Source of the DNA: Deltaproteobacteria bacterium
GTDB lineage: Bacteria; Desulfobacterota; DSM-4660; Desulfatiglandales; HGW-15
Assembly: GCA_016931115.1 (NCBI GenBank)
Contig: JAFGFM010000153.1
Span: 1-39,380 of the forward strand
Direction of reading: 5' to 3'
Length of the DNA: 39,380 nucleotides
The notes under the pieces are model-generated. The model saw only the letters and a program-made list of their open reading frames with translations, made no database searches and was not told where the DNA came from. Each line of letters opens with the position of its first letter. Positions within the stretch are counted from its first letter, which is position 1. Below are positions 1 through 39,380 of this stretch, in pieces. Made by a program: the position numbers and the translations under genes.

Positions 1-4
1 ACAA

Positions 5-964
5 ATGAGACCATTTAATCATGTAAATGCAACATCTCTGGCAGAGATAAAGACCGCCCTTGCTGACGGAAAAACAACATTGATTGCCGGCGGCACAGAC
101 CTGCTTGGCACATTAAAGGATAATATCCTCAGGGACTACCCTGCTACAGTGATAAACCTTAAAACAGTGCCCGGCCTTGATTTTATTAAAGAGGAAAAGG
201 GCATGCTGAAGATAGGGGCTGCAACACGGCTTAGCGATATAGCAAATAATGAGACAGTACAGAAAAAATATACAGCCCTTGCGCAGGCAGCAGGGAGGGT
301 CGCCACCCCACATGTCAGGGATATGGGCACCATTGGCGGCAACATTGCCCAGCTTCACAGGTGCTGGTATTTCAGAAAACATGAAAACCGCTTTGACTGC
401 AAACGCAAAGGGGGTAACTCCTGTTTTGCAATGGCCGGGGATAGCAGGTATCACTCTATCTTTGGTATGAAGGGTGGATGCCTGGCTGTAAACCCGAGCG
501 ATACAGCGCCTGCTCTCATAGCCCTTAATGCAAAGGTAATAACAGACAGGAGGAGTATTGAGGCGGAGAATTTCTTTGAAGTGAAGGTGCCCGGTAACAC
601 GGTGCTTGAGAAGGATGAGATCATAACAGAGATCCAGATCCCTGAGCCGCCAAAGGGTGCAAAGAGCGCCTTTATAAAGTTTGCATTCAGGAAGTCCATA
701 GATTTCCCGATCGTAAACTGTGCAGTAATGGCTGGAGGAAAAAATCCAAGGATAAGCCTGAATGCGGTAGGGCCGACACCAGTAAGGGCAGTAAAGGCAG
801 AGGCTGTTATCGCAGGGAAAAGCATCAAGAGTATAAGTGAAAAGGATGCAGAGGCCGCTGGAGAGGCCGCAGTGGCAGATGCAAAGCCGTTAAAGGCCAA
901 CAAATTCAAGGTACAGATAGCAAAGACCCTGGTTAAAAGGGCGCTGTTGACCCTCAAGGCTTAA
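5..964 (+). CDS. FAD-binding (and [4Fe-4S]) subunit of a xanthine dehydrogenase/4-hydroxybenzoyl-CoA reductase-type molybdenum hydroxylase
   Basis: A 319-residue member of the CoxM/XdhB FAD-binding family, which passes electrons between the 2Fe-2S subunit and an acceptor in heterotrimeric molybdenum hydroxylases. Seen: the FAD pyrophosphate loop IAGGTDLL (residues 27-34), the second loop TIGGNIAQ (109-116) and a C-terminal CO-dehydrogenase flavoprotein domain. Between the FAD loops and the PSD motif lie Cys120, Cys132, Cys140 and Cys159. These match the extra [4Fe-4S]-cluster loop known in HcrB and PaoB/YagS-type subunits, so this is not plain CoxM. The Mo and 2Fe-2S subunits are not downstream; they may lie left of the window. 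The ATG at base 5 has too little upstream sequence to judge its ribosome site, but the protein begins as family members do. Substrate cannot be told from this subunit. Confidence 0.9.
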   Translation: MRPFNHVNATSLAEIKTALADGKTTLIAGGTDLLGTLKDNILRDYPATVINLKTVPGLDFIKEEKGMLKIGAATRLSDIANNETVQKKYTALAQAAGRVATPHVRDMGTIGGNIAQLHRCWYFRKHENRFDCKRKGGNSCFAMAGDSRYHSIFGMKGGCLAVNPSDTAPALIALNAKVITDRRSIEAENFFEVKVPGNTVLEKDEIITEIQIPEPPKGAKSAFIKFAFRKSIDFPIVNCAVMAGGKNPRISLNAVGPTPVRAVKAEAVIAGKSIKSISEKDAEAAGEAAVADAKPLKANKFKVQIAKTLVKRALLTLKA

Positions 965-972
965 TTTAATAC

Positions 973-1024
973 GTAGAGACAAGGCATGTTTACCCACCGG
1001 GTTTCTGGCGGGCCTTGTCTCTAC
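973..1024. repeat. Palindromic repeat, 13-bp arms, with a 26-base centre
   Basis: GTAGAGACAAGGC (973-985) is matched by its exact reverse complement at 1012-1024. It lies 8 bases after the stop of the molybdenum hydroxylase subunit. The same arms form a tight palindrome at 2053-2080, so this is a dispersed repeat; this copy carries extra sequence in the middle. It could act as a transcription terminator or mRNA end, although no clear T-run follows. Confidence 0.85.
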
Positions 1025-1127
1025 AATTGTTTTCAGGGAATGTTTATCCGCCTTCGGGAGACCTTTCTGTAATTCGATGGCGTATGGAATAGATCTTTAT
1101 GGCTACTGTATTTTGTCTAATGTATAT

Positions 1128-1156
1128 TTGGATAAAATTTTTTTATCATATATATT
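1128..1156 (+). promoter_or_regulatory. Candidate sigma-70 promoter for the ADP-ribosylglycohydrolase gene
   Basis: TTGGAT (1128-1133), a 17-base spacer, then TATATA (1151-1156), 90 bases before the start codon. The consensus match is fair and there is no other strong candidate in the 965-1246 gap, which otherwise holds the 973-1024 palindrome and a small GGGCAC/GTGCCC hairpin at 1179-1197. Confidence 0.4.
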
Positions 1157-1178
1157 CATGAAATTTGAATTACTGCAG

Positions 1179-1197
1179 GGGCACCGCGCCTGTGCCC
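1179..1197. repeat. Small GGGCAC...GTGCCC hairpin repeat
   Basis: GGGCAC (1179-1184) and GTGCCC (1192-1197) form a 6-bp stem. The core, with CCTGTGCCCAT, recurs at 16429-16447 inside a larger palindromic element, so this looks like a decayed copy of a dispersed intergenic repeat. Confidence 0.55.
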
Positions 1198-1246
1198 ATG
1201 CCTTGCTGGTTTTTGAAAATCAATATTTATAGGAGACACAAATAAT

Positions 1247-2029
1247 ATGATCGGAGCAATTGCAGGAGACATAATCGGTTCTGTTTATGAATTTAACAAC
1301 ATCAAGACAAAGTCCTTTCCCCTATTCTCCCCTCTTTCCAGATTCACTGATGATACGGTCCTTACAGTTGCTGTAGCAAATGCCATTATTTCAGGAATAC
1401 CTTATGTTGACTCAATAAGGTCATTAGGAAGTGCTTACCCCAATGCCGGTTATGGCGGTTCCTTTAAAGAATGGCTCTTCACAGAAAATGCCAACCCCTA
1501 TAACAGCTGGGGTAATGGCTCTGCCATGCGCGTAAGCCCTGTTGGTTTCGCATTCAACACTATTGATGAGGTGTTAAAAGAGGCAATGCTCTCTGCTGAG
1601 ATAACCCACAACCACCCCGAAGGTATAAAGGGGGCACAGGCTACAGCCCTTGCCATATACCTTGCCAGGAAAGGGGCAGACAGGGCAATTATTAAAAAAG
1701 AGATCCATGATCGGTTTAATTATAATCTTGACAGAGGCGTTGATGAGATCCGCGTTAATTATACCTATGATGTATCATGCCAGGGTACAGTGCCAGAAGC
1801 AATAATATGTTTCCTTGAATCACGCTCATATGAAGATGCCATACGTAATGCCATATCAATTGGCGGTGACAGCGACACCCTTGCCTGCATTACAGGCGGT
1901 ATTTCAGAGGCATTTTATGGGCCTCTGCCCAATGATATATTTAAAAAGATAGAAGAGAATTTACCGCCAGAGCTAATGCAGCATGTTAAGACCTTTTATG
2001 ACCGCTATATGAATGGCATGTATTCATAA
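1247..2029 (+). CDS. ADP-ribosylglycohydrolase (DraG/ARH family)
   Basis: A 260-residue ADP-ribosyl hydrolase, expected to be cytosolic and to remove ADP-ribose from proteins or small molecules. Seen: GAIAGDIIGS at residues 3-12, the metal-binding TDDT at 34-37, GNGSAMRVSP (89-98), HNHPEG (121-126) and the C-terminal GGDSDT (206-211), whose aspartates complete the two-metal site of this family. Length is normal. AGGAG stands 13 bases ahead of the ATG. No nitrogenase or DraT partner is present, so a role in nitrogenase control is not supported; the true substrate is unknown. It converges with the MBL-fold gene, and a perfect palindrome fills the gap. Confidence 0.92.
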   Translation: MIGAIAGDIIGSVYEFNNIKTKSFPLFSPLSRFTDDTVLTVAVANAIISGIPYVDSIRSLGSAYPNAGYGGSFKEWLFTENANPYNSWGNGSAMRVSPVGFAFNTIDEVLKEAMLSAEITHNHPEGIKGAQATALAIYLARKGADRAIIKKEIHDRFNYNLDRGVDEIRVNYTYDVSCQGTVPEAIICFLESRSYEDAIRNAISIGGDSDTLACITGGISEAFYGPLPNDIFKKIEENLPPELMQHVKTFYDRYMNGMYS

Positions 2030-2052
2030 AAAACTATGTAACTCAGACTTGT

Positions 2053-2080
2053 GTAGAGACAAGGCATGCCTTGTCTCTAC
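2053..2080. repeat. Perfect 28-bp palindrome between convergent genes
   Basis: Two 14-base arms meet with no loop: GTAGAGACAAGGCA followed by its exact reverse complement. The arms equal those at 973-1024. It lies 24 bases after the ADP-ribosylglycohydrolase stop and 34 bases beyond the end of the convergent MBL-fold gene, and is followed by a T-rich run (2086-2095). A two-way terminator role is plausible. Confidence 0.85.
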
Positions 2081-2113
2081 GATGTTTATTTTTTCTGGGG
2101 TGCTTAAAACAGA

Positions 2114-2971
2114 TTAATTCTCATCATCACGCCATTCCCAGTCTCTTCCGCCTTTGAACACTGCTGCGTTCATCTCATTGCTCAGGAAGAGCAGGTTTGA
2201 TCCTTGGAATTTGAGTGCCATATTAAGGAAGAATTCGCCTGTTGTTTTGGTGTTGGCAAGCTCTACCTCTGTGGCAGCAAGGTATTGCTTCATATAGGTA
2301 AAGCAGGATGAGTCAAATGGCATGCCAGGTTTCTGGTGCCCGGGGATAACGATCTCTGCCCCAAGCTTTTCAAGCATCTCAACATCCTTAAGCCATTGTT
2401 TTCTCTCATCTGCGTTAATCTCACATGTGAAGGGATGTGACTCATTAAAAAGCACATCGCTTCCATAAAGGAGCTTTATTGATGGTACCCACACAACAGT
2501 ATTGTATTTGAGGTCACCCATGATCTTGGGCATGATCTCTATGCGGTTACCTTCAAGCTCAAAATACTTGTCTTTCATTGGTTCTATATTGACAGCCTTT
2601 CTGGGGACATTTGTTGGCCCTATAATCTTTACCCAGTGATCAATTTTTCCGAACATCTGCTTGTTAATGGTGCTTGCCACCTCCGGAAGTGCAATAACCT
2701 GTGCCTCAGGAAAGGCATCTTTGATCGGGCCGAGACCAAAATAGTGATCCGGGTGCGCATGGGTAACATATATATACTTGAGGTTTTTACCTGTTTCAAG
2801 TATCTCTGCCACAACCCTGTGACCGTTTGAAAGGGTCCACTGGGTATCCAGGATTGCAGCATCCTTTTCACCCATAAGGATTACAGTACAGACAGAAAAT
2901 CCGCTTTCAGAGCTATAGAAAACCTTTGCTGAAAGTTTGCCGGGTCCATTGTCAACAAATCTTACTTCCAT
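2114..2971 (-). CDS. MBL-fold metallo-hydrolase
   Basis: A 285-residue metallo-beta-lactamase-fold hydrolase. Seen: the metal motif THAHPDH (His71, His73, Asp75, His76), SDVLF with Asp172 as likely bridging ligand, and IPGHQKPG with His212. Where most members have a third metal histidine in a GH motif, this protein has MGD (Asp153), so the metal site may differ or hold a single metal. No signal peptide is seen. It starts divergently from the SDR gene across a 204-bp gap, and could belong to the same catabolic locus as the SDR, bicupin and glycyl radical enzymes; that link is positional only. Substrate unknown; thioester, lactone and ester hydrolysis are all possible. Confidence 0.88.
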   Translation of the reverse strand: MEVRFVDNGPGKLSAKVFYSSESGFSVCTVILMGEKDAAILDTQWTLSNGHRVVAEILETGKNLKYIYVTHAHPDHYFGLGPIKDAFPEAQVIALPEVASTINKQMFGKIDHWVKIIGPTNVPRKAVNIEPMKDKYFELEGNRIEIMPKIMGDLKYNTVVWVPSIKLLYGSDVLFNESHPFTCEINADERKQWLKDVEMLEKLGAEIVIPGHQKPGMPFDSSCFTYMKQYLAATEVELANTKTTGEFFLNMALKFQGSNLLFLSNEMNAAVFKGGRDWEWRDDEN

Positions 2972-3175
2972 ATTATGCCTCCTCTTTTGTTTTATTTTTT
3001 TTAATTCCAGGAAGTTGTCCCGCTATCGTAAGGATTACCAATATACACCTTTTTTTGTGCTATTCAAGACCAAATATTATTTGAACCAGGCTTATACATA
3101 TGTTACAAGGCATAATATTTATAACCGTTACACAGGTTTTTTGCTTATTACCATCCATTCAGAGGAGGCTTTAAT

Positions 3176-3982
3176 ATGCACCTGACACCACCCATTACAA
3201 ACATGACCGATGCATTCAGTGTGAAAGATAAGAATGTTGTTGTTACAGGGGGTAACCGCGGGATTGGCCTTGGTATCAGTACCGCCTTTGCCCAGAGCGG
3301 GGCAAATGTGGTTATCCTTTGCCGCAACAGGGAAAAGGGTATTCAGGTTGCCGATAGTTTTAAACAGTATGGCGGAAAATATACCTGCATAGAGTGTGAT
3401 ATAGCAGATAAGGCAAGTGTGGATAAAGCCACTGCCGGGATATTTTCTTTTTTTGATCATGTTGATGTCCTTGTGAATAATGCTGGTGTTGCAACCAATG
3501 TGGAATTTTTAAAGGACAAGGATATGAAGGAGTGGCACAGGGTGATCAATACAAACCTTAATGGTGTAGCCAATATGGTATATGCCATTGCACCAAAGAT
3601 GAAGGAAGCTGGCCTTGGAGGGAGGATCATAAACATCTCATCCATAGGCGCCCAGCTTGTTGGTGATGTGTTTAACCACCCCAATTGCCCTTACAATGTA
3701 TCAAAGGCAGCCATTGACCATTTCACCAGGTACATTGCAGTAGAGCTTGGAGGCGACGGCATACGGGTAAACAGCATTGAACCCGGCCCCTTCCATTCTG
3801 ATCTTGATAAAGACCTGCCTGAAAGCGCCCATGAATTTATAAGACAAGAGACACCGTGTCACCGTTTTGGTGAGCCTATCGAGATAGGTGCCTATTGCGT
3901 GTTTCTGTCATCCCCTGCTGGCAACCATATTACAGGTTCAATCTGCGTACATGATGGTGGGCTCATCTGCAGGGCGGGTTAA
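3176..3982 (+). CDS. Short-chain dehydrogenase/reductase (SDR)
   Basis: A 268-residue classical SDR that should interconvert an alcohol and a ketone with NAD(P). Seen: the Rossmann motif TGGNRGIG (24-31), NNAG (101-104), the catalytic serine region ISSIG (154-158) and the YNVSK pair Tyr173/Lys177. The arginine/asparagine-rich segment after the glycine loop does not settle the NAD versus NADP choice. Ribosome site AGGAGG lies just ahead of the ATG. The bicupin gene follows after 12 bases with its own strong ribosome site, so the two form an operon. Their position beside two glycyl radical enzymes suggests a shared pathway. Substrate not recognised. Confidence 0.92.
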   Translation: MHLTPPITNMTDAFSVKDKNVVVTGGNRGIGLGISTAFAQSGANVVILCRNREKGIQVADSFKQYGGKYTCIECDIADKASVDKATAGIFSFFDHVDVLVNNAGVATNVEFLKDKDMKEWHRVINTNLNGVANMVYAIAPKMKEAGLGGRIINISSIGAQLVGDVFNHPNCPYNVSKAAIDHFTRYIAVELGGDGIRVNSIEPGPFHSDLDKDLPESAHEFIRQETPCHRFGEPIEIGAYCVFLSSPAGNHITGSICVHDGGLICRAG

Positions 3983-3994
3983 AGGAGGATTAAG

Positions 3995-4870
3995 ATGTCA
4001 AATATAAAATATTTTGCATTTCCGGGTCAGGGTAACCCGGTTATTCCGCATGTTGAGCCAAAAGATGCACGTGTCAATGCGGTCTGGATGGATGGTAGGG
4101 TAATAAAAAACTGCATGTTTAATGAGGCTGCATGGTATAAAAAACCTTGCAAAGAGCCTGGACTTTTCAGGCTTAACTCGGACAGGATGATATTCTTTAT
4201 TGGCGGTGATCCTGATAAACCTGACAGCCTTAATGCAACAGTTGATCTCACGATAGAAAACGACAAACTCACACTCACAAATTCCTGTGCTGTTTTTATA
4301 CCTGAAGGTGCGGCACATGGCAACCTTGAGGTAAGGGATATCACAACACCCTTTTTCTACTATACATGTCATCTTAACACAGAGAGGTTTGAGGCAATAC
4401 CAGCAAAGGCAACAGCTAAAAAAGGCACCTATGCAGGTAATTATGTAGAAAGGTATGAACGCCCTGATGGAACAATCCCTGAAGCGCCAGAAGGTTTCAT
4501 AAAATTTCTGGTCTATATGGATGGTAAAAGGTTAAAGGGCGCACCCTATGCCGAGATTTTATGGTTCTGCACTACAAACGACACAGGCCCTGCCCCCCAC
4601 AGCCATGATGATTTTGATGAGTTCATAGGTTTTATGGGCACAGACCCGGAGCACCCCGAAGAGCTGAACGCAGAGGTCAGTTTTTATATTGAGGATGAAA
4701 AGATCTCTATTACCAAAAGCTGCCTTATCTACATACCAAGGGGACTTACACACAGCCCCATATTTGTGCCAAGGCTTGATAAACCCATACTACACTTTTC
4801 AGGTGGTAATGGTGGTGATTATGCAAGAAAGGGAGATGAACACAGGAATGATAATATGTTCAGACTTTGA
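3995..4870 (+). CDS. Two-domain cupin protein with one intact metal site
   Basis: A 291-residue protein built of two related cupin-like halves. Residues about 61-127 and 203-268 align by eye: FFIGGDPDKPDSLNA against GFMGTDPEHPEELNA, then a strand pair and FIPEGAAHG against YIPRGLTHS. The second half keeps a likely metal site (PHSHDDFDE: His202, His204, Glu209, with His253); the first has lost the HxH part and keeps only His108. This suggests one catalytic or sensing domain and one structural domain. AAAGGAGG precedes the ATG. It is the second gene of the SDR operon and overlaps the end of the convergent activase gene by 11 bases. Function unknown; an isomerase, epimerase or dioxygenase-like role is possible. 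Confidence 0.8.
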   Translation: MSNIKYFAFPGQGNPVIPHVEPKDARVNAVWMDGRVIKNCMFNEAAWYKKPCKEPGLFRLNSDRMIFFIGGDPDKPDSLNATVDLTIENDKLTLTNSCAVFIPEGAAHGNLEVRDITTPFFYYTCHLNTERFEAIPAKATAKKGTYAGNYVERYERPDGTIPEAPEGFIKFLVYMDGKRLKGAPYAEILWFCTTNDTGPAPHSHDDFDEFIGFMGTDPEHPEELNAEVSFYIEDEKISITKSCLIYIPRGLTHSPIFVPRLDKPILHFSGGNGGDYARKGDEHRNDNMFRL

Positions 4871-5849
4871 TCATCCTTGAGGTAGAACCGGCAACAGCAG
4901 GGATACCATACTCCTTTAATATCTCCGTAAGATGAAGAAGGTTTTTTTCCCATACAGCCCTTTCCGGCGGGATAAAATTATCCATTGGGTATGGGATGCA
5001 TAAAGAGGCATATTTTTCTGTGCCCATCTTCCTGTATGGCAAAAGCTGTAGCTGTATGATGTTATTACCCAGCTCATTTTTTATAAATTCAGCCGTTGCC
5101 CTTATATTCTCTTCACTGTTATTATAATCCGGGACAACAGGTATCCTGAGAACCACAGATTTTTTAAGCTCAACTGTCCTCTTTATGTTACTTAATATCA
5201 GCTCATTACCAACACCTGTGTATTCCCTGTGTTTATCAGTATCCATATGTTTGATATCGGCTATCACGAGGTCAGTATATTCATACACCTGCTCCATATA
5301 GTCTTTCGCGCAGTGCAATGAAGATTCAACACAGGTGTTTATTGAGTTTACTTTGCATTCCTTTAAAAGGAGGGTTGCGAACTCCCACTGAAGCATCACC
5401 TCGCCGCCAGAAAGGGTAACACCTCCGCCAGTCTTAAGGTAAAAATTGCGGTCTTTAAGGATGATATTCATAAGCTCAGGGATGGTATATCTTTTACCCC
5501 ATATCATTATTGCGTTTGCAGGACATTCATCAGCACATTTAAAACACTCAGCGCATCCTGCAACTTCATCTACCTTAAGCAGGTGATCATCACATATTTT
5601 TATGGGACTATGCTCTTCCTCAGGGCATGCCTTGATACATAGTGAACATTTGCTGTTACCAATGCATTTGGATGGGTAAACACCAATCTGCTGATATGGA
5701 GATAATCCTTCAGGGTTGCTGCACCAAAGGCATCTGAGGGGACAGCCCTTGAAGAAGATCTCGGTTCTTATTCCAGGGCCGTCATGTATGGTATATCTTT
5801 GTATGTTGGTGACCAGGCCATATGGTTCACCCTCTTTTGTAAGTTTCAT
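4860..5849 (-). CDS. Glycyl-radical enzyme activating protein (radical SAM)
   Basis: A 329-residue radical-SAM activase that uses S-adenosylmethionine to abstract hydrogen from the backbone glycine of a glycyl radical enzyme. Seen: YTIHDGPGIRT (19-29), the radical-SAM cluster Cys36, Cys40, Cys43 (CxxxCxxC), then a ferredoxin-like insert with two cysteine sets (62, 68, 71, 75 and 99, 102, 105, 109) typical of the larger activases of eliminase-type GREs, and the SAM-binding TLSGGE region. It starts 17 bases after the stop of GRE 1, so it is cotranscribed with it. It is the only activase in the window, and GRE 2 has none beside it, so it may serve both. Confidence 0.95.
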   Translation of the reverse strand: MKLTKEGEPYGLVTNIQRYTIHDGPGIRTEIFFKGCPLRCLWCSNPEGLSPYQQIGVYPSKCIGNSKCSLCIKACPEEEHSPIKICDDHLLKVDEVAGCAECFKCADECPANAIMIWGKRYTIPELMNIILKDRNFYLKTGGGVTLSGGEVMLQWEFATLLLKECKVNSINTCVESSLHCAKDYMEQVYEYTDLVIADIKHMDTDKHREYTGVGNELILSNIKRTVELKKSVVLRIPVVPDYNNSEENIRATAEFIKNELGNNIIQLQLLPYRKMGTEKYASLCIPYPMDNFIPPERAVWEKNLLHLTEILKEYGIPAVAGSTSRMIKV

Positions 5850-5866
5850 TATGATATAGTTACCGA

Positions 5867-8431
5867 TCAGTCAAAGGAAAGCACTGTCCTTCCTATAATA
5901 TCATCCTGAAGCTCCTTGGATAGCTCTACAAAGTATGCGCTGTATCCTGCAACCCTGATAAGGAGGTCCCTGTATTCTTCAGGGTGTTTCTGTGCCTCAA
6001 TAAGGGTCTCCTGATTTACAACGCTGAACTGGCTGTGCATCCCCTTTCGCTGGATATACTCATCCATAAGTGCTATAAAGCTGTCACGGCCAGTAATGCC
6101 GGTAAGTGATGAGGGTGAAAACTTCCAGTTTAAAAGTGTCCCGTTTGTTGCCCTGGCGTGATCAAGCTTTGTTACAGACCGGCATATTGCTGTTGGGCCT
6201 GATACATCATGGGAGGCAAAATGTGTGTGAACAGCACCCATGCAGTCAGAGAGCGGCTCAAATGCCTTTCTGCCTTCAAAGGAGGCCCACTGCATAAGGC
6301 CGAATGCCACGTTTACAGTAACAGAATATGCGCCAGGCTGATAAAACCCGCCCCTTGTATTTGGCCTTTTTTCTATGTGCTTGCACCATGTGTCCATTGC
6401 GAACTTGGTAAGTTCATCAGCATAGTCATCATCGTTTCCAAAATGATGTACCTTATCACTGTTGACATAGGCGTACAGGGATTCATATCCTTCCCAGTTG
6501 TTGCGTATGGCATCAAGCAACTCTTTTCCTGTTATTCTCATTTCTTCAAACACTAGCTGTTTGATGGTTGATAGCCCGTCTCCGGTAGTGCCAATACCCA
6601 CACACTGTGGCCCGCTGAAATTATATTTTACACCGCCCTGGGTTATATCCTTACCATTTTCAATGCACCCTTCCATAACAGAAGAGAGATAGGGCAGGGG
6701 TTTTAATGCCTGATGTGCGAGATCAACCGCATTTAATACCGCTATCTGGCGGTCACACCAGTATTTCATCTGCCTGTCATAGGCATTAAGCACCTCATCA
6801 AATGTCTTAAAATCCTCAAGGCTGGCTGTTTCAAGGCCAAGCCTTTCACCAAGTGCGCCGCATTTTGCCCATCTCATGCACTGGGGCCCACAGTCTATGC
6901 ACCTTCCGTTATTCATGGCAAGTTCAAGCACCTTTGCCATGTTCATGTGCCCACAATCCTTCCAACCGTATGATTTACCTGTGGCATCAGGCTCAACACA
7001 ACCCACCACCTGGTAATCACGCGCATCCTTTATATCTGTATAGGAGGAAAGCATGGCCGGAATAGCCACATCGTCATTAAATATCTTTGGTTCACCGGTA
7101 CCAAGGCGTATGCCATTTGCCACCTTGACCTTGAGTTCCCATGGTGTGCCCGCATGCATCCTTACAGCAAGCCACGGGGTCGGTATCCTGATATGGACAT
7201 GGGCATCTACACACATGAAGGTGAGTTCATTTGTGGCATCCTTGCCATCCCTGTCAATCCCGCCCAGGGTCAGGCACTGGCCCCCTATTCCGCCGTTACC
7301 GAATGTCTTGATAAGCACATGGCTTCGCAGCTTGTTCAGATCCCAGATCTTGATAAAGAAATTCTCTATCAACTCCTGGCAGAATTCACGTGTAGCTGTT
7401 CCCTCCTGAATATCCTTTTTAAAAAAGGGATACATATACTGGTCAAAACGGCCATATGATATTGAGTGGCCATTACATTCCATGTGAATCATGCAGTTGG
7501 CAATATGCACGAGCTGGATAGCCTCCCAGAAGGTTCGCGGCGGGTTTTCAGATATCCAGAGCAGGTTTTCATGCATCTGCAAAAGTTCCTTTTTCCTGGC
7601 CTCATTCGATGCGCCTTTTGCCTTTTCCCATGCAAGGGTGGCATAACGCTTTATGTGCTCTGTAGCAGCCTCATTTACAAGGAGCTCTGCCTTCAGGAAG
7701 GTATATTTTTTCAGGCCGTCTGGCGATGTCTTATCAATATCCTTTAAGGCATCAAGTATCATCTGCCTTACGCCCTTGTAGCCGATCTTAAACAGCCTTT
7801 CATATGAAAGACCCAGGTGCCCTGCCCCGCAAAAGATATAGGCATCAGCAAAAAATAATCCTTTGCCTGCGTGTGAACCCTTCAGTTCATCATCAGTTAG
7901 AAGAGAATTTGCATAGTCTTCGATTGTTTTTCCGTTCCAGTAATCCCTGATGGTTTCGAGTTTTTCATATGCCTCTTTTGTGTAGCTGAAATAATCATGT
8001 GTGCGCTCGGGGCTGTAGTCCATGAGCCCGTCACGCATCTCATTTACTACCCAGTTCAGACCGAATTCCGGGAACACAGGCGCCCCTTTTTTATCACAAC
8101 CCAGGCCCCCTGCGATCAGCTCATCATCATAAATATAAATCGGGGCGTTTCTTAGCAGGTTTGCCATACCTTCAGCACATCTGGTTATCTGGGGGGCCCC
8201 GGGGTTCTTTTTATATGCCTCGGTAACAAGCAGCGCCCTTTCAGAAGGTACAAAACCATTAGTTGTCTTTGAGGTAGTTTTTAATATCCTATTTATGCGG
8301 GGAAATGGCGAGGGTTCAGGCGTGTTACCGGAAATTCCTACTCCCCATTCCCTGTCAAATGGCTCAACAGCCTGTGGAACTATCTTTACTGCTGTCTTAT
8401 AGGTGGTATTTACCTCTTTTCTTGCTACCAT
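5867..8431 (-). CDS. Glycyl radical enzyme 1 (diol-dehydratase/eliminase-like)
   Basis: An 854-residue PFL-family enzyme. Seen: the thiyl-radical motif GCVEP with Cys478 and Glu480, and the C-terminal glycyl radical loop RVAGYSAY with Gly829. Polar residues matching those known in glycerol dehydratase are present: a GH at His205, GHS at His322-Ser323 and Asp492 in YGWKD. This suggests elimination from a hydroxylated substrate, not pyruvate cleavage. After NNGR there is an insert with Cys511, Cys514, Cys518 and Cys524 (CX2CX3CX5C) that I do not know from glycerol dehydratase. Its paralogue is divergent at 8673. No microcompartment shell or aldehyde dehydrogenase gene is near. Substrate not assignable; choline, hydroxyproline, sulfonate or arylacetate chemistry cannot be ruled out. 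Confidence 0.93.
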   Translation of the reverse strand: MVARKEVNTTYKTAVKIVPQAVEPFDREWGVGISGNTPEPSPFPRINRILKTTSKTTNGFVPSERALLVTEAYKKNPGAPQITRCAEGMANLLRNAPIYIYDDELIAGGLGCDKKGAPVFPEFGLNWVVNEMRDGLMDYSPERTHDYFSYTKEAYEKLETIRDYWNGKTIEDYANSLLTDDELKGSHAGKGLFFADAYIFCGAGHLGLSYERLFKIGYKGVRQMILDALKDIDKTSPDGLKKYTFLKAELLVNEAATEHIKRYATLAWEKAKGASNEARKKELLQMHENLLWISENPPRTFWEAIQLVHIANCMIHMECNGHSISYGRFDQYMYPFFKKDIQEGTATREFCQELIENFFIKIWDLNKLRSHVLIKTFGNGGIGGQCLTLGGIDRDGKDATNELTFMCVDAHVHIRIPTPWLAVRMHAGTPWELKVKVANGIRLGTGEPKIFNDDVAIPAMLSSYTDIKDARDYQVVGCVEPDATGKSYGWKDCGHMNMAKVLELAMNNGRCIDCGPQCMRWAKCGALGERLGLETASLEDFKTFDEVLNAYDRQMKYWCDRQIAVLNAVDLAHQALKPLPYLSSVMEGCIENGKDITQGGVKYNFSGPQCVGIGTTGDGLSTIKQLVFEEMRITGKELLDAIRNNWEGYESLYAYVNSDKVHHFGNDDDYADELTKFAMDTWCKHIEKRPNTRGGFYQPGAYSVTVNVAFGLMQWASFEGRKAFEPLSDCMGAVHTHFASHDVSGPTAICRSVTKLDHARATNGTLLNWKFSPSSLTGITGRDSFIALMDEYIQRKGMHSQFSVVNQETLIEAQKHPEEYRDLLIRVAGYSAYFVELSKELQDDIIGRTVLSFD

Positions 8432-8467
8432 TTTGTCACCCCCGGAGTAAAATGTTACTAAGACCCT

Positions 8468-8497
8468 TTTTTATTACCTGAGCAGGACTAATGTCAA
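8468..8497 (-). promoter_or_regulatory. Candidate promoter for GRE 1 and activase
   Basis: On the minus strand TTGACA (8497-8492) is followed after 18 bases by TAAAAA (8473-8468), 37 bases ahead of the start codon. The -35 is perfect, the -10 weak. A second, weaker minus-strand option starts with TTGATT at 8527-8522. Confidence 0.35.
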
Positions 8498-8510
8498 TAT
8501 AAGTAATTAC

Positions 8511-8522
8511 GAACTGGTAATA
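8511..8522 (-). promoter_or_regulatory. Possible GntR/FadR-type half-operator in the GRE control region
   Basis: The minus strand reads TATTACCAGTTC here, identical to 38658-38669 over the promoter of the FadR-type regulator at the right end. It is also one arm of a local ATTAC-N6-GTAAT inverted repeat (8505-8520). The left half of the FadR consensus is poorly kept. Recognition by that regulator is inferred from shared sequence only. Confidence 0.35.
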
Positions 8523-8543
8523 ATCAATATAATAATATAAATT

Positions 8544-8573
8544 CCTGAATAATCTTGACTTATAATATTCAGG
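8544..8573. promoter_or_regulatory. Inverted repeat CCTGAATA-N14-TATTCAGG, candidate operator
   Basis: Two perfect 8-bp arms (8544-8551 and 8566-8573) surround the likely -35 box of GRE 2. Arm centres are 22 bp apart, two helical turns, as expected for a dimeric regulator. No regulator gene sits beside it, so the protein is unknown. Confidence 0.45.
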
Positions 8574-8582
8574 CTATATATT
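8555..8582 (+). promoter_or_regulatory. Candidate sigma-70 promoter for GRE 2
   Basis: TTGACT (8555-8560), 16-base spacer, TATATT (8577-8582), about 90 bases ahead of the chosen start. The -35 box lies inside the CCTGAATA inverted repeat. Confidence 0.5.
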
Positions 8583-8672
8583 TTTAGCCATGAAATATAT
8601 TACAGGTATTTTTCCTTTTTTCCTAGAGTTTTTTTAAAAAGGCGCCGATTGTCATTACATGAGGTATTAAGA

Positions 8673-11216
8673 ATGGAAACCGCAAAAAAGATCGATAATC
8701 CAAAATCAGCAGAGCCACTGGCAATAGAACCCTATGATAAAGAGTGGGGGGTTGGGGTATCAGCCATTACCAAAGACCCGTCGCCATTTCCCAGGATAAA
8801 CAATATATTAAGATGGCTCAAGGAAAGGGATTTCACCGCGAATGCAGAACGGGCCGTAATATATACAGAGGGATATTTCAAAAAATACAGGGATTTACCC
8901 CAGATATTGAAGTGTGCTATGTCATACAGGGATGTACTTGAAAATGTTACAATAAATATATGGCCTGATGAACTTATAGTGGGCGAGATAGCCGCACCCG
9001 CAAAGAGTGCGCCGGTATACCCTGAATTCGCCATTGACTGGCTCTGTGACGAGATGATCAACTCACCCCTTGATCAGCGCAGAAATGACCGATATGTCAT
9101 TAATGAAGAGACCCAAAAAGCCCTTTTGGGTATACAAAAATACTGGAAAGGGAACACCCTTGAAGAGCATATATTAAGCAGCCTGACAGAGGAGGATCGA
9201 AAGGGGTCGCACCTTGAAAAGGGGGTGAACTTTTTCGGGCTCTTTGCCTCTGCGGGTGTGGGTCATGTGTGCGCCAATTATGAAAAGCTCTTCACACTTG
9301 GATTTGGCGGCATCAGAAGGCAGATAATTGAGAAACGAGCAGAACTAATTGCCTCAAACCCTTCAGATATCACAAAAAAAGAGTTTTACGATGCAGCACT
9401 TATCTCCCTTGAAGGGGCTGTCACCTATATAAAACGCTATTCAAAGCTCGCATATGAGATGGCGGAAAAAGAGATTGATGACCGCAGAAAGGCAGAGCTG
9501 TTACTTATCTCATCAAACTGCGCCCAGGTGGCTGAAGGTGTGCCAAGGGACTTCTGGGAGGCAATACAGCTATGGCACATTGCCACCAACATGATAATAA
9601 TTGAAACAAACGGCCACTCAGTAACATACGGCCGTTTTGACCAGCTTTTTTACCCCTTTTACAAGCATGATATGGAATCGGGCACATTTAAGAGGGAGTT
9701 TATACAGGAACTGATAGAGATGTCCTTCCTCAAGATGCATGAGCTGTGCAAGATCCGCGATAAGACAGCAATCGTATTTTCAAGCGGCACCATAATGGGT
9801 GGTACAGCGCTGGATGTGGGCGGTGTGGACAAGGATGGTAATGATGCGACAAATGACCTGAGCTACATGGTGCTGGATGCACATGCACACACAAGGATAC
9901 CAAACCCCTGGATGGGTGTCAGGCTTCATGACAGGGCGCCAAGGGAATTCAAGATAAAGACATTTAATGTCATCAGGATAGGTACAGGTGAACCCAAGGT
10001 ATTTAATGATTCAGAGATGATCAAGGCTTTGCTTAACTATGATAAGCCCATAGAGGAGGCAAGGGATTATGTAGGCATAGGGTGTGTTGAACCATGTGTG
10101 CCCGGCAAGACATATGGCTGGCATGATTCAAGCTCATTTAACATAGCAAAGGTGCTGCAGCTTGCCATAAACCACGGGCGCTGCATAGATTGCAGCCCAA
10201 AGTGCATGAGATATAATAAATGCGCAGGGATAGGTGGAAGGCTCGGCATTGATACAGGGGGCCTTGATACATTTAAGTCCTTTGATGATGTAATGGAATC
10301 TTTTGATAAACAGATGAAATACTGGTGTGACATCATGATAAACCAGGTAGACAAGGTAGACCTTGCGCATCAAAAATTAAAACCCCTCCCCTACCTCTCG
10401 CTCCTGATTGATGACTGTATTGGTAAAGGTGTAGATGTGTCGGCTGGCGGGGCAAAATATAATCACAGCGGGCCCCAGGGTGTTGGCATAGGAACAGTAT
10501 CAGACAGCCTTACAGCAATAAAACAGCTTGTGTTTGATGAGAAAAAGACAGATGGCGCAACCTATCTCAAGGCATTAAAGGCAGACTGGAAGGGTTATGA
10601 GCCATTATATGCCCTTGTTAACAGTGACAAGATGCACTGTTATGGTAATGATGATGACTATGCCGATGATGTGGCAAAATTCGTTACAGCCACATACTGT
10701 AAACATGTTGAGCACAGACCAACCGCTCATGGTGGCGAATACATGCCCGGCGTCTTTTCGGTTTCACAGAATGTGATGGCAGGTTTTTACACTGCTGCCA
10801 CACCTGATGGCAGGATGGCATATGAACCTCTATCAGACTGTATAGGCCCTGTGCACACAAAGGTATCATCACATGACAGAAGCGGTCCAACTGCAATAGC
10901 AAAGTCTGTTGCAAAGCTTGATCACAGCCGAATTGGTAACGGCATTATCCTTAACTGGAAGTTCAGCCCTGGCGCTGTTTCTGGTGAAACAGGGAGGGAT
11001 AACCTCATCTCCCTTATGGATGTCTATTTTGACTGCAAAGGTATGCAGAGCCAGTTCAATATTGTAGGCAAAGAAGTTATGATCTGTGCGCAGAGACAAC
11101 CTGAACAGTACAAGGATCTTCTTGTACGTATAGCCGGCTACAGCGCCTATTTTGTTGAATTAAGTGAGGAGCTTCAGAGTGACCTGATAAGCAGGACTGA
11201 ACTCTCTTTTGACTGA
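8673..11216 (+). CDS. Glycyl radical enzyme 2 (diol-dehydratase/eliminase-like), paralogue of GRE 1
   Basis: An 847-residue PFL-family enzyme. The ATG at 8673 is chosen over an upstream TTG at 8649 because GAGG lies 8 bases before it and the N-terminus then lines up with GRE 1 (both continue EW-GVG and PSPFPRIN). Seen: GCVEP with Cys471 and Glu473, Asp485 in YGWHD, His198 in a GH, His315-Ser316 in GHS, and the glycyl loop RIAGYSAY with Gly822. These match the polar active-site set of glycerol/propanediol dehydratases. It carries the same extra cysteine pattern as GRE 1 (Cys504, 507, 511, 517). It has no activase of its own. It might act as a partner subunit of GRE 1, or on a different substrate under separate control. 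Confidence 0.93.
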   Translation: METAKKIDNPKSAEPLAIEPYDKEWGVGVSAITKDPSPFPRINNILRWLKERDFTANAERAVIYTEGYFKKYRDLPQILKCAMSYRDVLENVTINIWPDELIVGEIAAPAKSAPVYPEFAIDWLCDEMINSPLDQRRNDRYVINEETQKALLGIQKYWKGNTLEEHILSSLTEEDRKGSHLEKGVNFFGLFASAGVGHVCANYEKLFTLGFGGIRRQIIEKRAELIASNPSDITKKEFYDAALISLEGAVTYIKRYSKLAYEMAEKEIDDRRKAELLLISSNCAQVAEGVPRDFWEAIQLWHIATNMIIIETNGHSVTYGRFDQLFYPFYKHDMESGTFKREFIQELIEMSFLKMHELCKIRDKTAIVFSSGTIMGGTALDVGGVDKDGNDATNDLSYMVLDAHAHTRIPNPWMGVRLHDRAPREFKIKTFNVIRIGTGEPKVFNDSEMIKALLNYDKPIEEARDYVGIGCVEPCVPGKTYGWHDSSSFNIAKVLQLAINHGRCIDCSPKCMRYNKCAGIGGRLGIDTGGLDTFKSFDDVMESFDKQMKYWCDIMINQVDKVDLAHQKLKPLPYLSLLIDDCIGKGVDVSAGGAKYNHSGPQGVGIGTVSDSLTAIKQLVFDEKKTDGATYLKALKADWKGYEPLYALVNSDKMHCYGNDDDYADDVAKFVTATYCKHVEHRPTAHGGEYMPGVFSVSQNVMAGFYTAATPDGRMAYEPLSDCIGPVHTKVSSHDRSGPTAIAKSVAKLDHSRIGNGIILNWKFSPGAVSGETGRDNLISLMDVYFDCKGMQSQFNIVGKEVMICAQRQPEQYKDLLVRIAGYSAYFVELSEELQSDLISRTELSFD

Positions 11217-11305
11217 TATGTAGTGGGTGTAACTGTAGGGGCAGGGGGCAGGCAAGCTCAGGCCCGAGAACAGGGGTGCAGGCTGAAACCAGTTATTATA
11301 AAGGT

Positions 11306-11401
11306 ATGGCGATTTTTGTTCACAGCAAAGGAGGCCTGATGTACGAGGTTTCGGTAGGCGGTCAAAAATTTAAATTTAAGCCAGTAGCCAGAAAAAAATA
11401 A
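11306..11401 (+). pseudogene. 31-codon ORF, probably the C-terminal remnant of a lost gene
   Basis: The reading frame translates as MAIFVHSKGGLM followed by YEVSVGGQKFKFKP and a basic tail, then TAA. The frame stays open upstream without a good start, and the product reads like the end of a longer protein. An inner ATG at 11339 has a strong AAAGGAGG ahead of it, so a 20-residue peptide is also possible. It sits in the 274-bp gap between GRE 2 and the convergent lipoprotein gene; the rest of the gap holds only a GTAGGGGCAGG repeat scrap at 11236. I do not recognise the family with certainty. Confidence 0.3.
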
Positions 11402-11490
11402 AAACAGAAGGGTCTCATTCATTATTGATGTTTAAAATGAAAGCTACTACCTTCTAAATTCTTTCAGGTAATCCATCTTCTATATAGTTT

Positions 11491-12390
11491 TCACCAGTGC
11501 GGGTATTTATGTTCCAGGAGAGGGTTATTTGTAAGCTGAACAGGCAGCGTCCCATTCTCCTGGATTTTGTAAATCTGATTTGTATATGGAGCGCTCCCTG
11601 ATGTATTAATCTTTTGAAAAACAATTTCATTAAAATTTACAGACCATTTTGGGTTTTCACCCAGATTATAAATCAGGCGGTCTTCAAGCCCATTTCCATT
11701 CATTACATGGATACCATTCCTGCGATAAACAATTTTACCTTTGTCGCCCCCGCGATCCTTAGAAGCCCAGTCCGGCTGGCTCCCAAGTACTCTCATATAT
11801 TCCCATGGGATCCCTGCCGGATAGCTTATTGTATAAATCCCGCTGTTATCTTTTGCAGCGCCATAGAACGCAATTTTATCGCCATCCGGTGACCAGCATG
11901 GGCCATAGAGATTTAAATCTCTTCCTATGATCGCAAAATCATCCAATATCTCTTCATTGTGTGTTCTGATGTTATACACAATAATTGCTTTACCGCCAGG
12001 CATGCTGCGATGGAGCCTTACAAAGGCCAGTTTATAGCCGTCTGGAGACCATGAGGGATAAATATCATCCTTCGCCCCCGTGATAAGACCGGTCTCACCT
12101 GTTCCATCAGGGCTTATAATATAGATGTCCCAGTTTCCATTAGTCCCCCCTGCCCTTCGATTAAAAACAATCTTATCCTTTTCAGGAGACCACCTTGGGT
12201 ATGCGTCCATTCCGCTGCTGGTCAGCTGAACAATGTTGTTACCGGTATTATCTATAGTATAGAGATTACCCCAGATACTCCCTGGTGGCCCCTGCATAAA
12301 TACAATTCTGGTGTGATTTGCGTTTTCGCATCCGGTGAGACACCAGATAAACACAAAGGAAAGAAGTAAATACAATTTATTTGATTTCAT
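11491..12390 (-). CDS. TolB-like beta-propeller (PD40) lipoprotein
   Basis: A 299-residue exported lipoprotein. The N-terminus is a hydrophobic signal ending in the lipobox LTGC (Cys21), then at least three PD40/WD40-like blades with YPRWSPEKDKIVF, YPSWSPDGYKLAF and GPCWSPDGDKIAF, and further blades near NPKWSVNFNEIVF and the C-terminal YPHW. Such propellers are usually periplasmic binding modules; TolB itself is longer and has an extra N-terminal domain, and no tol-pal genes are nearby, so this is not TolB proper. GGAGG stands ahead of the start. It is divergent from the MocR gene across about 235 bp. Partner and ligand unknown. Confidence 0.85.
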   Translation of the reverse strand: MKSNKLYLLLSFVFIWCLTGCENANHTRIVFMQGPPGSIWGNLYTIDNTGNNIVQLTSSGMDAYPRWSPEKDKIVFNRRAGGTNGNWDIYIISPDGTGETGLITGAKDDIYPSWSPDGYKLAFVRLHRSMPGGKAIIVYNIRTHNEEILDDFAIIGRDLNLYGPCWSPDGDKIAFYGAAKDNSGIYTISYPAGIPWEYMRVLGSQPDWASKDRGGDKGKIVYRRNGIHVMNGNGLEDRLIYNLGENPKWSVNFNEIVFQKINTSGSAPYTNQIYKIQENGTLPVQLTNNPLLEHKYPHW

Positions 12391-12567
12391 GATACCCTCC
12401 TTTCACTTTTTCAACGAACTGTTCAGTATTGTGGCATAAAAGCATATTATCTATTTGCATGAGCTGATACTAATTTGAATATGTAAGTTTTATTAGGGCT
12501 ACTATTTTGAAAAATCAAGGTAATTTTACATTAAACCTTTACGACAATAAATCCGGTTAATATTTTC

Positions 12568-12597
12568 TTGACAATAAGCATATTATTACCGTATTAA
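12568..12597 (+). promoter_or_regulatory. Candidate sigma-70 promoter of the MocR gene
   Basis: TTGACA (12568-12573), 18-base spacer, TATTAA (12592-12597). Initiation near 12604 would put the start codon at 12626, not the ATG at 12599, supporting the shorter protein. Confidence 0.5.
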
Positions 12598-12612
12598 TAT
12601 GGTTATTAATAT
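12593..12612. promoter_or_regulatory. Direct repeat ATTAATAT at the MocR start, possible autoregulatory site
   Basis: ATTAATAT occurs at 12593-12600 and again at 12605-12612, a 12-bp period, overlapping the -10 box and predicted start of transcription. MocR/PdxR regulators are known to bind direct repeats, so autoregulation is plausible, but the sequence is AT-rich and the evidence thin. Confidence 0.3.
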
Positions 12613-12625
12613 ACATGGAGCAAGT

Positions 12626-14164
12626 ATGATCCCTATCAAAATAAAAAAAAATTCAGGCGAAGCCCTCTATGTCCAGATACGCGATGCTATTGAAAAGGCT
12701 ATCAAGAATGATGAGTTAAAGGCTGGAGAACAGTTACCTGCAGTTACTACCCTTGCAAGTGATATAGGCGTAACCCATTCTACAATACGCAGGGCATTTG
12801 AGGATTTGTCTGCTCAAGGGTTAATAGGTTCACATGTTGGCAGAGGTACATTTGTTCTGGACAGAAATAAACAGGCATCAAAGGAGGTGTCCCCTGCCCC
12901 GGTAAAAAATACAGTGTCGGATTACAGATCAAATGGTGAATCCTCCACTGCTACCAGAAGACTCAGGATGGGCATATCTAAAAGCCTTGAAGCCTTAATG
13001 GAGCTTGCCAAAAGGCCCGGCCTGATTCACTTTACATCAGGCATGCCAGATCCGGCACTTATTGAAAATGGAGTCCTTGAGCGTATCACTAAAGATGCTT
13101 TTAAGACAAGCGAAGGACAATATTACACATATGGTGAATCTCCCCTTGGTTTAAAGGCACTCAGGGAAGAGCTTGCAAAAAGGTTTAACTCAGATGGTAT
13201 GGATATAACTGCTGCAAATATACTTATTACAAACGGTTCACAGCAGGCTGCATCAATCCTTGCCCAGTCTGCACTTGAGAACAGGCAGCGGATCATATGT
13301 GAAACACCATGCTGGCTTGGCATTCCAAGGGCATTCGGCGCTATCGGGCACTGGGTTGAAACTGTTACAAGAGATAAGGGTGGTGTAATAATAGAAAAGC
13401 TGGAGCGGTTTAATGACAACCACCCTGCCCTGCTCTATTTATGCCCCGAGTTTCATCACCCAATGGGCACAGACTTGAGCCCGGACAGGCAGACACAGCT
13501 CATTAACTGGGCAAATGAACAGCGTGTTGACTTACTCGCTGATCAAATATTCCATGACCTCAGATTTGAAGGCCCTTCACGTAAAAGCATATTGACTGAG
13601 GCAGGCAAAAAGAGCTGCTTTATTATGGGCTCCCTTTCAAAATCTTTTATGGTGGGTTTAAGAATAGGCTGGCTCATTGGTGACGAAGAGCGGATAAAGG
13701 CTTTGTGCGCTTTTAAAAGGTCTATTGACCTTGGATCACCGCCCCTTATGCAGGGGATAGCGCTGGCTCTTTTAAAATCAGGCGAATATGATGCACATCT
13801 TAAAAAGGCCAGAAAACATTACAAGGTGAGACGTGATACCATGATTGAATCTCTGGAAAAGAACATGCCTGAAGGTGTTACCTGGACAAGGCCCAATGGT
13901 GGTTTTCATATGTGGGTGGAGTTACCCAGGGGTTATTCAAGTATTGCGCTATTTCTTCATGCAATTGAAAGGGGTGTAGCATTTTCTCCTGGCCCGATGC
14001 AGGACCCTGATCACAGGTTTATCAATGCCTTCAGGTTATCCTACAGCAGTGTTACACCTGATCAGGTTAAAAAAGGAATTAAAGCCCTTGGAGAGGCGGT
14101 AAAGGAATTATTGAAAGGTACGCCCAGCGAACCTGGCCTGAGCGGATTGGGAGATTTTATATAG
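12626..14164 (+). CDS. MocR/PdxR-like regulator: GntR helix-turn-helix fused to a PLP aminotransferase-like domain
   Basis: A 512-residue regulator. Start chosen at 12626 (GGAG 5 bases upstream), not the ATG at 12599. The N-terminal 70 residues are a GntR winged helix (YVQIRDAIEKAI, LPAVTTLASDIGVTHSTIRRAF, GRGTFVL). The rest is a fold-I aminotransferase domain with YGESPLG, the aspartate of LLADQIFHDL, and the PLP lysine in GSLSKSF. MocR proteins usually sense PLP or an adduct and act as regulators. The gene is followed after 12 bases by pdxJ, which fits a PdxR-type role in vitamin B6 control. An alternative is a regulator of amino-acid transamination for the dapL-lysA genes downstream. Confidence 0.9.
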   Translation: MIPIKIKKNSGEALYVQIRDAIEKAIKNDELKAGEQLPAVTTLASDIGVTHSTIRRAFEDLSAQGLIGSHVGRGTFVLDRNKQASKEVSPAPVKNTVSDYRSNGESSTATRRLRMGISKSLEALMELAKRPGLIHFTSGMPDPALIENGVLERITKDAFKTSEGQYYTYGESPLGLKALREELAKRFNSDGMDITAANILITNGSQQAASILAQSALENRQRIICETPCWLGIPRAFGAIGHWVETVTRDKGGVIIEKLERFNDNHPALLYLCPEFHHPMGTDLSPDRQTQLINWANEQRVDLLADQIFHDLRFEGPSRKSILTEAGKKSCFIMGSLSKSFMVGLRIGWLIGDEERIKALCAFKRSIDLGSPPLMQGIALALLKSGEYDAHLKKARKHYKVRRDTMIESLEKNMPEGVTWTRPNGGFHMWVELPRGYSSIALFLHAIERGVAFSPGPMQDPDHRFINAFRLSYSSVTPDQVKKGIKALGEAVKELLKGTPSEPGLSGLGDFI

Positions 14165-14176
14165 CACGGAGCTTAT

Positions 14177-14914
14177 ATGACTAACTTAAGTGTAAACTTA
14201 AATAAGATCGCACTCATTAGAAATTCAAGGGGAAATGATTTTCCCAATTTAATAGAGTTTGCAAAAAAGTTTATTGAGCTGGGAGTAAATGGCATTACAG
14301 TTCATCCCCGCCAGGATGAGAGACACATAAAAAGTCGCGATGTTATTGACCTTGCAGAATTACTGAAGGATTACCCTGATGTTGAATTGAATATAGAGGG
14401 ATACCCTTCAAGAGACTATATCCATTTAATTGAAGATATCAGACCTGATCAATGTACCATTGTCCCTGATTCGATAAACCAGCTAACCTCTGATCATGGC
14501 TGGGATATAAAAAAAGAAAAGGTGTTTATTAGAGAAATCGTAGGCTTGATAAAAAAGGCAGGATGCAGGGCCTCTATATTTGTTGATCCAAATATAAAGC
14601 AGATAAAACTTGTCGGTGAAACCGGCGCTGATCGGATAGAGCTGTACACAGAATCATTTGCTGCATTACTTGGTTCTCCGGCATCTGATAAAGTATTCAA
14701 CAGGTACAAGGCCTCGGCTGAAACAGCACAGGAAATGGGCATAGGAGTTAATGCAGGTCATGACCTGAATTTAAGAAACCTGCCTAAGTTTCTTGAAATT
14801 GATGGGATACTTGAGGTCTCAATAGGGCATGCCCTAACGATTGAATGCATTGAATTTGGTATGAAGGAAGTTATTACGAGATATCTTGGTATATGCAATA
14901 ATCAGAAAAAGTAA
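14177..14914 (+). CDS. pdxJ: Pyridoxine 5'-phosphate synthase PdxJ
   Basis: A 245-residue TIM-barrel enzyme that condenses 1-deoxyxylulose 5-phosphate with 3-amino-2-oxopropyl phosphate to pyridoxine 5'-phosphate. Seen: the N-terminal LSVNLNKIALIRNSRG stretch, GITVHPRQDERHI (the substrate-binding His/Arg cluster), TIVPD and QLTSDHGWD, VNAGHDLN, and the C-terminal SIGHALT. Length is normal for PdxJ. It is the second gene after the MocR regulator, 12 bases away, so the two are likely cotranscribed. PdxR-type MocR proteins are classically linked to pdxST, so pairing with pdxJ is less usual. Confidence 0.95.
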   Translation: MTNLSVNLNKIALIRNSRGNDFPNLIEFAKKFIELGVNGITVHPRQDERHIKSRDVIDLAELLKDYPDVELNIEGYPSRDYIHLIEDIRPDQCTIVPDSINQLTSDHGWDIKKEKVFIREIVGLIKKAGCRASIFVDPNIKQIKLVGETGADRIELYTESFAALLGSPASDKVFNRYKASAETAQEMGIGVNAGHDLNLRNLPKFLEIDGILEVSIGHALTIECIEFGMKEVITRYLGICNNQKK

Positions 14915-14933
14915 ATATAGATGAACTTCCTAC

Positions 14934-15032
14934 ATTCAACACTCAACATCCAATAGAAGGCAAAACACCTTATCTCTTCTTTGCTTTTTTTCATTGGAAG
15001 TTGAAAGTTGGACGTTCGATGTTGGGCGTTCA
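14934..15032. repeat. Degenerate inverted intergenic repeat
   Basis: TTCAACACTCAACATCCAAT (14936-14955) is mirrored loosely by sequence at 14993-15031 containing ATTGGAAGTTGAAAGTTGG and GATGTTGGGCGTT. The centre has GGCAAA facing TTTGC. It fills most of the 240-bp gap between pdxJ and the aminotransferase gene, where no gene is seen. It looks like a decayed mobile repeat; a role in RNA folding is possible. Confidence 0.5.
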
Positions 15033-15154
15033 TATTTTAATTTTAAACGTAGGGTTGGGGTTCTTGTCCTGCCATAGCTATAGCGACGGTGGATTAAACC
15101 CCACCAAAATATGATTGTTAGTATCAATTTAATAATTCTTAGTAAAAGATCTCT

Positions 15155-16384
15155 ATGACCATCATTATACATAACAGCATCGCTGACAGGCTTGGCGGAA
15201 AAAATTTTGGCAAGGAGGCTGATCTCTATAAATTTGCTAAAATCAAAAAGGCAAAACTTGAAGCAATGGAACTTTACCCTGACCGAAAAATAATTGATCT
15301 GGGTGTGGGTGAACCAGACTTGCCTGCTGATAAACTGATTGTGGACAGATTAAAGGCGGAATGCGGCAGACCTGAGAATCGTTTCTATGCTGATAATGGC
15401 ATACCGGAGTTTCGCAGTGCATGTGTAAAGTATATGAGCAGGGTATATGGTGTTGATAATCTGACCGAAAACAACATCATGCACGGGATAGGCTCAAAAC
15501 CGATACTCGCAATGCTGTCTCTATGCTTTATTAATCCAGGAGACATAACATTAATGACTGTTCCGGGTTATCCTGTTCTTGGTACGCATACAAAATACCT
15601 TGGCGGCAGTGTGTATAATCTTCCCCTCTTGGAGGAGAATGCTTTTTACCCTGATTTGAGTAGCATTCCTGATGAAATACTTAAAAAGGCAAAACTCCTC
15701 TACATCAACTACCCTAATAACCCTACAGGGCAGGTAGCCACAAAGGCATTTTATGAAGAGGTTGTTGAATTTGCCAAAAATAATGAAATAATCATTGTTG
15801 CAGATGCGGCCTATGCCTCTCTTGTTTATGAAGGTAACCCCTTAAGCATATTTTCAATTGATGGTGCAATGGATGTTGCCATTGAGGCACATTCCCTTTC
15901 AAAGGCATTCAACATGACTGGCTGGAGACTTGCATTTGTAGTCGGAAGTAAAGAGGTAATCAAACTGTATGGTACAGTAAAGGATAATACAGACTCAGGG
16001 CAGTTCAGGGCCATACAGAAGGCAGGGTGCACAGCCCTTGAGCATCAGGAAATCTCAAAGTGTGCGATTACGAAGTACTCAAGAAGATTTGATCTGCTGG
16101 TTCCTGCACTCAGAGAGGCTGGGTTCATGGCAGATAAACCACAGGGATCATTTTACTGTTATGTGCCGATACCAAAGGGTACAAAATCAGGTTTAAAATT
16201 CAACTCGGCTGAACAGGTAGCGGAATACCTTATTCATGAGGCATCTATAATTACAGTCCCATGGGATGATGCAGGTTCATATCTCAGGTTTTCTGTTACA
16301 TTTGAGGCAGATACTGAGGAAGATGAGAGAATAGTAATAAATGCAGTTAAGGAAAGGTTAAAAGGCCTTGAGCTGGTATTTTAA
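15155..16384 (+). CDS. dapL: LL-diaminopimelate aminotransferase (DapL-like)
   Basis: A 409-residue class I/II PLP aminotransferase. Seen: LGVGEPDLP near residue 50, YADNGIPEFR, GIGSKPILAML, the NYPNNPTGQ motif, the aspartate/tyrosine pair in ADAAYASL, and the PLP lysine in SLSKAFNMTGWRL. These fit DapL, which makes LL-diaminopimelate directly from tetrahydrodipicolinate and glutamate and bypasses the acyl branch of lysine synthesis. The next gene, a DAP decarboxylase, supports this. The ribosome site before the ATG is weak. A related broad-specificity aminotransferase cannot be fully excluded. Confidence 0.85.
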   Translation: MTIIIHNSIADRLGGKNFGKEADLYKFAKIKKAKLEAMELYPDRKIIDLGVGEPDLPADKLIVDRLKAECGRPENRFYADNGIPEFRSACVKYMSRVYGVDNLTENNIMHGIGSKPILAMLSLCFINPGDITLMTVPGYPVLGTHTKYLGGSVYNLPLLEENAFYPDLSSIPDEILKKAKLLYINYPNNPTGQVATKAFYEEVVEFAKNNEIIIVADAAYASLVYEGNPLSIFSIDGAMDVAIEAHSLSKAFNMTGWRLAFVVGSKEVIKLYGTVKDNTDSGQFRAIQKAGCTALEHQEISKCAITKYSRRFDLLVPALREAGFMADKPQGSFYCYVPIPKGTKSGLKFNSAEQVAEYLIHEASIITVPWDDAGSYLRFSVTFEADTEEDERIVINAVKERLKGLELVF

Positions 16385-16423
16385 TATTGATATGTCTATC
16401 ATACCATTTCGATGTCCCAAATT

Positions 16424-16473
16424 GTAAGGGCACAGTGCCTGTGCCCATAGGGCACGACACGTCGTGCCCCTAC
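16424..16473. repeat. Double-hairpin palindromic repeat
   Basis: Two hairpins lie in tandem: GGGCAC/GTGCCC (16429-16446) and the near-perfect GGGCACGAC-AC-GTCGTGCCC (16450-16469). The outer ends are GTA and CTAC. It sits in the 137-bp gap between dapL and the decarboxylase gene. The first hairpin recurs at 1179-1197, and the GTA...CTAC ends resemble the repeats at 27289 and 33750. Confidence 0.75.
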
Positions 16474-16521
16474 AGTTAATGGACAAAGGTCAATCCTTAA
16501 ATTTGAAAGGTAAAAATTAAA

Positions 16522-17817
16522 ATGCATAAAAGACAACTCCCATTCACAAAAGAAAATTTGGAAAGAATATCCGAGATATTTCCAACTCCATTCCATATCT
16601 ATGACGAAAAGGCTATAAGGGCGAATGCGAGAGAACTACTCAAAGCATTTTCATGGAACCCTGGGTTTAAAGAGTATTTTGCGGTTAAGGCAACACCAAA
16701 CCCTTTCATTTTGAAAATACTTAAAAGCGAAGGATTCGGGACCGATTGCAGTTCTCTACCTGAATTGATCCTCTCTGAAAAGGCAGGAATTACTGGTGAA
16801 GAGATCATGTTCTCCTCAAATGATACCCCTGCTTATGAGTTTAAAAAGGCAAGGGAACTGGGCTCTGTTATCAATCTGGATGACATAAACCATATTCCAT
16901 TTCTTGAAAAAACATGTGGTATCCCTGAGGTTATATCTGTGAGATACAACCCCGGAAAGCTCAGGGATGGAAGTTTTATTATGGGTAACCCGGAAGATGT
17001 AAAATATGGTTTTACCAGGGAGCAGATATTTAGCGGTCTTTCACAACTGCGCCAAAAAGGTGCAAAACGTTTTGGTATCCATACATTTATAGCCTCCAAT
17101 GAGTTAAACCCGGACTACTTTGTTGATACTGCCAATATGCTCTTTGACCTTGCTTTGGAAATAATGGAGAAACTGGATATCCGGCTTGAGTTTGTAAATA
17201 TAAGCGGTGGGATCGGTATCCCATACAAACCTGATGATAAAAAGGTAGACTTGATGTATGTTGGAGATCAAATCCATAAAAGATATGATGAAAAGATAAA
17301 GGATACTCTTCTTCACCCTCTTTCGCTCTTTATGGAATGCGGACGTAGTATAACAGGGCCATATGGATATCTTGTATCAAGGGTGCTGCATAAAAAGGAG
17401 ATATACAAAACCCACATAGGTCTGGATGCATGCATGGCAAACCTGATGAGGCCGGGGATGTATGGGGCATATCATAATATAACAGTGGCCGGTAAAGAGA
17501 ACCATGAGCATGATCACATTTACGACGTTACCGGTTCTCTGTGTGAATCCATAGACAGGTTTGCTGTAGACAGAGAGCTGCCAGAGATTGAGATTGGCGA
17601 TCTTGTTGTGATACACGACACAGGTGCTCATGGCCATTCAATGGGTTTCAACTATAATGGAAAGCTTCGTTCTGCGGAATTACTGCTCCGCGAAAGTGGT
17701 GAAGTGATAGAGATCAGAAGATCAGAGACAGTTGAGGATTATTTCGCAACACTGGATTTTGATAAACTAAAAGGATTTCACACAAAGTCGCAAGGGCACA
17801 AAGAAAAAATTATTTAG
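16522..17817 (+). CDS. lysA: Diaminopimelate decarboxylase (LysA family) with a repeat-derived C-terminal tail
   Basis: A 431-residue fold-III PLP decarboxylase that should convert meso-diaminopimelate to lysine. Seen: FAVKATPNP with the PLP lysine, the DCSSLPEL stretch, GIHTFIASN, NISGGIGIPY, the phosphate-binding ECGR, GSLCESIDRF with the catalytic cysteine, and DTGAHGHSMGFNYNG near the end. The usual GAYG is GAHG here, so a related substrate is conceivable. The last 12 residues (from HTKSQGHKEKII) and the stop codon are encoded by an inverted-repeat element at 17778-17853, implying that the natural 3' end was replaced. It follows dapL by 137 bases. Confidence 0.88.
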   Translation: MHKRQLPFTKENLERISEIFPTPFHIYDEKAIRANARELLKAFSWNPGFKEYFAVKATPNPFILKILKSEGFGTDCSSLPELILSEKAGITGEEIMFSSNDTPAYEFKKARELGSVINLDDINHIPFLEKTCGIPEVISVRYNPGKLRDGSFIMGNPEDVKYGFTREQIFSGLSQLRQKGAKRFGIHTFIASNELNPDYFVDTANMLFDLALEIMEKLDIRLEFVNISGGIGIPYKPDDKKVDLMYVGDQIHKRYDEKIKDTLLHPLSLFMECGRSITGPYGYLVSRVLHKKEIYKTHIGLDACMANLMRPGMYGAYHNITVAGKENHEHDHIYDVTGSLCESIDRFAVDRELPEIEIGDLVVIHDTGAHGHSMGFNYNGKLRSAELLLRESGEVIEIRRSETVEDYFATLDFDKLKGFHTKSQGHKEKII

Positions 17818-17853
17818 CCTATCAACTCTCCGTGGCTTTGCGGCTTTGTGTGA
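17778..17853. repeat. Short TCACACAAAG...CTTTGTGTGA inverted-repeat element overlapping the lysA 3' end
   Basis: The ends are perfect 10-bp inverted repeats (17778-17787 and 17844-17853), with an imperfect stem continuing inward (CGCAAGGGCACAAAG facing CTCCGTGGCTTTGCG). It has the same ends as the ~145-bp copies at 21486, 22104 and 22278 but is only 76 bp, as if the middle were deleted. It encodes the decarboxylase stop and overlaps a spurious GTG start ahead of the AraC gene. Confidence 0.85.
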
Positions 17854-17960
17854 TAATAAATGTTTTAACCGGCCAGATTGTAAATAATAAACTTTTAATT
17901 TTACTATATTATAATGAATATTTTATATATAAAGGCAACTCAACTAAATGGGATAAGCAT

Positions 17961-18848
17961 ATGACAAACTCAAAAGAAATACTCACAAATCATATTGAAG
18001 AAGTAGCAGATGAAAAGGATATCCCATTTTCAATTGGTACCCTGGGTAAACATTGCATGGATAATGCCCCTCACCGCCATACCTTTTATGAAATACTCTT
18101 TTTAAATGCCGGTAAAGGATATCACATTATTGATTTTGAGCCACATAAAGTCGAACCTCCGATATTATATTTTATTTCTCCTGGACAGGTGCATTTCTGG
18201 GAATTAACGCAGGTGTTTGATGGTCATTTTGTGATGTTCAACGAGGACTTCCTTGTTTTCTCTTCATCGAGTATGAACACTATTGAAGAGGTCTCTTTCT
18301 TTCACACGATTGGTGAATCACCTGAATTATACCTGGATAAAGCCCAGTCAACAAAAATAACCGATTTATTCCGGCTTATGTATAATGAATACAAGATTAA
18401 AGAGACGAACCGCACATCTGTCCTCAGGGCTTATCTACACATCCTGATAGCTCAGCTACAAAGGCTGACAACAGGGAACAGAAAAGGAAAAAGGGCTGTA
18501 CCTCAACCATCTATAGTCCGTAAATTCAAACATCTTGTTACAGAAAACCTGCTCAGAAACCTTTCTGTACAGGATTATGCTGACATGATGGGGGTAAGTT
18601 CAAGCCACCTTGGGAATACTCTCAAATCCCTGACAGGCTTAACTCCTGCTCAGCTTATTCATAATGAGATGGTACTGGAGGCCAAACGGATGCTTATACA
18701 TACAGAGCTTACTGTCTCAGAGGTGGGGTATCGTCTAAACTTTGAAGATCCTTCTTACTTCTCCCGCTTTTTTAAGCGTGAAGTTGGAGTGAATCCTTTA
18801 CAGTTTCAGACAGAGATTCGTGAAAAGTACCAGATATTTGCGGAATAA
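17961..18848 (+). CDS. AraC-family transcriptional regulator with N-terminal cupin
   Basis: A 295-residue regulator. The frame is open from a GTG at 17832, but that lies inside a repeat; the ATG at 17961 gives the normal family length and is chosen, though its ribosome site is weak. A candidate -10 TATAAT is at 17910-17915 without a good -35. The N-terminal half is an AraC-type cupin (APHRHTFYEILFL, ISPGQVHFW). The C-terminal ~100 residues carry two helix-turn-helices (LSVQDYADMMGVSSSHL and LTVSEVGYRLNFEDPSYFSRFFKR). The target is unknown; the serine hydrolase gene downstream is 295 bp away. Confidence 0.9.
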   Translation: MTNSKEILTNHIEEVADEKDIPFSIGTLGKHCMDNAPHRHTFYEILFLNAGKGYHIIDFEPHKVEPPILYFISPGQVHFWELTQVFDGHFVMFNEDFLVFSSSSMNTIEEVSFFHTIGESPELYLDKAQSTKITDLFRLMYNEYKIKETNRTSVLRAYLHILIAQLQRLTTGNRKGKRAVPQPSIVRKFKHLVTENLLRNLSVQDYADMMGVSSSHLGNTLKSLTGLTPAQLIHNEMVLEAKRMLIHTELTVSEVGYRLNFEDPSYFSRFFKREVGVNPLQFQTEIREKYQIFAE

Positions 18849-18968
18849 TCCCTTTTAAAATTATATATAAATTGCTATTTTGCATTACTTTTTTTTATTT
18901 AAGTTCATTAGTATCAAAATAATGTGAAATCATGTTTTAAGAAATAACCGACCTTGATCCGCCGTCAT

Positions 18969-19020
18969 GCCCGTGCCCATCCTCCGCAATAGCACTGCTA
19001 CGGAGGATGGATAGACGGGC
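18969..19020. terminator. Long hairpin followed by T-run after the AraC gene
   Basis: GCCCGT (18969-18974) pairs with ACGGGC (19015-19020), and inside it CCATCCTCCG (18977-18986) pairs with CGGAGGATGG (19001-19010). A T-rich tract follows at 19025-19035. The 18849-19143 gap holds nothing else obvious apart from a ribosome site for the next gene. It looks like a dispersed repeat that could also end transcription. Confidence 0.55.
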
Positions 19021-19143
19021 ATCCATTTTTTGTTTTAAAAATATCAAGTGGATTCCCGCATGAATTAGGATCGCAAAGGCATGTTATTACCTTATATATA
19101 GAATTTTTGGAATTTGATTTTATAAATAGTAAAGGAGAAAGCC

Positions 19144-20435
19144 ATGGTTCAATCAAAAAACAGCTTAAAGGTTCTGATATTTATAACCCTCTTATTATTC
19201 ATCCTCCCTGTATATAGTGAACAATTAAACACTGTTAAACCGGAAAATGTAGGCCTTTCCAGTGAACGTCTGGCGCGACTTGATGGTGTAATGCTACGCT
19301 ATGTAAATGAAAACAAGCTTGCAGGTGTTTTAACCCTTGTTGCCAGGCATGGAAAGATCGCCCATCTGAGTACCATAGGCAAGATGGATATCGAAAATAA
19401 TAAGATGATGAGCGAAGATACTCTCTTTCGCCTGTATTCAATGACTAAACTGATAACCAGTGTTGCATTGCTTACGCTCTATGAAGAAGGTCACTTCCAG
19501 TTAACAGACACGGTTGAGAGCCATATCCCTGCTTTCAAGGATCTGAAAGTCTTTAATGGAATAGATGATTCCGGCAACATGGTGCTTGTCGACCAGAAAA
19601 AGAAAATGACTATCTTAGACCTTTTCAGGCATACATCAGGCCTGGGTTATGGCGGGGGTGATACTGCGGTAGACAAGGCTTATAAAGAGGCCGGAATATC
19701 CGGGTTGTTAACCCTGAAGGAACTTGTAACAAAACTGGGAACAGTGCCTTTGCTTTATCAGCCAGGAGAGCGCTGGGTCTATAGCTATGCCCATGATGTA
19801 CAGGCCTATCTGGTTGAACATTTTTCAGGTATGCCCTTTGATAAATATATTCAAAAGAGAATATTCGAACCCTTAGGCATGTCAGATACATCTTTCGGAT
19901 TGCCTGAAGAAAAGCTTGGTCGTTTAAGCAGACTCTATGCATATTCAGGTTACAAGGATGAACAAATCGCCTTTGATCTTAAGCAGGGTCTTGCCCCCTT
20001 GAAAAGCAGGGAGGATGAATACCTAAAACGTGCTGATTACCCTGCTGGTGGCACAGGGCTGGTCTCAACTGCCGGGGACTATTTCCGCTTTGCTCAGATG
20101 CTGCTCAATGGCGGTAAATACAATGGTAAACAGATATTGAGTCAAAAAACTATTGAATTGATGACAACCAACCATATCCCGGAAAATTTTTGGGCAAGTC
20201 AGCCTTTCGGTGGAGGAGGTTATGGGCTGGGGGCGTTCTCCCTGATCTGACTCATGCAGCTAACCTGGGCTCTGTGGGGCAGTTTGGCTGGGGCGGTGCT
20301 GCAACAACGTATATTATCATCGATCCGGTTGAAGATATGGTTTCCATACTCATGATACAATACTGGCCGCTATATGCACCCATATATGGACAGTTTCAGA
20401 CCCTGGTTTATCAGTCAATAGTTGAAAAATATTAG
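19144..20435 (+). pseudogene. Exported serine hydrolase (class C beta-lactamase/esterase family), frameshifted
   Basis: The intact part has a signal peptide (hydrophobic residues 8-25), the SMTK serine/lysine motif (SxxK), YSYAHD as the YxN-like motif and GGGGYGLG near the end. The frame stops at 20250, but the overlapping frame continues with VLPDLTHAANLGS, QFGWGGAATTYIIIDP and a normal C-terminus to 20435, exactly what the family has after YGLG. Adding one G to the G5 run at 20229-20233 restores one continuous protein of 430 residues. This is a single-base deletion in a homopolymer: a true recent mutation or a sequencing error. AAAGGAG precedes the start. Confidence 0.85.
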
Positions 20436-20481
20436 ATGCAGAGTATTTGATGAACAACAACATTTTTGGAGGATATTAATC

Positions 20482-20955
20482 ATGCGCAAATTTCTTTTTC
20501 TTATTATTGTTATTCTAGCATTTTCCAACACTCTCTGGGCCGCTGATCCCATTATTGGTACCTGGAAACTTAATGTTGCAAAATCAACCCTTCCGGCTAA
20601 TCAGAAAAATATTAAAGAGGACATTAATATTTATCGTGAAACAGAAGAAAATTTAATGGAACTAACAATATCAACTGTTTTTGAGGATGGTTCTACCGAT
20701 TCCAGCATATGGACATGGTCGAAAGAAGGTGGAGTTGCTAAATGTCTTTCAAAAACTCTAGATCAAGGATTGCTATATGTCGAAGGTTATGTTGAGCCTG
20801 GACACTGGTTTGCTGTTATTACGCAAAATGGTAACCAGGTTGGGTTATACCACAAAATTATCAGCAAGGATGGCAAAACAATGACACAGACATTTAAAGG
20901 TGTCAATGAACAGGGAAAAGTCGTGAGCGTAATGAAAATTATGGAGAAGCAATAG
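20482..20955 (+). CDS. Small exported protein of unknown function
   Basis: A 157-residue protein, start chosen at 20482 because TTGGAGG stands ahead of it. The frame is open further upstream but that part overlaps the end of the serine hydrolase gene. Residues 1-20 form a signal peptide (FLFLIIVILAF, cleavage near WAADP). The mature part begins DPIIGTWKLNVAKS, a motif seen in small lipocalin-like secreted proteins, followed by alternating beta-strand sequence. It has a single cysteine. It lies 46 bases after the serine hydrolase and may be cotranscribed with it. Function unknown. Confidence 0.75.
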   Translation: MRKFLFLIIVILAFSNTLWAADPIIGTWKLNVAKSTLPANQKNIKEDINIYRETEENLMELTISTVFEDGSTDSSIWTWSKEGGVAKCLSKTLDQGLLYVEGYVEPGHWFAVITQNGNQVGLYHKIISKDGKTMTQTFKGVNEQGKVVSVMKIMEKQ

Positions 20956-21050
20956 GTTTAATTTTTATTAACGCAGGGCACAGACAATTTTTCCGATCTG
21001 GAATCAGTTACTGCCCCGGGTATACAAGGTAGATATGGAGAGATGCTGAT

Positions 21051-21470
21051 ATGAACAGGCATTTATTATCCGGAGGCACATTCAGTATTTTAGTGGCATT
21101 ACTGCACATAGCCATGATCATAGGTGGCCCGGACTGGTATCGTTTCTGGGGAGCAGGCTAACAAATGGCAACCTTAGAGGAAAATGGTTCGCTGCTCCCC
21201 GACCTCCTTACCTTTTTTATTGTTATTATATTTCTCATATGGGGATTATATGCCTATTCAGGAGCAGGGCTAATCAGAAGACTACCGCTTTTAAAAACAG
21301 CGCTTGTGATAATAGCATCCATATACACCGTCCGCGGTCTTTTTCTGGTTACCTTTATTTTCAGGCCCGAACAAGCGACTGTTTTTTTATGGACCTCTAT
21401 AGTAAGCCTTATTGTGGGGTTAACTCATTTTATGGGGACAAAACAGGTATGGGCTGCAATATCAAAATAA
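21051..21470 (+). pseudogene. Small four-helix membrane protein split by an in-frame TAA
   Basis: Two reading frames in the same phase are separated by one TAA at 21159-21161: MNRHLLSGGTFS to IIGGPDWYRFWGAG, then QMATLEENGSLLPDL through four-helix membrane sequence (GLYAYSGAGLIRRLPLLKTA) to AAISK. From memory, members of this family read GAG-E-xMA at this point, so GAA to TAA would explain the break. Read through, it would be 139 residues with about four membrane helices. TGGAG precedes the first ATG; the second part could be made alone from the ATG at 21165. Function unknown. Confidence 0.65.
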
Positions 21471-21485
21471 AACTATTTTGTAATC

Positions 21486-21629
21486 TCACACAAAGGCACA
21501 AAGACACAAAGATAATATATATCAATACGCAATAAAATAACTGTCGACAAGACATTGGGCTTACACAAAGGGCTCAGGCATGGATTGATTATATCTATTA
21601 ACTCTCCGTGGCTTTGCGGCTTCATGTGA
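21486..21629. repeat. 144-bp inverted-repeat element (copy 1)
   Basis: It begins TCACACAAAGGCACAAAG (21486) and ends CTCCGTGGCTTTGCGGCTT then CATGTGA (21629). The right terminal repeat is imperfect. Length matches the copies at 22104 and 22278. It lies 33 bp ahead of the GxxExxY gene and fills the gap after the split membrane gene. Confidence 0.75.
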
Positions 21630-21662
21630 AACTAATGCTTTAAATTCCGGAGTACAAATAAA

Positions 21663-22046
21663 ATGGATGAAAACGAAATTGGAAAAATAATTGTTGATGT
21701 GGCTGTGGCTTTACACAAAGAACTTGGACCTGGATTGCTTGAGACTGTATATGAAGTAATACTTGCGCATAAATTAAAGGATCAGGGTTTAACAATTGAC
21801 CGGCAGGTGGCTGTGCCAATTGTGTACGATGGAATCAAGTTTGATGAAGGATTTCGTATTGACCTACTGGTAAATAAGAAAGTAATCATAGAATTGAAAT
21901 CTGTTGAACAACTGCATAAAGCACATAAGAAACAGTTGCTAACCTATCTCAAATTGACAGGATGTAAGCTGGGTTATTTATTGAATTTTGGTGAAGCGCT
22001 GATGAAAGATGGGATATCAAGAATTATAAATGGTGATATCGATTAG
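21663..22046 (+). CDS. GxxExxY protein (PDDEXK-like nuclease family)
   Basis: A 127-residue protein with the hallmark GPGLLETVYE (22-31), followed by a restriction-endonuclease-like core: FRIDLLVNKKVIIELKSVE gives an acidic residue, then ExK. The C-terminal GYLLNFG is also typical. The family is known by sequence as GxxExxY/PDDEXK_3 and has no settled role. The gene is embedded in a cluster of CACAAAG inverted-repeat elements, with one at its 5' side and a right-end fragment directly after the stop. This suggests that the gene travels with, or maintains, the repeats; that is inference. No strong ribosome site is visible. Confidence 0.88.
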   Translation: MDENEIGKIIVDVAVALHKELGPGLLETVYEVILAHKLKDQGLTIDRQVAVPIVYDGIKFDEGFRIDLLVNKKVIIELKSVEQLHKAHKKQLLTYLKLTGCKLGYLLNFGEALMKDGISRIINGDID

Positions 22047-22048
22047 TT

Positions 22049-22074
22049 CTCTGTGGCTATGCGGCTTTGTGTGA
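22049..22074. repeat. Isolated right end of the CACAAAG element directly after the GxxExxY stop
   Basis: CTCTGTGGCTATGCGGCTT then TGTGTGA, ending at 22074, matches the right ends at 22247 and 17853. The ~29 bp after it resemble the spacer between the next two copies, so the right end plus spacer seems to be part of a tandem ~174-bp unit. Confidence 0.7.
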
Positions 22075-22103
22075 AATTTTATGTTTGACTATTTTTTTTA
22101 TTA

Positions 22104-22247
22104 TCACACAAAGGCACGGAGGCACAAAGGAATGATAAGTATTACAAATTCAGTAAGATAGCAGTTGAGCTGTAATGGCGGCATACATAAAATTGGATTT
22201 TAATTATCTAAATAAAACAATCTCCGTGGCTTTGCGGCTTTGTGTGA
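22104..22247. repeat. 144-bp inverted-repeat element (copy 2)
   Basis: Perfect 10-bp ends TCACACAAAG (22104-22113) and CTTTGTGTGA (22238-22247). The inside shares recognisable sequence with copy 3 (AGTATTACAAATTCAG, then AAGATA and AGTTGA). No ORF is present. Terminal inverted repeats with a non-coding centre resemble a MITE, or a structured RNA element. Confidence 0.85.
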
Positions 22248-22277
22248 AAATTTACGTTTGAGTGATATTTTTAAGTA

Positions 22278-22423
22278 TCACACAAAGACACTGAGACACA
22301 AAGGGATGACAAATATTACAAAATCAGAAAGATACTAGTTGATACTGCAATAATATCATAAATAGAACTGGTTTTTGATTGCCTGTAAATAAGAAATCTC
22401 CGTGGCTTTGTGTCTCTGTGTGA
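22278..22423. repeat. 146-bp inverted-repeat element (copy 3)
   Basis: Left end TCACACAAAG (22278-22287), right end CTCTGTGTGA (22414-22423, one mismatch). Internal sequence ATATTACAAAATCAG matches copy 2. Copies 2 and 3 are in direct orientation 174 bp apart. Together with the flanks they fill the 401-bp gap 22047-22447, in which I see no gene. Confidence 0.85.
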
Positions 22424-22447
22424 AAAATATTGAAAGGTAAATGAAAT

Positions 22448-22891
22448 ATGAATATTCGTGAAGCCAAAATAGATGATTTGCCAGTGATCGCAACACTGAG
22501 CGGGGAGCTTGGGTACTCAAGTGATGAGGAGACAGTTCGTCAACGGTTTATGAAAATAAAATCAGACATAAACCATGCTGTTTTCGTGGCTGAAGCTGAT
22601 TCAAAGGAAATTACCGGCTGGATTCATGTAATGCCTCGTATTTTGTTGCTTTCACGACCCTTAGCTGAAATCGGAGGATTGGTAGTATCCGAAAAGTACA
22701 GGCGAAAAGGAGTTGGACATAGTCTTATGAAGAGTGCTGAAACCTGGGCTCAAAACCATAACTATGAAGGGATAATTGTCCGGTCTGATACAAAACGAAT
22801 AGAATCACATCATTTCTATCCTCAGATTGGATATGATCTTTTAAAAGATCAAAAGGTATATATTCGTTTTTTTAGTTGCGTTACTCCGTGA
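22448..22891 (+). CDS. GNAT-family N-acetyltransferase
   Basis: A 147-residue GNAT enzyme that should transfer acetyl from acetyl-CoA to an amine. Seen: the N-terminal IREAKIDDLPVIATL, the beta4/P-loop motif GLVVSEKYRRKGVGHSLM with Arg/Gly-x-Gly for CoA pyrophosphate, and FYPQIGYD near the end. AAAGG lies about 12 bases before the ATG. The final residues SCVTP and the stop are encoded in a CTCCGTG-type repeat (22880-22912), so the original 3' end may have been lost. Substrate unknown. Confidence 0.85.
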   Translation: MNIREAKIDDLPVIATLSGELGYSSDEETVRQRFMKIKSDINHAVFVAEADSKEITGWIHVMPRILLLSRPLAEIGGLVVSEKYRRKGVGHSLMKSAETWAQNHNYEGIIVRSDTKRIESHHFYPQIGYDLLKDQKVYIRFFSCVTP

Positions 22892-22912
22892 CCTCCGTGT
22901 CCTCCGTGGTTA
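22880..22912. repeat. CTCCGTG-type repeat containing the GNAT stop codon
   Basis: GTTACTCCGTGACCTCCGTG followed by TCCTCCGTGGTTA: a triple iteration of CTCCGTG with near-symmetric TTA/TAA ends. The TGA at 22889-22891 that ends the GNAT gene lies in it. It is related in style to, but distinct from, the CACAAAG elements. Confidence 0.65.
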
Positions 22913-22979
22913 GTTATAACGAAGGATGTCACATGTCACTGAATGAAATGCATTATCAATAAATACAGAGGAGTGTATC

Positions 22980-23345
22980 ATGTCTGATTTGACTATAAAA
23001 AAGATAGAACAGAGTATAGAAGATCGTAAAAGCTTATATCTTGAATTCCTTAAAAATGTCAAAACATACAAACCATTTCTTGAGTTGGAGAAAAAGGCAT
23101 TTAAGGATGGGGCTTTGAGTAAAAAGACAAAGGAACTGATGGCATTATCCGTATCTATAGTAACCAAATGCGAACCATGCATGGAGTGGCATCTTGATCA
23201 GGCGTTAAAGTCCGGAGCAACTGATGAGGAGGTTTACGAAACTATTGATGTTGCAATTGAGATGGGTGGAGGCCCTGCTTCTGCATATGCACGTTTTGGA
23301 CTCAAGGCATTGGAGTACTTTAAAGAGAAAAAAAATGGAAAATGA
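22980..23345 (+). CDS. Carboxymuconolactone decarboxylase/AhpD-like protein
   Basis: A 121-residue all-helical protein. Seen: KCEPCMEWH, the CxxC plus histidine site of AhpD-like alkylhydroperoxidases (Cys62 and Cys65 approximately), within LSVSIVTK and followed by ATDEEVYETIDVAIEMGGGP. The intact CxxC favours a peroxidase or disulfide-exchange role over decarboxylation. GAGGAG precedes the ATG. The GST-like gene starts inside its 3' end (11-base overlap), so translation is probably coupled and the two may act in one redox or detoxification step. Confidence 0.88.
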   Translation: MSDLTIKKIEQSIEDRKSLYLEFLKNVKTYKPFLELEKKAFKDGALSKKTKELMALSVSIVTKCEPCMEWHLDQALKSGATDEEVYETIDVAIEMGGGPASAYARFGLKALEYFKEKKNGK

Positions 23346-23979
23346 AATAATACTATATGGTCACAATACATTAAGGACATTAAGAGTTCACTGGATACTG
23401 AATGAGTTATCCGTTCCCTATCAGTCTGTGAAGGTTTTACCGGATAGTGAATATATCAAAAGTGATGAATATAAAAAAATCAACTATACCGGCAAAATAC
23501 CATCATTAAAAATTGATGGAATTTATCTGTTTGAAAGCGCTGCTATCTGCCTTTACCTTCCAGAGCGCTTTGGTGATAAAAACATAATCCCCGCTTTAGG
23601 TTCTATTGAGAGAGCAAAGTTATATCAATGGTGTTTTTATACTATGACAGAGCTGGATGCCCATACACTATATATACTGAGCAAACATGGCGGGGTATTA
23701 AAAGAAAGATACGGTGTATCAGAGGTTGCAGTCAAGACAGCAAAAGAAGGGTTTGAAACACAAATCACAAAAGCAGAAAATGAGTTGGCAGACGGCAGAG
23801 AATTTTTAATGGGTGATAATTTCAGTGTAGCCGACATTCTTCTTGGAACATGCATTGAGTCAGCTATCAGGTTAAACGCATATGTCCCACTGAATATTCC
23901 ATCGATTTGTATAGAATATTGGGAAAGATTGAAAAATCGCGAAGCCTTTAAAATGGCGTTTAGTTTAAATACGCGTTAA
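23335..23979 (+). CDS. Glutathione S-transferase-like protein
   Basis: A 214-residue protein; the ATG at 23335 overlapping the previous stop by 11 bases is chosen, because the N-terminus then matches the thioredoxin-like GST domain (IILYGHNTLRTLRVHWIL), with the cis-proline motif GKIPSLKIDG and FESAAICLYLPERF. The C-terminal helical domain has GDNFSVADILLGTCIE. Thiol cofactor use in an anaerobe is uncertain; it may use a substitute thiol or be non-catalytic. It sits in a run with the AhpD-like protein, methyltransferase and a GFA-family protein, all of which suggest handling of electrophiles or thiol adducts. Confidence 0.88.
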   Translation: MENEIILYGHNTLRTLRVHWILNELSVPYQSVKVLPDSEYIKSDEYKKINYTGKIPSLKIDGIYLFESAAICLYLPERFGDKNIIPALGSIERAKLYQWCFYTMTELDAHTLYILSKHGGVLKERYGVSEVAVKTAKEGFETQITKAENELADGREFLMGDNFSVADILLGTCIESAIRLNAYVPLNIPSICIEYWERLKNREAFKMAFSLNTR

Positions 23980-23998
23980 TAAAGGGAGGAGAAATGCA

Positions 23999-24664
23999 TT
24001 GTCTGATAAATATGAAGAAATGAAATCCTTTTTTGATATAAGGGCTGACAGCTATGATGAGCACATGGCTGCTATCCTTGAAGACTATCACAATTTTTAT
24101 ACGAACATTGGCGCTGCTTTTCAAAATACAGATAAACCTATCGAGGTCCTGGATCTGGGTGCCGGTACAGGTATTGAACTGGAATACATATTTAAAAAGG
24201 CTCCAAACGCCAGGATAACTGCTGTTGATCTGTCTGAAGAGATGTTGAAAAGGTTAGTAAATAAGTATGATGGTTTCTGGTCACAAATTAAAACCATTGC
24301 TGATTCATATCTTTCAATTGATTTGGCGCCCCATTCATATGATTATATAGTTACAGTGATGTCACTCCATCACTTGATGCCGGTAAAAAAGATTGATCTT
24401 TATAAAAAGCTGAGAGAAACCCTTATTCCTGGAGGCGCTTTTGTTGAAGGTGACTATATTGTATCGGCAGAAGAAGAAAAAAGACTTTTAAACGAGTTTT
24501 ATCAATTTAAAAAAGATAACCCCTTACTGGAGGATGGAGAATATCATATTGATATCCCTTTTAGTGAGGAAACACAGATCAAAGCTTTGAAAGAGGCTGG
24601 ATTCGAAAACATAAATGTAATATACCGCACATCAAGGGCGAATGTGGTTGTTGCTAAGATATAG
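23999..24664 (+). CDS. Class I SAM-dependent methyltransferase
   Basis: A 221-residue Rossmann methyltransferase. Seen: VLDLGAGTGIELEY (motif I), the acidic ITAVDLSEEML, and TVMSLHHLMP (motif IV region), then a C-terminal EAGFENINVIYRTSRA. Start is read as TTG at 23999, about ten bases after a strong GGGAGGAG; an ATG at 23994 is out of frame and ends after nine codons, and the in-frame ATG at 24020 lacks a ribosome site. It follows the GST gene by 19 bases and is probably in the same operon. Substrate unknown. Confidence 0.88.
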   Translation: MSDKYEEMKSFFDIRADSYDEHMAAILEDYHNFYTNIGAAFQNTDKPIEVLDLGAGTGIELEYIFKKAPNARITAVDLSEEMLKRLVNKYDGFWSQIKTIADSYLSIDLAPHSYDYIVTVMSLHHLMPVKKIDLYKKLRETLIPGGAFVEGDYIVSAEEEKRLLNEFYQFKKDNPLLEDGEYHIDIPFSEETQIKALKEAGFENINVIYRTSRANVVVAKI

Positions 24665-24668
24665 TCAT

Positions 24669-24736
24669 GTAGGTTGGGTTAACAACCAAACATTCTTATA
24701 GAATTTTGTTGGGTTGCTTCGCTTAACCCAACCTAC
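24669..24736. repeat. 68-bp palindromic repeat, 14-bp arms
   Basis: GTAGGTTGGGTTAA (24669-24682) and its exact reverse complement at 24723-24736 enclose 40 bases that contain further GTTGGGTT pieces. It lies directly after the methyltransferase stop and 24 bases before the next start. It may terminate or stabilise the upstream transcript. Confidence 0.8.
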
Positions 24737-24760
24737 TTAAATTTATTGGGAGGATAGGTT

Positions 24761-25186
24761 ATGATCGGTAAATGTCTTTGTGAAGCCGTTCAATTCACGA
24801 TTAACACTGTACCAAACTTATATCAATGCCATTGTTCACAATGTCGCAGGCAGAGTGGTACATTTTCGAACGCTGCTACACTCGTTCACAGGGATGATTT
24901 TTTATGGTTGTCAGGTGAAGATAAATTAACCAAGTTTAAACTGAAGGATGGTTTCACATCACATTTCTGTTCAATATGTGGCAGCCCTGTTCCAAATCCT
25001 TTACGGGATACTGATAAGGTATGGATACCGGCTGGTGCATTACCGGGTGAAATAGATTCAAAAGTTGTGGTACATATTTATACAGGGTCAAAAGCAGCCT
25101 GGGAGAATGAAATAACAGGTGGTAAGCAATATGATGAAATGCCTGATTTTGAAACACTTTATAAATTACTGCATGAGATTAAATAA
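24761..25186 (+). CDS. GFA/CENP-V family zinc protein
   Basis: A 141-residue protein of the glutathione-dependent formaldehyde-activating family. Seen: zinc-type cysteines GKCLCE (Cys5, Cys7), CHCSQCRRQSG (24-34) and CSICGSPVP (71-79). The RQSG sequence matches the family signature. Members are thiol-formaldehyde adduct enzymes or related zinc proteins. GGGAGG precedes the ATG. argJ begins 11 bases after the stop, so it is cotranscribed with argJ. Exact activity cannot be told. Confidence 0.9.
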   Translation: MIGKCLCEAVQFTINTVPNLYQCHCSQCRRQSGTFSNAATLVHRDDFLWLSGEDKLTKFKLKDGFTSHFCSICGSPVPNPLRDTDKVWIPAGALPGEIDSKVVVHIYTGSKAAWENEITGGKQYDEMPDFETLYKLLHEIK

Positions 25187-25197
25187 GAGGGAAATAA

Positions 25198-26382
25198 ATG
25201 ATAGAAAATAAAATAGAGATAATACCAGGCTTCAGCTGGTTTGGTAAAAATATTGGGATCAAGGATAACACACTGGATTTTGGAGGTATCCTTGCAGATA
25301 CAGTATGTAATGCTGCCGGCGTGTTTACTAAAAATACAATGGCCGGGCCACCTGTAATTGTTGGTAAAGAGCATTTAAGAGATGGGAAGCTTCAGGCGGT
25401 TATAGTAAATTCAAAAAATGCCAATGTTGCTACTTCAACTCAGGGAATTAAGGACGCAAAGATAATATGCAGTCTTGTTGCAGAGAGCTGTGGAATTCAG
25501 ACTGAAATGGTTCTCCCCTCTTCCACAGGGGTTATAGGGAAGCGTCTGCCTATGGATGTAATAACCAATGGCTGTAAGAGCCTTAAACAGGATTTCGGAA
25601 AGACAGAGCAGCATATAATTGATTTTGCTCATAGTATTATGACAACCGATACCAGGACCAAATGGGTTACCGGAAAGGCGGGCAATGCAAAAATACTCGG
25701 AATAGCTAAAGGTTCAGGAATGATAGAACCGAATATGGCTACAATGCTCTGTTATTTCATGTCGGATGCGAAAATTGAATCTGATAAACTGCATCAGATC
25801 CTTACTAATGCAGTTAATAAATCATTCAACAGGATTTCGGTTGATACAGATACCTCGACCAGCGACACTGTTATCATCATGTGCAATGGTCTTGCAGGGC
25901 CTGTTGATCTTAACGAGTTCGAGTCAACCCTGACTGAAATGTCGATATTCCTTGCCAAAGAAATAGCCAGTGATGGAGAAGGGGCAACCAAGTTAATAGA
26001 GCTTGTTGTATCTGGTGCCCAGACGCAGGAACAAGCCCTTTTAACTGCAAAATCTGTGATAAATTCACCTTTAATAAAAACAGCTATTTATGGTAGTGAC
26101 CCTAACTGGGGTAGATTTGTCATGGCTATTGGTAAGGTATTTCAGTATTCAGTAAACATATCAGATCTAAAAATCTATTTTGGTAAGGGAGCTGACCGAA
26201 TCAGACTGGATGCTGAAGTGCTAGACCGGAATGAAGTTCCCTTAGATAAAATTTCTGCTATTTTGGGTAATAACGAAGTTCATATAGAGATTGTCATTGG
26301 AAAAGGCCTCTATTCTGAGAAGGTCTGGGGGTGTGATCTGACAGAAGGTTATGTAAATATTAATGCTCACTATACAACATAG
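25198..26382 (+). CDS. argJ: ArgJ, glutamate N-acetyltransferase/amino-acid acetyltransferase
   Basis: A 394-residue enzyme of the cyclic arginine pathway that moves acetyl from N-acetylornithine to glutamate. Seen: SSTGVIG (108-114, oxyanion hole), GSGMIEPNMATML with the self-cleavage nucleophile Thr182, DTDTSTSDT, SDGEGATKLIE and GSDPNWGR. Cleavage before Thr182 would give the alpha and beta chains. Length is normal. It sits between the GFA and PhzF-like genes with 11-base gaps on both sides, so these form one transcript. No other arginine gene is in the window. Whether it also makes N-acetylglutamate from acetyl-CoA cannot be told by eye. Confidence 0.95.
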   Translation: MIENKIEIIPGFSWFGKNIGIKDNTLDFGGILADTVCNAAGVFTKNTMAGPPVIVGKEHLRDGKLQAVIVNSKNANVATSTQGIKDAKIICSLVAESCGIQTEMVLPSSTGVIGKRLPMDVITNGCKSLKQDFGKTEQHIIDFAHSIMTTDTRTKWVTGKAGNAKILGIAKGSGMIEPNMATMLCYFMSDAKIESDKLHQILTNAVNKSFNRISVDTDTSTSDTVIIMCNGLAGPVDLNEFESTLTEMSIFLAKEIASDGEGATKLIELVVSGAQTQEQALLTAKSVINSPLIKTAIYGSDPNWGRFVMAIGKVFQYSVNISDLKIYFGKGADRIRLDAEVLDRNEVPLDKISAILGNNEVHIEIVIGKGLYSEKVWGCDLTEGYVNINAHYTT

Positions 26383-26393
26383 TTGAGAAAAAT

Positions 26394-27281
26394 ATGCCAT
26401 CTAGCTTAACAAAACGCTATCTAATCGTTGATGTTTTTACTGATACACCATTCGAGGGTAATCCCCTTGCTGTTTTTCCTGATGCATCAGGCATGGACAC
26501 AGCCACCATGCAAAAAATTGCCAAAGAGTTTAATTTATCAGAGACCACCTTTGTATTACCTGCAACCCGTCCCGACTGTGTGGCCAGAGTAAGGATATTT
26601 ACGCCCGCAAAGGAGATGGATTTTGCAGGGCACCCTACCATTGGTACAGGTTATGTACTTATGAAAGAGGGAATCATACTGGAAGGGACAGAGAGTTTTA
26701 CGCTCGAAGAGGGGGTTGGTGCTGTTCCTGTTCATGAGGATAAAGGTCTGAATCCATTAATATGGCTATGTACACCACCAATAACATCAGGTATTACCTT
26801 TGACAGATTAATATGTGCGCAGGTACTTGGTATAAATTCAGAAGACCTTCTGGATATATCGCCTCAACTGTTAAGTGCAGGTAACCCTACCCTTTTTATT
26901 GCGGTTAAGGATAAAGGGGTTGTTGACAGGGTACAGGTCAATTTTCAGAAAATTGATACACTTAAAAAGAGATACCCAGATAAATTTTGTATCTTTGTGT
27001 TTACTCCCACACCTGAAGGCGCATATTCACGCATGTTTGCCCCTGATTATGGCATCATAGAAGACCCTGCAACCGGCAGTTCAACAGGACCGCTTGCCCT
27101 GTACATGATGCAGAATGGTATTGTTTCAAAAGATTCAGGTACACGTTTTATCAGTGAACAGGGGACGAAGATGGGACGCAGGAGTATTTTACACGTGCAT
27201 ATCAAAGGCGAGAAAGGTCAGGATGGGATTTATATTGGTGGTAAAGTAACTCCTGTTGCGGAAGGTGTGATGAAGATCTGA
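26394..27281 (+). CDS. PhzF-family isomerase/epimerase-like protein
   Basis: A 295-residue PhzF-fold protein of two similar halves, as in diaminopimelate epimerase. Seen: VDVFTDTPFEGNPLAVF at the N-terminus, NLSETTFVLP with the catalytic glutamate, MDFAGHPTIGT, and the second-half EDPATGSSTGPLALYM. The two DAP-epimerase cysteines are absent, as expected for PhzF relatives. The likely reaction is proton shuttling on a small acid, but the substrate is unknown. It begins 11 bases after argJ with a weak ribosome site (GAG), probably by coupling. It converges with the cation exporter. Confidence 0.9.
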   Translation: MPSSLTKRYLIVDVFTDTPFEGNPLAVFPDASGMDTATMQKIAKEFNLSETTFVLPATRPDCVARVRIFTPAKEMDFAGHPTIGTGYVLMKEGIILEGTESFTLEEGVGAVPVHEDKGLNPLIWLCTPPITSGITFDRLICAQVLGINSEDLLDISPQLLSAGNPTLFIAVKDKGVVDRVQVNFQKIDTLKKRYPDKFCIFVFTPTPEGAYSRMFAPDYGIIEDPATGSSTGPLALYMMQNGIVSKDSGTRFISEQGTKMGRRSILHVHIKGEKGQDGIYIGGKVTPVAEGVMKI

Positions 27282-27288
27282 ATTGTTA

Positions 27289-27369
27289 GTAGGGGCGGAC
27301 CTGTGTGTCCGCCCAGTACTTGGTGATATTTACTACAATCGCCTGGCAGGCACGCAGGCCTGCTCCTAC
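27289..27369. repeat. 81-bp GTAGGGGC-ended repeat between convergent genes
   Basis: Begins GTAGGGGCGGACCTG, with a hairpin GGCGGAC/GTCCGCC, and ends GGCCTGCTCCTAC. The start and end match the element at 33750-33862. It lies just past the phzF-like stop and ahead of the convergent cation exporter end. Confidence 0.8.
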
Positions 27370-27461
27370 AGTACTAATGATTTTTATGTGTTATTGAAAA
27401 CGAAATGCCATATCCACCAGTGTGTAGATATGTTGAAAACGAAAAGACCAGTAAAATAACT

Positions 27462-28388
27462 TCAGGCAGATCGCAAATCACAGTCAGGAATAGAACACTT
27501 TGGGCAATTCTCTGAAATGCATGGCTCCGCATGTATTATCACATTGGCGCTTTTCAACCTGGTTTTAATATCCTGCTCAAGATGATCGCACATGGCGTGC
27601 GAGTCTTCAAAGCTTAAATTACGTGGCATCACAATATGCAGATCAATAAAACGTTCGTTCCCGGCGCGCCTGCTACGCATTGCATGATACTCGCAAATCA
27701 GTGTATCATGTTCACCAAGGCATTTTTCTAAAATAGCCTGCTCCTCTTTAGGCAAAGCATAATCTATCAGTTCATGCATTGCCCTAAGGGTTACTTCATA
27801 TCCTGCCTTTAAAACAAACGCTGCCATTATAAGGGCAATAATAGGGTCTATAATGGCCACTTTTGTAATACGTACCAAAAGCAGGCCAATTAATACCCCT
27901 GCGGCAGAGTAAACATCTGCGCTTATATTCCGCGCAGAGGCATCAATAGCAGTAGAGTCAGTTGCCCTGGCAACACTATGAAGGTGGCGGGAAAGAGCAA
28001 AACTGACAATTATTGAAATAATCATTACCGCTATACCTTCATCCGGTTTAATTACTGTACCGTGAAGAATGCGCTGTACTGAGGAGTAGATAATGAAAAT
28101 CCCTGCACCAAGCACCAGGATTGCCTGAACAAGAGCAGCAAGCCCTTCGGCCTTACCATGACCAAAGGGATGCTCCTCATCAGCGGGTACCGAAGACATA
28201 TTGATTGCAATAAGGGTGATGCCTATTGAAAAGATATCAAGCAGACTGTCAGCCGCCTGGGCTGAAATGCTTATGCTGCGGGAGATTATGGAGATAAATA
28301 CCTTGAGAATAACAAGGCATATAATTACTACTATTGAGAGCTTGACAGCACCTGTTCTGGTCGATATTTTTTGAATGAGACTTTTCAT
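27462..28388 (-). CDS. Cation diffusion facilitator (CDF) family divalent-metal exporter
   Basis: A 308-residue inner-membrane exporter. Six membrane helices are visible from VVIICLVILKVF to DPIIALIMAAFVLKAG. Metal-site motifs: ADSLLD in helix 2, the HPFGHGKAE loop and SADVYSAAG in helix 5; the C-terminal cytoplasmic domain has histidines (HDTLICEYHAMRSRR, FIDLHIVMP, IIHAEP). The frame extends to a TTG at 28460; the ATG at 28388 (MKSLIQK), with AAAGAG before it, fits the usual family length and is preferred. The C-terminal CPKCSIPDC adds a cysteine-rich tail that could bind metal. Zn, Fe, Mn or Co are possible substrates. Confidence 0.9.
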   Translation of the reverse strand: MKSLIQKISTRTGAVKLSIVVIICLVILKVFISIISRSISISAQAADSLLDIFSIGITLIAINMSSVPADEEHPFGHGKAEGLAALVQAILVLGAGIFIIYSSVQRILHGTVIKPDEGIAVMIISIIVSFALSRHLHSVARATDSTAIDASARNISADVYSAAGVLIGLLLVRITKVAIIDPIIALIMAAFVLKAGYEVTLRAMHELIDYALPKEEQAILEKCLGEHDTLICEYHAMRSRRAGNERFIDLHIVMPRNLSFEDSHAMCDHLEQDIKTRLKSANVIIHAEPCISENCPKCSIPDCDLRSA

Positions 28389-28540
28389 TAACTCTTTGCC
28401 CCTGGCGGTTTCTATTTTTTCAGACCTGTCAATGCGATCTATTAGACAGTGTATATCCAAAAACGTGAGTTTCCAGATGAAAGTTATAAACTTAAACCAT
28501 CAAAAACAAAGACCTGGCTGAACGCTGATCGCTGAAAGCT

Positions 28541-28802
28541 CCATCCAGAACTTGTTCCTTTCTGGATGGTATATCATCTCCAATATATAAAACAATATTC
28601 TTGTTCATCAGTTTATATTTTTTTTAAAAGGCTGAGTTTTATACCCTACGTTGTTGGTTAATTGAATATTTTTACCAAATCCATATTTTCAACACATTCG
28701 TCATTCCACGGCTTGACCGTGGAATCCAGCGCTTTTTTAATTAAAAGCAATAGTGCAGGTGGCCATAAACCTCAAATACCGGGAGGACACACAGGTCCTC
28801 CC
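28541..28802. repeat. Gene-free stretch with three unrelated hairpin repeats
   Basis: The region 28461-28980 has no convincing gene. It holds CCATCCAGA/TCTGGATGG (28541-28569), ATTCCACGG-CTTGA-CCGTGGAAT (28703-28725) and GGGAGGAC/GTCCTCCC followed by CCTAC (28781-28802). The last resembles the GTAGGGG family end. A GCGAAGGCGGATGAGCC scrap near 28860 recurs loosely at 32474. The area looks like a landing zone for short repeats. Confidence 0.6.
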
Positions 28803-28980
28803 CTACTTATAGTTTTGTGTTCCCTGCGCCTTGTGCCTCTTGTCCCGCAGTAGCCTCTGGCGAAGGCGGATGAGCCTTGAGCCATAATCCATAACCCCTG
28901 ACCTTACTGACTTAGAAAACCTTTTTTGACAAGTATGATATTCCGCCATTATTCATTTTGCTCTTTTCATATTTTCCATA

Positions 28981-29009
28981 TTGACACATAAAAGACATCC
29001 CCCTATATT
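28981..29009 (+). promoter_or_regulatory. Strong sigma-70 promoter of the selenoprotein gene
   Basis: TTGACA (28981-28986), exactly 17 bases, TATATT (29004-29009). Transcription would begin near 29016, about 54 bases ahead of the start codon. The best consensus promoter in the window. Confidence 0.65.
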
Positions 29010-29069
29010 CTCCAGATTAAAAGGGTTTTATTATCAACAAATTAGCAACCTTAAAAAAGGAGATGCAAA

Positions 29070-30731
29070 TTGACCAGAAAGATATTGCCCGTTCTTATTT
29101 TTATTCTCATTGTTGTCTGTTTTGCAGCATATTCATCAGAAAAATTAACCGTTCTCAACCCGACTCCGCCAAATGCGATGGTCGACCGGATACCGCTCAT
29201 ACCAAGGCTTGATACCCTGTATGATAAAACCATATTCCTTGTGGATATCGGCTGGGGTGGCCCAGGGGCAGCCCCGAGCATCTATAAGGAGATGAAAGCA
29301 TGGTTTAAGCAGAACATGCCCAGTGTCAAGATAGAAATCAGAAGTGTCAAAGGATCTTACATGCAGGATCAGCCTGAGCTGTGGAAGGAGATAAAAGAAA
29401 AGGGTGATGCTGCCCTGATCGGGATAGCAGGCTGAGACAGCTGCACATCGGCCGTGAGCCGAAACTGCAAGGTAATGGAACAGGAATATGGCATCCCCAC
29501 TGTAGGAGGGGCAGCAGCAAATATTATTAATTATGCACTTAATCATGATTTCAAATATATGAATGGTTCGCCAATAAGGTATATCTCATTTCCATTCCCA
29601 GTTGCCGGGCAGCCACAGTCAGTACACCATAAATATGTCTTTGAGGCTAATGATGTTGTGAGCGGTAAACCCATGATGAAGGCATTCATAGATGCCCTTA
29701 CAGTGCCACTCACAGAAAAAGAAAAATATAAGGGTCCTGCGCCAGCAGCAGATGTAGCAGCAGAACCTGTTGAGCCACCAACTTTAGGGCCTGACACAGA
29801 AGAAAACCTTCAGAGGCTTTTCAAGGATAAGGACTGGACAGATTATCTACCTATCATTCTGCCAACAGAAGAACGTGTAGCAGAAATGCTGAAAGGGACA
29901 TCACATAAACGTGATGAGGTCATAAAAACCCTTGACTGGCCGGGAGGAAAGCGTGAGGTTACAGTCGAAAGGGTTGCTGTATGTGCGGTTATGTCCGGGG
30001 CAAAACCTGAGTATCTTCCGGTTATCCTTGCCCTTGCGAACCATGTGCCATTTGGAAACTCTACCTCTTCTATGGCTAACATGATACTGGTTAATGGCCC
30101 TATAAGGGACGAAATAGGCATGAACTACAAAACAAATGTAATGGGACCGCATAATGAGGCCAATGCGGTTATTGGCCGCACCTACACAATCATGTCCAAG
30201 ACCATAGGCGGACTGCACAGCGGGAAGACCACATGGAGCACCCTTGGAAGCACTATGCAGTATAATAATGTCTGCATAGCTGAAAATGAGGAGGCCATGC
30301 CCAAGGGTTGGCAGCCATTTCATGTACAGATGGGTTTTAAACCCAATCAAAGTGTTTTATCTGTCGGAACAGGCTGGTCATATATCTCAAGCGTAATAAT
30401 GGCAGTTGAGGAACACCCTGTCCATATGATAATGGGCGATTACATGAAGTCACTTATAATGGGTTCGGCCACAGTCATTATGGACCCGACTGTTGCTGAT
30501 CTCCTTAAAAAGAGTTACGGCTTCAATACAAAGGATGAGTTAAGTAAATGGTTTGCCGAAAATGTAGAAAAAGAGCAATATCCATCTGGTGAAAAGACAA
30601 AGCCCTTCCAGCCACAGTCAGTTAAAATTATTGTTACCGGAGGCGGCATCCAGACCACATGGTTTGTAACAGACTTTATGCTTGGGGCTAGTATGATGGG
30701 TGGCAGTACGTTAATAGATGATTGGAGGTAG
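29070..30731 (+). CDS. Exported UGSC-family selenoprotein, read through an in-frame TGA
   Basis: Two open frames in the same phase are joined by one TGA (29433-29435) at codon 122, giving 553 residues if read as selenocysteine. Around it: ALIGIAG-U-DSCTSAVSRNC, matching UGSC-family proteins, where Sec or Cys is followed by GSC; here the motif is U-D-S-C with Cys125. A stem-loop fit for SECIS follows. Start is TTG at 29070 with AAGGAG seven bases ahead. Residues 5-22 are hydrophobic and look like a signal peptide, so the redox site may be periplasmic. After a proline/alanine-rich linker, a second domain (about 190-540; AVCAVMSGAKPEYLPVILAL, GPHNEANAVIGR) has no function known to me. Redox partner unknown. 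A simple nonsense mutation is less likely given motif and hairpin. Confidence 0.85.
29436..29469 (+). promoter_or_regulatory. Predicted bacterial SECIS element
   Basis: Directly after the TGA, TGCA (29442-29445) pairs with TGCA (29466-29469) and TCGGC (29448-29452) pairs with GCCGA (29458-29462); the apical loop is CGTGA with G in second place. The loop begins 17 bases after the TGA, inside the 16-37 range described for bacterial SECIS elements. Confidence 0.7.
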
Positions 30732-30793
30732 GGGAAGAAAGGGTTCAAGGGTTCCAGGGGTCGAGGAAAATATTTTAATAAAGGAGATAAAAG

Positions 30794-31423
30794 ATGTTTA
30801 ACGCGGAAAAACTGCTAGGTGGTATGCTGAAACAAGGCATTGGAATGAAAGGTATTGGCATTGGCAGTAAAACCAAAATAGGTATGGGTCTTATTGGTGT
30901 TGCATTTGCGGCTGTCGAACATTTTATGAATAACGCACAGGGGCAGACCTCTTCAGGTGGTAATATGCCAACAAATTCCAATACAGGAGGTTCTTTCGCC
31001 CCGCCGCCTCCACCCGGTAAAATGGTGCCGCCTCCGCCACCTCCTGCAAGTCAAATACAGACTTTAAAAAAGGAGCAGGATGCTGTGCTTCTTATCCGGG
31101 CCATGATAGCATCTGCCGCAGCAGATGGATATATAGATGAGAAGGAGAGGCAAAACATAATAAGCAGGCTTGAATCAGTAAATTTAAACGATGAAGAGCT
31201 TGAATTTATCAAAAAAGAGCTTGCATCTCCATGCAGTATTGATGAAATTGCTGCACAGGTCAACTCACCGGAACTGGCAAAAGAGGTTTATACCGTCTCT
31301 CTTATCGCAATTGAGATGGACACAGAGGAAGAGATGAGCTACATGGATACCCTTGCTGCAAGACTGGGGATTGATCAGACTGCAAGAGATCAGATTCACA
31401 ATAAATTAGGCTTAGCAATATAG
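30794..31423 (+). CDS. DUF533 (TerB-like) protein with glycine- and proline-rich regions
   Basis: A 209-residue protein. The N-terminal 45 residues are glycine-rich and weakly hydrophobic (MLKQGIGMKGIGIGSKTK, then GLIGVAFAAVEHF). A proline-rich linker follows (about 74-98, FAPPPPPGKMVPPPPPPA). The C-terminal TerB-like domain has LLIRAMIASAAADGYIDEKE and ELASPCSIDEIAAQV, as in DUF533/YebE proteins. Function unknown; inner-membrane association is usual. AAAGGAG precedes the ATG. The GYF-AIM24 gene begins nine bases after the stop, so the two form an operon and probably act together. Confidence 0.88.
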   Translation: MFNAEKLLGGMLKQGIGMKGIGIGSKTKIGMGLIGVAFAAVEHFMNNAQGQTSSGGNMPTNSNTGGSFAPPPPPGKMVPPPPPPASQIQTLKKEQDAVLLIRAMIASAAADGYIDEKERQNIISRLESVNLNDEELEFIKKELASPCSIDEIAAQVNSPELAKEVYTVSLIAIEMDTEEEMSYMDTLAARLGIDQTARDQIHNKLGLAI

Positions 31424-31432
31424 GAGAAAATT

Positions 31433-32431
31433 ATGACACACTGGTATTTAAGTTATGATGGAAAACAGGAGGGGCCATTTGATCTGGCCCAGGCAAGGTC
31501 TGTTGCTAAAAGCAACCCCAATGGTCATTGCTGGAGAGAGGGTTTTACAGGTTGGCTGCCTATAAGCCAGGTTGCAGAATTGAGCCAGGCCACTCCACAG
31601 ATGATGGCCCCGCCTATCCCACCCATTTCAAGTTCAAAGGCGGATGAGATCGATTTTAAGATAATAGGCTCTGAGATGCAGTTTGTAGAGGTAGAACTTG
31701 ACCCTGGCGAAAGCGTTGTGGCAGAGGCAGGGGCGATGATGTACAAGGCACCATCAATCAAGATGGAGGCGGTTTTCGGGGACGCTTCTCAGGGTGAACA
31801 GGGAGGTTTTATGGGTAAGCTCATGGGTGCAGGTAAAAGGCTCCTTACAGGTGAAAGCCTCTTTATGACCCTCTTTACCCATACGGGTCAGGGTAAGGCA
31901 AGGGCAGCATTTGGCGCACCCTACCCCGGCAACATCATCCCGGTTAAGCTTACTGATGTTAATGGCAGGCTCATCTGCCAGAAGGATTGCTTTTTGTGCG
32001 CGGCGCGCGGTGTTTCAATAGGTATAGCTTTCCAGCGCAAGATACTTACCGGCCTTTTTGGCGGTGAAGGTTTTATCATGCAGAAACTTGAAGGTGACGG
32101 CCAGGTATTTTTACATGCTGGTGGTACTATAGTTGAAAAACAACTCGCGCCAGGAGAGGTTATTCATATAGATACCGGCTGCGTTGTGGCCTATGAGTCA
32201 TCTGTGGATTTCAATATAGAGCAGGCAGGGAACATCAAGACAGCCCTGTTTGGCGGTGAAGGCCTCTTCTTTGCAGTGTTAAAAGGGCCAGGCAAGATAT
32301 GGCTTCAGTCGCTTCCATTCTCAAGGCTGGCAGGCCGCATGCTTCAGGCCGCACCCCAGCGCGGAGGAAGTAAAGGTGAGGGGTCTATCCTTGGCGCCCT
32401 TGGTGGTTTTCTGGACGGGGATAATAGATAG
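31433..32431 (+). CDS. GYF-domain plus AIM24/TIGR00266-family protein
   Basis: A 332-residue protein. Residues 1-50 form a GYF_2 domain (WYLSYDGKQEGPFDLAQA, then GWLPISQV), which binds proline-rich peptides. From about residue 68 an AIM24/TIGR00266 beta-rich domain runs to near the end (ELDPGESVVAEAGAMMYK, GGEGFIMQKLEGDGQVFLHAGG, LFGGEGLFFAVLKGPGKIWLQ). The preceding DUF533 protein has polyproline runs, a natural ligand for a GYF domain; this pairing is inferred. A ribosome site AGGAG lies before the ATG. Molecular function unknown. Confidence 0.9.
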   Translation: MTHWYLSYDGKQEGPFDLAQARSVAKSNPNGHCWREGFTGWLPISQVAELSQATPQMMAPPIPPISSSKADEIDFKIIGSEMQFVEVELDPGESVVAEAGAMMYKAPSIKMEAVFGDASQGEQGGFMGKLMGAGKRLLTGESLFMTLFTHTGQGKARAAFGAPYPGNIIPVKLTDVNGRLICQKDCFLCAARGVSIGIAFQRKILTGLFGGEGFIMQKLEGDGQVFLHAGGTIVEKQLAPGEVIHIDTGCVVAYESSVDFNIEQAGNIKTALFGGEGLFFAVLKGPGKIWLQSLPFSRLAGRMLQAAPQRGGSKGEGSILGALGGFLDGDNR

Positions 32432-32535
32432 CATATCAGCAGTCAGCGACCTGTCCCGCCATAGTTTTATACGAAGGCGGATCAGCTTTCAGCCAAACCT
32501 TTATTTTAAATGCTATTTGCTGATAGCTGACTGCC
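32428..32535. repeat. Imperfect inverted repeat after the AIM24 gene
   Basis: ATAGCATATCAGCAGTCAGC (32428-32447) is loosely mirrored by GCTATTTGCTGATAGCTGAC (32512-32531). It starts at the stop codon and fills half of the 208-bp gap to rho. The centre includes CGAAGGCGGATCAGC, like a scrap at 28853-28875. Confidence 0.5.
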
Positions 32536-32639
32536 ATTTTCTTTTGCCTCACCATCTAAAATATTTTTTGATATTCACACCCATTTCATGGTAACTGTTA
32601 TAACAGAATAAAATTATATCACATAAGTAAGGTAAAAAT

Positions 32640-33707
32640 ATGGTCATGACATTAGGATATCTCGAACTTTTCGAACGGAAATATGGATTTTTAAGATCCA
32701 TTGAAAACAATTTTAAACCAGGCACAGATGATGTTTTTGTCGCACCTGACCTTATATATAAATACAATCTCCAGGAGGGTGTTTTTCTTGAAGGCCCGGC
32801 TGTCATAAATGAAACCGGAAAGGGGAATATGAAGCTTGATGTAATAGAAAAGATCAACCGTAGACCTTTTGAAGAATACGCAAAAATTGTCTCATTGAAA
32901 GATGTTGTGAGCATTAGCCCATCCGAACGGCTCCGCATTTCACAGGGTCCTGATGATGCTATGGGAAAGGCACTTGACATGATTGTGCCGATCGGCAGGG
33001 GGCAGCGCGGTCTTATAATAGCTCCTCCCAAGTCAGGTAAAACAACAATACTGAAACACATGGCCGCTTCCATTATAAAAAATCACCCGGATGTTTCAGT
33101 CTTTGTGCTACTCGTTGATGAAAGACCTGAGGAGGTAACAGACTTTAGACGTGCGCTTGAACAGGCACATGTACTCTCATCCTCTGCTGACGAGAGTATT
33201 ACTCAGCACCTGCGCATGACCAGGATGACAATTAATATTGCAACACGCATTGCAGAGGCAGGTGGAGATGCTGTAGTATTTATAGATTCACTCACCCGCT
33301 TATCACGCGCATTCAATGCAGATACCAGGAGTTATGGCCGCACACTTACCGGCGGGCTGGGTGCAAACGCCATGGAGATGCCCAGAAGAATATTCGGCGC
33401 TGCCAGAAACATAGATAATGGTGGGTCGCTTACAATACTTGCCACAATCCTCATTGATACAGGCAGCCGAATGGATGATATCATTTATCAGGAGTTTGTT
33501 GGCACAGGTAATATGGATTTGGTACTGAGCCGTAGATGTGCTGAACTCAGGCTATGGCCTGCAATAGATATCCAGCAATCGGGAACCAGAAAAGAACATC
33601 TGCTGTTTGAGCCTGAGGAATATAATGAAATGGTTAGCCTCAGGAGGGCATTATCCGGTAAAACCGAGACAGACGCAATGGCTGCGCTTATTGAATATTT
33701 GAAATGA
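32640..33707 (+). CDS. rho: Short transcription termination factor Rho
   Basis: A 355-residue Rho-type RNA-dependent ATPase. Seen: the RNA-binding OSB fold (GFLRSIENNF, DVFVAPDLIYKYNL), the Walker A APPKSGKT (128-135), LLVDERPEEVTDFRR, the Walker B/Q-loop FIDSLTRLSRAFN, GAARNIDNGGSLTI, and the R-loop region EFVGTGNMDL with SGTRKEHLL. It lacks the Rho_N helical bundle of about 45 residues and the C-terminal extension; E. coli Rho is 419 residues. It may be the only Rho or a paralogue beside a full-length one elsewhere. Ribosome site TAAGG is modest. It is monocistronic and converges with the acyl-CoA synthetase operon. Confidence 0.93.
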   Translation: MVMTLGYLELFERKYGFLRSIENNFKPGTDDVFVAPDLIYKYNLQEGVFLEGPAVINETGKGNMKLDVIEKINRRPFEEYAKIVSLKDVVSISPSERLRISQGPDDAMGKALDMIVPIGRGQRGLIIAPPKSGKTTILKHMAASIIKNHPDVSVFVLLVDERPEEVTDFRRALEQAHVLSSSADESITQHLRMTRMTINIATRIAEAGGDAVVFIDSLTRLSRAFNADTRSYGRTLTGGLGANAMEMPRRIFGAARNIDNGGSLTILATILIDTGSRMDDIIYQEFVGTGNMDLVLSRRCAELRLWPAIDIQQSGTRKEHLLFEPEEYNEMVSLRRALSGKTETDAMAALIEYLK

Positions 33708-33749
33708 GATATTGATGTCCTGTCTAATAGAAATGAATTAATCGTTACC

Positions 33750-33862
33750 GTAGGGGCGGACCTGCGTGTCCGCCATTTTTTTGTAGATATGAATCGTAAG
33801 TACCGGTCAGGCAGCCGCCTTCGCCAGGGCTTCGTCGAGCCAGGCAACAGGCCTGCCCCTAC
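33750..33862. repeat. 113-bp GTAGGGGC-ended repeat between convergent genes
   Basis: Starts GTAGGGGCGGACCTG and ends GGCCTGCCCCTAC, the same ends as 27289-27369, with a different middle that includes GCCGCCTTCGCC. It fills the 177-bp gap between rho and the convergent synthetase gene. Confidence 0.8.
33755..33782 (+). terminator. Rho-independent terminator shape after rho
   Basis: GGCGGAC (33755-33761) pairs perfectly with GTCCGCC (33768-33774), loop of six, then ATTTTTTT (33775-33782). This is the left hairpin of the 33750 repeat with a T-run attached, so the repeat itself provides the terminator. Confidence 0.65.
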
Positions 33863-33884
33863 ATTCCTAAAACTTTTCCCTGTT

Positions 33885-35954
33885 TTACTTCTTCTGTATT
33901 ATCCTTGCATCCACAACATAGAGCTCTTTACCATAACCCTTTACAGGGTTAAGGTCTATCTCTTCTATCTGCGGGAAATTATGCACAAGAAGGCTTAACC
34001 GCGCAAGATAATCAGCCAGCACATCAATGGAAACGCCCTTCTGACCTCGTATACCCTTAAGTATCGGAAGTGTCTTGATCCTGTTGATCATGGACATACT
34101 CTCTTCTACACCTAAAGGAGCAAGGGCAAAGCTCACATCCTTTAATGCCTCTGTATAGATACCGCCAAGACCGAACATGATCAGGTGGCCGAACCTATCT
34201 TCTTTTTTGGCACCAATGATTATCTCTGTACCCTCTATCATCTGCTGTACAAGTACCCCTTTTGCATCTTTGATTTTCATGAGTTCATCGAATGCGATAA
34301 TGGCCTTTTCATAATCCGCAATGCCTACCTTAACACCGCCAACATCACTCTTGTGGAGCGGGCCTATTACCTTCATGACAAGGGGATACCCTGCCCTTTC
34401 ACATGCGGCTTTAAGGTTTGCCTTATCAAACACATCAGCCTGGAACGGGAGTTTGAGCCCAGCAGCAGCCATGATCCCCTTTACAGCATCAGGATCAAGC
34501 TGTTCGCCCTGTTTTTTAAGGATATTCTCAATTTTGGTTTTATCAAAATTGATGGGCAGCTCGATTGGTTCAGCTAAGACCGGTTTACGGCTCAACCTTC
34601 CAAGTGCTATACCTACTGGGACTTCATCAGTGAATATTATCCTGCCCGCATCCCTTAACCTGTCTATCATATCCCGGCATGTACTGGCTGAACTGATAAT
34701 GGGAATAACAGGGATGGAGCCATTATCCATACCCTTCATGATGGCTTCATAGAGCTTCCAGTTGTCTGTCATACCGGAGTTGCCTGTGATGGCAAAGATA
34801 ACATCTATATTATCCTTTTCTGTCTCATTAAGGATAGTAAAGATTTTCTCCATCTGCTCAGGGGTGCGGCTTGGGAGTGTATCAATCGGGTTTCCGATAG
34901 CGGCCTCAGGCGGAAGCACTTCAGAGAGTCGCTTCTGTGTCTGTTCAGAGAGTATCGGCTGTTTAAGCCCCTGCCTGCCCAGTTCGTCTGAGAGCATAAC
35001 ACCGGGTCCGCCCGCATCGGTCACAATACATACCCTGTAATCTGTAATAAGCCCCTTAATGGCGTTAAAGGTGCAGGCTATCTCTATAAGCTCTGCCTTG
35101 CTCTGCACCCTTATGATACCCGCCTTGTCAAAGAGCGCCTGGACAGCAGTATCAGGTGAGGCCATTGCGCCTGTGTGGCTTGCAGCAGCCCTTTCACCGG
35201 CAGCAGTAACACCCGATTTAATACCCACAATTGTGCAGCCCTTTCTGGTGAGGCTTCTTGCATGCTTGAGGAGCTTTTGTGGTTTTTTAACAGATTCCAT
35301 GTACATGAGGATGAGCCTTGAATTTTCAGGGCCGTAGTTTTCATCCACAAGTTCAAATATATCTTCAACACCTATCTGTATGGAGTTACCCATGTTGACC
35401 ACATTACTGAATGAGAGCCCCCTCATGGTGGCCTGCTCCATAAGGTAATCCACTGTGGCGCCAGAACCGCTAATAATATCTATCTGGCCCTTTTTAAGCC
35501 TTGGTATAAGCCCTGCAAATTTACCTGAATAGCATGTGGTTAAAAAGCCTGAGCAGTTCGGGCCGATCAGGGTCATATTGTTCTTTGCGGCTATCTCAAG
35601 GAATATCTTTTCCTCATCCTTTCCCTTCTGATCTTTTTCGCCAAACCCTGCGGTAAGTATGATAACTGCCTTTGTACCTTTAGCGGCCAGCTCTTCAAGG
35701 CTCGCCCTTACAAAGGGTGCAGGAATAGCTATATATGCAAGATCAGGGGTACTGGGGAGATCAGCCACACTCTTAAATGTAGGGAGCCCCATTACATCAG
35801 GGGCTTTAGGGTTAATTGCCCAGAGCTTTCCGGTATACCCGTTGGATTTGATATTATCTGTTACCCTTCCGCCTGTCTTGAGCTTTTCATTACTGGCCCC
35901 TATTACCGCTATGCTTTCAGGATGGAAAAGCAGGTTGTAAAGATTATCTGTCAT
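33885..35954 (-). CDS. ADP-forming acyl-CoA (acetyl-CoA-type) synthetase, fused alpha-beta
   Basis: A 689-residue NDP-forming acyl-CoA synthetase, which turns acyl-CoA, ADP and phosphate into acid, ATP and CoA. Seen: CoA-binding Rossmann part (IAVIGASNEKLKTGGRV), ligase-CoA domain with IGPNCSG, the phosphohistidine His260 in AASHTGAMA, and a C-terminal ATP-grasp domain (YPLVMKVIGPLHKSDVGGVKVG, DLNPVK). The start overlaps the stop of the fused IorAB gene by four bases (ATGA), so translation is coupled. This pairing implies energy gain from aryl-acyl-CoA made by IorAB, as in archaea that ferment aromatic amino acids. Acyl preference cannot be read from sequence alone. Confidence 0.92.
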   Translation of the reverse strand: MTDNLYNLLFHPESIAVIGASNEKLKTGGRVTDNIKSNGYTGKLWAINPKAPDVMGLPTFKSVADLPSTPDLAYIAIPAPFVRASLEELAAKGTKAVIILTAGFGEKDQKGKDEEKIFLEIAAKNNMTLIGPNCSGFLTTCYSGKFAGLIPRLKKGQIDIISGSGATVDYLMEQATMRGLSFSNVVNMGNSIQIGVEDIFELVDENYGPENSRLILMYMESVKKPQKLLKHARSLTRKGCTIVGIKSGVTAAGERAAASHTGAMASPDTAVQALFDKAGIIRVQSKAELIEIACTFNAIKGLITDYRVCIVTDAGGPGVMLSDELGRQGLKQPILSEQTQKRLSEVLPPEAAIGNPIDTLPSRTPEQMEKIFTILNETEKDNIDVIFAITGNSGMTDNWKLYEAIMKGMDNGSIPVIPIISSASTCRDMIDRLRDAGRIIFTDEVPVGIALGRLSRKPVLAEPIELPINFDKTKIENILKKQGEQLDPDAVKGIMAAAGLKLPFQADVFDKANLKAACERAGYPLVMKVIGPLHKSDVGGVKVGIADYEKAIIAFDELMKIKDAKGVLVQQMIEGTEIIIGAKKEDRFGHLIMFGLGGIYTEALKDVSFALAPLGVEESMSMINRIKTLPILKGIRGQKGVSIDVLADYLARLSLLVHNFPQIEEIDLNPVKGYGKELYVVDARIIQKK

Positions 35955-38449
35955 ATGAGCTTCCTTCCTGCCATAAACGCAGCATAGTTACCTGCCCATA
36001 TTGCAGGTTTAGGGCTTACATTCTGTATGGCCTTTAACCACAGTTCAACCGGGAAGTTGTCAAAGGGCGGAAGTTTGCTCATTACGCCAATCATAACCAC
36101 ATTTGCTATCTTACCTGTGGGGTCGCCTATTTCAACGGCCTTTGCAAGTATATCGACCTCAACCACCCTGAAGCCCTGAACAGCCTTAGCAATATCCGCA
36201 TCAGTAGGATACTGCTCCGGCGTGATTACAGGAGGTACTATCTTTGTTTTTGATATGAGTATTGTGGCGCCATCCCTTAACAGTTCAAGGAAACCGGGTC
36301 TTAAGAGTTCGCTTACCTCCATTGTGATGATGCAATCTGCACTTTTAGGGAATAATACAGGGCTGTGTACCTTGCCGCATGAGAATGTGCTTATTACAGG
36401 GCCGCCCATCTGGGCCATGCCGTGTGTCTCACCCTTTACTATATTTTTCTTTGAATAACCTGCTACAAATGCAAGCTGAGTCATGACCCTGCCAAAGAAA
36501 AGGTTACCCTGCCCGCCAACACCCCTGATTGCAAGTGTAAGCCTTTCAGGAAAATCAGCAATACTGTACTCTGGCATTACAAGTTCAGGAGGAGCAGGAA
36601 AGTTAACTGCCTCAGCTGTCTTGTTTTCACCCTCTTTAAGATACTCAATGGCATCAAAGGGGCACATCTGTAAACATGCAGGGTTTTCACCAGCGCACCC
36701 TGAACAGAGGGTGTTATAAACAGGAAATTCGTCTGTCCCCTTTTCTATTCCCGCACACATCAGGCAAGAATAGCACTTTTTACATTTATCATGGTTGATC
36801 TTGAGCCGTATCGCCTTTTTAGAGTTGGGCTGCTGTTTAACACAGCACCCTCTTACTACTACAACAACAAACTCGCCCTTTTCAGCAAATTCAAGGGCCT
36901 CTTTCATGGTCTTCTGAAGCTCTTTTCTATCATAAGCGCTTGCCACAAGTACCCTGTTGCCATTCCCCTCAAGGGCCTTTACAAGGTCATACATACTCTC
37001 CTGACCGGCAAGGTTTACAGGTGAACTTGGAGCAGGTTGTCCGCCTGTCATGGCTGTCCAGTAATTATCAAGCACAACCTTTACGCCTGGTATACGCCTG
37101 TATACTGCATTACGTGTCGCATCCATACCTGAATGGCATTCTGTACTGTCACCAATAATGCTTATGCATTTTGCAGCCTTGTCAGGTTTGGTTAATACAA
37201 AACCCTGCCTCTGGCTGTCGCTCGCACCCATTGCCAGACCTGTTTCAAGGGCATGCATAAAATAGAGAAGTGCGTTGCAGCCGATATCACCGAACACATT
37301 CTCTATCTTGCCCTGTTTTCTCATCTTTGCTATTACCCCGCCAAAGAGCGTATAGGGGCAGCCCGCACATATCATGGGCGGCCTGGGTACTGGTTTTATG
37401 GGGCTCTTCTTGTGTTCTATACTAAATCCAAATTTATCAGCAATGAGGGCCGGAGACCATTCAGTAACCTTTGTATATTTTTCCTTACCGATAACCTTCA
37501 TACCTTCCCTTTCCATCTCCTCCTGAAGGTATTTATGACCATCCTCTATTACATATACATCGCCATCTATTGCATCATAGAATTTTTTTATCTGTTTCAT
37601 CGGGAGCGGATTGGTCATGGAGATAGATAAAACATCCACATCAAGATTAAACAGGTCAAGAACCTCCTTTACATAGGCGATATTCATACCGTATGTAATA
37701 GCACCTTTTTTACCGCCTCCTTTTAACCACTCTATCATTGATGAATTTTCTGAAAGCTCCTCAAGGCCGGGCATCCTTTGATCTATAACAGAGTCATAGT
37801 TTTCTCTTGCCATTGCAGGAAGGAGATTAAAGCGGGAAAGATCATCAGGCATTTCAACAAGATCACGTTTTTTAATCTCATTAAGCCTTACAAGACCTTC
37901 ACTGTGGCACAGGTTGCCGTTTGCAAGAATAACAACAGGGGTATTGAATTTTCTGCCTATATCTGCTGCAAGGCCGGGTGAATCCATCATCTCCTGGTGT
38001 GTTCTGGGCTCAATAACCGGAACCATGCATGACCTGAACAGGTATCTGGGGTCAACAAGATGCTGCGTTGAACTCGGGGTGAAATCACTGGCTATATAAT
38101 AGATAAGTGCGCCCCTCTTATCCTGAAAAAATGATGCACTTGTAAAAAGGTCACCTGCCTGGAAAAGTCCGGGTATCTTCATGGTTACCACAACATCAGC
38201 GCCTGCCAGGGTATAACCAAAACCAACACCAGCGGCAACAGCCTCATTCACTGACCAGCCGACATTGATCATGTCCTGTACTTCACTTAATCCCCTGTCT
38301 ATAACCTCTGTACTCGGGGTTCCCGGATACCCGTCAGCTCCATGGATGCCTGACCTTACACAACCCACTGCAAAGGCCATGTTCCCCTGAAGCACATACT
38401 CCTTTCCGGCCTCATCAGTGCACATTTTTTTCATTTCATTGGCGCTCAT
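35951..38449 (-). CDS. iorA: Indolepyruvate:ferredoxin oxidoreductase, IorA-IorB fusion
   Basis: An 832-residue TPP enzyme for oxidative decarboxylation of aryl-2-oxoacids to aryl-acyl-CoA with ferredoxin. Order of domains: pyrimidine-binding (GYPGTPS, about 40-46), middle domain, TPP-binding domain with ICAGCPYT (360-367), GDSTECHSG (433-441) and NYWTAMTGGQP (462-472), two [4Fe-4S] sets (Cys556, 559, 562, 565 and Cys582, 585, 592, 596), then the IorB gamma domain from about 636 (RGVGGQGNLF, GETHGMAQMGG). IorA and IorB are often two genes; here they are one chain. GGGAGG precedes the ATG. Its promoter and the divergent FadR-type gene lie upstream. Confidence 0.94.
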   Translation of the reverse strand: MSANEMKKMCTDEAGKEYVLQGNMAFAVGCVRSGIHGADGYPGTPSTEVIDRGLSEVQDMINVGWSVNEAVAAGVGFGYTLAGADVVVTMKIPGLFQAGDLFTSASFFQDKRGALIYYIASDFTPSSTQHLVDPRYLFRSCMVPVIEPRTHQEMMDSPGLAADIGRKFNTPVVILANGNLCHSEGLVRLNEIKKRDLVEMPDDLSRFNLLPAMARENYDSVIDQRMPGLEELSENSSMIEWLKGGGKKGAITYGMNIAYVKEVLDLFNLDVDVLSISMTNPLPMKQIKKFYDAIDGDVYVIEDGHKYLQEEMEREGMKVIGKEKYTKVTEWSPALIADKFGFSIEHKKSPIKPVPRPPMICAGCPYTLFGGVIAKMRKQGKIENVFGDIGCNALLYFMHALETGLAMGASDSQRQGFVLTKPDKAAKCISIIGDSTECHSGMDATRNAVYRRIPGVKVVLDNYWTAMTGGQPAPSSPVNLAGQESMYDLVKALEGNGNRVLVASAYDRKELQKTMKEALEFAEKGEFVVVVVRGCCVKQQPNSKKAIRLKINHDKCKKCYSCLMCAGIEKGTDEFPVYNTLCSGCAGENPACLQMCPFDAIEYLKEGENKTAEAVNFPAPPELVMPEYSIADFPERLTLAIRGVGGQGNLFFGRVMTQLAFVAGYSKKNIVKGETHGMAQMGGPVISTFSCGKVHSPVLFPKSADCIITMEVSELLRPGFLELLRDGATILISKTKIVPPVITPEQYPTDADIAKAVQGFRVVEVDILAKAVEIGDPTGKIANVVMIGVMSKLPPFDNFPVELWLKAIQNVSPKPAIWAGNYAAFMAGRKLI

Positions 38450-38559
38450 ATTCTAATTATTCCTCCCTGGATGATCTCTTTATTAAGAATGATAAACAAT
38501 ATATATAGTCTCATTTTAATCCTTTGTGGTAAGGCGGTAAGATTACACAAAGTTTTTGA

Positions 38560-38588
38560 ATAATACCGGCCAGATTTTGATTAGTCAA
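38560..38588 (-). promoter_or_regulatory. Sigma-70 promoter for the iorAB-synthetase operon
   Basis: On the minus strand TTGACT (38588-38583), 17-base spacer, TATTAT (38565-38560), about 110 bases ahead of the IorAB start. Downstream, an imperfect CTTTGTGGTAA/TTACACAAAG inverted repeat (38522-38552) lies in the leader. Confidence 0.6.
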
Positions 38589-38634
38589 GGGATTATGTAG
38601 GTTACAGCACTAAAACACCCTGCTAAAATTCCGA

Positions 38635-38665
38635 TTGACCTGAAATTGGTAACGTGGTATTACCA
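38635..38665 (+). promoter_or_regulatory. FadR-type operator overlapping the regulator's own promoter
   Basis: TGGTATTACCA (38655-38665) is a perfect palindrome and fits the FadR-subfamily consensus TNGTNNNACNA. A promoter TTGACC (38635-38640), 17 bases, TATTAC (38658-38663) puts the -10 box inside this palindrome. A second TGGTAA at 38647-38652 precedes it. Autorepression by the downstream gene is the simplest reading. Confidence 0.65.
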
Positions 38666-38696
38666 GTTCAAATACTTAAAGGGATAGATTAAATAT

Positions 38697-39380
38697 ATGC
38701 TTAAACCAATCAGATCAGTAAAGGTATCAGACAAGGTCTACTCACAGATAAGGGACATGATTTACCGGGGAGAACTCAGGGCCGGAGAAAAACTCAGTTC
38801 AGAAAGGGAGATGGCCCAGATGCTTAATGTTGGGAGACCAACTGTGAGGGAGGCTATTCAAAAGCTAATTGATCAGGGCCTTATAGAGAGCAGACGTGGT
38901 GTCGGGACATTTGTGATGGGAGAAGACACGAGAAAAAACAAAAAACCCCTCCTGCAGTTACTGAATGGCCAGGATTTCACCATTGTAGACCTCCTTGAGG
39001 TGAGGCTTGTGCTTGAATCAAGCAGTGCAGCCCTTGCAGCAAAAAGGGCCACAGAAGAGGATATCAGGATAATAGAACAGAGCCTGAACAGGCTTCTGGA
39101 TGCAAAGGATAGCCTTGTAAGGGACCTGGATAATGAGCTGAGTTTTCATATGAATATTGCCTATGCAGCTAAAAATATAGTCCATGTGCACCTTATGAAA
39201 AGTTTTTATGACGTATTATACTATGGCATGAACCTCGCCTTCCCTACCCTTATCAAGGATGAAAAACTGGATGAAATGACCTTTGATCAGCATATAACCA
39301 TATTCAATGCCATAAAAAACCGTGACCCTGAACTGGCATCCGAAACAATGGAAAAACATATTGGGATATTACTCCAGATA
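38697..39380 (+). CDS. FadR-subfamily GntR regulator, cut by the window end
   Basis: 228 codons are present with no stop, so only a short C-terminal part is missing. The N-terminal winged helix is clear (VYSQIRDMIYRGELRAGEKL, SEREMAQMLNVGRPTVREAI, SRRGVGTFV). The FCD ligand domain follows (EVRLVLESSSAALAAKRAT), with likely metal or ligand residues in NELSFHMNIAYAA, DQHITIFNAI and MEKHIGIL. It is divergent from iorAB and has a matching operator over its own promoter, so it likely controls itself and perhaps iorAB and the acyl-CoA synthetase in response to an organic acid or its CoA ester. AAGGGA lies 13 bases before the ATG. Confidence 0.92.
   Translation, partial: MLKPIRSVKVSDKVYSQIRDMIYRGELRAGEKLSSEREMAQMLNVGRPTVREAIQKLIDQGLIESRRGVGTFVMGEDTRKNKKPLLQLLNGQDFTIVDLLEVRLVLESSSAALAAKRATEEDIRIIEQSLNRLLDAKDSLVRDLDNELSFHMNIAYAAKNIVHVHLMKSFYDVLYYGMNLAFPTLIKDEKLDEMTFDQHITIFNAIKNRDPELASETMEKHIGILLQI

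Follow-up and report, generated by a model that had tools for sequence, protein, structure and literature searches.

Does the TGA codon that lies between two open reading frames of the same phase in this contig end a gene, or does it encode selenocysteine (Sec), and in the latter case, what might the protein do? The window that we analyzed (the whole stretch of DNA, 39,380 nucleotides) contains open reading frames at 29070-29435 and 29454-30731 with this single TGA between them. Read through, they give a translation of 553 amino acids with the sequence GIAG-U-DSCTS at residue 122. The second open reading frame starts with GTG, without a ribosome-binding site, and its start lies within a putative SECIS hairpin. 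The features of the locus are collected in Table 1. Upstream of the gene, a palindromic intergenic element (GTCATTCCACGGCTTGACCGTGGAATCCAG) was noticed at 28690-28740 of the window; palindromic elements of this type are often dispersed in proteobacterial genomes.

Table 1. Features of the selenoprotein locus in the window
Feature	Position	Strand	Evidence
AAGGAG ribosome-binding site, 7 nt 5' of the TTG start (29070)	29057..29062	+	direct sequence reading
Complete selenoprotein gene, 553 codons and TAG stop	29070..30731	+	frame; homologues across the TGA; dN/dS 0.04-0.13 on either side of the TGA versus the G001 orthologue
Signal peptide (TRKILPVLIFILIVVCFAAYSSE), export inferred	29070..29141	+	sequence; signal-like N-termini in relatives
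UGSC domain, residues 27-187, Rossmann-like by prediction	29148..29630	+	Pfam PF24696, E 3.4e-10; model pLDDT 77; hhalign probability 96, E 5e-9 to GrdB/PrdB
Sec codon TGA, residue 122; U-D-S-C motif with Cys125	29433..29435	+	translation; TGA conservation in homologues
SECIS-like hairpin; inner stem 29448-29462; apical loop CGUGA 29453-29457	29442..29469	+	folding; family-level excess
C-terminal domain, residues 238-553, unnamed family; near-invariant D258, T266, N365, R370, E405	29781..30728	+	no Pfam/NCBIfam match; model pLDDT 80; conservation over 86 proteins

Evidence for selenocysteine at the TGA codon

The window gene is very likely a real selenoprotein gene, intact and read through the TGA, with the presence of Sec in the protein itself being inferred. 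The genome (5.18 Mb, 98.5% complete) contains selA (628 bits), selB (367 bits) and selD (364 bits), the last of which also has an in-frame TGA, as well as a tRNA-Sec (anticodon UCA). Homologues found by tblastn in other metagenome-assembled genomes align over their full length, through the TGA, with 55-79% identity, and all have TGA at this column. The orthologous codon is TGA in 9/9 loci from GTDB genomes, and in a further orthologue of the same genus with 92% identity. Relative to the orthologue in genome G001, dN/dS (Nei-Gojobori) was 0.075 before the TGA, 0.127 after it within the N-terminal domain, and 0.041 in the C-terminal domain. As dN/dS is low downstream of the TGA, all sequence 3' of this codon is constrained as protein.

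Hairpin evidence is available only at the level of the family. The hairpin of the window gene itself was no better than shuffled sequences (z = -0.08). The decisive result came from a positional synonymous-recoding test, which asked for at least 4 stacked pairs, a loop of 3-8 nt that starts between +14 and +20, and a G at loop position 1 or 2: 41 of the 66 family sites had such a hairpin after the UGA, versus 9.9 expected. The 66 sites are related sequences, so the P value of this test is not exact. An energy-only synonymous test gave a moderate shift (mean z -1.24), and codon-order shuffling and single-gene hairpin energies were weak or not significant. Loop sequences differ by subfamily (CGUGA, GGUC, AGUU, GUA or GUG). 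The U-GSCTK subfamily (L075, L076, L089, L095, L100) keeps the TGA without a detectable hairpin in the following 45 nt. A search with Rfam SECIS_1 found no match, but none in any control either, and is thus uninformative.

An earlier note, made from the sequence alone, had described two same-phase frames split by a single TGA, which held on frame reading and read-through translation. Its interpretation as a selenoprotein that standard gene calls break in two is supported by Sec machinery, TGA conservation and selection; of the genes that it proposed to look for (selA, selB, selC and selD), selA, selB, selD and the tRNA-Sec are all present. The SECIS-like hairpin that it noticed exists, but is no evidence when taken alone.

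Family size and conservation of the Sec column

The family has 16 genes in the genome of the window, 14 with and 2 without Sec, when contigs C49 and C2 are counted as two ends of one gene. Matches are similarly numerous (13-16 each) in genomes of the same taxonomic family (G001, G003, G006), and about 19 loci with TGA were found in G232. A metagenome-assembled genome labelled Gammaproteobacteria (G233) has TGA at every one of its 16 loci; nine of these are on a single 1.78-Mb contig, and the copy number is therefore no binning artefact. In a survey that covered over 5,200 bacterial genomes, UGSC-containing proteins are listed with the numbers 26 and 33, which we take to be 26 organisms and 33 genes (PMC5029168). 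The largest reported bacterial selenoproteomes have 57-63 genes in all (PMC13188914), and genomes with 14-19 Sec genes from one family would alter such counts. Standard gene calling splits each of these family genes. For nearly every paralogue, the closest relative is a gene in another genome and not another paralogue, which argues that the paralogues are old and have been kept apart.

Among 86 full-length members, the Sec column is occupied by Sec in 75, by Ser in 7, and by Leu, Ala, Asn and Thr in one each. The earlier note had proposed to look for Sec or Cys at this position; Sec is kept in most members, but Cys was found in none of the 86. Cys125 accompanies Sec in 74 of the 75 Sec-containing members. 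From the strict pattern of Sec but never Cys, together with the many diverged copies, we infer that general disulfide exchange is less likely than a demanding nucleophilic reaction with varied substrates.

The eleven full-length members without Sec (among them L077, L079, L099, L147, L150, L158, L159 and L160) have retained the C-terminal domain, and one of them, L079, has a Tat-type signal.

The N-terminal domain and its relation to GrdB and PrdB

The window protein reached 40.8 bits with the Pfam UGSC model (cut-off 25), and 32.3 bits with the NCBIfam UGSC equivalog NF041046, below the cut-off of 125, which unfused relatives pass with 133-144 bits. Since only the Pfam cut-off was met, we regard the window protein as a divergent UGSC member. 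The match to the UGSC family with Asp in place of Gly, as given in the earlier note, thus held in part.

An AlphaFold model of the N-terminal domain, based on 14 sequences, predicts a Rossmann-like sandwich and not a thioredoxin fold, with Sec122 at the N-terminus of the helix that follows the third strand. The best PDB matches of this domain, lumazine synthase and others (Z 8-9), share the common sandwich only, and are not thioredoxins.

Family relatives have weak NCBIfam matches (E about 0.01) at the Sec site to PrdB and to selenoprotein B of the glycine, betaine, sarcosine and proline reductases. We compared the family profile by hhalign with GrdB and PrdB-like genes taken from the same phylum, and obtained a probability of 95.9 (E 5e-9), with Sec aligned on Sec. 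The probability was 92.7 for GrdB alone and 94.2 for the PrdB-like proteins alone, versus at most 3.6 for column-shuffled controls and 0.8 for the reversed profile. The profile comparison shows that the N-terminal domain is homologous to GrdB/PrdB around the Sec site, over only about 70 residues. PF07355, the model of the GrdB/PrdB family, had no match in the window protein or its genome, and a sequence search found no solved GrdB structure. The accessible literature, supplements excluded, does not mention the relation to GrdB.

The C-terminal domain and its fusion

A conserved C-terminal domain of about 350 residues without known function, the remaining claim of the earlier note, was confirmed in part, as the domain comprises about 316 residues and is unnamed. 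In the 86 proteins, including those without Sec, D258, P265, T266, A303, M308, G310, G343, N365, G369, R370 and E405 are near-invariant. The structural model had no convincing match in the PDB. Class I fumarase (Foldseek E 3e-5) was not accepted as a homologue, with a TM score of 0.24, an rmsd of 16 and a VIA-align Z of 6 over no more than 87 residues.

Six relatives (L017, L018, L019, L021, L022, L024) encode the C-terminal domain in a gene of its own, immediately 5' of a stand-alone gene for a true UGSC selenoprotein, an order that is reversed relative to the fusion. The adjacent separate genes suggest two cooperating proteins, which are fused in the window gene.

A paralogue with four in-frame TGA codons

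The paralogous gene on contig C155 of the window's genome (L078/L181; L078:381-2186) has four in-frame TGA codons. Two of them are adjacent in the active site (GG-UU-GC), and the other two belong to the C-terminal domain (GGH-U-V-U-APFSW). The four codons are kept in five genomes (G000, G001, G006, G231, G232) with 70-99% identity to the query, and the C-terminal pair reads U-V-U or U-G-U across homologues, also including L178, L179, L180 and L182. The four-Sec proteins end soon after the C-terminal pair, at TAG, TAA or TGA. A strong hairpin comes after the active-site pair, behind its second TGA (CGATGG-GTT-CCATCG, 5/5), and another one follows the C-terminal site (GGCTCG-GT(T/G)-CGAGCC, 4/4 examined). 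A catalogue of prokaryotic selenoproteins lists 1-3 Sec per protein and no UU motif (PMC13188914). A conserved Sec-Sec encoded by UGA-UGA raises the question of how two adjacent UGAs can be decoded with SelB and a single hairpin.

Export and gene neighbourhood

A simple heuristic found a signal-, lipoprotein- or Tat-like N-terminus in 61 of the 86 members, and export of the window protein is inferred from its signal peptide. The neighbours of the window gene (DUF533, AIM24 and Rho-like genes) give no hint of a substrate. No conserved operon was found for the window gene, and none is shared by all paralogues examined. The neighbours of the paralogues vary, and include a glycyl radical enzyme, a radical SAM activase, aldehyde:ferredoxin oxidoreductases, a carboxylesterase, ABC transporters, a cupin-like protein and a secreted CDREC-type protein; rhodanese-like genes adjoin some family members. 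GrdE/PrdA and GrdA partners were absent among the scanned neighbours of the window gene and recurrent neighbours of the paralogues, with the rest of the genome outside the scan.

Some of the neighbouring proteins can be described further. The secreted family with a CDREC motif (about 300 amino acids, often with a G-x-SGW-like end) adjoins L066, L076, L085, L086, L090, L093 and L002, and has no Pfam match. A recurrent cupin-like protein (H-x-H ... IPxGxxHCP), at times internally duplicated, is found beside L002, L076, L078, L085, L095 and L097. Glycyl radical enzymes adjoin members at L076:2753-5152 (-), L157:3864-6329 (-) and L099:5069-6856 (-); all are under every NCBIfam equivalog cut-off, and the one at L099 has a radical SAM protein beside it.

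Proposed function and alternative explanations

We propose, with about as much to be said against as in favour, that the family acts outside the cytoplasm, where it would cleave bonds in varied substrates by a Sec-dependent, reductive chemistry like that of GrdB. This function is inferred, and the literature that we consulted contains no biochemistry on UGSC proteins. The C-terminal domain would hold a small substrate. The selenolate of Sec, at the N-terminal end of the helix that follows strand 3, would attack this substrate as the nucleophile and reductively cleave a C-N, C-O, C-S or C-halogen bond. Cys125 would resolve the selenium adduct to a selenenylsulfide, which an extracytoplasmic dithiol would then reduce. 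Different paralogues may have different substrates. In GrdB and PrdB, Sec breaks a C-N bond, and the proposed selenium-carbon adduct is resolved to a selenenylsulfide (reviewed in PMC10298544); the cleavage of fluoroacetate, by defluorination, has also been linked to GrdB-like proteins (PMC10838667). We favour nucleophilic chemistry over disulfide exchange because no Cys form exists among the 86 members, and those with Ser, Ala, Leu, Asn or Thr instead of Sec keep the C-terminal domain. Diversification onto varied substrates is suggested because the paralogues are closest across genomes and their neighbours vary.

Several points speak against a GrdB-like mechanism: the short match, the lack of GrdA, GrdE and PrdA among the scanned neighbours, the lack of a PF07355 match, and the C-terminal domain without a structural match. 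Moreover, GrdB is cytoplasmic whereas the window protein is predicted to be exported, its reductant is unidentified, and the neighbours of its gene offer no substrate clue.

The main competing function, which we consider unlikely, is that of a thiol-disulfide oxidoreductase, in which UxxC would act as the CxxC of thioredoxin- or DsbA-like proteins and form or repair periplasmic disulfides. The motif, the export, the thioredoxin-like fold assumed in the 2008 GOS paper (PMC2398784) and the rhodanese-like genes near some members all fit this explanation. Against it stand the predicted Rossmann-like sandwich (a prediction only), the absence of Cys homologues, and GrdB/PrdB as the best remote homology; at least 14 diverged paralogues with a large second domain would also be unusual for a general disulfide catalyst. 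Still less probable is a role in selenium or metal handling, with selenols that bind metals or carry selenium without catalysis. It could account for the paralogue with four Sec, including Sec-Sec and Sec-x-Sec, and several known multi-Sec proteins have been described as metal-binding (PMC13188914), but most paralogues, like the window protein, carry just one Sec, placed in a conserved UxxC site, and no conserved transport or metal operon adjoins the members. That the TGA is an ordinary stop, between two genes or from a nonsense mutation in a pseudogene, can practically be ruled out. Standard gene calling does produce two open reading frames, and the single hairpin of the window gene is not significant, but this codon is TGA in dozens of homologues with 31-92% identity and never TAA or TAG, purifying selection is evident on both sides, and the Sec machinery of the genome is complete.

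GrdB-like bond cleavage remains our preferred explanation, and it can be extended to a bolder one, which we offer tentatively and think clearly more apt to fail than to hold. The family would then form a class of Sec-dependent enzymes, so far unrecognised, that are exported and cleave bonds reductively, with at least 14 selenoprotein paralogues per genome; one of its branches would be a four-Sec enzyme with adjacent Sec-Sec, beyond the catalogued 1-3. The hosts would be bacteria that are uncultured and carry the labels Deltaproteobacteria, Acidobacteria and Gammaproteobacteria; by analogy, the family may have expanded in them like reductive dehalogenases in dehalorespirers.

Comparison with known systems

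The fusion architecture as such is already known. A UGSC/'Unknown_1' fusion selenoprotein was reported in 2008 by Zhang and Gladyshev (PMC2398784), with the same UGSC domain carrying Sec in UxxC and a conserved unknown domain. It is very likely the architecture of the window gene, with the identity of Unknown_1 inferred without an alignment comparison. The window gene differs by its U-D-S-C motif, the export, the 14 Sec paralogues in the genome and the lack of Cys forms among the members found; the fold is predicted here to be Rossmann-like, whereas a thioredoxin fold was assumed there. As far as the accessible literature shows (supplements excluded), the link to GrdB, the family size, the absence of Cys forms and the four-UGA paralogue in five genomes appear to be new.

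In aquatic metagenomes, UGSC proteins rank with the most common selenoproteins (PMC2398784), but they have no known function. With the UGSC family (PF24696; NF041046), the window protein shares the domain at residues 27-187, above the Pfam cut-off, and it departs from the family in that Sec is followed by Asp instead of Gly, and in having a second domain as well as a signal peptide. GrdB of glycine, sarcosine and betaine reductase differs in being cytoplasmic, with GrdA and GrdE as partners and without a fused C-terminal domain. In both GrdB and PrdB of D-proline reductase, however, the Sec site is placed as in the window protein (strand, U-x-x-C, helix, GIPT strand, and an (H/F)P-type turn). 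This link to the glycine and D-proline reductases provides a testable chemistry for UGSC proteins, and the pattern of Sec but never Cys indicates what to test.
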